Assembly (NCBI GenBank): GCA_022822065.1 | Contig: JAJECI010000003.1 | Location: 1 to 64,000, forward strand | From: Candidatus Dadabacteria bacterium | GTDB taxonomy: Bacteria > Desulfobacterota_D > UBA1144 > Nemesobacterales > Nemesobacteraceae | Length of the DNA stretch: 64,000 bases | Reading direction: 5' to 3' | Shown here: positions 1-64,000 of the stretch, one piece after another | Layout of the letters: each line of letters opens with the position of its first letter | Position numbering within the stretch: position 1 is the first letter of the stretch | Position numbers and translations under genes: made by a program | The notes under the pieces: model-generated | The model's database searches: none | The model's input: the letters and a program-made list of their open reading frames with translations, nothing else | What the model was told of the DNA's origin: nothing

Positions 1-4
1 GGGA

Positions 5-337
5 ATGAGCGGGGTTGAGGCCAGGTTTATGATGACACTTTACTCTGCAAACAGATGGGAGCCGGTGGCGAAAGCAATCAAATGCCTTGAGGAAGCGAGA
101 GGGAAGGATAATACCTACGCGGAGCTGATAGCGAAGATGTATGGATGGCGTTATGACACGCGGTATGTGTCTAACAGTGCGCACACGGACCGCTGGGACC
201 GTGCATTGCTTGCGTTCGGGGAGAGCGTGTCGGATTCTTCGCTTGAGCCCATGACGGCGGCTGACGCGCAGGTTTTTGCTGACCGAGGCTGGTCGCGCTG
301 GGTAGAGGTAGCCAAGGCGCTTTGGGAGATTGAGTAG
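5..337 (+). CDS. Hypothetical protein, possibly the 3' end of a longer gene
   Basis: I do not recognise this 110-residue protein. The reading frame stays open to the left edge, so the ATG at 5 may be internal and the gene may begin outside the window. The product is soluble-looking and rich in Trp, Ala and Arg, with no membrane segment or signal peptide. It ends in TAG at 335-337. It is followed by about 390 bp of non-coding DNA and an IS110 remnant, so it sits at the edge of a rearranged region. It could be a relic of accessory DNA. The product is unknown; I am only moderately sure the frame is expressed. Confidence 0.4.
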   Translation: MSGVEARFMMTLYSANRWEPVAKAIKCLEEARGKDNTYAELIAKMYGWRYDTRYVSNSAHTDRWDRALLAFGESVSDSSLEPMTAADAQVFADRGWSRWVEVAKALWEIE

Positions 338-726
338 AGTCAGTAAAAAGAGTCTTCTGAAACAGTTTTAATTGTAAGCTGCTTCCCGACAGGATAACCA
401 AGCTTGACTGCTCCATGGATTCCCTGTCGTTTGGTGTAGCGTTTCTGTATTGATTAAGTAAAACAATTTAAAGAGTAATGAACTCCGAAGGGATAGTTGC
501 GTCCGCTGGCTGGTAAGGAGTGGCGATTCGGGAGGGGTCGGTGTTGAGTTTCATTCGAATCGAGTGATCCTGGCTTTTGAAATGCCCTCTTGACGGGTGT
601 TGTTACAGTCCCAGACTCATTACGAATCCCAAAAAACCAGTACAGTCATCATGATTTGACCTTCCCGTTTGCAAGGGGCTGGTTATTGTGAAAGCAGGAG
701 AAATTTTTTGATCAGGGAGGTCAGTT
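338..726 (+). other. Non-coding stretch upstream of the IS110 transposase
   Basis: No convincing gene is visible in these 389 bases. The part next to the transposase (about 480-726) is probably the left non-coding end of the IS110 element. A good ribosome binding site, AGGGAGG, lies just before the ATG at 727. Some short inverted repeats are visible, for example CCTT and AAGG around 661-678, enclosed by CCAG and CTGG. In the IS110 group of IS110-family elements, the non-coding end next to the transposase start is known to encode the bridge RNA that guides recombination. A remnant of such an RNA here is inference. Confidence 0.35.
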
Positions 727-1234
727 ATGATGAGCAGCAATACAAGATACAGAGCAGTTCACGCAGATGACTGCAGAAGTTATTCCGCCTACATAGGTCT
801 GGATGTTCACAAGGAGACCATTACGATATCCGTGGCTTATAACGGGCGCAAAGACCCGGAACATTTGGGGGAGATTCCCAACAATCCGGAGTCGGCGAGG
901 AAACTGGTTGCTCGACTGAACAAACAGTTCGCTTGTGAACTGCTTTTGTTCTGCTATGAGGCGGGCCCTTGCGGGTATGTGCTCTACAGGCAGCTTTTGG
1001 ATCTTGGGCACCATTGCATGGTGGTTGCTCCGTCTCGGATTCCGAAGATTCCGGGGGAGAGGGTAAAGACGGACAGAAGGGGCGCGTCCAAGCTTGCGAG
1101 GATGCTTCGTCGAGGAGACCTTACCCCTGTTTGGGTCGCGGACAAGCGGCAGGAGGCAATGCGTGACCTTGTCCGCTTGCGCGAGGACGTCAAGGATCGG
1201 GAGAGGAAGGTTCGCCAGCAACTGAACAACTACA
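727..1234 (+). pseudogene. IS110-family (DEDD) transposase, 3'-truncated
   Basis: The first roughly 165 codons match the N-terminal RuvC-like DEDD domain of IS110-family recombinases. There is an Asp in IGLDVHKE (residues 23-30), a Glu in CYEAGPCGY (about 78-86), and the KTDRR block near residue 117. In that last block the usual DRRD reads DRRG, so one of the four acidic residues appears lost. Homology stops around codon 168 (QQLNN), and the frame then runs into DNA that is antisense to holB, ending at 1386 in unrelated residues. The C-terminal domain with the catalytic serine is missing, so the element cannot be active. The start is supported by AGGGAGG 6 bp upstream. Truncation point about 1225-1240. 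Confidence 0.85.
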
Positions 1235-2227
1235 GCGAGAGAGTCTCAGAAGAAGATTTTCGAGGGAGAGCTCGACGTTTGCGTTATTCTCCGAGATCCG
1301 CGCCATGGTTTCCTCAAGAGCGGAGAATTTGCCCAGAAGTTCAGGTAGGTCCCTTTTTCCCGAATATTCGCTTAATTGCTCAATGAGATCGGCATTTACT
1401 ATTTCTTTTTTCTCCCCGGAGGTCTTAAGAATCACTGAGTCCCGAAGCCATGTCGAGAGAATGTCAAAGACCGTTTCAAGTTCCTGCAGTCCTCCGCCTT
1501 TTACGTCTTTCTGTATCCTCTCCACGGAATCAAAAAGGGTAAGGGGCTTTTTGGCGTCGACGGCCATTACACAGTCTATGTATTCGATTCTTTTACGAAG
1601 ATAATCTTCATCGGTAGCAAGTGCCCTTGAGATGCTGCCTCCCGATATTCTTGAGACAAGCTCCGGGTCATTCTCCCCAGACTTCTCCTTTTCCAGAAAC
1701 TCTCTTACTTGTCCTGCCTCAAGGGGCTGGAAGACCACCGACTGGCATCTTGACCTTATAGTCGGCATGAGCAGGTCCGCGAGCGTCGTTATGAGGATTA
1801 TGACGGAGTTAGGCGGCGGTTCTTCGAGGGTCTTTAAAAACGCATTCTGGGCGTTGAAGTTCATTCTCTGCGCGCCGTCGATTATGAAGACCTTGCAGGG
1901 ATTCTCATAGGGTGCCAGGTGTATCAGCCGCTCTATATCATGTCTTATGTGGTCCACTTTTATAGTCTTTTCGTCCGGGTATCCGAACACCAAGATGTCG
2001 GGGTTAAGGCCTTTTTCGGTTTTCGCACACGAGGTGCATTCGCAATCAAGGTTCTCTGTCCCTCTCTCGGCGCAGTTTATGAGTTTCGCGAAACCGGTCG
2101 CGACCAGTTTCTTTCCTATGCCCTCGGGTCCTGAGAAAAGGTATGCGTGCGAGATCCGGTTTTTGCGTACCGAGTTGCGAAGAAATTCCTTCTGGGGTTC
2201 GTGTCCTATGATCTGCGGAAATCCCAT
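1190..2227 (-). CDS. holB: DNA polymerase III subunit delta'
   Basis: This is the delta' subunit of the clamp-loader complex that places the sliding clamp on primed DNA. The start at 2227 gives MGFPQIIGHE, the usual opening of the family. A Walker A loop, GPEGIGKK, lies at about residues 33-40, a four-Cys zinc module at about 52-67, and the DGAQRMN and KTLEEPP blocks near 115-135, followed by the SRC sensor. The natural C-terminus should be close to LLLRLS. Here the frame continues about 13-17 codons into the antisense of the IS110 remnant before a stop at 1190-1192. An IS remnant also sits directly upstream, so its native promoter or operon partners may be displaced. An in-frame TTG at 2251 is an alternative start. 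Confidence 0.9.
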   Translation of the reverse strand: MGFPQIIGHEPQKEFLRNSVRKNRISHAYLFSGPEGIGKKLVATGFAKLINCAERGTENLDCECTSCAKTEKGLNPDILVFGYPDEKTIKVDHIRHDIERLIHLAPYENPCKVFIIDGAQRMNFNAQNAFLKTLEEPPPNSVIILITTLADLLMPTIRSRCQSVVFQPLEAGQVREFLEKEKSGENDPELVSRISGGSISRALATDEDYLRKRIEYIDCVMAVDAKKPLTLFDSVERIQKDVKGGGLQELETVFDILSTWLRDSVILKTSGEKKEIVNADLIEQLSEYSGKRDLPELLGKFSALEETMARISENNANVELSLENLLLRLSRCSCSVAGEPSSPDP

Positions 2228-2274
2228 GGTCTTTATCTTACCGGCAAGCAAGGGCGTCTGTTAATAGCAAATAG

Positions 2275-2290
2275 AACTGTCCGCTTTTGC
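2275..2290 (+). repeat. Left terminal inverted repeat of the ISNCY element
   Basis: AACTGTCCGCTTTTGC pairs over 14 bases with the repeat ending at 3377. Confidence 0.8.
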
Positions 2291-2298
2291 TTTCTTCA

Positions 2299-2334
2299 AA
2301 TCAGACTCGAAGGGCGAGCCCGAAGAGTCTGATT
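2299..2334 (-). terminator. Long perfect hairpin between the transposase end and the IS left end
   Basis: A 10-bp perfect stem (AATCAGACTC at 2299-2308 with GAGTCTGATT at 2325-2334) encloses a symmetric GAA/GAA internal loop and a second 4-bp GGGC/GCCC stem at 2312-2321. It begins 13 bp after the transposase stop. There is no T-run on the minus-strand side, so it may be a cruciform, an IS end structure, or a barrier to read-through rather than a standard intrinsic terminator. Confidence 0.5.
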
Positions 2335-2346
2335 GAAACTGCGCTT

Positions 2347-3287
2347 CTATCCCAGCGCCGCCGCCCTGCCGATCTCTTCCGCTCCCAGAATTAAACTCCC
2401 CTCCCTGTCATAAACCCCAACCCTGCGCTTGCCATGATATACCGCCATGCCCCCCTCGGGGTATTCATGCACCATTACCTTCGCCCTAACGAAGTGATAA
2501 CGATCCTCAACCGGGGGAATCTGCAGACTCATCCCCCTGTACCTAAAGCAGTTGTCGTTGCCCACCACCCTCCGGTGCTTCAGACACAGTATGTCGTCTG
2601 TCCCCACTCCGAGCAGCGGCACAAACGCGCTTCCCTCTTCGGCGGGAGCTACCATGAAACGCCCGTTGAAATCAGGAACGAACTTATCCCTCAAAAACCT
2701 GTTCGCCTCCTCCATCTCCACTATCCCCTGTTCCGACAACTCCGCACACAGCCTCCCCTGCAGAGTCTCGAACATCCTCTCGCTTCGCCCCCTGGCCTGG
2801 GGGGAATATGCGGCTATCATCACAACCCCCAGCTCCGCCATTGCTCGGCCAAACTGCGTAGGGTTATCTTTATCCACCCGTCCCCCGGCCACCGGAGTGC
2901 TCCAGTAGTGAGAACCCCTGTCACTGTAGAGACTTAAGAATATGCCTTTGCTCTCCAACTGCAGGAACGCTTGCCTCCGTGGCGCTCGGTGTAAGCCTCG
3001 TAGAAGTGAGCCACGTTGCGCTGCGGGTAAAGATCCTCGTACAGCACCACCAGCTCCGAGGTCTCCTGCTGTGGATCCCTCCTCGGCGATACCTTCCCCA
3101 GACGGCGGTCCAAAAGCCCTTGTGCGCCTTCGTTGCTGTATCGGACTATGTAGCGGCGAAACGTCCTCTCGGTTACCCCAAGCTGCTCTGCCGCCTCTTT
3201 CTGCGTCACCTTCCCGTGCTTCCATCTGTCGTAAACTCGCTTGAACTGATTCATCCTCACTCTCTGCAGAAACCTTGTCTGGTCCAT
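2347..3287 (-). pseudogene. ISNCY-family transposase, frameshifted and internally deleted
   Basis: Two frames together make up the relic. The 5' frame (3287 down to about 2990) starts MDQTRFLQRV and holds a helix-turn-helix, QKEAAEQLGVTERTFRRYI. The 3' frame (about 2985 down to 2347) holds YSDRGSHY, an AYSPQARGRSE block and the C-terminal beta-rich region. The frame changes near the words YTERHGG. The segment that should lie between them, including the first catalytic Asp of the DDE core, is largely missing: only about 20 codons separate the HTH-side linker from the second Asp block. The gene is therefore both frameshifted and deleted, and cannot give an active enzyme. Confidence 0.85.
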
Positions 3288-3340
3288 GGGTATCTCCTCC
3301 TCCTACGGAGAAGATAAATCCACTCAAACACTCTTCTGGC

Positions 3341-3377
3341 AAAGCGGACAAATCACGTACTCTAAAAGCGGACAGTT
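3341..3377 (+). repeat. Right terminal inverted repeat with a subterminal second copy
   Basis: The outer copy AAAAGCGGACAGTT (3364-3377) matches the left end. A second copy, AAAGCGGACA, lies at 3341-3350, 24 bp inward in the same orientation. Such repeated motifs at one end could be additional transposase binding sites; that role is inference. Confidence 0.7.
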
Positions 3378-3416
3378 AATGTACCATTCACAGACGTCTT
3401 CTATGATGGGAGATGG

Positions 3417-6266
3417 TTATTTCGCATCTTTAGTCGATATGCATTCTTCAAGAAGCAGGGCTACGTGAACCGGGGTTGCCTCTGTGAAATGGGATACCTG
3501 CTCGAGGCACGAGATACCCGTCACGCAGACCCTCTCCGATTCTCCCAGATCCCTTATTTTCGGGAAAAGACCGCACTCCCCCATGGCTTTTGATATCTCG
3601 TAGTGCTCTTTTTCGTAACCGAAGCTCCCCGCCATCCCGCAGCACCCGGCGTCGCTCGACCTCGCGTCGTAGCCCAGGTCCCTGAGAAGCGAGAGGGTTT
3701 TTCCAAAGTCGCCCGTGGATCTTTCGTGGCAGTGTCCGTGAACGAGCATCCCTCCGCGTCCTTGCCCCTCGGGACTGCGGAGGTCTCCCCCTTGCGCGCA
3801 GACGAATTCGCAGACCGAGTGTATGTTCGGAAGCAGTGCGTCAAGAGACTCGTTTCCCGGAAGAAGGTCTGTGTATTCATCCCGAAACGCGGACAGGCAG
3901 CTGGGTTCTGAAAACACCACCGAGATACCCCTTCGGGCGTAAGCCGAGAGAACGTTCACGTTATGGGCCGCGTTTTCCCTGGCCTCCTCCACCATGCCGG
4001 TACTCAGCATCGGCCGCCCGCAGCATTTTCTCTGCCTCTCAAGAAGCACACAGAAACCCAGGCTTTCAAGCACCCCGGTGACGGCTTTTCCTATTTCCGG
4101 GTAGAAAAACTCAGACCAAGTGTCGTGGAAATAAACCACCTGTTTTCCGTTTTCGGGTCCCTCCTTTCTTCTGCGGAACCACCCGCTGAATGTATCTTCG
4201 GCTATCGGGGGAAGGGATCTTTTTTGTGAGATTCCCGCGAGCGAGAGCAGCGCCTGCGAAAAAGAACCCTCAAGCGCGCGGTTTAAGAAGCCGGGAAGGG
4301 CGCTTCGCGCGGAACTTATCTCATGCACCCGGGCAAACAGCCTGTCTCTTGCCGTAAACCCGGATTTGTCCTTGTAGTGGGCCAGGAACTCGGTTTTCAT
4401 CTTGCCGACGTCGACCCCGGAAGGACATTCGGTACGGCACGCTTTGCATCCCACGCAGAGATCGAAAACGTCGTAGAACCCTTTCTCGTAGAGCGTCTCC
4501 TTGTCCATGTGGCCCAGCAGAAGTTCCCGTAGCAGGTTGGCGCGCGCCCTTGTGGTGTCGCCTTCATCAAGAGTCGCTCTGTAGGAAGGACACATTATCC
4601 CCTCGGCGGTCTTTCTGCAGACCCCTTGGCCGTTGCACATCACGGCCGCCGCGCCGAGACCTCCCTCCCGGGACCAGTCAAGAAAGGTGGCGATTTCACC
4701 TGAGGGTTTCCCTATCCTAAGATTCGAGGAAGAATCGGGTCCCCGGACTACTTTTCCCGGGTTGAGCATTCCTCGCGGGTCAAATATCTCCTTCAGCCTT
4801 TTCATTACGGAGTAAAGCTCCTCTCCGAAGAGTTTTTCGTTAAGATAGCTTCTCTGGAGACCGTCCCCGTGCTCTCCGCTCATTACTCCCGAGTAGCGGA
4901 GGACAAGCTCGAGGGTTCGCTCTGAAAGCGCCGCCATGTCGGATACTTCTTTCTGCTCCCGAAGGTCGAGAAGGGGCCTTATGTGCAGGCACCCGGCGCT
5001 TGCGTGGCCGTAGAAGGCGGCTTTTAGGCCGAACTCGCCAAGAAGCGAGATTACGTCCCTCGTGTAGCGGGCGAGATTCTCCGCGGGAACCGAGACGTCT
5101 TCTATGCACGGCACCGGTTTTCGGCTGCCCCTGTCGCTCATCAGGATTCCGAGCCCCGCCTTTCTTACGTCCCAGATTTCTTTCTGCTCCTCGCGCCCCG
5201 GTACGGCAACCGCGGAATCAAGGGACTTCGCAAGGTTTTTCGCCCTCTCGCCCGTCTGTCTTTCGTCGTCTCCCTGGAATTCGACTACCAGGATCGACCC
5301 CGGGGTTCCGTCTACGAAGGAGAGGGCGCGGGAGAACCCTTTTTTTCTCCTCGCGAGACCTATCAGGGTTCCGTCGATAAGTTCAATCGCCGAGGGGCCG
5401 TGGGAGAGGATTTCTGAGACCGAGTCCATTGCCTCTGGGATTTCACGAAACGGGATGACGCAAAGTGCGCTCGAGAGAGGTTTTTCGACGAGGTTAAGTT
5501 CAAAGTCGGTCGAGACCGCGAGGGTGCCTTCCGAGGAAGCAAGAAGTTTCGCGGGATTGAACTCTGCGTCCAGAAAATAGTTAAGCGAGTACCCAGAAGC
5601 CCTTCTCCAGTGTTTTGGAAAGTCGGTTTTTACAAGCCCCCCGCTTTCCTTTATAAGCGCGGCGAGTTTTTCGAAAAGATTCTCCGCGATGCCGCCCTCT
5701 CCCCCGCGTCTTTTGTAATTCTCCCCGGAGAGCTCGAGTGGGGACCCGTCCGCCAGCACGACGTTTGAGGAAATCACGTGATCGCCCGCCATTCCGTACA
5801 GTATGGAATGTGCTCCCGTGGCGTTGTTCGCGACGGCTCCCCCCACGGTGGCGACGCTTGCGCTTGAGGGGTCCGGTCCGAACATGAGGCCCAAGGGTGA
5901 GAGGTGCCTGTTCAGGCCATCGATCGAGATTCCGGGCTCCACCCTGACTTTTTTCCCTTCGGCGTCCACCTCAACCACCCTGTTCATGTACTTTGAGAGG
6001 TCGAGGATTATCCCTTCTCCCACCGCCTGGCCCGCGAGGCTTGTCCCGGCCCCGCGCACCGTGACCGGTATGTCGCGGGCGGAGGCTTCGGAGACGGTGA
6101 TCTCTATGTCATGGCGGGTTTTCGGGATTACGACCGCTTCGGGGAGGATTCTGTAGTTGCTTGCGTCCGTGCTGTAGATGGTCCGGTCAACGAGGCTTTT
6201 TCTTACCTCGCCCCGGATCTGCCTGCCGAGCGTCCTGCTCAGTTCTTCGATTCTTGATTTCTCCAT
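3417..6266 (-). CDS. FAD-linked oxidase fused to a 4Fe-4S/CCG-domain subunit (D-lactate or glycolate dehydrogenase-like)
   Basis: This 949-residue protein joins two modules usually seen as GlcD and GlcF or as one Dld-like fusion. Residues about 35-210 form a PCMH-type FAD-binding domain (TVRGAGTSLAGQAVG, VATVGGAVANNATG). Residues about 240-500 form the FAD-oxidase C-terminal domain, with SGEHGDG near 450. An Fe-S segment with CVGCKACRTECP follows at about 620. Two CCG motifs, CCGRPM and CCGMAGS, lie in the last third. The family oxidises 2-hydroxyacids (D-lactate, glycolate, D-2-hydroxyglutarate) and passes electrons to the respiratory chain. The substrate cannot be fixed from sequence. It stands alone on the minus strand between the IS remnant and cofH. 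Confidence 0.85.
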   Translation of the reverse strand: MEKSRIEELSRTLGRQIRGEVRKSLVDRTIYSTDASNYRILPEAVVIPKTRHDIEITVSEASARDIPVTVRGAGTSLAGQAVGEGIILDLSKYMNRVVEVDAEGKKVRVEPGISIDGLNRHLSPLGLMFGPDPSSASVATVGGAVANNATGAHSILYGMAGDHVISSNVVLADGSPLELSGENYKRRGGEGGIAENLFEKLAALIKESGGLVKTDFPKHWRRASGYSLNYFLDAEFNPAKLLASSEGTLAVSTDFELNLVEKPLSSALCVIPFREIPEAMDSVSEILSHGPSAIELIDGTLIGLARRKKGFSRALSFVDGTPGSILVVEFQGDDERQTGERAKNLAKSLDSAVAVPGREEQKEIWDVRKAGLGILMSDRGSRKPVPCIEDVSVPAENLARYTRDVISLLGEFGLKAAFYGHASAGCLHIRPLLDLREQKEVSDMAALSERTLELVLRYSGVMSGEHGDGLQRSYLNEKLFGEELYSVMKRLKEIFDPRGMLNPGKVVRGPDSSSNLRIGKPSGEIATFLDWSREGGLGAAAVMCNGQGVCRKTAEGIMCPSYRATLDEGDTTRARANLLRELLLGHMDKETLYEKGFYDVFDLCVGCKACRTECPSGVDVGKMKTEFLAHYKDKSGFTARDRLFARVHEISSARSALPGFLNRALEGSFSQALLSLAGISQKRSLPPIAEDTFSGWFRRRKEGPENGKQVVYFHDTWSEFFYPEIGKAVTGVLESLGFCVLLERQRKCCGRPMLSTGMVEEARENAAHNVNVLSAYARRGISVVFSEPSCLSAFRDEYTDLLPGNESLDALLPNIHSVCEFVCAQGGDLRSPEGQGRGGMLVHGHCHERSTGDFGKTLSLLRDLGYDARSSDAGCCGMAGSFGYEKEHYEISKAMGECGLFPKIRDLGESERVCVTGISCLEQVSHFTEATPVHVALLLEECISTKDAK

Positions 6267-6325
6267 GGAAACCGGTGCCGGCCGGGGAGTTCGGGACAGA
6301 AGACGTCGCGCGGGGGAAAAAGTCT

Positions 6326-7525
6326 TCAGGCCTCGCCGTTTTCAAATGTTCTCAGTATCCCGTAGGTCGTGTCGCGTTCGGCCGGGATTCTGTCTATTTC
6401 TCTGGTGAGTTTTCTGAATTCCTCGGGCGGGAAGTACTGTCCGTAACTTGCGCCGGCGAAACGGGATATCTGCTCTTCCATGAGCGTTCCCCCGAAGTCG
6501 TTTGCCCCGGCTGTGAGAGAGAACTGCGCGAACTCGGGTCCCTGCTTTACCCAGGAGACCTGTATGTTGTTTATCCATCCCCGGAGCATCATGCGGGAGA
6601 CCGCGTACATTTTCAGCTGGTCAAGATCGGTCGGGCCCTTTCTTACCTTTCCCTTGGAGTGAATGAAGAGCCTCGTGTTCCAGGGAATGAACCGAAGCGG
6701 CACGAATTCCGTGAAACCTCCGGTCTCTTTCTGTATGTCTCTCAGGATTCCAAGGTGTATGGCCCAGTGATGGCGCTTGTCCAGATGACCGTACATTATG
6801 GTCGAGGTGGTTCTCATTCCCTCTTTGTGAGCCTTTTTAACCACCCTTATCCATACCTCGGTCGGTATCTTCCTGGGAGCGATTACCTTCCTTACCTCTT
6901 CCACCAGAACCTCGGCCGCGGTGCCGGGGAAGGTGTTGTGACCGACATCCTTTAGTCTTCTTATGAACTCCTCTTCCTCTATGCCGAGGGTCTTGGCGCC
7001 GTAGTAGATCTCGTAGGGGGAGAAAGCGTGGGTGTGCATCTCGGGCACGGCCTTTTTTACCGTCTTTATAAGGTCGATGTAGAAATTGCCGTCTATCTCG
7101 GGATGCATGCCTCCCTGCATGCATACCTCCGTCGCGCCTATCTCCCAGGCCTCAACCGTTCTCTCCGCGACTTCGTCCATCGAGAGGAAATAGGCCCTCT
7201 CGTCCCCCTCGTCCGCCATGAAGTTGCAGAAGCCGCAGTAGACGTCGCAGATGTTGGTGAAGTTTATGTTCCTGTTAACGACGTAGGTGACCACGTCCCC
7301 GACGTCTTCCTTTCTTATCTGGTCGGCCGCGAGGGCCAGGGCGGATATCTCGTCCGTATCCTCTATGCTGAAAAGATGGATTCCGTCCTCAACCGAGATT
7401 TCTTTTCCCGAAAGAGCGTCCTCGATTATCCGGCCCGTCGTGCCGTTTACACGCGACATCACCCCGTCGACGCCGAGGGGCCTTCTATCTTCTATGGAGT
7501 CTATTATCTTGTTTATGTCTTCCAT
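6326..7525 (-). CDS. cofH: FO synthase subunit 2, radical SAM (5-amino-6-(D-ribitylamino)uracil--tyrosine transferase)
   Basis: CofH couples a tyrosine-derived fragment to 5-amino-6-ribitylaminouracil, making the precursor that CofG cyclises to FO, the deazaflavin chromophore of F420. The radical SAM cluster motif CDVYCGFC is at about residues 94-101. It is followed by CofH-type blocks GATEVCMQGGMHP, HAFSPYEI, FPGTAAE and TIMYGH. These wordings separate it from the menaquinone enzymes MqnC and MqnE, which share the fold but have different glycine-rich blocks. The gene lies 4 bp downstream of cofG in one operon. No cofC, cofD or cofE gene is in the window, so whether FO is converted to F420 is not shown here. 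Confidence 0.88.
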   Translation of the reverse strand: MEDINKIIDSIEDRRPLGVDGVMSRVNGTTGRIIEDALSGKEISVEDGIHLFSIEDTDEISALALAADQIRKEDVGDVVTYVVNRNINFTNICDVYCGFCNFMADEGDERAYFLSMDEVAERTVEAWEIGATEVCMQGGMHPEIDGNFYIDLIKTVKKAVPEMHTHAFSPYEIYYGAKTLGIEEEEFIRRLKDVGHNTFPGTAAEVLVEEVRKVIAPRKIPTEVWIRVVKKAHKEGMRTTSTIMYGHLDKRHHWAIHLGILRDIQKETGGFTEFVPLRFIPWNTRLFIHSKGKVRKGPTDLDQLKMYAVSRMMLRGWINNIQVSWVKQGPEFAQFSLTAGANDFGGTLMEEQISRFAGASYGQYFPPEEFRKLTREIDRIPAERDTTYGILRTFENGEA

Positions 7526-7529
7526 TTTT

Positions 7530-8789
7530 TCAGTTTACGGGAACGTATCCCCTCTCATCAACGCGCTCCCTTACCTTGCCGAGAACGTAGGGGTCTATCC
7601 ACCTCTCGTCTATGTACTCTGGATAGACGGGAAGCCTCTCCCTAAGCTCGTAGCCCAGAGCGCTTACCTCCCTTTCCATTCTCTCAACCTGCGGCCACGG
7701 GGCCTCGGGATTCACGTAGTCTATCGTGAGGGGCGACACGCCGCCCAGATCGTTTATTCCGGCCGTGAGGTAGAAAGTGAAGTTCCTGTTGTTAAGGTTA
7801 GGGGGTATCTGTATGTTCATATCCCCTCCGAATACGAGCCTTGAGATGGCTACGGTCTTAAGCATCTCGAGAAAATCGGCGGGAGGGTATTCCTCCATCC
7901 TTATTCCTTCCTTGGGGTTAAAGTTCTGAATTATTATTTCCTGCAGGTGACCGTGTCTGCGGGAGAGCTCAAGCAGGGCGTAGAGCGAGTCCACTCTCTC
8001 CTCGAACGTTTCCCCGATTCCCACGAGTATGCCGCTTGTCCAGGGAATGCTCAGGTCGCCCGCGTGCTCCATTGTCTCCATCCTTAGCTTCGGGACCTTG
8101 TCCGCGCAGCCGTGGTGGGCGTTTCCCTTCTTAAGAAGCCTCTCGCTTATGTTCTCGAGCATGAGACCCATGCTGGGATTGCTTTTTCTGAACTCGGAGA
8201 GCTCATCCGGGGTTGAGAGCCCGAGGTTGGTGTGGGGAAAGATTCCGTGCTCAAGCCCGGTCTTTCCCATGTCGATCAGGTACTCAGCCGTCGTCTGGTA
8301 ACCGATTTCCCCGAGCGCGTCCCTGTATACCTCGTAGGCGAGTTCAGGCTTGTCGCCCGTAACGAAAAGAAGTTCCGTGCACCCTGCCTGCGCTCCTTTC
8401 TTCGCCATGTCGACGACCTCTTCGGGGGTCATGAACAGCGCTCCCTCCCCCGGCTCTATCTTGAACGTGCAGTATCCGCAACGGTCCCTGCAGAGCTGGG
8501 TTAAGGGTACGAAAACGTTTTTGGAGTAGGTTACGGTTTTTCCCTTCGAGCGGTTCCTGATGGCCGATGCGGCCAGAAGAAGAAAGGGGATTTCCTTGGG
8601 GAAAAGCTCCGTTAGGTAGAGGGCGTCTTCGCGCGCGATACTTCCTTCCTCGATGGCTTTTGATATTACTCTTTCGAGTTTCGGGGATGGGCGAAGCTCC
8701 GAGAAGTCGCTTGTGCCGAATGTTTCAAGCAGCATGGCGCTTTCGTTTGCGCCGAATGTCTTTTTCCAGGTCTCAGATAAAAGAGCCAT
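7530..8789 (-). CDS. cofG: FO synthase subunit 1, radical SAM (7,8-didemethyl-8-hydroxy-5-deazariboflavin synthase)
   Basis: CofG performs the final radical cyclisation to FO. The cluster motif CRDRCGYC follows YSKNVFVPLTQL, the hallmark of this subfamily, at about residues 83-102 from the chosen start. Later blocks include ILVGIGET and the C-terminal TAGINDLGG, which is mirrored in CofH as TAGANDFGG. I chose the ATG at 8789 because AAGGGG lies upstream and the 18 extra residues of the longer frame, opening at 8843, do not look family-like. The protein is then 419 residues. It is the first gene of the cofG-cofH operon, with a promoter-like sequence upstream. Confidence 0.88.
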   Translation of the reverse strand: MALLSETWKKTFGANESAMLLETFGTSDFSELRPSPKLERVISKAIEEGSIAREDALYLTELFPKEIPFLLLAASAIRNRSKGKTVTYSKNVFVPLTQLCRDRCGYCTFKIEPGEGALFMTPEEVVDMAKKGAQAGCTELLFVTGDKPELAYEVYRDALGEIGYQTTAEYLIDMGKTGLEHGIFPHTNLGLSTPDELSEFRKSNPSMGLMLENISERLLKKGNAHHGCADKVPKLRMETMEHAGDLSIPWTSGILVGIGETFEERVDSLYALLELSRRHGHLQEIIIQNFNPKEGIRMEEYPPADFLEMLKTVAISRLVFGGDMNIQIPPNLNNRNFTFYLTAGINDLGGVSPLTIDYVNPEAPWPQVERMEREVSALGYELRERLPVYPEYIDERWIDPYVLGKVRERVDERGYVPVN

Positions 8790-8854
8790 ATAAAGAAACC
8801 ACCCCTTTCGCTTCCCGTGCGGAAGCAATCTCAATACCGCCAACCCCGCCTCTA

Positions 8855-8884
8855 AGTATCTTATACGGAGACTGTTTTTGTCAA
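8855..8884 (-). promoter_or_regulatory. Probable promoter of cofG-cofH
   Basis: On the minus strand a perfect TTGACA (8879-8884) is followed after 18 bases by GATACT (8855-8860). The -10 is a poor match. Transcription would begin about 60 bases before the cofG ATG. Confidence 0.45.
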
Positions 8885-8958
8885 GGAATGTAACGAGGAT
8901 GTGTAGGGAGTCAATTAAAATGATTGGGTTTTGAGTTCTTTGGCTGTCCGGAGTTGTT

Positions 8959-10705
8959 TCAAATCAGCGGCTTCCTGCCATAAACCCCAGGCCTGCGCTT
9001 CCCCGGAATGAGCAGCAGCACGGATATGATGAGGAGAAGGTTAAACACTGCTCCCCGCCACAGGACTCCTTCCCCACCCGCGGTGGCAATGACGCACCCT
9101 CCTGTGTCCTCAACGAAAACTCCGGTCAGGGAAAAACTCCCCACATCCCCGCAGACAACATCCTCTCCGTTAACAGTCTCAAGTTGCGAGGGAAGAATCT
9201 CCCACTCCCCCAATTCTTCACTGTAACGGTAAATATCTCCCCCGGAAGACGGAAGACACGCACTCACTGTCTCTCCTGGCTCAAGCGTGACTCCCAGATC
9301 CACTTCCACTGCGAAACCCTCAAGATAAAACCCCGGAGGAGGATCATGGGGAGAGACTTCCGAAAGCTCGAAGGTTATCTCCTCTACGCGGTCAAGAACA
9401 TCGCGGGACACTATCACCGCGGGATCTCCTGAAGAACCCACGTCCCCTGTAACAGAAAGATCTATTGTCTTTGGTCCGTAAACAATGCTTCCTCCCTCTC
9501 CAATGGGAGTAAGGGAGAAACCATACTCTGCGTCTTCACTGTGGGTAACCCCTTCAGCTGACTCAATCACTGGAAGGAAAGCTCCGAACAGGGAAAAGGT
9601 GTCTGTATCCCCGCAGACAAGCTCCTCTCCGTTAACAGTCTCTGATCGTGAGGGAAGAATCTTCCACTCTTCGTCGTAACGGTGAACATAGGCTTCTCCT
9701 TTAACATCAGCAGGAGGAAGACATACAGCCACTGTCTCTCTTTGTCCAAGTCTTATTCCCGGATCTATTTCCGCAACGCAGCCCTCCATGCGAAACCCCG
9801 GAGGGGAATCTAGTGGAGAAGTTTCAGAGAGTTCGAAGGTAATTTCCTTCACACGGTCAAGTGTGCTACGGGAAATGATCAGTGCGGGATTTCCGGGCGA
9901 GGGACATTCATCCCGCGTTACGGGAATATCTATGGTTCTTTTCCTGTAAACAATACTACCTCCTTCTCCAAGTGGAGTAAGGGAGAAACCGTCACTTGCG
10001 TTCCCGCTGTGGCTAACCCCTTCTGGGGACTCAATGACAGGAGGTGGCGGAGGTGGTGGCGAACTCGAACTGGTGTTGGCATAGCCCTTGACGCGGATTT
10101 GAAGGGCAGCAGAAGAAGATCCCCATGAATTTCCATCTGAGCTCCAGCGGCGGTTGTTGGATATGCTCCAGCCAGATAACCCGCCCGAGTCCTCAGAGGT
10201 TGACGTCGTGAAAACCACCTCACCTGCTGACCCGCTCGATATGACCACAAAGTACTCCGTGCCGGCCGAAAGCGTGGTGTTGGCGGGCGCGGTGAACGTA
10301 TTGGTGCCGGCGATTAATGTCGACGGAGGGGTCAGGGTGGCGACATCCGTGCCCGCGCTCGTCGAAGACAGACCTGTCGTTATCCTCACCGTTATGCCGG
10401 ATGGGGCAGTGGGAGGGTTGAACTTAATTTCTACGCTCGTGAGGGTGGAGTTGGTGCCCGCCGTGAACCCCTGCGCATGATGGAAATTAACATGGGTAAG
10501 GCTGCTATGGGAAGTTTGACCGATATTGCTCACCATGGTGACGCTCGTCTGTGCCCGCGCCGACGCGGCACCAAGAACCGCAAATACTAACAGCGCCGCC
10601 GAAGCAAGCAGAAGGGAGAAAAACGGGAACGGAAAACGGAAACTCCCGGCGACAGCGAAGCTACGCCTACAGTTTATATGGGGGAGTAGAGTTAACTGTT
10701 TTCAT
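8959..10705 (-). CDS. Large surface protein with tandem repeats and Cys-type C-terminal anchor; frameshifted near its start
   Basis: The uninterrupted frame begins at ATG 10536, but a complete signal peptide (hydrophobic stretch ending ARA-QTS) lies upstream in the same frame with no start codon. The ATG at 10703-10705, with GAGG 8 bases upstream, is out of frame. Removing one base from the G5 run at 10680-10684 joins the two. After an Ala/Ser/Thr-rich N-terminal domain of about 150 residues comes a Pro8 linker, then two related units of about 150 residues, each starting VIES.EGV.HS and ending with a VCGD block. The C-terminus has GGC, a hydrophobic helix and a basic tail, resembling cysteine-containing sorting signals. 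Function unknown; probably exported. Confidence 0.75.
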
Positions 10706-10753
10706 GAAAATTCCTCTTAGGTCGGACTGTTCGCTCTTAAAATGCATATGCGT

Positions 10754-10762
10754 ATTATAGCA
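10754..10762 (-). promoter_or_regulatory. Extended -10 promoter for the 10705-8959 gene
   Basis: The minus strand reads TGCTATAAT, an extended -10 with a perfect core. Transcription would start near 10747, about 41 bases before the ATG at 10705. This supports that ATG as the original start despite the frameshift. Confidence 0.5.
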
Positions 10763-10827
10763 ATTCAGATTGAAAATAGCAACATGCGAAAATTTACGGG
10801 AGAAACCGCGGGGCTCCTTGTTCGAAG

Positions 10828-12216
10828 ATGTACCGGATTCAGGGTACTGTTCTACCTGAAATGGTCCCGTTGAAATCAAACAGACTGCCGCGTCCATCCA
10901 TTCCGCCGCGTCTGGACGATATCCGCGCTCGGGAGCGCACATGTCTTCTGCTTTTCTCCCGCATTTTTTGCGGTCCCTGGCGCATCGCGACGGGCCTTCT
11001 CTTCCTCGCCGCCATCATACTCGGCACGCAGCCGGAGCTGGCCCGCGCGCAGACCGCAACGGAGACTGCCACCTACACGGTGACGTTTGAAGGCAACTGG
11101 AACACCGACAGCACGCCTGGCGGGGTTGTGGGCGGCGCGCATTTCACGACTCTGATCGGCGCCGTGCACAACAGCGATGTGACTTTCTGGGCAGCGGGCG
11201 AGATGGCCACCCCCGGCGTTGAGAGAGTGGCGGAACTTGGCGTCACGGGCACGTTCGAGACGGAAATCGGCAACGCCGAAGAAGGAACCGTAAAATCCCT
11301 CGTCAGGGAAAGCGGCACCTCCGCCACGGGCACGAGGACATTTGAAGTCGAATTCAGCCGCACTCATCCCCTGCTTACCCTTCTCTCGATGATCGGTCCC
11401 AGCCCGGACTGGTTCGTGGGCGTCTCCGGTCTGTCTCTGCTGGACGGATCGGGTGCCTGGCTGCCCTCTCACGCGGTAGACCTGTTTCCCTACGACGCCG
11501 GAACCGAGAACGGGGAACGATTCTCGCTGAGCAATAGCGCTACCAGTCCCCAGGGAACCATCACAAGTCTCAGGGGACGGGGCAGGTTCTCAGACACTCG
11601 CATGGCGAGATTGAGCTTCACTCTCGACACCGTCGTTCCGCCGCCGGAAGAAGAAATGTGCACCGTTTCCGGCGTGACCGATGATCAGAGCCTCAGGAGA
11701 TTCGTTGAGTGCGCGGCGGAACGCATTGAGGGCTCGGATACCCCTGACGGGACGCTTTGCCTCCTTGACGAGTTCAGGGACGACGAGGGGAACTGGAATG
11801 ACGGAGAGACGTACCTTATCCTGCTCACCGCAAGAGGCGGGGTGTACTTTCACGCCAATGACAGGGAAGTCGAGGAGACGGACTGGTCCGGGATTCTTTT
11901 CTGTGAAGGAGGAGAGTCAGTGCTGGACGCACAGGAGGGATGCTTCATCGAGTACGACGGGGAGAGGTGCGGTTATGCGCATCCGTTTTCCGCTTCGCAT
12001 GTTCCGATGGTGCAAGGTGAGGACGAATTTATCCTGCTGGGCGGTTTCGATGAAACTCCCGGGAGAGAACCCTCCACGGGGGGGACTGACGGCGGTGGAG
12101 GCTGTGCTCTTGGGGGAAGTGATGGCGGCAGCGCGCTTGGCCTGTTTCTGGCAGCGTTGACGTTGCTTCTTGCGGTCTTGCTTAAAAGACACTCGGCGGA
12201 GGGCAGTACGCGTTGA
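10828..12216 (+). CDS. Spondin-domain surface protein with Cache-like domain and Cys-type C-terminal anchor
   Basis: This is a 462-residue exported protein. A long N-terminus precedes a hydrophobic core (about residues 52-66) and a cleavage site, ARA-QTA, near residue 74. Residues about 80-270 match the spondin N-terminal fold (YTVTFEGNW, HFTTLIGAVHN, DWFVGVSGLSL). Residues about 275-405 resemble a single Cache-type extracellular domain, with DGETYLILLTARGGVYFHA and GYAHPF. A Gly/Ser stretch with GGGGCALGG is followed by a transmembrane helix and KRH, similar to MYXO-CTERM or JDVT-CTERM sorting signals. It is transcribed divergently from the 10705 surface gene. The start is uncertain: ATG 10861 is an alternative and neither has a strong ribosome binding site. 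Confidence 0.72.
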   Translation: MYRIQGTVLPEMVPLKSNRLPRPSIPPRLDDIRARERTCLLLFSRIFCGPWRIATGLLFLAAIILGTQPELARAQTATETATYTVTFEGNWNTDSTPGGVVGGAHFTTLIGAVHNSDVTFWAAGEMATPGVERVAELGVTGTFETEIGNAEEGTVKSLVRESGTSATGTRTFEVEFSRTHPLLTLLSMIGPSPDWFVGVSGLSLLDGSGAWLPSHAVDLFPYDAGTENGERFSLSNSATSPQGTITSLRGRGRFSDTRMARLSFTLDTVVPPPEEEMCTVSGVTDDQSLRRFVECAAERIEGSDTPDGTLCLLDEFRDDEGNWNDGETYLILLTARGGVYFHANDREVEETDWSGILFCEGGESVLDAQEGCFIEYDGERCGYAHPFSASHVPMVQGEDEFILLGGFDETPGREPSTGGTDGGGGCALGGSDGGSALGLFLAALTLLLAVLLKRHSAEGSTR

Positions 12217-12323
12217 GTTGAAGGGGTCGTTTTAACTGTGAACGGTTCGATCGTAACAGATAGTCAGAAGTTTTGCTACTTGAAAAGGTAAAAAACAGGA
12301 AAAACTGGGAAGAGGTAAGCAAT

Positions 12324-12962
12324 ATGAAGAAGACACTTTCACTTGATGACTCTTACTCAAAGTACGCTGATTGCATGGAAGAAATCAAGAAGCGAACTGA
12401 AGTTATATGGGGGTTCCTCAAGGGTAAGTACCATGCGATGTATCTGCAAACCACAGCCGAATCAGTGGCTCTTCAAATTCGAAAAATTCTGGAACTTATT
12501 GCTTTGGCATCGCTGGCAGCAAACAGACCTGAATATGAGAAATACCGAAGAGACTTTCGAAAGGACTGGAATGCGAAACGCATATTTGAAACCCTTGATA
12601 AAGCAAATTCAAGGTTCTATCCAAAACCGACTAAACAAGTTGTGGATTCAGAAACCGGCAAAGTTGTTTCGTTGGAAGAGGTAAAATCTGGATTTCTCAC
12701 AAGACAAGACTACATTGCTCTCTTAGACAGTTGCAACCAAATTCTTCACGCTGAGAACCCCTTCTCGAAGCAGAAGCAACAGCACCCCCATGTCTTTATG
12801 GTTTCAGCCCCAGAATGGATGAATAAGATTGTGTGCCTGTTAAACCACCACGCCATTCAGTTATTTGAAGACGATAAACAGCTCTGGGTGGTGATGAAGG
12901 CAGAATTGGACGGCAAGGTTTATGTACATGAGTTCGAACGAGTAGAGGAAGTCGATCAGTGA
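12324..12962 (+). CDS. Hypothetical protein, AT-rich orphan
   Basis: I do not recognise this 212-residue protein. I chose ATG 12324 because AGAGGT lies 8 bases upstream; the frame could open at 12273. The sequence is hydrophilic, rich in Lys, Glu and Gln, with a helical N-terminal half (ESVALQIRKILELIALASLA) and a C-terminal half resembling a small alpha/beta domain. There is no signal peptide. Base composition is clearly more AT-rich than its neighbours, which suggests recent acquisition. It sits between the surface-protein pair and acs and is followed by a 248-bp non-coding gap in which I see no gene. Confidence 0.6.
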   Translation: MKKTLSLDDSYSKYADCMEEIKKRTEVIWGFLKGKYHAMYLQTTAESVALQIRKILELIALASLAANRPEYEKYRRDFRKDWNAKRIFETLDKANSRFYPKPTKQVVDSETGKVVSLEEVKSGFLTRQDYIALLDSCNQILHAENPFSKQKQQHPHVFMVSAPEWMNKIVCLLNHHAIQLFEDDKQLWVVMKAELDGKVYVHEFERVEEVDQ

Positions 12963-13210
12963 AATCGCAACCCTTAGCTTTTTTCAGCTAGTTGGGAGTA
13001 AAATGAGAAGAAAAACGGGGTGTTTTTTGGCTAGTTAAGTAAGTTATGCCCTCCGGTTTATATGGTGAATCTTCGCCGCGTAATGTATAATTACGTCCGA
13101 AAAATCATATCATGGAGTTCTGTTTTTAAAGTTCCTTGCGGGGTTTGCATCGGCGGGATTTAAATACTCGAAAGGACTCGTCAATCAAGTTTTAAAAAAT
13201 TAGTGAAACC

Positions 13211-15160
<1,950 letters not shown>

Positions 15161-15307
15161 GCCCTGTGAATGGCTTGGCATTTCGGTTTTCCGGTTTGCC
15201 GCCGTCGCGGAAAATGGCAAAGACTTTACAAATACGGAATTGCGTTCCATCATTGTAAACGAATGCGATAAGGCGAACGGTTAAGAATAAATTTCTCGGC
15301 ATTCCAT

Positions 15308-16063
15308 ATGAGGCTTAACAGGTTTCTTTCCGAGTGCGGAATAACATCAAGAAGAAAAGCGGATAACCTTATAAAGGCGGGACGGATAACTGTAAACGGG
15401 GAGGTTGTCCGCGCTCTCGGTTCCGTGGTGGACGAGACTGCCGACACGGTGGCGCTTGACGGAAAACCCGTGCATAAGGAAAGGAAAAGATACGTGATGC
15501 TTAACAAGCCCCCTTTTTACCTTACTTCCCTTAAGTCCATGGAAGACGGAAAAAAAACGATAACCTCCTTTCTGGGAGGCATAGAGCAGAGGGTCTATCC
15601 CGTCGGCAGACTTGACTACGACTCCGAGGGGCTTCTGATTCTCACAAACGACGGGGAGCTTGCGAACAGGATACATCACCCCAGATACAAGGTGGCAAAA
15701 ACTTATCTGGCCGAAGTCTCGGGAGAGATGCCGGGTGACCTTGAAGCGGTGCTTGGGGAAGGATCTGAGATCGAAAAACGTTTTACGAGGCCGGATTCCG
15801 TTGGAGTTCTGGAGGTGTCCGCAAGGAGCGCGCGGGTAAGCATTTCCTTTCACGAGGGCAGAAAGCATCTCGTGAAAAAGTATTTCGAGGCCTTCGGGCT
15901 TCGGGTTACCAGGCTTAAGAGAATCTCGTGCGGCAACGTGCGTCTCGGAGAGCTTGGGAAGGGAGCGTGGCGCGATCTCAACCCGGGAGAGCTTAGGAGT
16001 CTTCGGAAGATGACGGGACTTTTGCCCCGCAGTAAGGAGAAAACGCCGGGAGGTGCCGCGTGA
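15308..16063 (+). CDS. rRNA pseudouridine synthase, RsuA/RluB family
   Basis: This is a 251-residue enzyme of the RsuA/RluB/RluE/RluF family, which isomerises specific uridines in rRNA. An S4 RNA-binding domain fills residues 1-60 (LNRFLSECGITSRRKADNLI). The catalytic block VGRLDYDSEGLLILTND is at about 98-114, with the nucleophilic Asp in RLDYDS. The RluB-like N-terminus suggests 23S rRNA modification, but the exact target is not determined by sequence. The stop codon overlaps the GTG start of tmk by 4 bases, so the two are probably co-translated. Confidence 0.88.
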   Translation: MRLNRFLSECGITSRRKADNLIKAGRITVNGEVVRALGSVVDETADTVALDGKPVHKERKRYVMLNKPPFYLTSLKSMEDGKKTITSFLGGIEQRVYPVGRLDYDSEGLLILTNDGELANRIHHPRYKVAKTYLAEVSGEMPGDLEAVLGEGSEIEKRFTRPDSVGVLEVSARSARVSISFHEGRKHLVKKYFEAFGLRVTRLKRISCGNVRLGELGKGAWRDLNPGELRSLRKMTGLLPRSKEKTPGGAA

Positions 16064-16665
16064 GCAGGTTTATCACGTTTGAGGGGATAGACGGAAGCGG
16101 CAAGTCAACCCAGATAAAACTCCTTGCGGACTATCTTTCAAGTAAGGGAGCCAAGGTGTTTTTAACCAAGGAACCGGGCGAGGGAAAGCTCGGCGAGGCG
16201 ATTAGAACTATGATTCTCGCCCGCAGGGATATAGAAGTTAAGCCTTACGAAGAACTTTTTCTTTTTTGCGCCGATAGGTCCCACCACGTAAGAGAGGTAA
16301 TACAGCCTAAGCTTGAAGACGGCTACACGGTCATCTCCGACCGCTACTACGATTCAACCCTTGCTTATCAGGGCTTCGGAAGGGGAATTCCTCACGACTT
16401 TGTTTTCGATAATGCCAAGGCCTCAAGCCTCGGGGTTGAACCTGACATTACGCTTTTTCTTTCGATACCGGTTGAGCAGGCGCTTTTGAGACTGAAAAAC
16501 CGCGGAAGAAACAACAGAATGGATGAAGAACCACTTGAGTTCCATAGCCGAGTGGACAGAGGTTACAGGGAACTGATGAAAAGGGACATTGAGAGAATCA
16601 AGGAAATAGAAGCGACCGGTTCCCCAGAAGAGATTCACACGGAAATAAAGCGCTTTTTTGAGTGA
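16060..16665 (+). CDS. tmk: Thymidylate kinase
   Basis: The kinase phosphorylates dTMP to dTDP for DNA synthesis. It is 201 residues long, with P-loop FEGIDGSGKST at 6-16, the DR(Y/H) block SDRYYDSTLAYQG near 91-103, and a Lys/Arg-rich lid near 145 (LKNRGRNNRMD). The start is GTG at 16060, inside the stop of the pseudouridine synthase gene. In many bacteria tmk lies next to holB; here holB is 14 kb away, beside IS remnants. Confidence 0.95.
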   Translation: MSRFITFEGIDGSGKSTQIKLLADYLSSKGAKVFLTKEPGEGKLGEAIRTMILARRDIEVKPYEELFLFCADRSHHVREVIQPKLEDGYTVISDRYYDSTLAYQGFGRGIPHDFVFDNAKASSLGVEPDITLFLSIPVEQALLRLKNRGRNNRMDEEPLEFHSRVDRGYRELMKRDIERIKEIEATGSPEEIHTEIKRFFE

Positions 16666-16674
16666 ATCCGCCGC

Positions 16675-17160
16675 TCAGACGTAATCTTTCGTGCTCTCGA
16701 CAAGTTGTTCCACTCTCGGATACATGTAGATATGCAGGATGGTCCCTATTACCGAGAAAGGAATTGCGTCTGCGGGATCTTTACTTAGAAACGCAAGCAC
16801 GAACCCGAGCAGCACCACGCTTTCGTTTATTCCCCAGGGAACCACGTGCGGGAGCAGGAGGCGGTTTGAGAATTCCTCAAGCCTTTTCTCCGGTTCCTGG
16901 CCCTCCGTGGCGAGAAATTTCTTGCGAAGCGATTTCTCAGAAAGGGTAAACCTGTATATGAGAAGGGAAATTATCCCGAGGATCGCTCCCCCAATAAGAA
17001 AAGCAGCTTTCACGTTTTCCGCGACACCCGGAGGTTCTGGGGATTTGAAAACGAAAACCACCGCGGTATAGGCGAACATGGCGACCAGCAGGGCTGACCA
17101 GACTATTTTAAGGGCGCTCTGGTTCTTTGCGACGGATGAGGCGCGGTTTTTCCTTTCCAT
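16675..17160 (-). CDS. Predicted membrane protein, four transmembrane helices
   Basis: I do not recognise this family. The 161-residue protein has a short basic N-terminus and hydrophobic segments at about residues 18-38, 50-70, 107-125 and 130-148. A charged cytoplasmic loop between helices 2 and 3 contains EKSLRKKFLA. It lies tail-to-tail with tmk (10 bp apart) and just downstream of another small membrane-protein gene on the minus strand, so the two may form one transcript. No catalytic motif is visible. Confidence 0.6.
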   Translation of the reverse strand: MERKNRASSVAKNQSALKIVWSALLVAMFAYTAVVFVFKSPEPPGVAENVKAAFLIGGAILGIISLLIYRFTLSEKSLRKKFLATEGQEPEKRLEEFSNRLLLPHVVPWGINESVVLLGFVLAFLSKDPADAIPFSVIGTILHIYMYPRVEQLVESTKDYV

Positions 17161-17188
17161 GGTTCCAGACGGGAGCGGAACTGCGCGC

Positions 17189-17464
17189 TCAGGATGTTAT
17201 CTTGGCGAAGATCACGCTCAGGATTATGAGCCCGACCAGAATTCCCATCATGTAAAAGGGCACGCTTGAGTTATATCCCTTTTCTATGTTGGGAACCCTT
17301 TTCTGGGACCAGATTATGGGAGCCTCTTCGCTTTCGGCAATTTCCTCAGCGCTTTCGTTTGTTTCCTCCGCGGCTTCGGCGCTTTCGTCCGGTGCCTGGG
17401 TTTCCTGTGCCGGGGGGTCCTGCTCCGCCGTTTCTTCTGCTTTCTGCTCTTCTGGTTCCGACAT
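17189..17464 (-). CDS. Small membrane-anchored protein with acidic, Glu/Ala-rich N-terminus
   Basis: The 91-residue product begins at ATG 17464, supported by AGGAG 9 bases upstream. The longer frame opening at 17509 lacks support. Residues 1-50 are strongly acidic and repetitive (Glu, Ala, Pro, Thr). A short conserved-looking piece, IIWSQKRVPN, follows, and then one transmembrane helix at about 69-88 ending in KITS. A low-complexity acidic tail on a single helix suggests a tether or accessory subunit. It is 28 bp upstream of the four-helix membrane protein. Function unknown. Confidence 0.6.
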   Translation of the reverse strand: MSEPEEQKAEETAEQDPPAQETQAPDESAEAAEETNESAEEIAESEEAPIIWSQKRVPNIEKGYNSSVPFYMMGILVGLIILSVIFAKITS

Positions 17465-17562
17465 TTTGAGGTCTCCTGGAACTGCGGGTACGGAGAAATT
17501 ATCATGCAACCCGCCCCGAAAATCAAGTTTCCCGCAGGGCCTGGCAGCCCCTTGGGGGCTTC

Positions 17563-17591
17563 TTGAAAACCCGGCCCCGTGTATTTATACT
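17563..17591 (+). promoter_or_regulatory. Sigma70-type promoter of the sulfurtransferase gene
   Basis: TTGAAA (17563-17568), a 17-base spacer and TATACT (17586-17591). Transcription should begin near 17598, leaving a leader of about 49 bases. Confidence 0.6.
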
Positions 17592-17609
17592 TAGTCAGAT
17601 ATTGCAAAA

Positions 17610-17629
17610 GGCCGCGAAGTTCCGCGGCC
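17610..17629 (+). promoter_or_regulatory. GC-only hairpin in the sulfurtransferase leader
   Basis: GGCCGCG (17610-17616) pairs perfectly with CGCGGCC (17623-17629) around a 6-base loop. It ends 4 bases before the GGAGG ribosome binding site (17634-17638). No T-run follows on the plus strand, so it looks like a leader structure that could stabilise the mRNA or tune initiation. Confidence 0.5.
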
Positions 17630-17646
17630 GAACGGAGGTTTTAGAA

Positions 17647-18489
17647 ATGGCGGATTACGCAAACCCGGATGTTTTGGTGAGCACGGAGTGGGTAGAGGAG
17701 CATATTGACGACCCCGATATCGTTATAGTGGAGTCGGATGAGGACATACTGCTTTACGAAATAGGACACATAAGAAATTCGGTGAAATTTGACTGGCAGA
17801 CCGAGCTTCAGGATCAGCTTATAAGGGACTACGTGAGCAGGGAGGATTTCGAGGCGCTGCTTTCTGAAAAAGGCATTTCAAACGACCACGCGGTGGTTTT
17901 CTACGGTGACAGGAGCAACTGGTGGGCCTGCTACGCCTTCTGGACCTTCAAGGTCCTGGGGCATGAAAAGTGCCTCATAATGGACGGCGGCAGGCAGAAA
18001 TGGGTTGACGAGGGAAGAGACTTGGTAAAGGATGTTCCCGAAAGGGCGAAAACGGATTACAAGGTGTCGGCGGTCGATGAGTCGATAAGGGCCTTTCGCG
18101 ATGACGTTGTTGGACACATGGGCTCCGGCAAGCCGCTTGTCGATGTCCGTTCCCCGAAGGAATATTCGGGAGAGCTTCTTCACATGGAGGCTTACCCCCA
18201 GGAAGGCGCGCTTCGCGGAGGACATATTCCGGGCGCGGTAAACGTTCCCTGGGCCACGGCCGCGAACGAGGACGGAACCTTCCGCTCGGCCGATGAGCTT
18301 GTCGATATATACGAAAAGGGGCAGGGGCTGAGCAAGGACCAGGACGTGATTGCCTACTGCAGGATAGGGGAGCGTTCTTCTCACACCTGGTTTGTCCTTA
18401 CCTATCTTCTCGGGTTTGAGAACGTCAGGAATTACGACGGCTCGTGGACCGAGTGGGGGAACCTTGTAAGGGCTCCGATAGAAAAATAA
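17647..18489 (+). CDS. Thiosulfate/3-mercaptopyruvate sulfurtransferase (two-domain rhodanese)
   Basis: This is a two-domain rhodanese of 280 residues. I chose ATG 17647 because GGAGG lies 8 bases upstream. The N-terminal rhodanese domain (about 1-140) is non-catalytic. The C-terminal domain carries the active cysteine in [11 protein letters not shown] near residue 238. The loop CRIGERS is closer to thiosulfate sulfurtransferases (CR.G.R/T) than to mercaptopyruvate enzymes (CG.GV), so thiosulfate is the likelier donor. A strong terminator follows and sufE begins 80 bp later. The neighbourhood suggests a role in sulfur relay for Fe-S assembly. Confidence 0.85.
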
Positions 18490-18518
18490 AAGGAGAAGTG
18501 TTTTTGAGATAATCAAAA

Positions 18519-18554
18519 GGATGTGGTCTTGCGGGTCCGCATCCTTTTTTTTTT
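18519..18554 (+). terminator. Rho-independent terminator after the sulfurtransferase gene
   Basis: An 8-bp stem, GGATGTGG with CCGCATCC (one G-T pair), a 10-base loop and a run of ten T. It separates the sulfurtransferase transcript from sufE. Confidence 0.85.
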
Positions 18555-18568
18555 GAAACTGCGGGGAA

Positions 18569-18994
18569 ATGGCCAGCATAGAGGAAATAGTCAGGGAATT
18601 CCAGGCGGCTGATCGTCAGGAGATGATAGAGCTCCTGATAGATTACTCGGAAGACCTTCCCGAGATTCCAAGGAGGTTTGCCGAGCGCGTGGACAGGGAT
18701 CTTAACAAGGTGCACGAGTGCGAGACCCCGGTTTTTATCTGGGTTGAGGTGGAAGACGGCAAGGCGAATATATTTGCCGACGTCCCGGAACCGTTTCCGA
18801 CCGTGAGGGGGCTTGTGTCGATTCTCGTGAGCGCCTTTGACGGACTCTCTCCGGAGGAGATCGAATCCGCGCCGGTGGACTTTATCTCCCAGCTCGGGAT
18901 AGCCCAGAATCTCGGGATAAGGAGGGTAAGGGGTCTCAGCGCGGTTTACGCGAGGATAAAAAGCGAGGTAAGAAGGCACGGTGCACTCACATGA
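18569..18994 (+). CDS. sufE: SufE-family sulfur acceptor protein
   Basis: SufE accepts persulfide sulfur from a cysteine desulfurase and hands it to the scaffold. The 141-residue protein matches the family from its helical start (IEEIVREFQAADRQEMIELLIDY) through the active-site loop VHECETPVFIWVE near 50-62, in which Cys53 is the expected acceptor. The C-terminal half includes the FISQLGIAQNLG helix. It overlaps the next gene by 4 bases (ATGA). No cysteine desulfurase lies in the window, so its partner is encoded elsewhere or the upstream rhodanese supplies sulfur. Confidence 0.85.
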   Translation: MASIEEIVREFQAADRQEMIELLIDYSEDLPEIPRRFAERVDRDLNKVHECETPVFIWVEVEDGKANIFADVPEPFPTVRGLVSILVSAFDGLSPEEIESAPVDFISQLGIAQNLGIRRVRGLSAVYARIKSEVRRHGALT

Positions 18995-19380
18995 TTGAAG
19001 AAGAAAGAATGAAGATGATCATGGACCACTATGAGAATCCGAGAAACTTCGGCCCGCTTGAGAGCCCCACGGTGACGCTTAGAGGCGGCAACCCTAATTG
19101 CGGAGACACGTTGAATATCTATATTCGTACAGCCGACGGGGGCATTATAGAAGATATAAGTTTTGACGGGGAAGGTTGCACGATAAGCCAGGCCGCGGCT
19201 TCCCTTCTTACGGAATTTTTAAAGGGAAAGACCGTGGAGCAGCTAAGAGAGCTCGACTCCGACTATCTCAGGGAATTTCTCGGCAAGGACATAATGGTAA
19301 CCCGCCCGAAGTGCAGCCGCCTCGCCCTTGAAACCCTCAAATCATGGGCAAGGGATTTCGGGAGGGGAAAAACCGCCTGA
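18991..19380 (+). CDS. Fe-S cluster assembly scaffold, SufU/IscU (NifU N-terminal) family
   Basis: The 129-residue protein has the three scaffold cysteines: NPNCGD near residue 36, GEGCTIS near 62 and PKCSRLAL near 106, with the ligand-exchange Asp in CGD. The pattern FLGKDI...KCSRLALETL is typical of SufU/IscU proteins. It builds Fe-S clusters from persulfide sulfur and iron. Its overlap with sufE (ATGA) argues for one translational unit. Confidence 0.85.
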   Translation: MIEEERMKMIMDHYENPRNFGPLESPTVTLRGGNPNCGDTLNIYIRTADGGIIEDISFDGEGCTISQAAASLLTEFLKGKTVEQLRELDSDYLREFLGKDIMVTRPKCSRLALETLKSWARDFGRGKTA

Positions 19381-19432
19381 TTTTTGGTATACTTCACTTT
19401 ATCACTCAACCAGACCCAAGGAGATTTAAACG

Positions 19433-20767
19433 ATGAAAAACGGCAAACTCGATAAAACGGCTCTAAGCGAGAGGATTGAGGAGGCGCTTAAGTACCCTCT
19501 TTTCGATTCCATATTCAACAGGCGCTCAAGAAGGTTCGGCCTTGGAATGGAGCTTAAGGACAGCACCCTTGAGTTCAAGTCGAAATACGATCCCGTGCCC
19601 CTCACCGAGGTGGAGGAAGCGCTTCTGGTGTGGGCCGGAACGGGACTCACCGGGCTTTGCCTCGCCGACCTGCCGCCCGAGAACGGGATAGATCTTCTCT
19701 GCCAGTGGACGGGAAGAACTTGGCCTTCTGCGTGCAACAATCACGGAACCGAGCTTTTTTTCACAAACGACAATGGTCTTTACCACGTGGACGTGAAGAA
19801 CATGCTTCCCAAGGAGCATGAGATCGACCTGTTTTTCAAGCTCTCCCGCGAGGAGAAAATCGCGAGAGTCCTAGAACTCTACAGAGAGAGCCTTAACAAG
19901 CTTGAGGACGGAAGGGCAGACATGCCCGACAAGATGCCGGGGCTCTTTGAGTTTAACCAGTGGAATGCCAACAAGCCCGGCTCCACGCTTTTTGTTCCGG
20001 TAACGGATATCACCGAGGAGTACCTCAATCTTCTTACCCTTTACTGTGCTCACAGCTACGGATTCACGATTATCGACGATCTTACCGGAAAGCCCGCGGG
20101 CGTTGAGAAGTGGGTAGAGAGTGGCAGGCTCAAGGGCGATATCAAGCTTTCCCTGTTTGATCTTGAGGTAAGAATTCTTACGGGACTTAACGTTGAGCAG
20201 GCGTTTGTCACGCAGAACATGGCCCTTGCTCTCCAGCCTCTGGGGCTTGCCGGATGGGCGTTTACGGGCTTCATACCGAGATTCGCCATGGGAGCCGCCC
20301 CGAACCTGTTCAAGGGGCTCGGATTCCGCTTTGTCCAGCCGAAGAAAGGTACGATCGATCCTCCCACCACCGTTCCCGTGGGGAAGGACGGGGTCTTTGA
20401 AGCTTACTGCCCGCCCTACTATGAGAACATGGATGATGCGATCGATCACTTCCTGGCCCACAAATGGAAAGCGTGGGAATCCGACAAGCCTTTTCCGTAC
20501 ACAGAGCCTGACAAGCATCTTATGAAGGCCCCGAGACCGACGGAGACCACCATGCAGATTGTAAGGGACGTCGCGAACTATATTTATGACACTTACGGCA
20601 GATTCCCCGCGTTTGTGGATCCCATGTACATGAGGCTAGTTTTTCAGGCGATGCACATAGACGTGGATTTCTATGACCAGTATTACCCGAAGGGTTCTTA
20701 TTCGGACAGGCATCTGCAGGCTTTTCTCGAAAACAATCCGGACCAGAGAGAACGCTTCGAAAAGTAG
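19433..20767 (+). CDS. Nitroreductase-like protein of unknown function
   Basis: The 444-residue protein is soluble. The N-terminal part has the opening of the nitroreductase fold, DSIFNRRSRRFGLGMEL (residues 23-39), where the Arg/Ser pair usually contacts FMN phosphate, and a helix EVEEALLVWAGTGLTGLCLAD near 63-83. The remaining 350 residues do not resemble a family I can name. They hold several aromatic-rich conserved-looking blocks (PPTTVPVG, YCPPYYENMDDAIDHFLAHKW, FVDPMYMRLVFQAMHIDVDFYDQYY). It is much longer than normal nitroreductases (about 200 residues). It begins a three-gene set with an FAD reductase and a membrane Fe-S protein. The substrate is unknown. Confidence 0.6.
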   Translation: MKNGKLDKTALSERIEEALKYPLFDSIFNRRSRRFGLGMELKDSTLEFKSKYDPVPLTEVEEALLVWAGTGLTGLCLADLPPENGIDLLCQWTGRTWPSACNNHGTELFFTNDNGLYHVDVKNMLPKEHEIDLFFKLSREEKIARVLELYRESLNKLEDGRADMPDKMPGLFEFNQWNANKPGSTLFVPVTDITEEYLNLLTLYCAHSYGFTIIDDLTGKPAGVEKWVESGRLKGDIKLSLFDLEVRILTGLNVEQAFVTQNMALALQPLGLAGWAFTGFIPRFAMGAAPNLFKGLGFRFVQPKKGTIDPPTTVPVGKDGVFEAYCPPYYENMDDAIDHFLAHKWKAWESDKPFPYTEPDKHLMKAPRPTETTMQIVRDVANYIYDTYGRFPAFVDPMYMRLVFQAMHIDVDFYDQYYPKGSYSDRHLQAFLENNPDQRERFEK

Positions 20768-20822
20768 CATCTGCCGCGTGCGGAGAGTCTAACTCGGTTT
20801 GCGGTAAGGAAGGAAACCAGCC

Positions 20823-22097
20823 ATGCGCGTAGCTATTATCGGAAATGGGGTAACGGGGGTCGCGGCCGCTCTCAGTATACGCAGGCACCAGCCCAACTGG
20901 GAAATCGTAATGATTTCGGGGGAATCCTCTTTTCACTATTCCCGCCCGGCGCTCATGTACATATTCATGGGCCACATGAGCTACAAGGACACCAAGCCCT
21001 ACGAGGACAGTTTCTGGAGAAAAAACCGCATTGATCTGGTGCGGGGCTGGGTTAACGAAATTGATGCTGCCGGGAAAAAGCTCATCATGCACGAAAAAGA
21101 TCCCGTTTCGTTCGATAAGCTGCTTATCGCCACGGGGTCCAGGTCAAACAAGTTCGGGTGGCCCGGTCAGGATCTCGATGGAGTCCAGGGTTTCTACAGC
21201 CTGATGGATCTCAGGCTTCTTTACGAGAACGTAAAGGGCGCCCGAAGCGCCGTCATAGTTGGAGGAGGTCTCATCGGAATCGAACTTGCGGAGATGCTTC
21301 ACTCGCGCAATATCCACGTCACTTTTCTGGTGAGAGAAAAATCCTACTGGACGAACGTCCTTCCGATTGAGGAATCGCAGATGATAAACCGGGTGATCCT
21401 GGAGCAGGGAATCGATCTTAGGCTCACCACGGAGCTTAAGGAGATAGCAGGGAACGATTCGGGAAGGGTTCGGGGAGTTGTGACCAGCAAAGATGAATTT
21501 ATAGAATGCGAGATCGTCGGACTCACCGCGGGGGTGAGTCCGAACATCGTCCTTGCCGAGGCAAGCGGCATAAAGACAGGGAGAGGTATTCTGGTCGACT
21601 GGGGCTTCAGGACTGATACCCCCGACGTGTTTGCCGCCGGGGACTGCGCCGAGATAGTCACCGAAGGGGAGGGGAGAAACCTTATTCAGCAGGTCTGGTA
21701 CACGGGCAAGAACCAGGGGAAAGTGGCCGGAGAGGTCATGGCCGGCCGGCAAAGCGTGTATGACCCCGGGATATGGTATAACTCGGCCAAGTTCTTCGAT
21801 CTTGAGTACCAGACTTACGGCATGGTGAGAAACGTTCCCGTTGAAGGGGAAAGCAATTTTTACTGGGAGCACCCCGATCGCAGCCGTTCGATAAGAATCG
21901 TCACGAGAGACGGAGCCGTCTGCGGCATAAAAGTCATGGGCCTTCGCTACAGCCACAGGATCTGCGAGAGCTGGGTAGCGGAGAGGAGGTCCCTTGACTA
22001 CGTGCTCGATCATCTGGGGGACGCCAATTTCGATCCCGAGTTCTACGAGAAATGCGAAGCGGAAATAATAAAGGAGATAAGGAAGCAGGCCGCCTGA
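20823..22097 (+). CDS. NAD(P)/FAD-dependent oxidoreductase (pyridine nucleotide-disulfide family)
   Basis: The 424-residue flavoprotein has an N-terminal FAD-binding motif, IIGNGVTGVAAA (residues 5-16), an ATG block, LLIATGSRS, near 103, an NAD(P)H-binding GGGLIGIEL near 147, and the second FAD block VFAAGDCAEI near 270. It resembles nitrite-reductase and ferredoxin/rubredoxin-reductase-type proteins and has no redox-active CxxxxC disulfide. Its stop overlaps the next start (TGATG). Together with that polyferredoxin it could shuttle electrons between NAD(P)H and the membrane. Confidence 0.8.
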   Translation: MRVAIIGNGVTGVAAALSIRRHQPNWEIVMISGESSFHYSRPALMYIFMGHMSYKDTKPYEDSFWRKNRIDLVRGWVNEIDAAGKKLIMHEKDPVSFDKLLIATGSRSNKFGWPGQDLDGVQGFYSLMDLRLLYENVKGARSAVIVGGGLIGIELAEMLHSRNIHVTFLVREKSYWTNVLPIEESQMINRVILEQGIDLRLTTELKEIAGNDSGRVRGVVTSKDEFIECEIVGLTAGVSPNIVLAEASGIKTGRGILVDWGFRTDTPDVFAAGDCAEIVTEGEGRNLIQQVWYTGKNQGKVAGEVMAGRQSVYDPGIWYNSAKFFDLEYQTYGMVRNVPVEGESNFYWEHPDRSRSIRIVTRDGAVCGIKVMGLRYSHRICESWVAERRSLDYVLDHLGDANFDPEFYEKCEAEIIKEIRKQAA

Positions 22098-23491
22098 TGG
22101 AACAGAACATTATAGATTACGATTTTGACGAAGAAGCCCTCGGTTTTGAGGAGCCGGAGAAAGCCCCGGCCGAACCACTTGGAATCGGAGAAAAGCTTTC
22201 TCTCGCCGTCCTGGGATTCGGAATCCTGATGTTCGCGCTTCAGGCCATGGGCATGCCTCCGGGCGGCACATGGGCCGGGTTTCTTCTCGTATTGCTTCCC
22301 GTCTTCTTCGGTACGGTGTTCTACTTCTACCTCGATTTCAAAGGCACGGTTCCGGGTATCAAGCATGATAATATCTACTTCAGGGGACTGACCAACAAGG
22401 GGGTTCTCGGCTGGCTTGTCGGAATCGTGTTCACCGGTTTCTACATAGCTCTCTACTGGTTTCCCGAATACCTGGCGGGGGGAATAAAGATCGTAAACCC
22501 GCTTTCTCTGGCCCTTTCGGGATCTCCGGCCAACAACTGGTTTTTCTACGGTTTTCTCTACACCATAGCCGTTTTCGTCTTCGGAGTAAGGATGTTCATG
22601 AAATACAGGCATAACCGCTACCAGAAGATAAGAACGGCTTCGGTTATGTTCTTCCAGCTCGGGTTCGCCTTTCTTATCCCCAACATACTCATGCTGTTTA
22701 ACCAGCCCGAGTTCTACCTCAGCTACTTCTGGCCGCTTAAGCCCGAATACCTGTTCCCGGGCACCTTAAGCTATTTTGTGAATCATCCCGGCGGGTTGGG
22801 GATGTTCCTTATTTTCTGGGGAGCCGTGATGACCTTCATTGCCACTCCGCTTCTTACCTACTATTTCGGCAAGAGATGGTACTGTTCGTGGGTCTGCGGC
22901 TGCGGGGGGCTTGCGGAAACCATGGGGGACCCGTTTAGACAGCTTTCCGACAAATCGAAAAAGGCGTGGCGCATAGAGCGCTGGATCGTGCATTCCGTAC
23001 TGGTGTTTATCGTTGTTACGACGGTTCTTCTCTGGGTTAACTCCGCGACCTCGGGAGCGGTGTTCGGGGAAGCGTCGATGTCTCTTAAGAAGTGGTACGG
23101 GTTCTACATCGGGGCCATTTTCTCGGGGGTTATAGGCGTGGGTTTCTACCCCATAATGGGAAGCAGGGTGTGGTGCCGGTTCGGTTGTCCTCTGGCCGCC
23201 GTTCTCGGAATTTTACAGAGGTATCTCTCAAGATTCAGGATCACCACAAACGGCGATCAGTGCATGTCATGCGGGAACTGTTCCACCTACTGCGAGATGG
23301 GCATAGACGTCAGGGCTTACGCTCAGAAGGGCGAGAATATAATAAGAGCGTCATGCGTCGGATGCGGGGTGTGCGCGGCCGTGTGTCCTAGGGGAGTGCT
23401 TAAGCTTGAAAACGGGGGGACTTTCAAGGACAGATTTCCCGGAGCGGACAGACCGCTTGGGGCGCTTATCGATTCGCTTAAACATGCCTAG
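22097..23491 (+). CDS. Membrane-bound 4Fe-4S polyferredoxin (NapH/NosR/RdxA-like)
   Basis: The start at 22097 shares one base with the preceding stop; the longer frame from 22052 overlaps the upstream gene. The 464-residue protein has an acidic N-terminal tail of about 30 residues and about six or seven transmembrane helices. NapH/NosR-type Cys motifs are present (WYCSWVCGCGG near 262 and WCRFGCP near 363). Two ferredoxin-type 4Fe-4S motifs follow near the C-terminus: CMSCGNCSTYCEMG and CVGCGVCAAVCPRG. Such proteins pass electrons between the quinone pool and soluble redox partners. It closes the 19433-23491 module. Confidence 0.82.
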   Translation: MEQNIIDYDFDEEALGFEEPEKAPAEPLGIGEKLSLAVLGFGILMFALQAMGMPPGGTWAGFLLVLLPVFFGTVFYFYLDFKGTVPGIKHDNIYFRGLTNKGVLGWLVGIVFTGFYIALYWFPEYLAGGIKIVNPLSLALSGSPANNWFFYGFLYTIAVFVFGVRMFMKYRHNRYQKIRTASVMFFQLGFAFLIPNILMLFNQPEFYLSYFWPLKPEYLFPGTLSYFVNHPGGLGMFLIFWGAVMTFIATPLLTYYFGKRWYCSWVCGCGGLAETMGDPFRQLSDKSKKAWRIERWIVHSVLVFIVVTTVLLWVNSATSGAVFGEASMSLKKWYGFYIGAIFSGVIGVGFYPIMGSRVWCRFGCPLAAVLGILQRYLSRFRITTNGDQCMSCGNCSTYCEMGIDVRAYAQKGENIIRASCVGCGVCAAVCPRGVLKLENGGTFKDRFPGADRPLGALIDSLKHA

Positions 23492-23511
23492 CTTCCGCAC
23501 CTGCGGAAGGC

Positions 23512-23964
23512 TCAGATATTGAGAAACTCGACGGATTCCAAGCTTTCTTTTTTTCCACGGTCGACTCTCTCGATTACCTCGCCGCTTTTCGTGTCGAAAA
23601 TGAAACAGGATATTCCGGAAATTATCTCCATGTTAAACTCTAGGAAATTGTTGACGTATACCTTGGAGTCTTCGAGAATTTCCTTGTGATCGGCTTTCTC
23701 CGGGTTTCTTACGAGGATAAAGTATGCGCATAGAAAGTCGGGAAGATCGGGGTTATGCGCGAACACCGCTTTTGAATCGTATTTCAGGATCACGTTATTG
23801 TTGAAATAGCGCTGGTATCCCGCAATTAGCGGCTGATTCAGATGAGACAGGGCGTAAACTATTGCGCAGGTGATTTTGCTCTGGTTCTCAATCATGAAAT
23901 CAAGCGCTTCCTTGTTAAACCGCTTGAGTGTTTCTTCCGCTTCCTCGTTTCTTCGTGGTGACAT
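23512..23964 (-). CDS. Hypothetical protein
   Basis: I chose ATG 23964 because a perfect AGGAGG lies 6 bases upstream; the frame otherwise stays open back to 24252 through low-quality sequence antisense to rny. The 150-residue product is soluble, with a helical, charged N-terminus (RRNEEAEETLKRFNKEALDF) and a mixed alpha/beta remainder. Its last block, SGISCFIFDTKSGEVIERVDRG, looks like a beta-hairpin domain. I do not recognise the family. It follows rny on the same strand after about 105 bp. Confidence 0.6.
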   Translation of the reverse strand: MSPRRNEEAEETLKRFNKEALDFMIENQSKITCAIVYALSHLNQPLIAGYQRYFNNNVILKYDSKAVFAHNPDLPDFLCAYFILVRNPEKADHKEILEDSKVYVNNFLEFNMEIISGISCFIFDTKSGEVIERVDRGKKESLESVEFLNI

Positions 23965-24068
23965 TTTATCCTCCTTGAGAAGTCCCGTCCGCCGGTTTTT
24001 CCTGTTTAAGTGGTGGGCTTCTAATATACCATAAACCTCAAGCGGGGACAGGAGCGCCGTTATACTGT

Positions 24069-25625
24069 CTATGAGGCATACGCAGTCGCCCTGCTTTCCC
24101 TTATGACCATGATCTTGATCTGCCCCGGGTAAACGACCTCTTTTTCTATTTTCTTGGCTATTTCGTGGGAAAGGATAGCTCCTTCCTCGTCGCTTACCTG
24201 GTCGCTTTCCACTATCACCCTGACTTCTCTTCCGGCCTGGATCGCATAGCACCTCTCAACGCCCGGGAAAGAACTCGCGACGCCTTCTATGCTCTCGATT
24301 CTTTTCACGTAGTTCTCGTACGTTTCCCTCCTGGCGCCTGGGCGCGCGGCCGAAATGGCGTCGGCCGCCTGCACGAGAAGCGGCAGGATTCCCTGAGGCT
24401 GGGGGTCATGGGTTTTTTCAAGCGCGTCAATAATTTCGGGGGGTTCGCCGTATTTTTTGACGATGTTCGCTCCTATGTCCACGTGGGAACCTTCGATCTC
24501 GTGATCAACCGCTTTTCCTATGTCGTGGAGCAGTCCGGCTCTTTTGGCCAGTTTTTCGTCGTATCCGATTTCGGAAGCCAGCATTCCGCAGATGAACCCT
24601 ACCTCAATCGAATGATTGAGTATGTTCTGCGAGTAGCTCGTTCTGTATTTAAGCATCCCGAGATTGTTTATCAGTTCCGGGTGCATGCCGCTTATGCCGA
24701 GATCAAAAAGAGCCTGTTCTCCCTCTTTCTGTATTTCCCTTTCTATCTCCTTTTCAACCTCGGTTACCACCTCCTCGATTCTTGCGGGGTGAATTCTCCC
24801 GTCGGCTATCAGCCGCTCAAGCGAAATTTTCGCCACTTCCCGCCTGATGGGGTTGAAACACGAGATCACAACCGTCTCGGGCGTGTCGTCGATAATTATG
24901 TCCACCCCGGTACGAAGTTCTATGGATCGGATGTTCCGTCCTTCGCGCCCGATAATTCTTCCCTTTACGTCGTCGCTCGGGAGATTGACGACCGACACCG
25001 TTTTCTCGCTCGTGTAGCTTCCGGAATATCTCTGGATGGCAAGGGATATTATGTCCTTCGCCTTCCGTTCGGCCGATGAATTGCACTCTTCTTCTATCTG
25101 CTTGAGTCTTTTCGCCGCCTCGTGTCTTGCCTCGTTCTCAACCAGTCTTACGAGTTCGGCCTTAGCCGTTTCGCGGGTAAAACCTGACACCTCTTCAATC
25201 TTTCCCTTTATCTCTTCGATGTTCTCATCAAGAGTTCTCTGCTTTTCCTCAAGAGCTAGGTTCTTGCTCTCCAGTTCCGTCTTCCCCTTCTCTAGTTCCA
25301 CCTTCTTTGTGTCAATTTGCTCATATTCCTTGCCAAGTTTCTCTTCCCTTGCCTTCAGCTTTTTTTCAGTAGCGGAAAACTCTTTGCGCTTTTCGCTCGA
25401 CATCTTCTGCATCTGGGAATTTCTGTCCTTGACGAGTTTCTTCGCCCTGTTCTCAGCCCTGTTTCTTATCTCTTCCGCCTGTTTCTCGGCCTTTTCGATT
25501 ATGATCTGGGCTTGATTCTGGCTTTCGCGGATCCCCTTTTTCTCCATGATCATCTTGTAGATGAAATGGGCGGCGAATCCAAGTCCGAAGAGCAGCAAAA
25601 ACAGCAATATTGATTGTGCTTGCAT
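24069..25625 (-). CDS. rny: Ribonuclease Y
   Basis: RNase Y is a membrane-anchored endoribonuclease that initiates mRNA decay. The start at 25625 gives MQAQSILLFLL, a hydrophobic anchor, with AAGGAG 7 bases upstream. Residues about 25-190 form a long charged coiled coil. A KH domain follows (GRIIGREGRNIRSIE near 227-241). The HD domain has HSIEVGF and GLLHDIGKAVDHEIEGSH near 345-375. The 518-residue length is typical. The window also encodes RNase G, so both major decay endonucleases coexist in this organism. Confidence 0.95.
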   Translation of the reverse strand: MQAQSILLFLLLFGLGFAAHFIYKMIMEKKGIRESQNQAQIIIEKAEKQAEEIRNRAENRAKKLVKDRNSQMQKMSSEKRKEFSATEKKLKAREEKLGKEYEQIDTKKVELEKGKTELESKNLALEEKQRTLDENIEEIKGKIEEVSGFTRETAKAELVRLVENEARHEAAKRLKQIEEECNSSAERKAKDIISLAIQRYSGSYTSEKTVSVVNLPSDDVKGRIIGREGRNIRSIELRTGVDIIIDDTPETVVISCFNPIRREVAKISLERLIADGRIHPARIEEVVTEVEKEIEREIQKEGEQALFDLGISGMHPELINNLGMLKYRTSYSQNILNHSIEVGFICGMLASEIGYDEKLAKRAGLLHDIGKAVDHEIEGSHVDIGANIVKKYGEPPEIIDALEKTHDPQPQGILPLLVQAADAISAARPGARRETYENYVKRIESIEGVASSFPGVERCYAIQAGREVRVIVESDQVSDEEGAILSHEIAKKIEKEVVYPGQIKIMVIRESRATAYAS

Positions 25626-25626
25626 T

Positions 25627-26313
25627 TCAGTCTCCTTCTTTAGCCAGACAGTCAATTGCTCCGTCTTCTGTGATTATGCGACCCGTCTTAACGTCGGTTT
25701 CGTCCGAAGGGACGCTTTCTAGTACCTGGAACCGGTAGGCCAGTCCGAAGCGCATCTGCCTGGGTATATCTTTTAAAAACCTGTCGTAAAAACCTTTTCC
25801 GTACCCGATTCTGTTTCCGGAGAAATCAAAAGCCACTCCCGGCACCAGTACGAGGTCAAGCTCGCCGCCGCGGGCGCGTTCGGCGTCCGCGGGGGGTTCC
25901 GGGATGGAAAAGCCCCCGGGGGTGAGTTCCTCAATGTTCCTCGTTCTCAGGAAAACAAGATCGGAGCCTAGGGTTTTCGGAAAAAAAACCTTTTTTTCAA
26001 GATCAATGCATTTTTTGAATATTTCGCGGGTGTCGACTTCGCCGTTTACGGGGAAATAGAGAGCGACGCTCAATGCGTCAGAGAAGACCTTCTCGGAGAG
26101 AAGAACCTTGAGAACCATGGCGGATTTTTCCCGCCGCAGAGATTGAGGAAGATTCTTTCTCTTCTCGAGAAGATTCCTTCTCAGGCTGTTTTTTTCCTCA
26201 AGTGAGGGATCCCGCGGGCTGGTTTCCCGGGAACCGTTTACGCATGTGGAACCGGAGCTGGTCTCAGAAGCTGTTTCCTCTTGATTTGAAAGGGTCTTCG
26301 GGGCTTTCTTCAA
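25627..26313 (-). CDS. 5-formyltetrahydrofolate cyclo-ligase
   Basis: The enzyme converts 5-formyl-THF to 5,10-methenyl-THF using ATP. Core homology runs from SLEEKNSLRRNLLEKRKNL through YFPVNGEVDTR to GYGKGFYDRFL and the C-terminal VPSDETD block. The start is unclear. No ATG lies near the domain boundary, and the frame opens inside zapA; I give a TTG at 26313, with an ATG at 26400 also possible. Either choice adds 35-65 residues that overlap the 3' end of zapA in another frame. It ends one base before the rny start at 25625, so the four genes zapB-like, zapA, ligase and rny form an operon. Confidence 0.8.
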   Translation of the reverse strand: MKKAPKTLSNQEETASETSSGSTCVNGSRETSPRDPSLEEKNSLRRNLLEKRKNLPQSLRREKSAMVLKVLLSEKVFSDALSVALYFPVNGEVDTREIFKKCIDLEKKVFFPKTLGSDLVFLRTRNIEELTPGGFSIPEPPADAERARGGELDLVLVPGVAFDFSGNRIGYGKGFYDRFLKDIPRQMRFGLAYRFQVLESVPSDETDVKTGRIITEDGAIDCLAKEGD

Positions 26314-26611
26314 TAAGGACGGGTTCTTTTTGGCTTCCGGGTGATTCGAGCAGTCCGACCAGTTTCTCTGTTTTTCTTTCCGCGGCTCTTTTGAACTCAT
26401 CAAATTCCCTCTGCAGTGCGAAGAAATCATCAACGATCTCAAGAGAAGCCAGAAAAACGGGAGTAGGGACAGCTATGGACGCGTTATCTTCTGCTGCCCC
26501 GGTAATTTTTTGTTCAAGATAATCTACAATTTTCGTAAGGTAACTCTTTTCAGCATCCGTGAGGACTGAATATTCCTTCCCAAAGAAAACTACTTTTATC
26601 CTGTCTTTCAT
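26264..26611 (-). CDS. zapA: Cell division protein ZapA
   Basis: ZapA bundles FtsZ filaments at the division ring. Residues 1-95 match the family: a beta-hairpin opening (IKVVFFGKEYSVLTDAEKSYL) followed by a dimerising helix and a coiled coil (LQREFDEFKRAAERKTEKL). The last 20 residues are Pro/Glu-rich and overlap the ligase gene. The ATG at 26611 overlaps the preceding stop by 4 bases (ATGA). Confidence 0.85.
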   Translation of the reverse strand: MKDRIKVVFFGKEYSVLTDAEKSYLTKIVDYLEQKITGAAEDNASIAVPTPVFLASLEIVDDFFALQREFDEFKRAAERKTEKLVGLLESPGSQKEPVLIEESPEDPFKSRGNSF

Positions 26612-26817
26612 ACCGACTCTTCGCCAAGATGCTGTTCGATTATCCGTATCATGTTGTCAACGCGCGTTCTAAGGCGCTCCTTTTCGGCTTCAATCGAAGC
26701 GGCATTTTCTCTGAGCACCTTAATTTCTTCAAGTAATCTGTTATGTTCTTCAGCAGCCTTGGCGTTTTTATCTACAAACTCTCTGATTTTTCTCTCAAGA
26801 ATCTCCAATGATTCCAT
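26608..26817 (-). CDS. Small coiled-coil protein, ZapB-like
   Basis: The 69-residue product is predicted to be coiled coil almost throughout (LERKIREFVDKNAKAAEEHN, LLEEIKVLRENAAS), without membrane segments. Size and heptad pattern fit ZapB-like division proteins, and its position directly before zapA supports that role. I chose ATG 26817 over upstream in-frame starts because a promoter-like sequence ends 11 bases before it. Sequence identity in coiled coils is weak evidence, so the ZapB name is provisional. Confidence 0.7.
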   Translation of the reverse strand: MESLEILERKIREFVDKNAKAAEEHNRLLEEIKVLRENAASIEAEKERLRTRVDNMIRIIEQHLGEESV

Positions 26818-26828
26818 AATTAATACAA

Positions 26829-26857
26829 ATTGTATCACTATGATGATGTTATTACAA
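26829..26857 (-). promoter_or_regulatory. Promoter of the zapB-like operon
   Basis: On the minus strand TTGTAA (26852-26857), a 17-base spacer and TACAAT (26829-26834) with an upstream TG extension. The start codon at 26817 is only 11 bases beyond the -10, so the leader should be about 4 bases. Confidence 0.6.
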
Positions 26858-26902
26858 GAATAATGCCTCAAGCGTCCTTCCCGGGCCCGCAAAGGGAATT
26901 TT

Positions 26903-26932
26903 TTTACGTTTTGAGGACTTTTTGTCTATAAT
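26903..26932 (+). promoter_or_regulatory. Promoter of prfA, predicted leaderless
   Basis: TTTACG (26903-26908), an 18-base spacer and a perfect TATAAT (26927-26932). Seven bases separate the -10 from the ATG at 26940, which is where transcription should start. Confidence 0.6.
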
Positions 26933-26939
26933 TTCTGCC

Positions 26940-28028
26940 ATGCAGACAAGTCCTGTTGAAGATAAGAAGCTGTTTGAGAAGCTTGAGGAGCTTGAGCGGA
27001 GGTTTTTTGAACTTGAAAGGGCGCTCGGTGATCCCGACATCTCCGCTCAGCAGAGAATCAAGTGCTCAAAGGAGCATGCGGAGCTTGAGGATGTGGTATC
27101 CGTCTACGCGCGGCTGAAGGAAGTCGCGGAGGCCGCTGAAGAGAATCGCAAACTGCTTGATGACAGTGAGCTTGCGCCTCTTGCCCGCGAGGAGCTCGAT
27201 GAGCTCTCGGAGGAGAAAAGCGAGCTTGAGAGGAGGCTCAGAAAGCTTCTTTTGCCCAAAGATCCGAATCTCGGGAAAAACGTTTTTCTTGAGATAAGGG
27301 CCGGAGCCGGTGGGGAGGAGGCGGCGCTTTTCGCGGCTGACCTTCTCAGAATGTACTCGAGGTATTGCGAGAACCACCGCTGGAAGGTTGAGACCATAAC
27401 CCTGAACGAAACCGGGATCGGGGGGATAAAGGAACTTGTGGTAAAGATCGAAGGGCGGGATGTTTACGGCAAGCTCAGGTATGAAAGCGGGGTCCACAGG
27501 GTCCAGAGGATACCCTCGACGGAGGCCGGCGGGAGAATACACACGTCAACGGCGACCGTCGCCGTGCTTCCGGAGGCCGACGAGGTTGACGTGGAGGTGG
27601 AAGAGAAGGAACTCAAGGTGGATACTTTCAGGTCTTCCGGGCCCGGGGGTCAGCACGTTAACAAAACGGATTCCGCGATAAGGATAACCCATCTTCCAAC
27701 GGGAATCGTCGTGCAGTGCCAGGATGATCGCTCGCAGCAGAAAAACAGGATTCATGCCATGAGCATGCTGCGCGCGAAGCTTTACGAGGTGGAAGAGCGC
27801 AAGCGCGCAAGCGAGATCTCGCGCACAAGAAAAACCCAGGTCGGAAGCGGGGACAGAAGTGAGAAGATAAGAACCTACAACTTTCCTCAGGGGAGAATAA
27901 CCGACCACAGGATAGGCTTCACTCTCCATAAGATGGAATCGGTGCTTGGAGGAGATCTTGATCCTCTCCTGGAACCTCTCGCGGCTCATTTTCAGGCCGA
28001 AAGTCTTAAGAATCTCTCAGAGGTCTGA
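26940..28028 (+). CDS. prfA: Peptide chain release factor 1
   Basis: RF1 terminates translation at UAA and UAG. The catalytic GGQ lies in SSGPGGQHVNKTDSAIR near residue 230, and the stop-codon-recognition region IPSTEAGGRIHTST near 185-198 contains the PxT-type motif. The length is 362 residues, typical of the family. ATG 26940 is preferred over an in-frame TTG at 26922, because the -10 box covers the region just after that TTG and there is no ribosome binding site. The next gene starts 51 bp downstream. Confidence 0.95.
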   Translation: MQTSPVEDKKLFEKLEELERRFFELERALGDPDISAQQRIKCSKEHAELEDVVSVYARLKEVAEAAEENRKLLDDSELAPLAREELDELSEEKSELERRLRKLLLPKDPNLGKNVFLEIRAGAGGEEAALFAADLLRMYSRYCENHRWKVETITLNETGIGGIKELVVKIEGRDVYGKLRYESGVHRVQRIPSTEAGGRIHTSTATVAVLPEADEVDVEVEEKELKVDTFRSSGPGGQHVNKTDSAIRITHLPTGIVVQCQDDRSQQKNRIHAMSMLRAKLYEVEERKRASEISRTRKTQVGSGDRSEKIRTYNFPQGRITDHRIGFTLHKMESVLGGDLDPLLEPLAAHFQAESLKNLSEV

Positions 28029-28042
28029 CGACTTTTCCCGAT

Positions 28043-28070
28043 TTGTATTTGCCGGGCCAAGCAATAGAAT
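28043..28070 (+). promoter_or_regulatory. Promoter of the CcsA/HemX-like gene, very short leader
   Basis: TTGTAT (28043-28048), a 16-base spacer and TAGAAT (28065-28070). The ATG at 28080 is 9 bases after the -10, so the expected leader is about 2 bases. Confidence 0.5.
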
Positions 28071-28079
28071 ATAGCTTCA

Positions 28080-28883
28080 ATGAACGTTATATACCTGATT
28101 TCCGCCCTTTACCTGCTTTCTTCTCTTCTTTACGGCACTTACCTCTGGTCGCAGAAAAGAAAAATCTCCCGGGCGGGCGTTTATTTCGCCATTGCGGGAG
28201 TGCTCGCCCATACAGCGCTGCTTGTTATTTTCCTCACGCGCGGCGACGTACTGGCCGGAAGCACTTCAAGGCCCCTTTTTATCTTCTCGTGGCTTATAAC
28301 GCTTGTTTTTCTAGTTTCCCAACTGAGGTTCAAGACCCCCGTGCTCGGCGCGTTCGTGCTCCCCGTAGCTTTTCTCGGAACCTTGCCCTACGTGATCATT
28401 CCGGACGGGATGATCACTCAGGACCCGACACTTGCCAATCCCTGGATACTTGCGCACATACTGTCCATTTTTCTTGGAGAGGCGTTTTTCGCGATATCCT
28501 GTCTAGCGGGTGCGATCTACATATTCCAGGAAAATCAGCTCAAGTCTAAAAGAATAGGGACTCACCTGAAAAAACTTCCTTCCCTGATAACGCTTGACAG
28601 GATAAACCACCTGAGTCTCCTGCTCGGGTTCCCGCTTCTCACCGTGAGTCTGGTGATCGGGTTCATACTGGCAAGGGAGATATGGAGCGAGGGATGGATA
28701 TGGGGAGCCAAGGAGACGTGGTCTACCGTTACGTGGCTTCTTTACGCCTTTTTGATAAACGGACGCCTCTCCCTCGGGTGGAGGGGCAGAAGGGCGGCGC
28801 TCGGAGCCGTGATCGGGTTCTGCATCGTGGTGGTGACGTTTGCGATGGGATATATCTTCCCGGGACAGCACAGATTTGAGTGA
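28080..28883 (+). CDS. CcsA/HemX-family membrane protein (cytochrome c biogenesis type)
   Basis: This 267-residue integral membrane protein has about eight hydrophobic helices. The tryptophan-rich motif EGWIWGAKETWS near residue 200 corresponds to the heme-handling WWD-type loop of CcsA/ResC proteins, with candidate heme-ligand histidines in VLAHTALL, ILAHILSI and the C-terminal GQHRF. The family either attaches heme to apocytochromes c or, as HemX, supports heme synthesis. No CcsB/ResB partner is adjacent. Position after prfA fits hem-cluster arrangements seen elsewhere, but no hem gene is visible. Confidence 0.8.
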   Translation: MNVIYLISALYLLSSLLYGTYLWSQKRKISRAGVYFAIAGVLAHTALLVIFLTRGDVLAGSTSRPLFIFSWLITLVFLVSQLRFKTPVLGAFVLPVAFLGTLPYVIIPDGMITQDPTLANPWILAHILSIFLGEAFFAISCLAGAIYIFQENQLKSKRIGTHLKKLPSLITLDRINHLSLLLGFPLLTVSLVIGFILAREIWSEGWIWGAKETWSTVTWLLYAFLINGRLSLGWRGRRAALGAVIGFCIVVVTFAMGYIFPGQHRFE

Positions 28884-28892
28884 TGCGGCCGA

Positions 28893-28922
28893 TTTACAAA
28901 GGTCTGGAAATAACGTTATAAT
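28893..28922 (+). promoter_or_regulatory. Promoter of the dodecin gene
   Basis: TTTACA (28893-28898), an 18-base spacer and a perfect TATAAT (28917-28922). It gives a conventional leader of about 37 bases that includes AAGGAGG. Confidence 0.65.
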
Positions 28923-28966
28923 ATAGACCCCAAATTACGCCAAAAACTGTTTTAAGGAGGATTACC

Positions 28967-29170
28967 ATGGCTGTAGCTAGAGTAACAGAGGTTATAGGGT
29001 CATCCGATAAGTCATGGGATGATGCTGTGCAGGAGGCTCTTGACAGAGCGAACAAGACGATAAGGGGTCTTACCGGAATCGAGGTAACGAAAATGAACGC
29101 CCGCATAGATGACGGGAAGATTACCGAGTACCGCTCCCACGTCAGGATCACCTTCATTCTGGAGGATTAG
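28967..29170 (+). CDS. Dodecin, flavin-binding storage protein
   Basis: The 67-residue protein matches the dodecin family across its full length: VTEVIGSSDKSWDDAVQEAL, the helix ALDRANKTIRG, and the closing strands ITEYRSHVRITFILED. Dodecins form twelve-subunit shells that sequester riboflavin or FMN and limit flavin photochemistry. Starts at ATG 28967 with a near-perfect AAGGAGG. It may share a transcript with the DapF homologue 42 bp downstream. Confidence 0.92.
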   Translation: MAVARVTEVIGSSDKSWDDAVQEALDRANKTIRGLTGIEVTKMNARIDDGKITEYRSHVRITFILED

Positions 29171-29212
29171 CATCTTCTTCCGGAATATTTTCCCAAAACT
29201 GAAAGCGACGTG

Positions 29213-30088
29213 ATGAACTGCTTTGTAAAATCACACGGGTTGGGAAATGACTATATCGTCTTAGACAGCGCCGAAATAGATTTTGATCTCGACAAATCAG
29301 CCATAGAACTCATATGCCACAGGAACTACGGCATAGGTTCTGACGGCATACTGCTTCTGGTCCCTCCCGCAAGGGGGGATTTCGGGCTCAGGATTCTCAA
29401 TCCTGACGGAAGCGAGGCGGAAAAAAGCGGAAACGGGCTCAGGATTTTCGCGAAGTACCTCTACGAGAGAAAAAACGCCTCGAGCAAGACTTTTTCCATA
29501 GATACTCCCGGCGGCCTTGTTACTGCCGAAGTCGAGGAAAAAGACGGGAAAGTCCACCACGTCACGGTGGAAATGGGCACGGCGACTTTCAGAGCGGATG
29601 AGGTGCCGGTAGATATAGAAGAGGAAGAAGCGGTGGCGCAGCGCCTGGCTCTTGGCGCGTCGGAATTTGATTTTACCGCCGTTTCGGTGGGGAACCCCCA
29701 CTGCGTTATTTTCTTCGAAGAGTTAAGAGAAGATCTCATAAGGAAACTCGGACCCGAGATAGAAAACCACCCCGTTTTCCCGAACAGAACTAATGTTCAG
29801 TTCGCCCAGGTGATCTCGCGCTCAAGCGTTCGCATCCTGATCTGGGAGAGGGGGGCCGGCTACACTCTTGCCTCGGGCAGCAGTTCCTGCGCGGTCGCCG
29901 CCGCGTGCGTGAAGTCCGGTCTTACGGATCGGAAGCTCAAGGTGCTGATGCCCGGCGGGGCTCTCGACATAAACGTCGGGGAGGACTGGGCGATCACTAT
30001 GCGCGGCGAGGTGGAGGAAGTCTTTTCGGGAATGTTAAGCGACGATCTTCTTTACAAACTCAGAAATCCTTCCGCTATAAACTTATAG
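29213..30088 (+). CDS. DapF-fold protein lacking both catalytic cysteines
   Basis: The 291-residue protein has the double-barrel DapF fold signatures: SHGLGNDYIVLD at the start, NPDGSEAEKSGNGLR near 68, VGNPHCVIF near 161, and WERGAGYTLASGSSSCA near 213. In DapF the two barrels each supply a catalytic Cys, in GNG.RC and in ACG.G. Here the positions read GNGLRI and ASGSSS, so both thiols are replaced. The conserved Glu of ERG is kept. It may be a non-epimerase paralogue or use another mechanism. An in-frame GTG at 29210 is an alternative start; ATG 29213 fits the family. The amidohydrolase gene begins 20 bp after it. Confidence 0.8.
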   Translation: MNCFVKSHGLGNDYIVLDSAEIDFDLDKSAIELICHRNYGIGSDGILLLVPPARGDFGLRILNPDGSEAEKSGNGLRIFAKYLYERKNASSKTFSIDTPGGLVTAEVEEKDGKVHHVTVEMGTATFRADEVPVDIEEEEAVAQRLALGASEFDFTAVSVGNPHCVIFFEELREDLIRKLGPEIENHPVFPNRTNVQFAQVISRSSVRILIWERGAGYTLASGSSSCAVAAACVKSGLTDRKLKVLMPGGALDINVGEDWAITMRGEVEEVFSGMLSDDLLYKLRNPSAINL

Positions 30089-30108
30089 AGCGACCGATTC
30101 GTTTTTCG

Positions 30109-31365
30109 ATGGAAAGACTGCTTTTAACGGCGGATGTGGTGATTCCGGTAAGTTCTGAACCGATTCGCAATGGAGCCGTCGTCGTGGACGGGGGACGTAT
30201 CGTTGACATCGGAACATCGGATAGAATCGAGACTGACTATCCCGGCTTACAGAAAATAGGAAGGCCGAACTCGATAATACTCCCCGGGTTCGTAAACGCC
30301 CACACTCACCTTGAGCTCAGTTGGACAAGGGGGAAGATCGGGGGTTTCGAGGATTTTACCGGATGGCTTGAGCGGCTGGTCACTCTTAAGGCCGGCGGGG
30401 TTGATCAAGATCTTGCGGAGGATTCAATGAGGATGGGGATTCGCGACGTCATCGAAAGCGGAGTCACTACAGTCGGGGAAATATCTTCCTTGGATTTCGG
30501 CGGGAGGGACATGCTTAGAAGCTCGGGGATGAGGATTATCGCGTTTCTCGAACTTTTTGACCGCATTTCACCGAGACTTTCCTCGCTTGAATTCCAAAAC
30601 GAGGATCTTTATGAGGAAAGACCTTTTCCGCACGCGCCTTATTCCTGCGGGCCGGAACTCCTGGAGGAGGTTTTCGCCTGTGCGCGGGAAAACTCGGTCG
30701 CGGCGGGAATCCATCTGGGCGAGAGCCCTGATGAAGTCGATTTCCTGCGAAACCTGCCCAATGAATTTGAACGGAAAATCTTCCCGCTCATAAAAAAGGA
30801 AACCTTCAAAAGGCCCGGGGCCGAAACCCCGACGCGCTACATAAACAGATTTCTTCGCGGAGGGGACGTAAAGCTCTCCGCCGTTCACATGGTCCAGGTG
30901 GTGGATGAAGATATGGAGATAATCCGAGGCGCCGATATCGGCATTGTTCTCTGCCCGAGAAGCAATGTTTTTCTCAGAGTGGGCAAACCGAACCTGCGCC
31001 AGATGCTTGATCATGAAAGAGTAGGGCTCGGGACCGACGGACTTTCAAGCAACTCGGATCTTGATTTCTTCCGGGAGATCAGATTCCTGCATGACATTAT
31101 GGTTGAGCAGGGAATACGGCAGAGTGCCCGTCTGGCGGTCTATTTCGCGACTTTAGGCGGAGCAAGGGCTCTTTTTCTCGAGGAGAAGACGGGGAGTCTT
31201 GAGGTCGGAAAAAGTGCCGACATCATATGTGTTGACTGCAAAGGGGGAATTGCCCCCGACCCCTATTCCTGCATAGTCTCTTCAGAACCGGAGGACCTCC
31301 AGTTCTCAATGGTAGGAGGGAACTTCATCTACAAAAAGGACCTTTGTCCTCCTTGTGAGCATTAG
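30109..31365 (+). CDS. Amidohydrolase-superfamily deaminase/hydrolase (TRZ/ATZ type)
   Basis: The 418-residue enzyme has the metal ligands of the class: GFVNAHTHLE near residue 62-71, the mid-sequence His in AAGIHLGES, SAVHMVQV with its His near 260, and LGTDGLSSNSDLD with the catalytic Asp near 305. These patterns match guanine/S-adenosylhomocysteine/aminofutalosine deaminases of COG0402. Because the window carries mqnA and mqnD, an aminodeoxyfutalosine deaminase is a reasonable hypothesis, but an MTA/SAH deaminase fits equally. ATG 30109 was preferred; the frame extends to 29905 inside the preceding gene. Confidence 0.8.
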   Translation: MERLLLTADVVIPVSSEPIRNGAVVVDGGRIVDIGTSDRIETDYPGLQKIGRPNSIILPGFVNAHTHLELSWTRGKIGGFEDFTGWLERLVTLKAGGVDQDLAEDSMRMGIRDVIESGVTTVGEISSLDFGGRDMLRSSGMRIIAFLELFDRISPRLSSLEFQNEDLYEERPFPHAPYSCGPELLEEVFACARENSVAAGIHLGESPDEVDFLRNLPNEFERKIFPLIKKETFKRPGAETPTRYINRFLRGGDVKLSAVHMVQVVDEDMEIIRGADIGIVLCPRSNVFLRVGKPNLRQMLDHERVGLGTDGLSSNSDLDFFREIRFLHDIMVEQGIRQSARLAVYFATLGGARALFLEEKTGSLEVGKSADIICVDCKGGIAPDPYSCIVSSEPEDLQFSMVGGNFIYKKDLCPPCEH

Positions 31366-31382
31366 TTTCCTCAGTATCTGTG

Positions 31383-32459
31383 ATGACCGAACCGAAGCCC
31401 GAAAAGCTTTTTGTCTATGGAACCCTGCGAAAAGGCGGGACAAGAGGCGGGCACCTTGAGCGATGCAGGTTGCTCAGGATGATAAAGGTTCCCGGGATTC
31501 TTTACCGCACACCCTTTGGTTATCCGGCGGCCGTGTTTGATGAGACCTCCCCGCTTGCCGTCCAGGGAGAGCTTTATGAGCTTCCCCCGGATTCCGAAGC
31601 CTTTATCGGAAGCGTGGACCGCCTCGAAGGCGCGGATGAAAAGCTCTTTTCAAGATCTTCCATCCGCTTGGGAAAAGAGTTCTTTTACGCCTATGAACCC
31701 GGCCCGGAACTCAGAAGTCGGATTGGCGATGCGGACATAATAAAAACCGGCAACTGGTTCTCGGACCCCGACCTCTGCGGCGAGGATCCCTTTTCCTTTG
31801 CCGTCAGTTTTGAGAACATCCAGAAGCAGTATTACAGGATGAGACCCGACGGTCGTTCGGAAGAGAACATTTTTCTTGAAGGCACGGTCCCGGTTCTGGT
31901 TACCTGTCCGCACTCAACCGCTCACACGAGAATGGGGAAACTGAAACGCCATGAATTCTACACCGCCGCTCTAGGAGCCGTGCTGCATCTGGTTCTCGGC
32001 TGCCACTGCCTTTACGCGAACAGGGAACAGGAAACAGACCCGAATTACTATGACGACTGCGGTTTTAAAGCTGCGCTCGGGAGAGTTCTGTCCGAGAGGA
32101 AAATAGATCTAGTTGTGGACATACACGGTACCGGAAACGAGAGGTCCGAGGACCTGTTTCCAGGCGTGGGGGTCGGGAGGGAATTTCTTCTTTCGGCACC
32201 TGATGTTCTTGACAAGTTTTATCTTGTCGCCGAGGAACATGGAATCACGGCCGGAAGCGCCGATATATTCCCCGCCGCAAGGCAGATGACCGTGGCCAAG
32301 TTCGCCGCGAAGCGGTTTTCGGTTCCCGCAATCCAGGTTGAGATAAGCGACAGGTTCAGGATGCCGTGGCGGCGGAAAGACGAGTTCCGCCGTCTCATAG
32401 GGTTTCTTCTCGGATTTGTCGAGAAAGTGATCCCGGAGAAACCGGGCCAGGGCGGATAA
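31383..32459 (+). CDS. Fusion of gamma-glutamylcyclotransferase (AIG2-like) and N-formylglutamate amidohydrolase domains
   Basis: The 358-residue protein has two unrelated domains. Residues about 8-115 are GGCT/AIG2-like: FVYGTLRKGG (the glycine-rich loop) and SVDRLEGADEKLFSR, with the presumed catalytic Glu. Residues about 165-350 match the N-formylglutamate amidohydrolase family: VTCPHSTAHTRMG, VVDIHGTGN and AIQVEISDRFR, which carry the metal-binding and substrate residues. GGCTs release 5-oxoproline from gamma-glutamyl compounds, while FGase releases glutamate from its N-acyl form. I know of no standard protein with this fusion. An in-frame GTG at 31380 is an alternative start. Confidence 0.8.
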   Translation: MTEPKPEKLFVYGTLRKGGTRGGHLERCRLLRMIKVPGILYRTPFGYPAAVFDETSPLAVQGELYELPPDSEAFIGSVDRLEGADEKLFSRSSIRLGKEFFYAYEPGPELRSRIGDADIIKTGNWFSDPDLCGEDPFSFAVSFENIQKQYYRMRPDGRSEENIFLEGTVPVLVTCPHSTAHTRMGKLKRHEFYTAALGAVLHLVLGCHCLYANREQETDPNYYDDCGFKAALGRVLSERKIDLVVDIHGTGNERSEDLFPGVGVGREFLLSAPDVLDKFYLVAEEHGITAGSADIFPAARQMTVAKFAAKRFSVPAIQVEISDRFRMPWRRKDEFRRLIGFLLGFVEKVIPEKPGQGG

Positions 32460-32489
32460 CGGGTGCCGTCTCCTCGGGTTGGAATAAAA

Positions 32490-33323
32490 TTACTCGCAGA
32501 GGATGTCAAGCATTGGGCTCTCGGCTATGATTCCCTTTGCTCGGGCTTTTTCAAAAAGATATTTAAGCGCCCAGGTTCCGCTCTCCCCGAGGTCCTTGGT
32601 CCACTCATTTACGTACATTAAAACGAACTTTTCTCCCGTATCCTCGCTCATCCCCCTTCCAAAGCGCATCGCGTAATCAAGAGCCTCTTTTTTGTTCGAA
32701 AGGGCGTACTCTATGCTTTCTCTGTGTACCCGAAGAACTTCGGCGTCAAGCCCCCGGGGCACGTCTCTTCGAAGCACGTTAAGTCCAAGAGGCATCGGAA
32801 GATCGGTCTCCTCGGCCCACATTTCCCCGAGATCGAACAGAAGCTCAAGCCCCGTCTCTTCGTAGGTAAGCTGCCCTTCATGTATAAGAAGACCCGCGTC
32901 CGCCTCTCCTTCGAGCACCTTGTCCATGATCTTGTCGAAGGGCACTTCGACCGGGATGAAATTATCAGCATAGAGGCTTAGAAGAAGATATGCGGTAGTA
33001 AGCTTTCCGGGCACCGCGACGGTTTTTCCCCCGAGGTCAGAAATTTTCTCCCTGGCGACCACTATGGGGCCGTACCCTTTTCCCATACTGGCCCCGCAGG
33101 AAAGAATCCGATAGCGGTCCTGCACGCTAAGGTATCCGTGGGCGGAGATTGCAGTGACTTCGAGTTCCGCCGCCATGGCTCTTTTGTTAAGGGACTGTAT
33201 GTCTTCAATCACGTGCTCGAAGTCGATTGCTTCTGAAACCACCTTTCCGTTCGCTATGGCGTAGAACATGAACGCATCGTCTGCATCGGGGCTGTGCCCC
33301 AGCCTCATCATCCGTTTTTCCAT
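32490..33323 (-). CDS. mqnD: 1,4-dihydroxy-6-naphthoate synthase (futalosine pathway)
   Basis: MqnD splits cyclic dehypoxanthinyl futalosine to 1,4-dihydroxy-6-naphthoate, late in the alternative menaquinone pathway. The 277-residue protein opens with GHSPDADDAFMFYAI, typical of MqnD, and contains GKTVAVPGKLTTAYLLL near 98, DAGLLIHEGQLTY near 137 and LPMPLGLNVLRRDV near 170. AGGAG lies 9 bases before ATG 33323. It follows mqnA by 23 bp in the same operon. MqnB, MqnC and MqnE are not in the window. Confidence 0.92.
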   Translation of the reverse strand: MEKRMMRLGHSPDADDAFMFYAIANGKVVSEAIDFEHVIEDIQSLNKRAMAAELEVTAISAHGYLSVQDRYRILSCGASMGKGYGPIVVAREKISDLGGKTVAVPGKLTTAYLLLSLYADNFIPVEVPFDKIMDKVLEGEADAGLLIHEGQLTYEETGLELLFDLGEMWAEETDLPMPLGLNVLRRDVPRGLDAEVLRVHRESIEYALSNKKEALDYAMRFGRGMSEDTGEKFVLMYVNEWTKDLGESGTWALKYLFEKARAKGIIAESPMLDILCE

Positions 33324-33346
33324 TCTCGTCTCCTTTTGGATTTCGT

Positions 33347-34183
33347 CTATGACGGGTCTGTATAGAAGTTGATTTCGTTTTTCTTTTCTATTTCGTTTAG
33401 TTCAAAAAGAAGGTCGCGGTATTTGATGAGTCCGTCAATTTTTTGGCCGTCAAGGTCGTACTTAATCCTTTTTTGAAGGTAAGTCAGACACTGTTCCCTG
33501 TTGAGTCCAAGTTTTCGGGATTCGATATCTACTATCTCCGAGATGAGTTCCACCCCCTGTTCTCTTGTCGGAACGAGACACCTGCAGCCCTCGGCGGTAG
33601 CGTCGTCTCCTTTTTTGATCGCCATTACCGCGTATACGAAGGGAAGGGCCGTCTCCCTGGTCCAGAGTTCGCCCAAGTCATAGGTGAAAGCGGATTTCTC
33701 CGCGAAGAGGTAACGGGCCTGAAGACCCGAGTTGCCGATGAGCATCCCGGCGTCAACTCCTTCAAGGAAACCGTTTCCGGGCTCTCTTTTTACGTATTCG
33801 GGCTTAAGCCCCAAAAAGAGTTCGAGAACGATTCTGAGCAGGGCCGTTGAGCTCCTGGACCTGCTGTCGACCGACACGCTTTGTATTTCCGTTATTTTCT
33901 TTCGCGCCTTTAGTATAACGCTGTCGACTTTTCCGAAAGAGGATATGGAAATGTCGGGCAGAATGCAGTAGCCGTCGGTTCTTAGAAATTCAACCGAGGG
34001 AATGGGCGCGACATCCACCACTCCTTTCGACAGATTCTCGGAAAGGAGGAAAGGGTCAAAATACATTATGTTGAAGCTGTGCTCGACGATCCCTTTTTCC
34101 AGAGGATAGATGAGCGGTCGCATATTAAGAAAAGGCGCTGCTCCGAGATTTATCAATGACCGGCCCCCCTTTTTTTCGCTCAT
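33347..34183 (-). CDS. mqnA: Chorismate dehydratase (futalosine pathway)
   Basis: MqnA removes water from chorismate, giving 3-enolpyruvylbenzoate, the first step of the futalosine route to menaquinone. The 278-residue protein contains the family block VDSRSRSSTALLRI near 105, DAGMLIGNSGLQA near 145 and YDLGELWTRETALPFVYA near 170. It shares the periplasmic-binding-protein-like fold with its neighbour MqnD. The ATG overlaps the stop of dgt by 4 bases, so mqnA is translated with it. Confidence 0.92.
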   Translation of the reverse strand: MSEKKGGRSLINLGAAPFLNMRPLIYPLEKGIVEHSFNIMYFDPFLLSENLSKGVVDVAPIPSVEFLRTDGYCILPDISISSFGKVDSVILKARKKITEIQSVSVDSRSRSSTALLRIVLELFLGLKPEYVKREPGNGFLEGVDAGMLIGNSGLQARYLFAEKSAFTYDLGELWTRETALPFVYAVMAIKKGDDATAEGCRCLVPTREQGVELISEIVDIESRKLGLNREQCLTYLQKRIKYDLDGQKIDGLIKYRDLLFELNEIEKKNEINFYTDPS

Positions 34184-35250
34184 AGGTCAGCGTCCCGTAT
34201 TTCCTGGCCTTTTGTCCACCTGCTCGGAAGAAATATCTTCTGGTAAACCGAGAGCGCATAAAGATCGGACATTCCGGCAATGAAGTCGCATACCGCCCTT
34301 TGCAGCGTTTCATCCTCCCGCACGGGCATCTTGCAGAAGCTCTCACGGAAGATCTTCTCGTTCTCGCAGAAATACAAGTAAAGCTCCTTCACGACTTTTT
34401 TGGATTTGTTGTGAAGCGAAAGCAGCCGCTCGCTTGCGTAGACATTCTTGTAGAGGTAGGTTCTGAGACCCAAAAGCGCCTCAAACACTTCCTCGCTCAT
34501 AAGAATTCTAACCCTGCCTCTTTCGATAGTCTGCTCAACGATGTCCACTACCATCGTGTTTATTCTTTGCGAAGCCGTATCTCCGAGGACCGAGATATAT
34601 TCTGCGGGAACATCGCCGGGGGATATGATACCCGAGCGGATTGCGTCATCAAGATCGTGATTCGCGTAGGCGACAAGGTCCGAAATCTTGGTTACCTGAC
34701 CTTCGAGGGTAAGCGGCCTGTTCTCCTCGGTCTCTATTCCTTCCTTTCCCCAACCCTTGGAATGTTTAGCTATTCCCTCTCTGACTTCGTGCGTTAGGTT
34801 GAGTCCAGTTCCGTCGCGTTCCAGCACATCCACGATCCTTATGCTCTGACGAACGTGTTTGAACCCGCCCGGGAACACTTCATTAAGCCCTTCCTCGCCG
34901 GAGTGGCCGAAGGGAGTGTGCCCGAGGTCGTGACCGAGCGCTATGGCTTCGGTCAGATCTTCGTTAAGCATAAGCGCTTTCGATATAGTTCTGGCTATCT
35001 GGGAGACCTCTATTACATGGGTCAGCCTTGTGCGGTAATGATCGTTGGTCGGAGAGATGAATACCTGGGTTTTATGCTTTAGTCTTCTGAAGGCCTTGGA
35101 GTGAATTATCCTGTCCCGGTCCCTCTGAAAGCACGTTCTTATGTCGCACTCGCGCTCGGGGTTCGCTCTTCCTTTGGATTCGGAACTGAGAGTCGCCATG
35201 GGACTGAGCAGTTTTTTTTCGTTTTCCTCAGTCTGTTCTCTTATCAGCAA
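34180..35250 (-). CDS. dgt: dGTP triphosphohydrolase-like HD protein
   Basis: This is a dGTPase-family enzyme that hydrolyses dNTPs to nucleosides and tripolyphosphate. FQRDRDRIIHSKAFRRLKHKTQVF precedes THVIEVSQIAR and the HD motif ALGHDLGHTPFGHSGE near 110-125. Family proteins start close to REQTEENEKKLLSP, so the frame must begin far upstream of the first ATG (35193). TTG codons lie at 35259 and 35250; the AAGAGG ribosome binding site is directly adjacent to the first and 9 bases before the second, so 35250 is preferred. It starts 15 bp after hisF and overlaps mqnA. Confidence 0.85.
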   Translation of the reverse strand: MLIREQTEENEKKLLSPMATLSSESKGRANPERECDIRTCFQRDRDRIIHSKAFRRLKHKTQVFISPTNDHYRTRLTHVIEVSQIARTISKALMLNEDLTEAIALGHDLGHTPFGHSGEEGLNEVFPGGFKHVRQSIRIVDVLERDGTGLNLTHEVREGIAKHSKGWGKEGIETEENRPLTLEGQVTKISDLVAYANHDLDDAIRSGIISPGDVPAEYISVLGDTASQRINTMVVDIVEQTIERGRVRILMSEEVFEALLGLRTYLYKNVYASERLLSLHNKSKKVVKELYLYFCENEKIFRESFCKMPVREDETLQRAVCDFIAGMSDLYALSVYQKIFLPSRWTKGQEIRDADL

Positions 35251-35265
35251 GATGTCCAACCTCTT

Positions 35266-36027
35266 TTATGGCAGCCTTACCAGCACTCCCTTCTCTGACA
35301 GGAACTCCTTCGCCTCGTTTATCGAGTACTTGCCGTAATGAAAAATCGAGGCGCACAAAACGGCGTCTGCCAGTCCCGCTTCCACCGCTTCAAGCAGGTG
35401 CTCAAGCCGCCCCGCGCCTCCAGAAGCTATGACGGGAATACCGACGGTCTCGGAAATGGCTCTTGTGAGTTCAAGATCGTATCCGTCCTCAGTGCCGTCC
35501 CTGTCCATGCTCGTAAGAAGGATTTCCCCCGCTCCGAAATCCTCCATCTTCCCGGCCCATCCGACTGCGTCTATTCCGGTCGGGTTGCGGCCGCCATGGG
35601 TGAAGACCTCCCATCCCCCGCCGTCTCTTCTCCTCGCATCTATCGCGACTACTATGCACTGGCTTCCGAACCTGTCAGAAGCACGCCTTACGAACTCGGG
35701 ATCCGTTATTGCCGCCGTGTTGATCGTGACTTTGTCCGCCCCTGCCAGCAGAAGTTCCCTTACGTCCTCCACGGTTCTCAGCCCTCCTCCGACGGTCAGG
35801 GGGACAAAGACCTCGCTCGCGGTCCGTTCGACCACGTCTATCATTGTTTTTCTCTTTTCGTGCGAGGCGGTGATATCGAGAAACGTTATCTCGTCAGCGC
35901 CCTCTTCGCTGTACTTTTTCGCTACCTCGACCGGGTCTCCGGCGTCCCTTAAGTTGACGAAGCGCACCCCTTTTACCACTCTTCCGTCCTTTACGTCAAG
36001 ACATGGGATTATTCTCTTAGAAACCAT
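35266..36027 (-). CDS. hisF: Imidazole glycerol phosphate synthase subunit HisF
   Basis: HisF is the cyclase half of the glutamine-dependent IGP synthase in histidine synthesis. The 253-residue TIM barrel begins [20 protein letters not shown]. It has the catalytic Asp in PCLDVKDG (Asp11), [11 protein letters not shown] near 81, and the second catalytic Asp in LTSMDRDGT near 130. ATG 36027 follows the hisA stop by 1 base. No hisH is adjacent, which is unusual for hisA-hisF pairs. Confidence 0.95.
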
Positions 36028-36028
36028 C

Positions 36029-36751
36029 TTATTGAAACCTTCGTATGCTGTCTTCAAGATCAATGGAACCCGAGTAAAGCGATTTCCCTAGTATCGCTCC
36101 CAGCAGGTTGTCGTCCCCGACAGACTCTATCTCGCTTAGGTCGGCAAGCGACGCGATACCGCCTGAAACGATTACCGGAAGGGAACACAGAGAAAGGAAG
36201 CCTTTTATCGAAGCTGTGTCTATACCCTCCATGGTTCCGTCCCTGTCAACGTTTGTGTGAATAACAAGCGACACGCCGATATCGCGGAATTCAAGCATCG
36301 TCTGGGCGATGTCCGTGTCTATTGTTTCTTTCCATCCACGCAACGCTATCTTTCCTCCCTTTGTGTCAATCCCGACGGCTATTTTCCCGGGAAATCTCCC
36401 GCAGATATGCTCGAGAAAGTCCCTGTCGGTAAAGGCCGAAGTGCCTATTATCACTCTCTCGATGCCAATTTCGAGGTACTTCTCAACGGTGGCAATGTTT
36501 CTTATCCCCCCTCCAACCTGAACGTTCGAGGAAACGGAGCGGACTATTTCTTCTACAGCTTCGAAATTTCTGGGATTTCCTTTAAACGCTCCGTCAAGGT
36601 CCACGACGTGAATCCACTCGGCTCCGCACCGCTCCCACTTTTTCGCTGTATCGGAAGGGCTGTTTGAAAACACGGTCTCCGTGCCCTCTTCTCCCTTCAG
36701 AAGCCGCACGCAGTTTCCGTTTTTTAAGTCTATGGCGGGGATTATGAGCAA
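36029..36751 (-). CDS. hisA: Phosphoribosylformimino-AICAR-P isomerase HisA
   Basis: HisA isomerises ProFAR to PRFAR in histidine synthesis. The 240-residue TIM barrel starts [16 protein letters not shown], with the catalytic Asp in PAIDLK near residue 8 and a second Asp in [11 protein letters not shown] near 167-175. VQVGGGIR near 77 and VSGGIAS near 197 form the phosphate-binding loops. It is the first gene of hisA-hisF-dgt-mqnA-mqnD. It diverges from the EVE-domain gene across 137 bp. Confidence 0.95.
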
Positions 36752-36853
36752 TTCAAAACCTCATTGATAAAAGCCACCGGAAATAATACACAAGCGGGAA
36801 AGGTATTATAAGGATATTTCGAAAAAATATCGATTTAAATTCGCGACGTTGTG

Positions 36854-36881
36854 TTGAATCCGAATTCCCGCTCGCTATAAT
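36854..36881 (+). promoter_or_regulatory. Promoter of the EVE-domain gene, predicted leaderless
   Basis: TTGAAT (36854-36859), a 16-base spacer and a perfect TATAAT (36876-36881). Seven bases separate the -10 from the GTG at 36889, which coincides with the expected transcription start. There is no ribosome binding site. Confidence 0.7.
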
Positions 36882-36888
36882 TCAGATC

Positions 36889-37302
36889 GTGAACTATTGG
36901 CTCGTTAAATCGGAACCGTTTAAATATTCGTGGGAGGAATTTCTCCGCGACGGGTGGACTTACTGGGACGGGGTGAGAAACTATCAGGCCAGAAACAATC
37001 TGAAGGGTATGAAAAAGGGCGACCTGGTCCTTTTCTACCACAGCAACAAGGGCCTTGAAGTGGTGGGTATATCCGAGGTTATAAGGGAGTATTACCAGGA
37101 TCCTACGACGGAAGACGAAAGATGGGTCGTGGTTGACCTGAAGCCCGTGGAGACGCTTGAGAATCCAGTATCTCTCAAGCAGATAAAGAACGACGAGAGA
37201 CTCAGTGGTATCTCCCTTGTAAGGCAGAGCAGACTTTCAGTCATGCAGATTGAAAAGAAGCATTTTGATGTGATCGTCGAGCTTGGAAGAACGAACCCCT
37301 GA
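36889..37302 (+). CDS. EVE-domain (PUA-like) protein
   Basis: The 137-residue protein is a single EVE domain, related to thymocyte nuclear protein 1 and the PUA/ASCH/YTH folds. It opens YWLVKSEPFKYSWEEFLRD, then WDGVRNYQARNNL, KKGDLVLFYHS and GISEV. EVE domains bind modified bases in DNA or RNA, and free-standing versions are widespread in bacteria with unknown roles. The start is GTG, preceded only by a promoter. The following 169 bp to rng hold no gene. Confidence 0.9.
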   Translation: MNYWLVKSEPFKYSWEEFLRDGWTYWDGVRNYQARNNLKGMKKGDLVLFYHSNKGLEVVGISEVIREYYQDPTTEDERWVVVDLKPVETLENPVSLKQIKNDERLSGISLVRQSRLSVMQIEKKHFDVIVELGRTNP

Positions 37303-37471
37303 CTTCTGCGAAAGTGCGTAAAGACCGTCTACTCCGCGCGCAGTCTGCCGGGGAGATTCGTTTCGGCGAAACGCTTGACGGAAGTTCCAACCTATCGGCA
37401 AGCCTGTTTTTTCCACATTGCCCTCTTGCAGTTATACTTAATAGGATAACTAATTTATATTTCAACATCCT

Positions 37472-38965
37472 ATGAATACTCAACTTATCATCAACTCGCT
37501 TTTTAACGAGACGAGGATAGCGGTCTTGGAGAAAAGTAGGCTCATTGAACTTTTCATTGAAAGGAAATCCAATTCTTCAATGGTGGGCAACATCTACAAG
37601 GGGAAAGTCGAAAAGATAGTTCCCGGCATGCAGGCGGCGTTTGTCGCCATGGGAGACGGCAGGTCCGGGTTTCTCTCAGCCGAGGATGTGTACGAGGAAT
37701 CGCTCAGCGAACTTTTTCTTGAAGAGGAAGAGACAAAAAAGGTTTCCAGAAAAAACCACCAGCCGATACAGAACGTGCTGCGCCAGGGTCAGGAAGTGAT
37801 GGTCCAGGTCACAAAGGAACCCACCGGAAACAAGGGTCCCAAGCTTACCTCTCACGTAGGCATACCGGGCAAGTATCTTGTTCTGCTTCCCGGGTCGGAC
37901 TCGGTGAACCTGTCCCGCAAAATAACCGACAGAAAAAGCAGGAAAAGATTTTCCGAAATCATGCGGAACAAGCCCGAGGACATGGGTTTTATAGTGAGAA
38001 CGGCGAGTGTGGAAGCGGACGAGAAGGACATCAAGACCGAGATGAGAGCGCTTGCGAGAAAATGGAGAAGGATAAAGAAAAAGTATGAAGAATCGAAAAA
38101 CCCGGGCGCGATATACGAAGAAGCCGATACCTGTATCAGGGTCGTCAGGGACCTTATGGGAAACGGCCTTAAGAAAATAGTCGTTGACTCTCCCAAGGCC
38201 CACGGCCGGATTACCAAGTACTTTTCCGACAAGGTTAAGAAGGATGGCTTCAAAGTCGATATGTACGACAAGGAAGAATCCATATTCGACAGGTACGGAA
38301 TCGAGAGCCAGATCGAAAAAATGTACAGAAAAAAGGTCTGGATGAAGTCGGGAGGTTACCTGATCATAGACGAGGCTGAGGGGCTCACTGTGATAGACGT
38401 TAACTCCGGGAAACTCGTCGGAGAGGAGTTTCACAAGAAAACAATAATGAAAACGAACGAAGAAGCCGCGGTTGAAGCCGCAAGGCAGATAAGGCTTCGC
38501 AATCTGGTCGGAATCATAGTTATCGATTTCATAGACATGCAGTCTGTTAGATCCAGAAAGAAGATAGAGTCGCTTTTCGCGAATGAGATGAAAAAGGATA
38601 AGGCGAGGACCACGATCCAGGAAATATCGTCTTTCAGCGTAATCCAGCTTACCAGGCGCAGAGTCAGGGAAAGCATACTTTCCGACTTGACCGAACCCTG
38701 CGATACCTGCGATGGAAGAGGACGGATAAAGTCGATATACACCACCTGTTACGAGATACTGAGGGATATTGATCAATGGACAAGGCAGAGCGCCGAGGGA
38801 CCTCTTGTCGTTCAGGCCAATAAGAAGGTCATAGCGAAGCTCAGAGAGATAGAAGGAAGATCCATAAGAAAAATCCAGCGGGAGAGGGGAGTAAAGATAA
38901 AGTTCAAATCGACTGAAGATACTCTGGAGAGGTTCACGATTTCCAGGGAAGGAAGTTCTGGTTAG
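37472..38965 (+). CDS. rng: Ribonuclease G (RNase E/G family)
   Basis: RNase G processes rRNA 5' ends and some mRNAs. The 497-residue protein has an S1 RNA-binding domain (residues about 38-120, VGNIYKGKVEKIVPGMQAAF), a 5'-sensor region, and the metal-binding catalytic block TVIDVNSGK near 309 and GIIVIDFIDM near 348. The CDTCDGRG zinc-link follows near 410. It lacks the long C-terminal tail of RNase E. Upstream lies a -10-like TATACT (about 37434-37439) but no clear ribosome binding site before ATG 37472. Confidence 0.92.
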   Translation: MNTQLIINSLFNETRIAVLEKSRLIELFIERKSNSSMVGNIYKGKVEKIVPGMQAAFVAMGDGRSGFLSAEDVYEESLSELFLEEEETKKVSRKNHQPIQNVLRQGQEVMVQVTKEPTGNKGPKLTSHVGIPGKYLVLLPGSDSVNLSRKITDRKSRKRFSEIMRNKPEDMGFIVRTASVEADEKDIKTEMRALARKWRRIKKKYEESKNPGAIYEEADTCIRVVRDLMGNGLKKIVVDSPKAHGRITKYFSDKVKKDGFKVDMYDKEESIFDRYGIESQIEKMYRKKVWMKSGGYLIIDEAEGLTVIDVNSGKLVGEEFHKKTIMKTNEEAAVEAARQIRLRNLVGIIVIDFIDMQSVRSRKKIESLFANEMKKDKARTTIQEISSFSVIQLTRRRVRESILSDLTEPCDTCDGRGRIKSIYTTCYEILRDIDQWTRQSAEGPLVVQANKKVIAKLREIEGRSIRKIQRERGVKIKFKSTEDTLERFTISREGSSG

Positions 38966-38984
38966 TCGAAAGGAGCGTTCTGAG

Positions 38985-39407
38985 TTGAGGGAAAACGGAT
39001 CTCTTTATCACGTGGCGATCGCCGTAAAAGATATCAAGAAAGCTGAAGATATCTACTCCAAGCTACTCGGGCTTCGGGTTGTCCACAGAGAAGACGTGGT
39101 CAACTATGGGGTCAAAACATCGATGCTTTGCTCCGAATCGGAAGAGGGCACCGCGATTGAGCTTATCGAGCCTCTGGACGAGAATTCTCCGATTTCACAG
39201 TTCCTGGAGAAAAGAGGGGAGGGCGTTCACCACATCTGCTTTCTTGTGGACGATGTAGAGTCCTCTCTCCGGGCCCTCGAAAAAGAAGGTGTCAGGCTTA
39301 TCGATGAACATCCGAGGCCGGGATCTTACAACTGTAAAGTCGCCTTTATACATCCCAAGTCAATGAATGGAGTGCTGGTGGAACTTGCGGAGAAGATAAA
39401 GGATTGA
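38985..39407 (+). CDS. mce: Methylmalonyl-CoA epimerase
   Basis: This is a VOC-family enzyme interconverting the two methylmalonyl-CoA epimers in propionate and odd-chain metabolism. The 140-residue protein begins SLYHVAIAVKDIKKAEDIY, with the metal-binding His in YHVAIAV and the second in GEGVHHICFLVDD near 79. The closing Glu is in GVLVELAE. It starts with TTG 38985, supported by AAAGGAG 9 bases upstream, 19 bp after rng. No mutase gene is present in the window. Confidence 0.88.
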   Translation: MRENGSLYHVAIAVKDIKKAEDIYSKLLGLRVVHREDVVNYGVKTSMLCSESEEGTAIELIEPLDENSPISQFLEKRGEGVHHICFLVDDVESSLRALEKEGVRLIDEHPRPGSYNCKVAFIHPKSMNGVLVELAEKIKD

Positions 39408-39422
39408 GGAGAGGGTTTTTGA

Positions 39423-39602
39423 TTAGGTGCCGCTCTGCCCCTCTTCTTTGTTGTCTGAGTCGTCGTCTTTTAGAGATTTCCTGAACCCGCTTATTCCCTT
39501 GCCGAGAGAAGATCCCAGATCTCCGAGCCTGCTAGGACCGAAGATTATAAGCAGGATTGCCAGTATCAGGATTAATTCCCATATGCCGAATTGTCCGAAC
39601 AT
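39423..39602 (-). CDS. tatA: Twin-arginine translocase subunit TatA
   Basis: This short gene encodes 59 residues on the minus strand. The protein begins MFGQFGIWELILILAILLII, a single transmembrane helix, followed by the FGPSRLGDLG hinge that is the hallmark of TatA/E. It continues with an amphipathic helix (SSLGKGISGFRKSLKD) and an acidic tail ending at TAA (39423-39425). TatA forms the pore of the Tat pathway that exports folded proteins. TatB and TatC are not visible nearby. It lies tail-to-tail with mce, 15 bp apart. Confidence 0.88.
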   Translation of the reverse strand: MFGQFGIWELILILAILLIIFGPSRLGDLGSSLGKGISGFRKSLKDDDSDNKEEGQSGT

Positions 39603-39918
39603 ATGAGGGAAATGATACCCGAATACTGTTGCTTCTCAAATATTTTCAGATGATGCTCTGAATTTACCGATATTGCGTCTGAGTGGATGGGGGAATTGAG
39701 GTTGACATTCCATATTCTGAATGCATGATTCCCACTGGGAAAGCACGCAATGAACCTTCCGCATGTAAAAAGATCGCTTGAGACCGTGTTCATAAAGGCC
39801 GTTTCGCAGTTTATGGTTGTATTTCGCTTGCCGTCGCCTTCTGGGCGTGAATCAGAGGTGGCATTCGCGAAGGAGAGCCTTACCGCGTACGGGCGGGACA
39901 GCTTAGTGTGGTAATGCC
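39603..39918. other. Intergenic region between tatA and the epimerase gene
   Basis: No convincing gene lies in these 316 bp. A minus-strand frame at 39572-39793 overlaps the start of tatA and has no ribosome binding site or recognisable product. A TTGACA occurs at about 39704 but has no good -10 partner. The GC content rises sharply towards 39830, where the following high-GC gene pair begins, so this may be the edge of a transferred segment. Confidence 0.5.
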
Positions 39919-40914
39919 ATGCGGGTGATCACGGGAGCGAGCGGCCATATCGGCGGCGTGCTTGCGCGGGCCTTGGTGGAGCGGTACGACGCCTGCCCGG
40001 TTCGCGCGATATTCCGCAAGAGGCGGGGCACCGCCGCGGATCTTGACGTCGAGTGGGTCAACGGCGATATTCTGGACAAGGAATCACTGCTCACCGCTTT
40101 CACAGGCGCGGAAGTCGTCTTCCATCTGGCCGCCCTAGTCTCGATCGATCCCGGCAGGGGGAAAAAAGTCCATACAACGAATGTCTCAGGCACGCGTAAC
40201 GTTGTCGAAGCCGCCCTTGACTGTGGCGTGAGGCGACTCGTTTACTTTTCCTCGATTCACGCCTACAACCAGTACCCGCTTGACGAAGTTCTCGATGAGG
40301 GCCGCGATTCCGCCGACGGCCCGCGGCACGATGCCTATGCCCGGTCGAAAGCCTCCGGCGAGGCGGAAGTTCGCCGCGGCATAGATCGCGGTCTGGACGC
40401 CGTAATTCTTAATCCGACCGGCGTGATCGGCCCTTTTGACGGCGGACCTTCGCATATGGGACAGTTCTTCCTCGACCTGCACCGGAGGAGAATTCCCGCG
40501 CAGATCGCAGGCGGCTTTGATTGTGTCGATGTGCGCGATGTCGTAGATGCTGCGGTGGCCGCCGAGACGCAAGCGAGGTGCGGCGAAAACTACATCCTGT
40601 CAGGCGGTTGGTATTCCATGCGCGATTTGGCGCTACTGTCCCAACAGGCGACCGGGGTGGCACCGCCCCGTTTCGTGTTCCCCATGTTTCTGGCCCGGTT
40701 TTGGGCGCCCTTCCAAGTCATTTTGGACCGTAGTCGCGGGCGCCGGCCCCTCTATACGCCTGCTGCGCTACGCTTTGTGAGCGGTGGCAACCAGCAGGTA
40801 TCCAGTGCCAAGGCGCAGGCGGAACTCGGGTTCAGGTCGCGTCCCTTGGCGGATTCGGTTAGGGACACCTATCGATGGTTTGACGAGCAGGGCATGCTCG
40901 GCGAGGATGGTTGA
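39919..40914 (+). CDS. NAD(P)-dependent extended-SDR epimerase/dehydrogenase (3-beta-HSD or DFR-like)
   Basis: The 331-residue protein is an extended short-chain dehydrogenase. The Rossmann motif ITGASGHIGG is at residues 4-13, FHLAALVSI near 71-79, FSSIHAY near 110, and the catalytic YARSK near 140. It resembles dihydroflavonol 4-reductase and 3-beta-hydroxysteroid dehydrogenase types rather than sugar epimerases. GC content and codon use differ from the flanking genes. It runs directly into the 5-alpha-reductase-like gene (TGAGATG), so the two act in one transcript. The substrate is unproven. Confidence 0.8.
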   Translation: MRVITGASGHIGGVLARALVERYDACPVRAIFRKRRGTAADLDVEWVNGDILDKESLLTAFTGAEVVFHLAALVSIDPGRGKKVHTTNVSGTRNVVEAALDCGVRRLVYFSSIHAYNQYPLDEVLDEGRDSADGPRHDAYARSKASGEAEVRRGIDRGLDAVILNPTGVIGPFDGGPSHMGQFFLDLHRRRIPAQIAGGFDCVDVRDVVDAAVAAETQARCGENYILSGGWYSMRDLALLSQQATGVAPPRFVFPMFLARFWAPFQVILDRSRGRRPLYTPAALRFVSGGNQQVSSAKAQAELGFRSRPLADSVRDTYRWFDEQGMLGEDG

Positions 40915-40915
40915 G

Positions 40916-41677
40916 ATGGCAGAGGAACAACTTCACCGCGTGATGGTATGGGCAGTTATTGCTACGGCTCTTCCGACGTTCCTGTACCTGTTCCGTAAAA
41001 CCGCGCCATATGGCCGTCATTACGCAGGCGCGGGCTGGGGGCCGCACATTTCCAGCAGGCTCGGCTGGATCATCATGGAACTGCCGGCGGTTGTCGTCTT
41101 CATCGCCATCTATCTCAACGGGAAGGCCGCATTCCACATCGTGCCGCTGCTCTTTCTGGTCATGTGGCAGGCTCACTATCTGAACCGGACGTTCATTTAC
41201 CCGTTTCGGATCCGGGCGAGCGGACGGAAGACGCCGTTGCTGGTGATCGGATCGGGCTTTTTCTTCAATGTGATTAACGCCTACATCAATGCCCGGTTCA
41301 TTTCGGAATTTGGTGGGTATGCCGTTGAATGGCTCGTCGACCCTCGTTTCCTGATCGGCGTCGGGATTTTCCTGGGCGGGATTGCTCTCAACCTCCACGC
41401 CGACAATATCCTCATTCGTCTGCGCAGGCCGGGCGAGACCGGCTATGTGGTTCCGCAGGGTGGCGGGTTTCGCTTTGTCTCGTGCCCGAATTATCTGGGC
41501 GAAATCCTCGAATGGGTCGGCTGGGCGCTCGCGACGTGGTCATCAGGCGGTCTAGCCTTCTTGCTGTTCACTTCCGCCAATCTCGTTCCTAGGGCGCGCA
41601 GCAACCATCAATGGTATGTGGAAACCTTCAGGGATTACCCGCCGCATCGCAAGGCCCTGATACCGGGCATTTATTGA
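40916..41677 (+). CDS. Steroid 5-alpha-reductase-family membrane protein (DUF1295-like)
   Basis: The 253-residue membrane protein has about six helices and the C-terminal NADPH-binding blocks of the 3-oxo-5-alpha-steroid 4-dehydrogenase family: IPQG-like VVPQGGGFRFVSCPNYLGEILEWVGWA near 175-200 and NHQWYVETFRDYPPHRKALIPGIY at the end. I chose ATG 40916, 1 base after the preceding stop. The family reduces activated C=C bonds in steroids or polyprenoid lipids. Paired with the SDR it could modify sterols, but related bacterial proteins act on unknown lipids. Confidence 0.8.
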   Translation: MAEEQLHRVMVWAVIATALPTFLYLFRKTAPYGRHYAGAGWGPHISSRLGWIIMELPAVVVFIAIYLNGKAAFHIVPLLFLVMWQAHYLNRTFIYPFRIRASGRKTPLLVIGSGFFFNVINAYINARFISEFGGYAVEWLVDPRFLIGVGIFLGGIALNLHADNILIRLRRPGETGYVVPQGGGFRFVSCPNYLGEILEWVGWALATWSSGGLAFLLFTSANLVPRARSNHQWYVETFRDYPPHRKALIPGIY

Positions 41678-41753
41678 TTGAGAGAAGCATGTTTGGTACA
41701 AGTCCTGGGCGGCCTTTCGGTCTGGCTCACCCTTGTGGACATCGCATTGCGGG

Positions 41754-43844
41754 TCAGATTTTCGAGAAATCGGCGATCATGAAAAACAGATCTTTTATCT
41801 CGTTGAGCAAAGCCAGGCGATTGTCTCTGACCTTCTTGTTTTTGTCCATTACCATTACCGCGTCAAAAAAACGGTCTATAGGACCCGCGAGCGTTTTTAT
41901 GGACTCAAGGCAACTCAGGTAATCGCTTTGCCTGGGGGCTTTTCCAGAGTCGCTCAGTCTTTTTAGAACCGCGGTTTGCGTCTTGGTAAAAGCTTTGTGG
42001 AGATCCCTTTCCTCTTTTTGCTTGAACAGCTTCTTGTCAAGCGGCGAAGACGGTCTGGTTTTCGCTATGTTGAAGACTCTTTTAAAGCCCGTCGCCAGGG
42101 CTTCAAAATCCTTTCGTTTTGCGAATTTCCCAAGCGCGTTTATCCTGCGGTAGGCGTCAAGGGGGTTGTCGAAACCTGCCGAGATCACGGATTCGACAAT
42201 GTTTCTCCCGTAGCCCGACTCTGTCATCAGGTTGCGGAATCTCTCGGAGAAAAACGCGAGGATATTCTCTTTAAGCTCTTCTTCGGATAGTTTGACCTCG
42301 CGGGTTTTTTGCGCTTCCATGGACTCGAAGACGAGCTTTATGCTGTGTTCAAGGACCGTGGAGACGGAAATATCGAGCTTTTTCTCTATGGCAATTCTTA
42401 TTATTCCGAGGGTCTGCCTTCTCAGAGCATAGGGATCGGAAGACCCGGTAGGTGCGAGGTCTGCGATGAAACAGGAACAGATGTTATCCATCTTGTCCAC
42501 GATGCTTAGAAGTGCTCCGGTCTTGGTGTGGGGAAGCTCGCCGGTTCTCGTAAGCGGCATATACTGCTCTTCGACCGCGTTTGCGACGGCTTTTTTCTCC
42601 CCGGAGGCAAGCGAGTAGTACTTGCCCATCACTCCTTGGAGCTCAGCGAATTCGAAGACCATCTGGGTCGCGAGATCGGACTTTGAAAGTTCAGCGGCTC
42701 TCTCGAGGTCAGGGTTATCGAACATATCGGCTGCAAGCGTTCTCATCCGTTCGACCTTTGCCTTGTAGCTTCCTATATCCGATAGGAACACCATGCTCTC
42801 AAGATCTTCTGTGTAATCGCTTGGGTTCTTTTTCGTATCTTCGGAGAAAAAGAATTCGGCGTCGTTAAGTCTTGCCCTTATTACCCGCTCGTTTCCCCTT
42901 ATAATCACCTGTTTGTCCTTGACCGGAGTTCCGCAGACAAAGATGAAATTCGGGAGAAGTTTCCCGGTCTTCTGGGAATAAACGGGGAAATATTTCTGGT
43001 GGTTTTTCATTACGCTTATCAGCACTTCCTCGGGCAAACGCAGGTATTTCTTCTCGAATTCTCCGACAAGCACCGTTGGGTGCTCCACCAGGTTTATGAC
43101 GGTCTCAAGCAGTTCAGGGTCCTCTTTTACGGTTCCGCCTATCTTTTTCGCCGCCGCTTCAGTGTCTTTTCTTATGATGTCCTTTCTTCTCTCGGGATCG
43201 GCTACTACGTTGCTTTTCTTGAGCGCCTTCAGATAGCCTTCCCAAGACGCCACTTGAAAAGGCTTCGGGGAAGTAAACCTGTGACCAAAGCTCTGATCAG
43301 AGCTTTTGATGTTCTCAACGCTGAATTTTACGGGCTTGCCGTCGTAAAGAGCCGCTATCCACCTTATGGGTCTTGCGAAGGTCAATTTCCCGCTTCCCCA
43401 TCTCATAGATTTTTGAAAGGGAACCGATGAGATTGCTCCCGGGAGAATCTCTTTTAGAACGGATGAAGTTCTTCTCCCTTTTATCGTTTTCCTTACGCAG
43501 AGGAACTCTCCGTTATCCCTTTTTGCGATGACGAGTTTATCGACATCGACCTTCTGGGACCTTGCGAAACCCAACGCTGCTTTTGTGGGCTTTCCGTTTT
43601 CGTCAAATGCTATGCGTATTGGCGGCCCGAAGTTCTCGGTCGTGCGGTCCTTCTGTCTTCTCTCAAGTCCGCTTACCCTTGCCGAAAGCCTTCTCGGGGT
43701 GTAGAGAATCTCCATTTCCTCGAATTCAATACCCTTGTCGCGAAACTCTCCGCTTAGGATATTGCCCAGATCCCCCCGGGCTTTTTCAAGGAAAAGAGCG
43801 GGTATTTCCTCCGTTCCGATTTCGAGTATCAGTTCTTTTTCCAT
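41754..43844 (-). CDS. glyS: Glycyl-tRNA synthetase beta subunit
   Basis: GlyS is the large tRNA-binding subunit of the alpha2-beta2 glycyl-tRNA synthetase. The 696-residue protein starts [18 protein letters not shown], the family's usual opening, at ATG 43844. It contains [13 protein letters not shown] near 70, and the HD-like region [12 protein letters not shown] near 480. The anticodon-binding domain lies at the end. Its start overlaps the end of glyQ by 16 bases, which fixes stoichiometric expression. Confidence 0.95.
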
Positions 43845-44716
43845 GGGTTGTTTTTCAGAAGGGGAAATCCCAGGTTTTCTCTGGTCTGCAGATACGAAGT
43901 CGCGCACAGGTTCGCAAGCGCCCTTACCCTCGCTATGTATGAGGCCCGCTCGGCTACCCCTATCGCACCTCTCGCGTCAAGGAGGTTGAAGGTGTGCGAA
44001 CTTTTAAGACAGTATTCGTAAGCGGGGAGGGGAAGCTGCTTTTCGATAAGGGATCTGCATTCCTGCTCGTACATGTTGAACAGGTCGCTTAGCATTGCGG
44101 GGTCGGATTCCTCGAAGTTGTATTTTGAGAACTGGACTTCGCTCTCGTGATGGATCTCTCCGTACGTTATTCCCTTTGTCCATTCAAGATCGTAAACGCT
44201 TTCAACTTCCTGCAGATACATTGCTATTCTCTCGGTTCCATAGGTGATTTCAGCGGATACCGGGTCGAGGTCTATTCCGCCCGCCTGCTGAAAATATGTG
44301 AACTGCGTTATTTCCATGCCGTCGAGCCAAACCTCCCACCCAAGCCCCCACGCGCCAAGCGTCGGGGATTCCCAGTCGTCCTCAACGAATCTTATGTCGT
44401 GCTCAAGGGGGTTTATTCCGAATGACTTGAGGCTGTCTAGGAAGAGTTCCTGAATGTCGTCGGGAGAAGGCTTTATTATCACCTGGAACTGATAGTAGTG
44501 CTGAAGCCTGTTGGGATTATCCCCGTATCTTCCGTCGGTCGGTCTCCTTGAAGGTTCGACGTAAGCCACGTGCCAGGGTTCAGGGCCGAGACATCGCAGG
44601 AAAGTGGCCGGATGAAAAGTTCCGGCGCCTTTTTCTATATCGTAGGGCTGGACCACCAAGCATCCCTTGGATGACCAGTAGTCTTGGAGAGCTAGAATCA
44701 GTTCCTGATAAGTCAT
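43829..44716 (-). CDS. glyQ: Glycyl-tRNA synthetase alpha subunit
   Basis: GlyQ carries the aminoacylation site. The 295-residue protein begins [19 protein letters not shown] and contains class II motifs: [15 protein letters not shown] near 60-74, QVIIKPSP near 87, and LEVQ-like [23 protein letters not shown] near 155. ATG 44716 was preferred over an in-frame TTG at 44725. A promoter-like pair (TTGATT and TAGTAT) ends 10 bases before it. Confidence 0.95.
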
Positions 44717-44726
44717 GACCGGCAAA

Positions 44727-44753
44727 ATACTACCATTAAAATATGAGAATCAA
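44727..44753 (-). promoter_or_regulatory. Possible promoter of glyQS with very short leader
   Basis: On the minus strand TTGATT (44748-44753), a 15-base spacer and TAGTAT (44727-44732); the start codon follows after 10 bases. The spacer is short, so this is a weaker call. Confidence 0.35.
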
Positions 44754-44771
44754 ACACTCCTCACCTTTTGT

Positions 44772-46094
44772 CTATTCATAAGGTCTGTATGCGCCGATAC
44801 TCTCAAGGGCCTTTTGTGCGATAAGCCTGCGTTTTCTTTCCTTTCCCATCCTGCCTTCCACCTTGGGAAAAAGCCCGAAGTTTATGTTCATGGGCTGAAA
44901 CCCGGTTTTTCCATCGGCTGAGATGTACTCAAGCAGGGAGCCTATGGAAGTCTCCCTCGGTACGGGTGCAGGTGGGAGCCCGAGCACCTTTCTCGAAGCG
45001 TTTATTCCACAGACGATTCCAGTTGCCGCGGACTCGACGTACCCTTCGACTCCCGTTATCTGTCCGGCAAAGAAAATGTCTGGGCGAGATCTCAGGGAAA
45101 GGTTTTTCTCAAGCAGCCTTGGAGAATCTATGTATGTGTTTCTGTGCACGCTTCCGTATCTTAGAAATTCAGCCCTCTCAAGTCCCGGGACCTTTCTGAA
45201 AACGGCTCTTTGCTGCGGATATCTGAGCTTTGTCTGGAAACCCACCATGTTGTACATGGTTTCCTCGGCGTTCTCCGTTCTTAGCTGCAGGACGGCAAAG
45301 GGGATTTTGCCGGTTTCCGGATCGACAAGGCCAACCGGTTTTAGTGGACCGAACCGAAGCGTTTCCCTTCCTCTCTCGCACATGACCTCAACCGGCATGC
45401 AGCTTTGAAAGTAAATCGCCTTCTCAAATTCCCTGGTCTCCACTTTTTCTCCGTGAATGAGGTCATCCACAAGCTCGTAGTACTGGTCTTCAGAGAGAGG
45501 GCAGTTGAGATAGTCTCCCTCTCCCGAGTCTTCGCGGTCGTATCTTGATCCTCTGAAAGTTTTCGAGCGGTCGATTGTATCCGCGTCGATTATCGGCGAG
45601 ATGGCGTCGTAGAAGTAAAGATATTCAGATTCCGTGAGCGAGGAAATCTCAGCGCAAAGCGCATCGGATGTAAGCGGCCCGGTGGCCACGATCACGATTC
45701 CGTCTTCTGGTATTTTCGTTACCTCTTCCCTTCTTAAGTCTATAAGCTCGTTACCTTGGATTTCTCGTGTTATGTAATCAGAGAATATCTCCCTGTCGAC
45801 CGCAAGCGCCTTCCCGGCTGGAACCCTTGACTCCTCTGCCGCTTCAATGACAAGCGAGCCAAGACACCTCATTTCCTCTTTCAGTATTCCGGAGGCGTTC
45901 TCCATGGATGCCGATTTCAGGGAATTGCTGCACACAAGCTCCGCGAGTCCGGAGGTCTTGTGCGCGGCGGTTTCTCTGCGGGGTCTCATTTCGTAGAGAA
46001 CCGCCCTTATTCCGAACTTCGTTATCTGGTTCGCGGCTTCGACTCCGGCGAGTCCTGCGCCGATTATGGTTATCGGTGGCTGTTTTCCGTCCAT
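44772..46094 (-). CDS. trmFO: tRNA (uracil-5-)-methyltransferase TrmFO
   Basis: TrmFO is the folate- and FAD-dependent enzyme that methylates U54 in the T-loop of tRNA. The 440-residue protein has the FAD motif TIIGAGLAGVEAA (residues 9-21), RPRRETAAHKT near 37, LVCSNSLKS near 53, GITGVEGYVESAATG near 345 and the C-terminal PMNINFGLFP near 406. Length and motifs are full. A TATAAT lies about 57 bases upstream (46152-46157, minus strand), giving a conventional leader. Confidence 0.95.
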   Translation of the reverse strand: MDGKQPPITIIGAGLAGVEAANQITKFGIRAVLYEMRPRRETAAHKTSGLAELVCSNSLKSASMENASGILKEEMRCLGSLVIEAAEESRVPAGKALAVDREIFSDYITREIQGNELIDLRREEVTKIPEDGIVIVATGPLTSDALCAEISSLTESEYLYFYDAISPIIDADTIDRSKTFRGSRYDREDSGEGDYLNCPLSEDQYYELVDDLIHGEKVETREFEKAIYFQSCMPVEVMCERGRETLRFGPLKPVGLVDPETGKIPFAVLQLRTENAEETMYNMVGFQTKLRYPQQRAVFRKVPGLERAEFLRYGSVHRNTYIDSPRLLEKNLSLRSRPDIFFAGQITGVEGYVESAATGIVCGINASRKVLGLPPAPVPRETSIGSLLEYISADGKTGFQPMNINFGLFPKVEGRMGKERKRRLIAQKALESIGAYRPYE

Positions 46095-46302
46095 GAGAAA
46101 AATCCCGAAACAGTTAGCTTCCGTTCCGGAGCAGTTTCCTGATTCTGAGAGATTATACTATCATTTCGAGGCGGCGGGGAATCAAAAATGCGGCTGTTTG
46201 GGGCCGTGATTTCTAACCGTGGAATCTGGATCGGTAGTGGGAAAACAAATCGTTTTCTTTGGGTATATTATATTCCCATTATCTGACTTTAAGTGCGAAA
46301 CT

Positions 46303-46962
46303 ATGAGCTACGGAGCAGTTGTATTTGACCTTGACGGAACCCTGATTGACTCTCTTGAGGATCTCGCTGACGCCGTGAATCAGGCGCTTACCATAAGCGG
46401 ATTTCCAGCGCGCGCGACCGGATGCTACAAGTACTTTATAGGAAAAGGTCCAAAGGTCATGGTGGCCAGAGCCCTTCCCGAGGACAAAAGAAACGATGAT
46501 GCTGTCGTTGAAAAGTGCCTTGACGATTTCAACAGAATCTACAGCTGCTCTTTCAACGTGAAAACCACGCTTTATGACGGCATACCGGATCTTCTGAACG
46601 AGATTTCAGATAGAGGTCTGAAAAAGGCGATTCTTACCAACAAACCGCACGTGTTTACCGAAAAATACGTTGAAGACCTGCTTGCTGACTGGAATTTCGA
46701 GGTGGTTATAGGTCAGAGGGATGAAATTCCGAGAAAACCCGATCCCTCGGGAGCGCTTCGGATATCAAGGGAACTCGGGATTGAGTCATCGCGGATGGTT
46801 TACCTTGGAGATTCCGGGGTGGACATGCTTACCGCCGTCGGGGCGGGTATGCTTCCGGTGGGAGTTCTCTGGGGGTTCCGAACGGGAGACGAGCTTCGTG
46901 AAAACGGAGCCGAACATCTTATAGAGACTCCGATGGATTTGCTCTCGATTATTGACTTGTAG
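46303..46962 (+). CDS. gph: Phosphoglycolate phosphatase-type HAD hydrolase
   Basis: The 219-residue HAD phosphatase starts MSYGAVVFDLDGTLIDSLEDL, with the nucleophile Asp in FDLDGT (Asp9). It has ILTNKP near 112 (motif II), the KPDPSGAL Lys near 147 (motif III), and GDSGVDMLTA near 168 (motif IV). Motifs match Gph, which removes 2-phosphoglycolate, though the family is substrate-promiscuous. ATG 46303 was preferred; the frame opens at 46219. It ends 1-12 bp before the start of purK. Confidence 0.82.
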   Translation: MSYGAVVFDLDGTLIDSLEDLADAVNQALTISGFPARATGCYKYFIGKGPKVMVARALPEDKRNDDAVVEKCLDDFNRIYSCSFNVKTTLYDGIPDLLNEISDRGLKKAILTNKPHVFTEKYVEDLLADWNFEVVIGQRDEIPRKPDPSGALRISRELGIESSRMVYLGDSGVDMLTAVGAGMLPVGVLWGFRTGDELRENGAEHLIETPMDLLSIIDL

Positions 46963-46972
46963 TATGATGGCC

Positions 46973-48118
46973 ATGGATTTTGAACAGGTAAAACTGGGGA
47001 TTCTCGGAGGCGGGCAGCTGGGAAAAATGCTTTGCCTCGTGGCGAGCAACTGGAACCTCCGCACCTATGTGCTCGATCCTTCCTCCGATTGTTCGGCGGC
47101 GTCCGTGTGTACCGAGTTCTCCCACGGTAATTTCAGGAATTACGAGGATGTCTACGAGTTTGGCAGGAATGTTGACATCCTGACAATAGAGATTGAGCAC
47201 GTGAACCTGCAGGCGCTTTTCCGGCTGCAGGAGGAAGGAGTAGTCATAAGGCCTGAACCCCACGCGCTTGAACTCATACAGGACAAGGCGAAGCAGAAGG
47301 AGTTCTATGTTTCAAAGGGGCTCCCCACAGCCGATTTTTCGGTCTTTCCCGGGAAAGAGGCTATAGTCGCGGCCGTCGGGTCCGGCGAGATAAAAATTCC
47401 TTTCGTCCAGAAACTTTCAAGGACGGGTTATGACGGAAGGGGGGTGTATGTGGTAAGGGACGAGGAACAGCTGGAAGACCTTTTGGAGGGGGAATCCGTC
47501 GTTGAAGACCTTGTCGATGTGGAGAAGGAGATTTCCGTTATAGTCTCGCGTAATTCCGCCGGAGAGACGAAATGCTTTCCTCCGGTAGAAATGCTGTTTA
47601 ACAGCAACGCGAACATAGTTGAGTTCCTGATAAGTCCCTGCGAGATTGACGATACAATGTCCGCCCAGGCATGTGAACTTGCCGAGCGCACGATAAGATC
47701 CTTTGACATGTGCGGGATACTTGCGGTTGAGATGTTTGTTTCCAAAAAAGGCGATATTCTCATAAACGAATCCGCTCCGAGACCGCATAACAGCGGGCAT
47801 CACACGATTGACGCGGCTCACACCTCGCAGTATGAGCAGTGTCTGAGATCGATTCTTGATCTTCCCCCGGGCGATACTGAAATAAAAACTCCTTCTGTTA
47901 TGATTAACATTCTCGGGCAGCCGGGTTTCGAGGGCGAGGTAAGGTACGAGGGACTTCGCGGATGCATGGGCGTTGAAGGAGCCAAGTTCCACATATACGG
48001 TAAAACCCTTACCAAGCCTTACAGAAAGATGGGACATGTCACCGTGCTTGACGACGATGTTTCGGGCGCGCTTGAGAAGGCAAAATTCATAATGAACAAT
48101 TTGAGGGCGATAGCATGA
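46973..48118 (+). CDS. purK: N5-carboxyaminoimidazole ribonucleotide synthase
   Basis: PurK makes N5-CAIR from AIR, bicarbonate and ATP in purine synthesis. The protein starts near MDFEQVKLGILGGGQLGKML and has the ATP-grasp blocks KLSRTGYDGRGVYVV near 150 and VEMFVSKKGDILINESAPRPHNSGH near 255-280. Alternative ATGs lie at 46964 and 46967; none has a ribosome binding site. A TAGTAT at 46960-46965 lies 7 bases before ATG 46973, so a second, leaderless start is conceivable. The stop overlaps purE by 4 bases (ATGA). Confidence 0.93.
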   Translation: MDFEQVKLGILGGGQLGKMLCLVASNWNLRTYVLDPSSDCSAASVCTEFSHGNFRNYEDVYEFGRNVDILTIEIEHVNLQALFRLQEEGVVIRPEPHALELIQDKAKQKEFYVSKGLPTADFSVFPGKEAIVAAVGSGEIKIPFVQKLSRTGYDGRGVYVVRDEEQLEDLLEGESVVEDLVDVEKEISVIVSRNSAGETKCFPPVEMLFNSNANIVEFLISPCEIDDTMSAQACELAERTIRSFDMCGILAVEMFVSKKGDILINESAPRPHNSGHHTIDAAHTSQYEQCLRSILDLPPGDTEIKTPSVMINILGQPGFEGEVRYEGLRGCMGVEGAKFHIYGKTLTKPYRKMGHVTVLDDDVSGALEKAKFIMNNLRAIA

Positions 48119-48657
48119 AACCTGCTTTAGTGAGTGTTATTATGGGCTCTGACTCGGATCTTCCGGTCATGGCAGAAGCGGTTGAGATTCTGGAACAATT
48201 CGGCGTGGGACATGAAGTTACCATAGTCTCGGCGCACAGAACTCCGGAGCGCCTTGTGGATTTTTCGAGAAAGGCTCATAAAAGAGGGATTAAAGTCATA
48301 ATAGCCGGGGCGGGGGGTGCGGCGCATCTTCCGGGAATGGTCGCCTCAGTTTCTCCCCTTCCGGTCATAGGGGTTCCGATAAAATCCTCAAATTCGATTG
48401 ATGGATGGGACTCTGTGCTTTCTATCCTGCAGATGCCCTCGGGCGTTCCGGTTGCCACGGTTGCTCTCGGCGGGGCGAAAAACGCCGGTATCCTTGCAGT
48501 TGAAATTCTTTCCGCTGCCGACCCGGAACTTTTACGCGCAGTAGCGGAGTACAAAAAGAAGCTTTCTTCCGAAGTAAAGAAAAAGGCAGCGCAACTTGAA
48601 AGGCTGGGTGCCTCGGTCTATCTTGAGCGAATGAGTTCCAAGGAAGAGACTTCCTGA
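48115..48657 (+). CDS. purE: N5-carboxyaminoimidazole ribonucleotide mutase (class I PurE)
   Basis: PurE shifts the carboxyl group of N5-CAIR to give CAIR. The 180-residue protein starts VSVIMGSDSDLPVM and has VSAHRTPERL near 42-51, IAGAGGAAHLPGMVAS near 64-79 and LQMPSGVPVATVA near 105. The SAHRTP and GGAAHLPG blocks mark class I, the partner of PurK. The C-terminus is about 15 residues longer than typical and Lys-rich. Confidence 0.95.
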   Translation: MKPALVSVIMGSDSDLPVMAEAVEILEQFGVGHEVTIVSAHRTPERLVDFSRKAHKRGIKVIIAGAGGAAHLPGMVASVSPLPVIGVPIKSSNSIDGWDSVLSILQMPSGVPVATVALGGAKNAGILAVEILSAADPELLRAVAEYKKKLSSEVKKKAAQLERLGASVYLERMSSKEETS

Positions 48658-48665
48658 AGTTCCGG

Positions 48666-49088
48666 CTACTGTATGGTCTTTTTATCCGGTTCGTAACCCC
48701 GTACGGGGATTGGCGAGGCGTGATGAAAAATCATAAGCCACCTGCCGTCTTGCTTCTCGAATATGTTGGTTGACTGAGAGAGATTGAACATGACCGGGTC
48801 CCTTTTTATGTATACCATCTCCTGCAGGCAGGTAACCCAGGCGATGTTGTCGCTTATATCCACGGTCACGTTTGAAATGCTTATGTCAACCTGATCCTCG
48901 GGATCAAAAACGCTCTCCCAGCTCTGCCTTATGGCCTCCCAGTTGCGAAGAGCGGTCCATCCCGGGTGAACGCAGCCGGATCTTGAGTCCTTTATCCAGA
49001 CCTCTCCCATGAGCTTGAGATTCCTGGTTCCCAGAGCCTCGTAAAAAAGGCTGTTCATCCTGAGTATTTCTTCGCTGTCTTTTTTCAT
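48666..49088 (-). CDS. NTF2-like/SnoaL-type protein of unknown function
   Basis: The 140-residue protein has the cone-shaped NTF2 fold pattern: an N-terminal helix pair (EEILRMNSLFYEALGTRNLKLMGEVW), a DSRSGCVHPGW block, and closing strands (WLMIFHHASPIP). Many such domains are annotated as SnoaL-like or DUF4440. It probably binds a small hydrophobic ligand, but the substrate is unknown. ATG 49088 was preferred (the frame opens at 49133). It is tail-to-tail with purE and follows the rseP gene on the minus strand. Confidence 0.75.
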   Translation of the reverse strand: MKKDSEEILRMNSLFYEALGTRNLKLMGEVWIKDSRSGCVHPGWTALRNWEAIRQSWESVFDPEDQVDISISNVTVDISDNIAWVTCLQEMVYIKRDPVMFNLSQSTNIFEKQDGRWLMIFHHASPIPVRGYEPDKKTIQ

Positions 49089-49116
49089 AGCCGCACGGTC
49101 TCTCCCGCCGTTAATT

Positions 49117-50703
49117 TTACCGGAAAAGATCAAGAATTCTGCCGAACTGCGAGAATATGTCTCCCCGCATCCGGAGAATGTCGTTATAGATGGCCGCCGC
49201 CATGATGAAAATAAGAAAAGAAAATCCGATTCGCTGGGTTATCTCAAGGGTTTTTACGCTGAGTGGCCTTCTCTTTATCTTCTCGATGCCCAGATAAAGC
49301 AGGTGTCCTCCGTCGAGCATCGGTATGGGGAGAAGGTTTATTAAAGCGAGATTTATGCTTATAAGCGAGGTGAACTGAAGGAGGTTCGATATGCCGCTTT
49401 GAGCGACGTCCCCCGATACCTTGGCTATAAGAAGGGGTCCAGCGACCGTTTTACCGGCAGTGGCAAGCGCTATCTTCCCGGTTACGAGCTTGAACAGGAA
49501 TCCGAAGAACAAAATGGTGATCTCAACCGTCATGCGGGCGGCTTCGGCCACTCCCCTGTAAAGCGATTCGAAAAAACCGTATTTTTTGAGCACGGTGTCC
49601 GTATTCGGGGTAATACCGACTATGTAGCGCTCGATGCCTTTATCCATTTCCGCCGCTAGGCGAAAATCTATTTCATCTCCTGCGCGCTCGACCGTAAAAT
49701 CAAGTTCCTTGCCCCCGCTTTCGGTTATTATGTCCGACATATGGTTCCAGTCCGTAACCTCTACGCCGTCTATAGCCTTTATCCTGTCTCCCGGACGTAT
49801 TCCCGCCCTCCAGGCTGGGCGGCCCTCGGATACCTGCGCTATGGTCGCGGCTATGGGTCTTGCGAATCCGGTTTCCACCCTGCCGTCCGCACCGGCTTCC
49901 GCGAAAAGCGTTAGAGTTCTGGTCTCGCTTCCCGTCTTTACCCTGAATTCAAGCAGCGAATCGGGGTTTGAGTGAACGGCCACGTTCACGTCTTTCCAGT
50001 TTTCGACATCTTTTCCGTTTATGCTGAGTATCCTGTCGCCCGCGGCGAATCCCGATATGTGGGCCGGGGAATCTTTCTTTACGTAGGTTATGTCCGGAGG
50101 ATCTTCCAAGTAACCCGAGACGCTTATGCCGAACATGAACACGAGGGGCATGAAGAAGAAGGGAATTATGAAATTCATGGCGGGCCCCGCTATGACCACC
50201 AGGAATCTGTCCGTAAGAGATTTGCCGGAAAACCCCCTGTGGTAGTCTTTTTCGTAATAGGCTTCTATATCGTAAAGGGCCGGGTTGCTGACGGTGAAAG
50301 TGTAGATTTTCCCATCTCTTTCGACTTCGAGTTCTTTTTCCTGGTTCGGGTCTGATTTTAGGGCGTAGAGAAGCTGTTCCCAGCCTGCGTATTCCTTAAG
50401 ACTGAATCCTTTTATCCCGGTAATTCTGTCTCCTGAGGCAAGTGGCGACTCAGTGTTCGAGACGCTTTCGACAATTACGTTATCTTCCTTGCCCTCACCG
50501 AACATCTTCACGTATCCGCCGAGGGGAAGGGCCGAAACCAGGTATTCCGTTTCACCCCTTACGAAAGAAAAGAGTTTAGGACCGAAACCCAGAGAAAACT
50601 TCTCGACCCTTATATTGCTTCTTTTCGCGAGCAGAAAATGCCCCAGCTCGTGAAAAAAGACCAGAATTCCTATTACGAAAATAAAAGCCAGGATAGTAGT
50701 CAT
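49117..50703 (-). CDS. rseP: RseP-type site-2 zinc protease with three PDZ-like segments
   Basis: This is an intramembrane zinc metalloprotease of the RseP/S2P family, which cleaves anti-sigma factors and signal peptide remnants. HELGH lies in VFFHELGHFLLAKR near residues 15-28, and the third metal ligand in LLPIPMLDGG near 461. Three PDZ-like units are visible: around 95-160 (SPLASGDRITGIKG), 205-290 (YVKKDSPAHISGFAAGDRI) and 295-375 (GRPAWRAGIRPGDRIKAIDG). The start ATG 50703 gives MTTILAFIFVIG. At 528 residues it is longer than the E. coli protein (450). It lies 3 bp after dxr. Confidence 0.92.
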   Translation of the reverse strand: MTTILAFIFVIGILVFFHELGHFLLAKRSNIRVEKFSLGFGPKLFSFVRGETEYLVSALPLGGYVKMFGEGKEDNVIVESVSNTESPLASGDRITGIKGFSLKEYAGWEQLLYALKSDPNQEKELEVERDGKIYTFTVSNPALYDIEAYYEKDYHRGFSGKSLTDRFLVVIAGPAMNFIIPFFFMPLVFMFGISVSGYLEDPPDITYVKKDSPAHISGFAAGDRILSINGKDVENWKDVNVAVHSNPDSLLEFRVKTGSETRTLTLFAEAGADGRVETGFARPIAATIAQVSEGRPAWRAGIRPGDRIKAIDGVEVTDWNHMSDIITESGGKELDFTVERAGDEIDFRLAAEMDKGIERYIVGITPNTDTVLKKYGFFESLYRGVAEAARMTVEITILFFGFLFKLVTGKIALATAGKTVAGPLLIAKVSGDVAQSGISNLLQFTSLISINLALINLLPIPMLDGGHLLYLGIEKIKRRPLSVKTLEITQRIGFSFLIFIMAAAIYNDILRMRGDIFSQFGRILDLFR

Positions 50704-50705
50704 CG

Positions 50706-51863
50706 CTAAGAAAGAAGGCTCTCCATTATGGAACCGGCGGTGCTCCTCGACCACCTGTCCGCCTCTAATATATTGTCAAGACACCCCGAGTCAAGTTTGT
50801 CGTGACGCTCGAGAGTTTCCCTGACTATCGGGATTATGTCGGTGAATTTTATTCTCTCGCCAAGAAACGCTGTTACCGCCATTTCGTTCGCGGCGTTTAG
50901 CACGGTCGGATAAGTGCCGCCCATTCTAAGACATTCAATTGCAATCGCGGGAGCCTCGAATTTATCTGTGTCGAGCTTTTCGAACGTGATGTCCGAGAGG
51001 TCGTCCGGCGAGGCGTCAGGGTGCCCGAGGTCGAGTCTTTCGGGGTAGGAGAGTGCTCGGGCTATCGGTATTTTCATGTCAGAGGCGGAAAGATGGGTTA
51101 TGAACGAGCCGTCAATGTATTCAAGGATTGAATGCACGATGCTCTGGGGATGTACCCAGATTGATATTTTTTCGGCGGGCATGTCAAAAAACCACCTTGC
51201 CTCTATGATTTCAAACCCCTTGTTCATCAGCGTCGCCGAATCTATGGTTATTTTCTCTCCCATTTTCCATGTGGGGTGGCAGAGTGCGTCGGCGACCGTA
51301 ACCTTTTCCAGGTCCTTTTTCGGGGTTTTGCGAAACGGCCCGCCCGATGCCGTTATAATGATCCGTTTGAGGAATTTGCGGTCCTTTTCAAGAAGCGTCT
51401 GGAAAACGGCACTATGCTCGCTGTCCACGGGGAGGAGGGTAACGTCCTGGTTTTTTGCCTCGGAAATAAGGAGTCCTCCTGCGACCACAAGAGATTCTTT
51501 GTTTGCTATTGCAACGTTTTTTCCGGCCCGTATTGCGGACAGTGTGGGCAGAAGCCCCGGGAAACCCACCATGGAGGATATAACCAGGTCGCAGTCACCT
51601 TCCGTGGCCACTGCGATATTCCCCTCGTCCCCGTAATGTACCTGTGTTTTCGGACCGGCGATTTCCCTGAGTCGTTCCGAGTCCTCCTTTCGGGTAACCG
51701 ATACGACCTTCGGGGCGAATTCCGTTATCTGTTCTGCAAGAAGATCAATGTTTTTCCCCGCACAAAGACCCGTTACCTCGAACCTCTCGGGAAATCTTCG
51801 TACTATTTCAAGCGTCTGCGATCCGATCGAGCCGGTTGATCCGAGTATGGAGATCTTCTTCAA
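50706..51863 (-). CDS. dxr: 1-deoxy-D-xylulose 5-phosphate reductoisomerase
   Basis: Dxr makes 2-C-methylerythritol 4-phosphate, committing carbon to isoprenoids. The 385-residue protein begins LKKISILGSTGSIGSQTLE, with the NADPH motif GSTGSIG. It has ANKESLVVAGG near 122, ITASGGPFR near 178, WKMGEKITIDSATLMNKG near 200 and the metal-binding VPVDSEHSA near 145. The start is TTG 51863, supported by AAGGA 8 bases upstream, 1 base after the uppS stop. No cdsA gene lies between uppS and dxr, unlike the arrangement of many bacteria. Confidence 0.95.
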   Translation of the reverse strand: MKKISILGSTGSIGSQTLEIVRRFPERFEVTGLCAGKNIDLLAEQITEFAPKVVSVTRKEDSERLREIAGPKTQVHYGDEGNIAVATEGDCDLVISSMVGFPGLLPTLSAIRAGKNVAIANKESLVVAGGLLISEAKNQDVTLLPVDSEHSAVFQTLLEKDRKFLKRIIITASGGPFRKTPKKDLEKVTVADALCHPTWKMGEKITIDSATLMNKGFEIIEARWFFDMPAEKISIWVHPQSIVHSILEYIDGSFITHLSASDMKIPIARALSYPERLDLGHPDASPDDLSDITFEKLDTDKFEAPAIAIECLRMGGTYPTVLNAANEMAVTAFLGERIKFTDIIPIVRETLERHDKLDSGCLDNILEADRWSRSTAGSIMESLLS

Positions 51864-51864
51864 T

Positions 51865-52605
51865 CTAGCGTCCTTTCTCCCGTATCTGCTCTCCTGTAAG
51901 TCCAAACCTTCTTTCCCTGTTGCGGTAATTGGCGATGGCCTTTAGCAGGTGCCTTCTTCTGAAATTCGGCCAGAGTGTCTTCGTGACGTATATTTCGGCA
52001 TAGGCCAGTTGCCACAGCAGAAAGTTCGAAAGTCTCATTTCTCCCCCGGTTCTTATGAGCAGATCCGGTTCTGGCAGGCCGGATGTATAGAGATATTCCT
52101 GAAAGTCCTTCTCGGAAACCGGTTTTTTCTTTCCCTCCGCGATTATGCTGTTCACGGCGTTGATTATTTCCTCTCTGCCCCCGTAGCTAAGAGCCAGGGT
52201 TATCGTCAGGGAGTCGCATTTCTCGGTCATTTTCATCACGTCCCCGAGAAGTTCGCGTATGTCACGGGGGAGGTTCGAAAGATCTCCGATTGCGTTTAGC
52301 CTGGTGTTCTGCGCAAGCAGCTTCTTGCCTTCGTTTGAGAGGTACTGCCTTAAAAGATCCATAAGTGCGAGAACCTCTTTTCCCGGTCTCTTCCAGTTCT
52401 GGGCGGAAAACGCGTAAAGAGTCACATATTCTATCCCGATCTCCCGCGCGGCACGTGCCACCGATCTTGCCGATTTTATTCCTTCCCTGTGACCGATCAG
52501 CCTGTCAAGATTCTTTCGCCTCGCCCATCTCCCGTTGCCGTCCATTATTATGACAACGTGCCTGGGGATAGGACCCGGTGTGGGAATGTTACGGTTTTTC
52601 TGCAT
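51865..52605 (-). CDS. uppS: Undecaprenyl diphosphate synthase (cis-prenyltransferase)
   Basis: UppS extends FPP to undecaprenyl diphosphate, the lipid carrier for cell-wall and O-antigen synthesis. The 246-residue protein has IIMDGNGRWARRKNL near residues 18-32, with the catalytic Asp in MDGNGRW, and the C-terminal DLLIRTGGEMRLSNFLLWQLAYAE block near 190-215. It heads the uppS-dxr-rseP operon. Confidence 0.95.
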   Translation of the reverse strand: MQKNRNIPTPGPIPRHVVIIMDGNGRWARRKNLDRLIGHREGIKSARSVARAAREIGIEYVTLYAFSAQNWKRPGKEVLALMDLLRQYLSNEGKKLLAQNTRLNAIGDLSNLPRDIRELLGDVMKMTEKCDSLTITLALSYGGREEIINAVNSIIAEGKKKPVSEKDFQEYLYTSGLPEPDLLIRTGGEMRLSNFLLWQLAYAEIYVTKTLWPNFRRRHLLKAIANYRNRERRFGLTGEQIREKGR

Positions 52606-52645
52606 TACGAGACACTGTTTGAGAGCTTAGCTGATGACCGCCGGT

Positions 52646-52864
52646 TCAGATTGCTGCCCGATAGATGTAAGAAACGGGATATGCGATCAGAACGACCGTG
52701 GCAACTACCGCCATGGCCACGATCAGGGCGACCGGGTATACGAGAAGTGCCCCCAGGTAGAAAAGGGCTCTTTTCAGCGGAACCCACTCCCGGGATGCTT
52801 CGGGAAGGTCGGAAACGCAGCTTTTGACAAATCCTGATATTATTCCAGTAAAAAGTGTGGACAT
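52646..52864 (-). CDS. Small membrane protein
   Basis: This 72-residue protein has one amphipathic N-terminal segment (LFTGIISGFVKSCVSDL) and a strongly hydrophobic C-terminal half with one or two helices (about 34-68). It has no recognisable motif. It lies 41 bp upstream of uppS on the same strand and may be the first gene of that transcript. The reading frame is plausible but short. Confidence 0.45.
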   Translation of the reverse strand: MSTLFTGIISGFVKSCVSDLPEASREWVPLKRALFYLGALLVYPVALIVAMAVVATVVLIAYPVSYIYRAAI

Positions 52865-52990
52865 ATAAGTGAACCGATCTATCGTAAACCTATCTTATTT
52901 CCCCTTTTTCATCAAGGGCGAAAACCCTGCTTTACTCGCTTAGTCCAAAAAAAATTCCTTTCAGGTAAACTACAGAAAACGTAGGTCGCA

Positions 52991-54130
52991 ATGACAAAGT
53001 TCCGCCTTTTTTTCATAGTATACGCGTTAATTCCGGCTTCTCTTTTTTCAACCCCGCTTCTCGCAAAAGAAGATACGTACAGAGGCCTTTCCGACTTCGC
53101 AAAGGCCCTGAACCTGATAGAGAAAAACTATGTGGAAGAGGTCTCCCCAGAGCAGTTGACCCAAAGTGCCATAAAAGGCATGTTCGATTCCCTTGATCCC
53201 TACTCGGTTTACCTTTCATCCGAGAGCCTGAGAAACCTTGAGATAGGAACTATGGGGGAGTTTGAGGGCATAGGAGTCGAGATTACGGTGCGCGACGGGT
53301 TTTTGACCGTTATATCTCCGATTGAAGGAAGTCCTGCGCAGGAAGCCGGCGTGAAATCGGGAGACGTGATCATCTCCATAGATGGGGAAAGTGCCGAGAG
53401 GACCAACATAGTTGACGCTCTGGACCGCATAAGGGGTAGAGAAGGAACTGAAGTTGATATCGTAGTAAGAAGGAACGGAACCGAGGAAACCCACGAGTTC
53501 ACCATCACAAGACGGATAGTGAAACTTAGAAGCGTCGAGTCCAGGTTGATCGAAAAAGATATAGGTTATATAAAGCTCTCGCAGTTCCACAGGGATTCTG
53601 CGGATGAGTTTCTCAGTTCTTACAAGGGGCTTGAAAAGGAAAACGGCGCGAAGCTCGGAGGGCTTGTGCTTGACCTCAGAAACAACCCCGGAGGATTGCT
53701 TGAACAGGCGCTTGCGCTTAGTGACATGTTCATGGATAAGGGGCTTATCCTGAACGTGAAGGGAAGGTCCGAACTGACTTCGAAGGAATATTTCGCCAGG
53801 GATGGGATGGAGATACCGACCAATCACGTTGCCGTAATCGTAAACCGGGGGAGCGCGAGCGCTTCCGAAGTTCTTGCCGGAGCGCTTAAAGACAGTGGCA
53901 GGGCGAAGATAGTCGGTACGAGAACATTCGGCAAGGGTTCAGTTCAGTCCGTAATGGAACTTTCGGGGGAAACGGGAGTGAAGATAACCACGGCGAGACT
54001 TTTTACCCCCAAGGGGATTCTGATAGATGACAAGGGCATAGAACCTGATATTTTTGTTGAAGGTGGCGGTAAGGACGCCCCCTCGGACCCGCAGCTTGCG
54101 AGGGCGTTGGAAACTGTAAAGCGCATGTGA
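52991..54130 (+). CDS. C-terminal processing peptidase (S41, CtpA family)
   Basis: This is a secreted serine protease with a signal peptide (residues 1-25, ending LLAKE). Residues about 80-160 form the PDZ domain (GMGEFEGIGVEITV, AGVKSGDVIISIDG). The S41 domain follows, with the catalytic Ser in GSASASEVLAGAL near 295 and the Lys in FGKGSVQSV near 315. Family members trim C-termini of periplasmic proteins such as murein-associated enzymes. It starts a two-gene unit with the YibQ-like deacetylase, 13 bp downstream. The two genes fit a cell-envelope role. Confidence 0.93.
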   Translation: MTKFRLFFIVYALIPASLFSTPLLAKEDTYRGLSDFAKALNLIEKNYVEEVSPEQLTQSAIKGMFDSLDPYSVYLSSESLRNLEIGTMGEFEGIGVEITVRDGFLTVISPIEGSPAQEAGVKSGDVIISIDGESAERTNIVDALDRIRGREGTEVDIVVRRNGTEETHEFTITRRIVKLRSVESRLIEKDIGYIKLSQFHRDSADEFLSSYKGLEKENGAKLGGLVLDLRNNPGGLLEQALALSDMFMDKGLILNVKGRSELTSKEYFARDGMEIPTNHVAVIVNRGSASASEVLAGALKDSGRAKIVGTRTFGKGSVQSVMELSGETGVKITTARLFTPKGILIDDKGIEPDIFVEGGGKDAPSDPQLARALETVKRM

Positions 54131-54143
54131 GGAGATAAGACTC

Positions 54144-55034
54144 TTGAGTCAGAAGAAGCGAACGAGAAAAAGACAGTCTACTGCAAAAACCGGCGGTAAA
54201 AAACCCACGGCAAGACTCACCCACGCGGTCCTGGTCCTGCTTTTCTTTTTCGCCTTTTCGATTTTCGGTCTGCGATATGTCGAGAGGTTTGTTGGCGAAT
54301 GGTCACCCCGCGAGGCCACGCCTGCTGTGGAGGATAAGATTGCGGAGAAAGAGCCCCGGCGTCCAGGAGTTATTCTCATAATAGATGATCTGGGCCAGGA
54401 CAGAGAATCGGTTGACAGGCTCCTCGGGATCAAGCAACCGCTTAACTTTGCCGTGCTTCCTCATCTTCCCCATTCCCTGTACGCCGCGCGCGCCGCTTAC
54501 CGCGGGGGAATGGACGTGATTCTCCATCTTCCCATGGAACCCAAGTATTCTTCCGGTTATACGGCCGATGACGCGGGAGAAGGAGTTTTGTTGCTCGGCT
54601 TCTCGATGGACCAGATGAGGGAGGAGCTCAGAAGAAACATCATGGCCGTCCCCAACATAGTGGGAGTCAATAACCATATGGGTTCCAAGTTCATGGAGAA
54701 TGAAGAGCCGGTGAAAACGGTAATGCAGGAGCTGAAGGCGAGGGACCTTTACTTTGTTGACAGCCTTACGACCCCCAACTCCCGTGGATACAGCGTAGCG
54801 AGGCGGCTCGGAGTAAAGACGCTTAAAAGGGATGTTTTTATTGACCAGAGCGAGCGAGGCAAGAAATATACTGTGGAACAGCTTGACCGCTTGGTAAGGA
54901 TTGCTGAGAAAAACGGTATAGCGGTAGGTATAGGCCATCCTTACCCGCATACGATAGACGCTCTTGTGGAGCATATGCCCAAGATTGAGAAAAAAGTTGA
55001 ATTTATGAAAATATCGGCGGCTGCTTTGAACTGA
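54144..55034 (+). CDS. Divergent polysaccharide deacetylase, YibQ family
   Basis: The 296-residue protein has a basic N-terminus, one transmembrane anchor (residues about 28-46), a linker, and a divergent polysaccharide-deacetylase domain from about 75: GVILIIDDLGQD, LNFAVLPHLPHS, DVILHLPMEPK, GVNNHMGSKF, FVDSLTTPNSRGY and GIGHPYPHTIDAL. These match YibQ-type periplasmic proteins. A TTG start at 54144 is supported by GAGGAGA 7 bases upstream. It lies next to ctpA as in other Gram-negatives. Confidence 0.9.
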   Translation: MSQKKRTRKRQSTAKTGGKKPTARLTHAVLVLLFFFAFSIFGLRYVERFVGEWSPREATPAVEDKIAEKEPRRPGVILIIDDLGQDRESVDRLLGIKQPLNFAVLPHLPHSLYAARAAYRGGMDVILHLPMEPKYSSGYTADDAGEGVLLLGFSMDQMREELRRNIMAVPNIVGVNNHMGSKFMENEEPVKTVMQELKARDLYFVDSLTTPNSRGYSVARRLGVKTLKRDVFIDQSERGKKYTVEQLDRLVRIAEKNGIAVGIGHPYPHTIDALVEHMPKIEKKVEFMKISAAALN

Positions 55035-55070
55035 AGCGGTTGCGGAGGAAAAATCCAAAAGAGGATCATC

Positions 55071-55259
55071 ATGGGACTTGTGGACGAGATCAGAGACAGG
55101 CGGGATTCATGGAATCGGAGACTCGAGGAGCAAAGGGTTTCCCAAGAACCCTACGACCATGAATTTGAGAAGCGAAACGCTGCCAGAATCGAAGAAGAAA
55201 TAAAAAAGAACCGGGAGAAGGTCGGGAAATTCCCAACCGTGGAAAAATTGTCGGAGTAA
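55071..55259 (+). CDS. Small charged protein upstream of rpsU
   Basis: The 62-residue product is highly charged and helical (EIRDRRDSWNRRLEEQRVS, EFEKRNAARIEEEIKKNREK) with no Cys or membrane segment. AGAGGA lies upstream of ATG 55071. The composition resembles small nucleic-acid or ribosome-associated proteins but no family is recognised. It is 36 bp after the deacetylase and 93 bp before rpsU. Confidence 0.55.
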   Translation: MGLVDEIRDRRDSWNRRLEEQRVSQEPYDHEFEKRNAARIEEEIKKNREKVGKFPTVEKLSE

Positions 55260-55352
55260 TCGGGGTGGGGGGCGTAGCGAGGCAGGTGATTTGACAATGT
55301 TTTCTTTATCCTTTAGGATTTTCAGCCCCATGAGGATGGAGGTTTTGATTTT

Positions 55353-55541
55353 TTGCCAGGAATAACAGTAGGTAGCAGCGAAAGCATCGACAGCGCTTTA
55401 AAAAGGTTTAAGAAACAGGTTGAGAAGGGTGGGGTTCTTTCTGAAGTAAGGAAGAGAGAATACTACGAAAAACCGAGCGAAAAGAAAAAAAAGAAGCTGT
55501 TTGCCGCCAAAAAGCGCAGTTCAAGCAGGAAAAGAAGGTAG
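55353..55541 (+). CDS. rpsU: 30S ribosomal protein S21
   Basis: S21 takes part in mRNA binding on the 30S subunit. The 62-residue protein starts [20 protein letters not shown], matching the family, and ends in a Lys/Arg-rich tail. The start codon is TTG at 55353, with GGAGG 9 bases upstream; no in-frame ATG exists near it. It leads the macromolecular-synthesis operon rpsU-dnaG-rpoD. Confidence 0.9.
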
Positions 55542-55606
55542 ACTGTCTTAATTTGCGCGGTTTTCGGAAGTTGTTTCTGAAAGTCCCCCCGATCAAGTCG
55601 CTTTGA

Positions 55607-57400
55607 ATGAAGAATCCTTCTTTCACATCAGCGATAGCGGATATAAAGGCAAAGCTCAGCATAGTAGACGTTATACAGGGCTTTGTTTCCCTTAAAAAAT
55701 CCGGAAAGAATCATATCGGGCTCTGCCCGTTCCACGACGACAACAACCCTTCCATGCACGTAAATGATGAGAAGGGTTTTTTCCACTGCTTCAGCTGCGG
55801 AGCCGGAGGAGATGTATTCGGCTTCCTGATGAGATACAGCAATATAGGTTTCCCCGAAGCCTTAAAAGAACTTGCGCGGAGGGCCGGAGTCAGGCTCCCG
55901 GCCCCACGTCCGCGCACGGGGAGCGAGAAGAAAAAAGAGGCCGCCGCGGCGAGACTTTTTGAGATAAATTCCCTTGTCTGTTCGTTTTACCACAGAAAAC
56001 TCCTCGCCTCGGGGAAAAACTCCGCCCAAGCTAGGGAGTACCTCGAATCAAGGGGAATCACCTCCCAGATAATCAAGGAATTCAAGCTTGGTTTCGTTCC
56101 CGACGGTTGGGAAGCCCTTGTAGAGTTCGCTTTGGCAAAGAAAATCGGTATCAAGGAACTCGAAGAGCTTGGTCTCGTTGTTGCGAGGGAGAGGGGAAGC
56201 GGGCACTACGATCGGTTTCGAAACAGGATTATTTTCCCCATAAACGAGATAACTGGACGAATTTGCGGTTTCGGCGGCAGGACTCTGGGCGAAGACGACC
56301 CCAAGCAGCCGAAATACATGAATTCCCCCGAATCCCCGGTTTTCGACAAAAAGAGCGTTCTTTACGGACTTTACCACTCGAAAAGTGAAATCGGAAGGAA
56401 CCGGAAAGCCGTTTTGGTTGAAGGCTACATGGACTTCATAAAGCTCTACGCGAATGGAATACGCAACGTGGTCGCCACCTTGGGAACGGCCTTTACGAAT
56501 GACCACGCCAGGCTTCTGCGACGTTTCTGCGAGGAGGTGGTGATTGTCTACGACGGCGATACCGCTGGGATACGTTCCGCCGTCCGGGCCGGAGAGATTC
56601 TTCTTGAGCAGGAGATTTCTTCAAGTATCTGCCGTATCCCCGATGGCCTCGATCCCGATGATTATCTGGAGGAGCGCGGACCCGAGAGTCTCGCCGAACT
56701 GATCGCAGACGCCGTTGACGTCTCAGATTTTATTATCGACGACACTTTCGCAAGGTACAGGGAAAAGAAAATGTCTTCCGGAGAGTCGATAAGGTTTCTC
56801 GTGGACTTGGTTTCAAAAATAAAGGATCCGGTCCGAAGGGCTGAGGCTGTTTCCAAGGCAACAGGGCTTTTCGGGATAAGGGAGTCTGAGTTTCTCTCTA
56901 TGGTAAAGACCTCGAATTCGGGGAGAAACCGCGGGTCGCTTGCGCCGACGACCTTGATTCCAGAAAAAAACATTCATGAGAGAGAAATTGTTAGGATACT
57001 GCTTAAATTCCCCCACCTGATGAGCGCCGAGAAGATTGAAAATATCGGTAGGCATTTTGAAAATGGCGATTTAAAGGTTATTCTCAAACATGTGGGTGAA
57101 GGGGGGTTCACCGAAGTTTCCTCCCTGATGAGTTCTTTTGAGAAAATCGAGATGCAGCAACTGCTGAGCGAGTTAGTTTTTTCTTCGGATGATTTGATAG
57201 ACGAGACGACTTCGGAGAAAATATTAAACGACTGCGTGAAGGAGCTTGAACTGAGAAATATAGCTTTTAAGCGTAATGAAGTAATAGAGAGAATCCGCAA
57301 GCAGCGCGACTCTTCGGATAAAGCCCTTGAAAGAAAACTTGTTGAGCAATACAGGGATCTGGTGACTATGGAAAAGACCATAAGAGGAACTGCAAGTTGA
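55607..57400 (+). CDS. dnaG: DNA primase
   Basis: The primase synthesises RNA primers at the replication fork. The 597-residue protein has an N-terminal CHC2 zinc finger (CPFHDDNNPSMHVN, HCFSCGAGGDV; residues about 39-68), a central TOPRIM domain (VLVEGYMDFIKLY near 268 and VYDGDTAG near 317), and a C-terminal helicase-binding domain. Its stop overlaps the TTG start of rpoD by 4 bases (TTGA). Confidence 0.95.
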   Translation: MKNPSFTSAIADIKAKLSIVDVIQGFVSLKKSGKNHIGLCPFHDDNNPSMHVNDEKGFFHCFSCGAGGDVFGFLMRYSNIGFPEALKELARRAGVRLPAPRPRTGSEKKKEAAAARLFEINSLVCSFYHRKLLASGKNSAQAREYLESRGITSQIIKEFKLGFVPDGWEALVEFALAKKIGIKELEELGLVVARERGSGHYDRFRNRIIFPINEITGRICGFGGRTLGEDDPKQPKYMNSPESPVFDKKSVLYGLYHSKSEIGRNRKAVLVEGYMDFIKLYANGIRNVVATLGTAFTNDHARLLRRFCEEVVIVYDGDTAGIRSAVRAGEILLEQEISSSICRIPDGLDPDDYLEERGPESLAELIADAVDVSDFIIDDTFARYREKKMSSGESIRFLVDLVSKIKDPVRRAEAVSKATGLFGIRESEFLSMVKTSNSGRNRGSLAPTTLIPEKNIHEREIVRILLKFPHLMSAEKIENIGRHFENGDLKVILKHVGEGGFTEVSSLMSSFEKIEMQQLLSELVFSSDDLIDETTSEKILNDCVKELELRNIAFKRNEVIERIRKQRDSSDKALERKLVEQYRDLVTMEKTIRGTAS

Positions 57401-58893
57401 ATCCAAACGACGAGACTAACGGGCTGGGGAATGAAATCGGCGTACAGGACGAAGGGGAATTCTCCGAGTCCGTACAGGGTTTTCAAAGCACCCCGTCTGA
57501 TTCTCGAGCGGAAGACAAGCTCAAAAACGCAAAGAGTCCTGATTCCGACCAAGACCCTATAAGGTCGTACATTCTCGCTATTGCGCAGCACTCCCTCCTT
57601 TCCAAGGAGGAAGAGGTTGAGATAGCAAGACAGATTGAAAAAGGTAAAAAAATAATCGCGAGAATGATAATAGAGAACCCCTTCATGATGAAAAAGGTTC
57701 TCAAACTCGAAGAAGAGATAAAAGAAGGGGCACTCGGTACGGGCGACAGTTCCTACCAAGGCGGCGAGGACATAGAGTCCTCCGCTGACGGCGAAACATA
57801 TAGAAATTCCGCAAAGAACTTTCTTCCAATCAGAGAACTTTTTGCTGAGACCGAAGAGCTGAGAGAAAAACTCGGTACCCAAACTCTTTCAGACAGCGAA
57901 AGATCGAAGATCTCTAAACAAATCAGAAAAAACAACGAACGGACCGTAGAACTTCTTGACGAAATCGATTTTTCCTCTACGCAGGCCAACAGAATATACA
58001 CTCTGGCCGTCGAATACGTGAACAGGGTTGAAGGCGGGGATTGTGACTGCATGATGGATGGTTCAGACGATGCGGTTGGCAATGGTTCGGAATCTCAATA
58101 TTCCGAGGAGGAAATTGCTTCTCTTAAAAGGGTGCTTAGAAGGTTTGAAAAAGCAAAGAAGGCTACTAAGAAAGCTAGAAAAACACTTATTGAGTGCAAC
58201 CTTAGACTCGTAGTCAGTATAGCGAGAAAATACGTTAACAGAGGACTGCCGTTTCTCGATCTGGTTCAAGAAGGCAATATGGGGTTGATGAAAGCAGTTG
58301 AAAAGTTCGAACATGGCATGGGATACAAATTTTCAACCTGTGCCACGTGGTGGATAAAGCAGGCAATTACGCGTGCAATAGCCGATCAGGGGGGTCTCAT
58401 AAGAATCCCTGTCCACATGACCGAAAATATAAACAGGCTAAACAAGATCTCGAGATCCCTGATGCAGAAACTAGGGAGGGAACCCAGACCGGAAGAGATA
58501 GCCGAGGCAATGGACATAACTCTTGATAAGGTCTTGAAGATCATGAAGGTGTCGCGTGACCCGATTTCCTTGGAATCCCCGATTGGCGAGGACGACTGCA
58601 GGCTGATGGATATTATCTCGGACCCGGCTTCCACTTCTCCGCTTGACATGCTCGAAACCAAGGAATTGAACCGGATCATGCGCAACGCGCTCTGCACCAA
58701 CCTCAGTAACGGGGAGGAAGGAGTCGTTAAAATGCGTTTCGGTATAGATGAAGACAAGGAATACACCCTTGAAGAAATAGGGAAGAAGTTGAACGTTACC
58801 CGGGAGAGAATAAGGCAGATCGAGGTAAAGGCCATTAAGAAGCTTAAAAGGTTCGGAAGAGCTCTTCCCATACGGGGTTTTAACACCGACTGA
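57397..58893 (+). CDS. rpoD: RNA polymerase sigma factor RpoD (sigma 70)
   Basis: This is the primary sigma factor. Region 1.2 (DPIRSYILAIAQHSLLSKEEEVEIARQIEKG) lies near residue 51. After an acidic non-conserved insert come region 2 (RKYVNRGLPFLDLVQEGNMGLMKAVEKFE, FSTCATWWIKQAITRAIADQ) near 280-330, region 3 and region 4 (VTRERIRQIEVKAIKKL) near 470. The length is 498 residues. It starts with TTG at 57397, supported by AGAGGA 8 bases upstream. It is co-transcribed with dnaG. Confidence 0.97.
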   Translation: MNPNDETNGLGNEIGVQDEGEFSESVQGFQSTPSDSRAEDKLKNAKSPDSDQDPIRSYILAIAQHSLLSKEEEVEIARQIEKGKKIIARMIIENPFMMKKVLKLEEEIKEGALGTGDSSYQGGEDIESSADGETYRNSAKNFLPIRELFAETEELREKLGTQTLSDSERSKISKQIRKNNERTVELLDEIDFSSTQANRIYTLAVEYVNRVEGGDCDCMMDGSDDAVGNGSESQYSEEEIASLKRVLRRFEKAKKATKKARKTLIECNLRLVVSIARKYVNRGLPFLDLVQEGNMGLMKAVEKFEHGMGYKFSTCATWWIKQAITRAIADQGGLIRIPVHMTENINRLNKISRSLMQKLGREPRPEEIAEAMDITLDKVLKIMKVSRDPISLESPIGEDDCRLMDIISDPASTSPLDMLETKELNRIMRNALCTNLSNGEEGVVKMRFGIDEDKEYTLEEIGKKLNVTRERIRQIEVKAIKKLKRFGRALPIRGFNTD

Positions 58894-58902
58894 TTTCCTG
58901 GC

Positions 58903-58930
58903 TTGACATTATTTTTTTCAATGGTAATTT
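58903..58930 (+). promoter_or_regulatory. Promoter of the 5S rRNA gene
   Basis: A perfect TTGACA (58903-58908), a 16-base spacer and TAATTT (58925-58930), placed so that transcription starts at or just before the 5S gene. Confidence 0.6.
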
Positions 58931-58940
58931 TCCACTTCTA

Positions 58941-59051
58941 GGGTGGCTATGCTGAAGGGGAAGCACCCGGTCCCATCCCGAACCCGGAAGTTAAGTCCTT
59001 ATAGGCCGATGATACTGCTCCTTTCAGGAGTGGGAAAGTAGGTGGCTGCCC
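58941..59051 (+). rRNA. rrf: 5S ribosomal RNA, isolated from 16S and 23S
   Basis: The sequence has the 5S core CCCATCCCGAACCCGGAAGT near 58971-58990, the AAGTTAAGTCC loop, and a terminal helix in which GGGTGGCT at the start pairs with GGCTGCCC at the end. The gene is about 111 bases long. It stands alone between rpoD and purN, with no 16S or 23S gene in the 64 kb. A T-rich tract (TTTTTCTTT) follows directly and may act as its terminator. Confidence 0.92.
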
Positions 59052-59090
59052 TTTTTCTTTCCTTGCTTTCTCAAGTTTCCGGTGCCTGCG

Positions 59091-59693
59091 ATGTCAAAGA
59101 CCAACGTTGCCGTGTTTGTTTCCGGAAGCGGAACAAATCTTCAGGCGGTGATAGATTCCGGCATAGAATCCGCAAACATAGCTGTGGTTGTCTGTGATAC
59201 TCCTGGAGTCATGGCAATTGAGAGGGCTAGGAAACACGGTATTCCCGTAGAACTCGTAAACAGCAGGGATTTTCAATCAAGGGAAGAGTTCGAAAGACAG
59301 ATAGTCGCGAAAATCGACGGATATGACATAGGCCTTGTCGTACTTGCCGGGTTCATGAGGATATTTACTCCTTATTTCATAGGCCGTTTCGCGGACCGTA
59401 TAATCAATATTCATCCTTCTTTGCTTCCTTCTTTTCCGGGAACAAATTCAGTAAGACAGGCACTTGACTACGGAGTGAAACAGACGGGTTGTACCGTCCA
59501 CTTCGTGGGAGAGGAAGTTGACGCGGGTCCGATTATTCTCCAGGCGGTGGTTCCGGTTACGGAGGAAGATACTGAAGATACTCTGCTTGAGAAAGTCCAC
59601 GCCCAGGAATACAGGATATTGCCCGAAGCTATAAGGCTTTTCTGCGAGGGGAAGCTGACTCTCAGTGGGAGAAAAGTTTTGATTTCCTCCTGA
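59091..59693 (+). CDS. purN: Phosphoribosylglycinamide formyltransferase
   Basis: PurN transfers formyl from 10-formyl-THF to GAR in purine synthesis. The 200-residue protein has VSGSGTNLQAVID near 10-22, FMRIFTP near 90 and NIHPSLLPSFPGTNSVRQA near 105-123, including the catalytic His and the HPSLLP motif. GCTVHFVGEEVDAGPII follows near 137. ATG 59091 is preferred; a GTG at 59082 is possible. Confidence 0.95.
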   Translation: MSKTNVAVFVSGSGTNLQAVIDSGIESANIAVVVCDTPGVMAIERARKHGIPVELVNSRDFQSREEFERQIVAKIDGYDIGLVVLAGFMRIFTPYFIGRFADRIINIHPSLLPSFPGTNSVRQALDYGVKQTGCTVHFVGEEVDAGPIILQAVVPVTEEDTEDTLLEKVHAQEYRILPEAIRLFCEGKLTLSGRKVLISS

Positions 59694-59707
59694 GATCCGA
59701 GAAATTT

Positions 59708-60727
59708 CTAAACGGCTCTTCCGATGGCTTCGGCAACGGGAGCGGCTTTTTCCATCAGGCTTTTGAATGTTTTCGGTTTTAACGACTGGGCTCCGTCGCT
59801 CACCGCGATCTCCGGGTTGTTGTGAACCTCGACTATTACTCCGTCCGCTCCGGCGGCTATTGAAGCTAAAGTTACCGGGATCACGTACTGCCAGTAGCCG
59901 GTTCCATGGCTGGGGTCGGCGAAGACCGGCAGGTGGGTTTTTTCCTTGAGTACCGGGATAGCGTTCAGGTCAAAAGTGTTTCTGGTCGCAGTCTCAAAGG
60001 TCCTTATTCCCCGTTCACAGAGCATTACGTTGCTGTTGCCCTCCGACAATATGTATTCTGCGCACATGAGAAATTCGTTTATGGTTGTTGACATTCCGCG
60101 TTTTAGCAAGACGGCCTTGTTTGACTTGCCGACAAGTTTCAAAAGCGAGTAGTTCTGGGAATTCCTGGCTCCGATCTGAAGCACGTCCGCGTATTCCTCG
60201 ACCAGTTCAAGGTCGTCCGGGCTCATTATTTCGGTAACTATGGGCAGTCCGGTCATTTCTTTTGCCTTGACAAGAAGCTCAAGACCTTCTTTCCCAAGAC
60301 CTTGGAAAGAATAGGGGGAAGTTCTGGGCTTAAACGCGCCGCCTCTTAGCATTGACGCCCCCGAATCTTTTATTGAAGTCGCGATTGTCATTATCTGTTC
60401 TTCATTTTCAACCGAACATGGCCCCGCGATTATAGGGATTTTTTTATTCCCTACACTGACGCCGCCCACATCAAAAACGGAGGTTTCATCGTTTACTTCC
60501 CTGCTCGTGAGCTTGTAGGGCTGAAGCACGGGAACGACCTTTTCAACTCCCTGGAGCTGCTTGAGAGCGTCTAGGTCATAAGGCTTTCCTCTCTCGTCCC
60601 CTACCACCCCGATAACCGTTCTTAGAATTCCTTCGATCGGATGAGGCGAATAGCCAAGTTCCTTTATGACGGACTTGACCTTGTCTATCTCTTCCTTGGT
60701 CGCCTTGGGCTTCATTACTACTATCAT
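59708..60727 (-). CDS. aroF: 3-deoxy-7-phosphoheptulonate synthase (class I-beta, with N-terminal ACT/ferredoxin-like domain)
   Basis: DAHP synthase joins PEP and erythrose 4-phosphate in the first shikimate step. The 339-residue enzyme has an N-terminal regulatory ferredoxin-like domain ([18 protein letters not shown]) of about 70 residues, then the barrel: [13 protein letters not shown] near 99, [17 protein letters not shown] near 124, and the metal-binding [11 protein letters not shown] near 265. It has its own TTGACA promoter and a GGAGG ribosome binding site. It lies downstream of trmB and aroB, so two shikimate genes cluster here. Confidence 0.94.
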
Positions 60728-60763
60728 TTAAAAAACCTCCATATTTTGTGCGAAACGGGAAAC

Positions 60764-60791
60764 TTAATACATAGAAGATTCTTAATGTCAA
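60764..60791 (-). promoter_or_regulatory. Promoter of aroF
   Basis: On the minus strand a perfect TTGACA (60786-60791), a 16-base spacer and TATTAA (60764-60769), leaving a leader of about 30 bases with GGAGG. Confidence 0.65.
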
Positions 60792-60826
60792 TTATAATGT
60801 TCGTATGGTCGGCGTATTCAACCTGT

Positions 60827-61438
60827 TTACGAGGGGAGATTGAGAAAATCGGCGCTGAATATTTTTTGCGAGGCTTCCCTGAAATGCTTTTCAAATTTCG
60901 TCTCAGTTTCTCCCGTTTGAGCCTCAATGAAGCCCGGCGGTGGGTATGCCGTGCGGAACAGTCGGCTTCTTTCGAATTCGGACACTATCTGCTCAATGTA
61001 GCTCAGCTGATCGGTCTTTATTACCGCCCTGCCACCCCCCGCAAGCACTTTTGCCAGGCAGGTTATAAATTCCCGGTTGAACATTCTGTGTTTTGAATGT
61101 CTTTTCTTCGGCCAGGGGTCGGGAAAGTTTACCAGGACAAGATCAAACATTCTTTCTCTAAAGACCTGTCTGAGTGCGATTTCAGCTTCAATGTGGAGGA
61201 ATCTTAAATTTCCCAGGGAGAGCTTTTCTGCAGCACGCACCGCTTTTCGGAATCTTCCTCTCTTGATCTCGATACCAAGGTAGTTTCTGCTTGCGTCGCA
61301 CCGCGCCGCGTCTATGAGAAATTCTCCTTCTCCAAAGCCGATCTCAAGTACTAGGGGCTTTTCCTCGCAGAAGATGTCTTTTTTGCCGATGGGAAGCGAA
61401 AACAAGGAGATGTCCACCGCGGGGTCGGTTAACTTCAT
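60827..61438 (-). CDS. trmB: tRNA (guanine(46)-N7)-methyltransferase
   Basis: TrmB makes m7G46 in the variable loop of tRNAs. The 203-residue protein has the SAM-binding EIGFGEGEFLIDAA near 32-45, NYLGIEI near 52, and the signature NFPDPWPKKRHSKHRMFN near 104-121. It follows aroB by 8 bp and precedes aroF by 100 bp. Confidence 0.93.
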   Translation of the reverse strand: MKLTDPAVDISLFSLPIGKKDIFCEEKPLVLEIGFGEGEFLIDAARCDASRNYLGIEIKRGRFRKAVRAAEKLSLGNLRFLHIEAEIALRQVFRERMFDLVLVNFPDPWPKKRHSKHRMFNREFITCLAKVLAGGGRAVIKTDQLSYIEQIVSEFERSRLFRTAYPPPGFIEAQTGETETKFEKHFREASQKIFSADFLNLPS

Positions 61439-61446
61439 TTTCCGTG

Positions 61447-62547
61447 TCAGGATCTAAAAGCGGAAGTTATGGCCTGCTCCCCGACCTTTATTCCGTAATC
61501 TCCCCCATGTTCTTTCATCTCGCCTATGCACTCGGGAAGCGACATTTCTATTTTGCCTTTTCTGGCTTTCTTGTCGATCTTCATGACGTCGATTATTTCC
61601 CCGACGTTTACCCCGCGTGGAGGCTCGGCAGGAAGTCCCGCTCTCTCCAGAAGCCGAGTGAGCCTGTCCTGCTCTTTTTCGCTCCACCCTGTTTCACTCA
61701 GGGCGATCTTTCCCTCAATTACCATTCCCGCGGAAATCGCTTCTCCGTGGGAAATTGTATAGTCGGATAGCTGCTCGATTGCGTGGCCGACCGTGTGTCC
61801 GAAATTAAGGATTTTCCGCAGGTTCTGCTCCTTTTCGTCCTTCTCGACCACTTCCGCCTTGATCCTACAGCTTGTCTCTATCACTTCAAGCAGCGCAGCG
61901 TCGTCGAACTCGTAGATTTTCTCGATATTTGCTTCTAGGTACCGGAAGAAATCCTCACTTCTTATTACACCGTATTTGATTATCTCGGCGAGTCCCTCCG
62001 CGAGCTGCTTCGGTTCGAGGGTTTTAAGCGTGTCTATGTCCACATACACTCGCCACGGCTGATAGAAGGCGCCGATGAGATTTTTTCCGTGAGGGGTGTC
62101 TACAGCAGTTTTCCCTCCCACCGAACTGTCGACGCAGGCGACTAGGCTTGTGGGCACCTGAACGCAGGGAACCCCCCTCATGTAAGTGGCGGCCACGAAC
62201 CCTGCAGTGTCTCCCACGACCCCGCCGCCGAGCGCTATGACCGAAGAGTCCCTGCCGAATCCCGATTCAAGCATCCTGTCTTCTATGAAGGACTTGATTT
62301 CTCTGGTTTTGCTCTGTTCTCCCGCCGGGAAGACGATCATACCGACTTCCGGGAGCGCTTCCTCAAGATCCCTCAGAAGCTTCGCTCCGTAGATATCCGC
62401 CACGTTTGAATCAGTTACTAGGGCGTGGGAATGAGCTATGGACGCCTCGGCCAGATCGTCGGCAATCTGGCTCACAAGACCTTGTCCGATCAGGATTTCA
62501 TAGGAATTATCTTCGTTTGAACTGACTTTGACTTCTATCTTCTTCAA
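61447..62547 (-). CDS. aroB: 3-dehydroquinate synthase
   Basis: AroB converts DAHP to 3-dehydroquinate, the second shikimate step. The 366-residue protein has the NAD-binding loop GGGVVGDTAGFVAATYMRG near 105-123, VDSSVGGKTAVDTPHGKNLIG near 139-159, and the metal-ligand region LNFGHTVGHAIEQ near 248. It lies in the TIGR00725-apt-aroB-trmB unit, with 3 bp to apt upstream. Confidence 0.95.
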   Translation of the reverse strand: MKKIEVKVSSNEDNSYEILIGQGLVSQIADDLAEASIAHSHALVTDSNVADIYGAKLLRDLEEALPEVGMIVFPAGEQSKTREIKSFIEDRMLESGFGRDSSVIALGGGVVGDTAGFVAATYMRGVPCVQVPTSLVACVDSSVGGKTAVDTPHGKNLIGAFYQPWRVYVDIDTLKTLEPKQLAEGLAEIIKYGVIRSEDFFRYLEANIEKIYEFDDAALLEVIETSCRIKAEVVEKDEKEQNLRKILNFGHTVGHAIEQLSDYTISHGEAISAGMVIEGKIALSETGWSEKEQDRLTRLLERAGLPAEPPRGVNVGEIIDVMKIDKKARKGKIEMSLPECIGEMKEHGGDYGIKVGEQAITSAFRS

Positions 62548-62550
62548 TAT

Positions 62551-63114
62551 TTACCCCGGCATTCTAAGTAGGGACCAGACCGGGTGAGGGGAAAGAGCCT
62601 CGGCCCCCTTGAGTCCCGTGAGTTCTATAAGAAAGAGGTATCCGGCGACGCTTCCGCCTAGTTTTTCCACTAGGCGCCCGGTACTCTGCGCCGTTCCTCC
62701 CGTGGCCAGAAGATCATCGACGATTACCACCCTGCTTTTGCCGTTTATCGCGTCTTTGTGAATTTCCAGAACGTCTTTCCCATACTCAAGATCATATGAA
62801 ACGCTTGCGGTGTCGCTTGGCAGCTTGCCGGGTTTCCTAACCAGGATCAGCCCTTTTCCAAGCTTGTATGATAAGGCGGAAGCGAATATGAAGCCTCGGC
62901 TCTCGGGTGCTGCAAAGGAGGTTACCTCTTTGCCGGCGAGCGTTTCCGCCATGATGTCGACGGCTTTTCGGAAAACTCCGGCGTTTTTAACAAGCGTGGT
63001 TATATCGTAGAAGAGTATTCCCTTGCTCGGGAAATCAGGAACGCGTCTTATGTGACTTTCGATCTCTTCCAGTGTCATTTCCTTTTCTGTTTGCTTGCTA
63101 GGGGAGGTTTTCAT
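62551..63114 (-). CDS. apt: Adenine phosphoribosyltransferase
   Basis: Apt salvages adenine to AMP. The 187-residue protein has [16 protein letters not shown] near 26-41 (the APT N-terminal signature), [17 protein letters not shown] near 72 and the PRPP motif [14 protein letters not shown] near 133-146. The N-terminus carries about 13 extra residues before the usual start ([10 protein letters not shown] could be the real start). It overlaps the upstream gene by one base. Confidence 0.93.
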
Positions 63115-63581
63115 CAGGCCTTTTTCCTGAGGGAGGATAGCTCAAAGGCTGTTCTCACTGCTTCTTCCGGGGTCTCGCATTTGATAATTTCCTCGGAGAC
63201 ATCCCAGGTGTCAAGCCCGATGACGGGAATTCCGGACTTAAGTGCGAACGATATTTCCGACAGGGTGCCGAAACTGCCTCCAATGGCGATTATAGAATGG
63301 CTTGACTTCGCTACTATCACGTTTCTTGCTTCACCCATCCCCGTAACTATTGGTATGTCGATGAATCTGTTGGCCGAGGAGGATTCGGGGCCGGGGAGAA
63401 TCCCGATTGTGGTGCCCCCGACTGATTTTGCTCCTCGGCACGCGGCTTCCATAACTCCTCCCATTCCGCCGCAAAGCAGAAAACAGTCTTTTTCGGCAAT
63501 CAGAAATCCGACCTCTTCCGAAGTTCTTTTTTCCTTCTCGCTTGCGTTAGCCGCTCCGATTACCCCTATGATCGTTTCCAT
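63114..63581 (-). CDS. TIGR00725/LOG-like nucleotide-binding family protein
   Basis: The 155-residue Rossmann-like protein has [15 protein letters not shown] near the start, [22 protein letters not shown] near 34-56, GILPG, and [25 protein letters not shown] near 98-122. This pattern fits the TIGR00725 subset of the LOG/lysine-decarboxylase-like superfamily. Related LOG enzymes remove ribose 5-phosphate from nucleotides; the activity of this subset is not established. It is the first gene of the operon with apt, which makes a nucleotide-salvage role attractive. Confidence 0.8.
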
Positions 63582-63686
63582 TAAAGTTTCACCGGGTTGC
63601 GTTTAACAAGCTTGTATAAAACGGTTAGAATCACAATTCCCAAAGTATACCACGGGTTTAAGCGATTTATATCACGGGAAAACCTT

Positions 63687-64000
63687 ATGTATTGCGCGAA
63701 AACTTGGCTGACGCTTATTTTTTCAGTTTGCTTCCTATTTCCCTTTCCTCTTGAGGGAAGCCAGGTGAATCTCAGGATTCCTCACGGTTTTGAATTCGGG
63801 ATTTCCAAAAAAGACGCACTTGGCCTGATCGAATCTTCCAAACTCGAGGTTATCTCTGATCGCGAATACTCAAAGAATCTACGAAAAGTCGTTCTGGGCG
63901 GTTCCTTGTCCGGAGTTACTCTTGACCCCCCGCCCGACCACGAAACCCGGCTTGAATTTTACAAAGACAATCTTATGTCAAGTTCCATCTTGTTCAGTTT
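63687..64000 (+). CDS. Secreted protein of unknown function (cut off at window end)
   Basis: A frame from ATG 63687 runs to the right edge without a stop, at least 104 residues. It begins with a Cys-containing hydrophobic stretch (WLTLIFSVCFLFPFPLEG) that looks like a signal peptide. The remainder is hydrophilic, with FEFGISKKDALGLIESS and EYSKNLRKVVLGG. No ribosome binding site stands out. It diverges from the TIGR00725 gene. Function unknown. Confidence 0.55.
   Translation, partial: MYCAKTWLTLIFSVCFLFPFPLEGSQVNLRIPHGFEFGISKKDALGLIESSKLEVISDREYSKNLRKVVLGGSLSGVTLDPPPDHETRLEFYKDNLMSSSILFS

Follow-up and report, generated by a model that had tools for sequence, protein, structure and literature searches.

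We infer that the gene at positions 29213-30088 of the window (the whole 64,000-nucleotide stretch of Candidatus Dadabacteria DNA that was analysed) is, with good probability, the organism's working diaminopimelate (DAP) epimerase, converting LL-DAP to meso-DAP, and that it belongs to a distinct clade of DapF proteins in which both acid/base cysteines are serines. The conserved substitutions, the sole copy, the presence of the pathway enzymes on either side of this step, the linkage in Bacteroidota and the intact DAP contacts make an epimerase the most likely assignment, and the genomic evidence favours a DAP epimerase of altered chemistry over an enzyme with a new substrate.

Meso-diaminopimelate is a precursor of both cell wall and lysine, and in the textbook account cofactor-free racemases rely on two cysteine thiols to take off an alpha proton of very low acidity. 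A natural protein of the Ser/Ser type, standing as the one candidate DAP epimerase in the majority of a phylum's sampled genomes, would show the thiols to be dispensable, and would let two-way residue swaps test why cysteine usually wins. The covalent inhibitors of DapF, which is an antibacterial target, act on the catalytic cysteines, and a thiol-free class therefore bears on inhibitor work. Annotation models place the clade well above the DapF cut-off, leaving the missing residues unflagged.

A DapF homologue whose catalytic positions both carry serine

The open reading frame is intact, with an in-frame GTG at 29210 as a possible alternative start, and the reading frame, coordinates and motifs given in a preliminary description of this DNA all proved correct on re-checking. 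Against TIGR00652, the DapF equivalog of NCBIfam, the product reaches 245.6 bits (cut-off 114.65); it also has two matches to the Pfam family PF01678 (193.7 bits, cut-off 34.7), and thus belongs to DapF by the curated profile cut-offs. It has the DapF fold in an AlphaFold model with a pLDDT of 94.6, whose top PDB matches are DapF crystals (Foldseek against 9mro: E 1.1e-34, TM 0.89). The proline racemase superfamily model PF05544 falls short of a full-length match, covering residues 90-156 only at 33 bits.

Solved structures of DapF place one catalytic Cys immediately upstream of GNG (the first; Cys75 of the Anabaena enzyme, 'EMCGNG') and the second in 'ACGTGACA' (Cys224). Ser72 and Ser221 of the window protein align with these two residues free of gaps around both sites (Table 1). 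The preliminary description was thus right that both catalytic cysteines are replaced, but the replacements are Ser and Ser and not Ile and Ser, the first of them having been read at the Cys of GNG.RC, which is the wrong residue. That cysteine follows GNG, stands outside the catalytic pair and is kept in all 25 Cys-type rows aligned; it is also gone here (Ile78). The residue equivalent to Lys71 is never Lys in the Cys-containing rows of the alignment, where Met, Gln, Ser or Ala is found instead. Cys226, in the motif SSSCA, is unlikely to serve as a substitute base, being present in Cys/Cys enzymes too and replaced by Ser in the Bacteroidota protein L025.

With Ser72 and Ser221 and their counterparts in 47 of 47 clade sequences, the thiol/thiolate pair is absent and the window protein lies outside the classical two-cysteine type of DapF. 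It agrees with DapF in the other criteria examined.

Table 1. Positions in the window of the DapF homologue, its key residues and the neighbouring genes
Feature	Position	Strand	Remarks
Dodecin, upstream neighbour	28967..29170	+	PF07311
Ser/Ser DapF homologue, 291 aa	29213..30088	+	ATG 29213; TIGR00652 over cut-off, PF01678 twice
Lys71, directly before first catalytic position	29423..29425	+	47/47 in Ser/Ser clade
Ser72, replacing first catalytic Cys (Cys75 of Anabaena DapF)	29426..29428	+	codon AGC; motif EAEK-S-GNG
Ile78, in place of the conserved non-catalytic Cys of GNG.RC in Cys-type DapFs	29444..29446	+	alignment
Glu212-Arg213, DAP-contacting pair, invariant	29846..29851	+	alignment and Anabaena contact list
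Ser221, replacing second catalytic Cys (Cys224 of Anabaena DapF)	29873..29875	+	codon TCG; motif TLA-S-GSSS
Amidohydrolase related to aminofutalosine deaminases	30109..31365	+	best model NF006269, 179.9 bits, below cut-off 320
MqnA/MqnD-family menaquinone biosynthesis gene	32490..33323	-	PF02621
Second MqnA/MqnD-family gene	33347..34183	-	PF02621

Conservation of the substitutions

All 47 distinct Ser/Ser proteins keep the two serines as well as the Lys71 that precedes the first of them, the closest relatives being named Candidatus Dadabacteria and the best of them having 93-96% protein identity. The first serine is encoded by AGY in 46 of these sequences and by TCC in one (L023, from Rokubacteria), and the second by TCN in every one (n=47). 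Within the genus dN is about a tenth of dS, ranging from 0.024/0.228 to 0.09/0.89. Since both serines are kept throughout and dN is far below dS, the substitutions reflect neither chance nor error; sequencing error, a pseudogene and recoding are rejected, given ordinary Ser codons at both sites in 47 distinct proteins.

The same data bear on the proposal that this DapF has lost its catalytic activity and is retained for some non-enzymatic role. Absence of both catalytic cysteines is what such a protein might display, but the low dN relative to dS, the invariance of all ligand residues (see below) and the survival of the gene as a single copy in streamlined genomes in which LysA is also present make this very unlikely.

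In a tree from which both trait residues were masked, 30 Ser/Ser rows fall on one side of a branch with support 100/99, and the distinct clade with conserved changes predicted in the preliminary description does exist. Convergence within the Ser/Ser group was considered and is disfavoured by this uniting of all 30 rows in a tree with nine Cys/Cys rows only. Because the tree held only these nine, a single origin of the group appears likely but not secure.

DapF is the only candidate for the epimerase step

In the window genome, which is 96.5% complete, there is a single DapF gene, the sole PF01678 gene there. The phylum sample comprised 58 genomes: exactly one DapF gene is present in 55, and none was detected in the other three; a second, Cys-containing dapF was found neither in the window genome nor in these 58. 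Ser is present at the first site in all 55 single-DapF genomes, 54 of which match a degenerate EKSGNGLRI pattern while the remaining one reads QKSGNGIR; this full survey scored the first site alone, by pattern, and the reading of both sites covers the 47 sequences described above. The gene is retained even in genomes of the phylum of ~1 Mb. One genome of the same order (G033, 92% complete) has LysA and gave no DapF match, reflecting either an assembly gap or a real loss.

The window genome encodes both a maker of LL-DAP and users of meso-DAP. The LL-DAP aminotransferase DapL scores 598 against TIGR03540 (equivalog cut-off 593.25), the DAP decarboxylase LysA scores 517.8 against TIGR01048 (cut-off 297.9), and MurE is over the cut-off of the 2,6-diaminopimelate-ligase equivalog and has the SDNPR (DNPR) motif. 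LysA is over its cut-off in 56 of the 58 phylum genomes. DAP dehydrogenase (Ddh) was not found in the window genome or in any of the 58 (0/58), and a Ddh bypass to meso-DAP is rejected on these grounds. Without Ddh, LL-DAP would be made and meso-DAP would be needed with no other known route between them.

The statement that the protein cannot work as a DAP epimerase is therefore contradicted, since it is the sole DapF in a genome with DapL, LysA and a DAP-type MurE, and without Ddh. The preliminary description had itself named an only dapF in a genome that makes meso-DAP as the finding that would tell against its reading; the gene content of the window genome fits this situation, and the gene is likewise alone in 55/58 of the phylum.

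Outside the phylum, no other DapF accompanies the Ser/Ser gene in the sampled Rokubacteria, HRbin32, Armatimonadota and Chloroflexi genomes or in one of Bacteroidota. The Ser/Ser gene is additional to a Cys/Cys copy in Rahnella victoriana and in two Sedimentisphaerales MAGs, and members of the clade are thus not always the sole epimerase, a point against the assignment. The extra copy of R. victoriana (L030:4995-5831) has neighbours that by eye resemble transporter and aromatic-degradation genes, and the two Sedimentisphaerales (Planctomycetota) MAGs, L028 and L029, each carry a Cys/Cys as well as a Ser/Ser DapF. Named plasmids gave matches only below 60% identity.

The DAP-binding site is intact

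In Anabaena DapF crystals, DAP analogues are held by Asn13, Asn66, Gly76, Asn77, Asn164, Asn197, Glu215, Arg216, Gly225 and Thr226 (PMC12039745). By alignment, nine of these ten contacts are identical in the window protein and the tenth, Thr226, corresponds to Ser223, so that residues binding both ends of DAP are in place; all ten equivalents are invariant in the 47 Ser/Ser proteins. Predicted helices at residues 73-85 and 222-234 start directly after Ser72 and Ser221. Ala mutants have been made in Corynebacterium glutamicum DapF at several equivalent positions and at both cysteines, with the Cys mutants nearly inactive (PMC5296763).

A dehydratase or eliminase also has to be weighed. Within the proline racemase superfamily an epimerase can become a dehydratase when a Cys is exchanged for Thr or Ser, as in the human trans-3-hydroxyproline enzyme, where Cys-to-Thr gives a dehydratase (PMC8142540), and in the Ser/Thr protein B9K4G4, also a dehydratase (PMC4113996). 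DAP, however, has no beta leaving group, the residues that bind it are intact, and the protein is the sole epimerase candidate in genomes carrying DapL and LysA, and we regard this alternative as highly improbable.

Gene neighbourhoods

The dodecin upstream and amidohydrolase downstream of dapF are as the preliminary description had them (Table 1). The pair of dapF followed by the amidohydrolase is kept in most sampled Dadabacteria loci, near MqnA/MqnD-family genes, and in the window the amidohydrolase and two MqnA/MqnD-family genes (30109-34183) lie near dapF and hisF. In the product of 31380-32459, residues 9-125 at the N-terminal end match a gamma-glutamylcyclotransferase-like domain (PF06094) and the C-terminal part matches nothing in Pfam; proteins resembling it are encoded close to the dapF-amidohydrolase pair at other loci of Dadabacteria. 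An ORF at 727-1383 resembles, by eye, a fragment of an IS110-type transposase.

The linkage of the Dadabacteria gene to an amidohydrolase, near menaquinone genes and not lysine genes, counts against the epimerase assignment. It also raises the idea of a role in menaquinone (futalosine) metabolism together with the adjacent amidohydrolase and MqnA/MqnD-family genes, for which the adjacency in the window and in most sampled Dadabacteria speaks. This linkage is absent from the Bacteroidota, Rokubacteria, HRbin32 and Armatimonadota loci, and no futalosine step is known to require an alpha-carbon epimerase; there is thus little chance of such a role.

The earlier remark that the gene is not in a lysine operon holds for the window and for Dadabacteria, but not for the Bacteroidota members of the clade. 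Ser/Ser DapF is rare in that phylum (2/396 genomes). In L025 a DapL on the opposite strand and divergent (TIGR03542, 618.5 against 364.7), the Ser/Ser DapF and LysA (293.9 bits, slightly below the 297.9 cut-off) are adjacent in that order, and the Ser/Ser protein is the only DapF of the genome. In the second genome (L148) the LL-DAP aminotransferase DapL (671, equivalog cut-off 585) comes after the Ser/Ser DapF and shares its strand.

These loci also bear on whether the protein might racemise or epimerise some other amino acid or a related compound, with an unrelated enzyme making meso-DAP. We consider this unlikely. It would be in keeping with the loss of both cysteines, the non-lysine neighbours in Dadabacteria and the extra Ser/Ser copies in genomes with a Cys/Cys DapF; against it are the retention of all residues gripping the distal amino acid of DAP, the DapL and LysA linkage in Bacteroidota, and 58 genomes with neither Ddh nor a second DapF. 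The new activity that had been envisaged is disfavoured by the DAP contacts, by this linkage, and by the presence of a sole DapF in 55/58 genomes.

A possible thiol-free mechanism

For a DAP epimerase with serine at both sites, Ser72 and Ser221 would be the acid/base residues converting LL-DAP to meso-DAP. The two catalytic sulfurs of Anabaena DapF have no basic residue within 4 A (PMC12039745). An invariant Lys beside Ser72 has been gained in the Ser/Ser clade, and Lys71 probably activates Ser72 or shares the role of base, this being the least certain step. Serine-based proton transfer would become feasible through the helix ends, through the carboxylate clamp, which is intact, and probably through Lys71. 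We advance only tentatively, as a possibility short of probable, a natural thiol-free epimerase that uses two-base proton transfer on DAP by Ser72 and Ser221, with Lys71 as a base or, in a Lys-Ser pair, as activator of Ser72. Such Lys-Ser chemistry was not found described for any cofactor-independent amino-acid racemase. Given that the sole epimerase candidate has Ser at both Cys positions, a change common to the whole phylum, the enzyme probably uses chemistry so far undescribed for DapF.

Several published observations count against serine in these roles. Engineered Cys-to-Ser changes hinder catalysis (PMC11602996, PMC12039745), Cys-to-Ala nearly abolishes the activity of C. glutamicum DapF (PMC5296763), and serine is a much weaker acid than cysteine (reviewed in PMC8142540).

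If the thiol-free mechanism is correct, resistance to oxidation and to cysteine-directed DapF inhibitors would be expected. In C. glutamicum DapF a disulfide joining the catalytic cysteines shuts the enzyme off (PMC5296763), and for this reason oxidation resistance is a possible, if speculative, benefit of the Ser/Ser arrangement.

Comparison with known systems

The open literature searched, which leaves out most subscription journals, contained no published Ser/Ser DapF, no kinetics of a Cys-to-Ser DapF, and no reports on lysine in Dadabacteria or on the essentiality of Rhodobacter dapF. A natural parallel within the family is in the Rhodobacteraceae (loci L032-L045, L047 and L048), whose DapF resembles the window protein in having Ser at the second site (ASGSSS) and in being the only DapF of its genome (12/12 genomes). 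It differs in having Cys at the first site, with Ala before it, and in the masked tree it forms a separate branch near the gammaproteobacterial Cys/Cys enzymes. The second catalytic cysteine has apparently been lost independently in this family, which includes cultured members. Its standing as sole DapF suggests that natural enzymes can do without at least the second cysteine.

The proline racemase superfamily has a related fold and natural members with Ser at the first catalytic position whose activity has been demonstrated, although they act on other substrates and belong to another family. The 4HypE B9JQV3 is Ser/Cys and still a two-base epimerase, and the t3HypD B9K4G4 is Ser/Thr (PMC4113996); no Ser/Ser pair is described for this superfamily in the literature examined. 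The histidine racemases HisR/CntK have the DapF fold in common with the window protein, but use two catalytic cysteines and histidine as substrate (PMC11602996); the retained DAP contacts and the DapL/LysA context would argue against such an identity here. O-ureidoserine racemase also has the DapF fold, with a different substrate.

A further comparison is with Cys/Cys DapF itself (TIGR00652; 9mro, 3ejx, 1gqz, 5m47), with which the window protein shares the fold, the DAP contacts and DapL and LysA as partners, and in which the catalytic positions start two helices, as in the predicted model. The window protein differs from it in having Ser at both catalytic Cys positions, Lys in place of the Met, Gln or Ser before the first site, Ile in place of the third conserved Cys (GNG.RC), and a Pro following the ligand residue Asn63.
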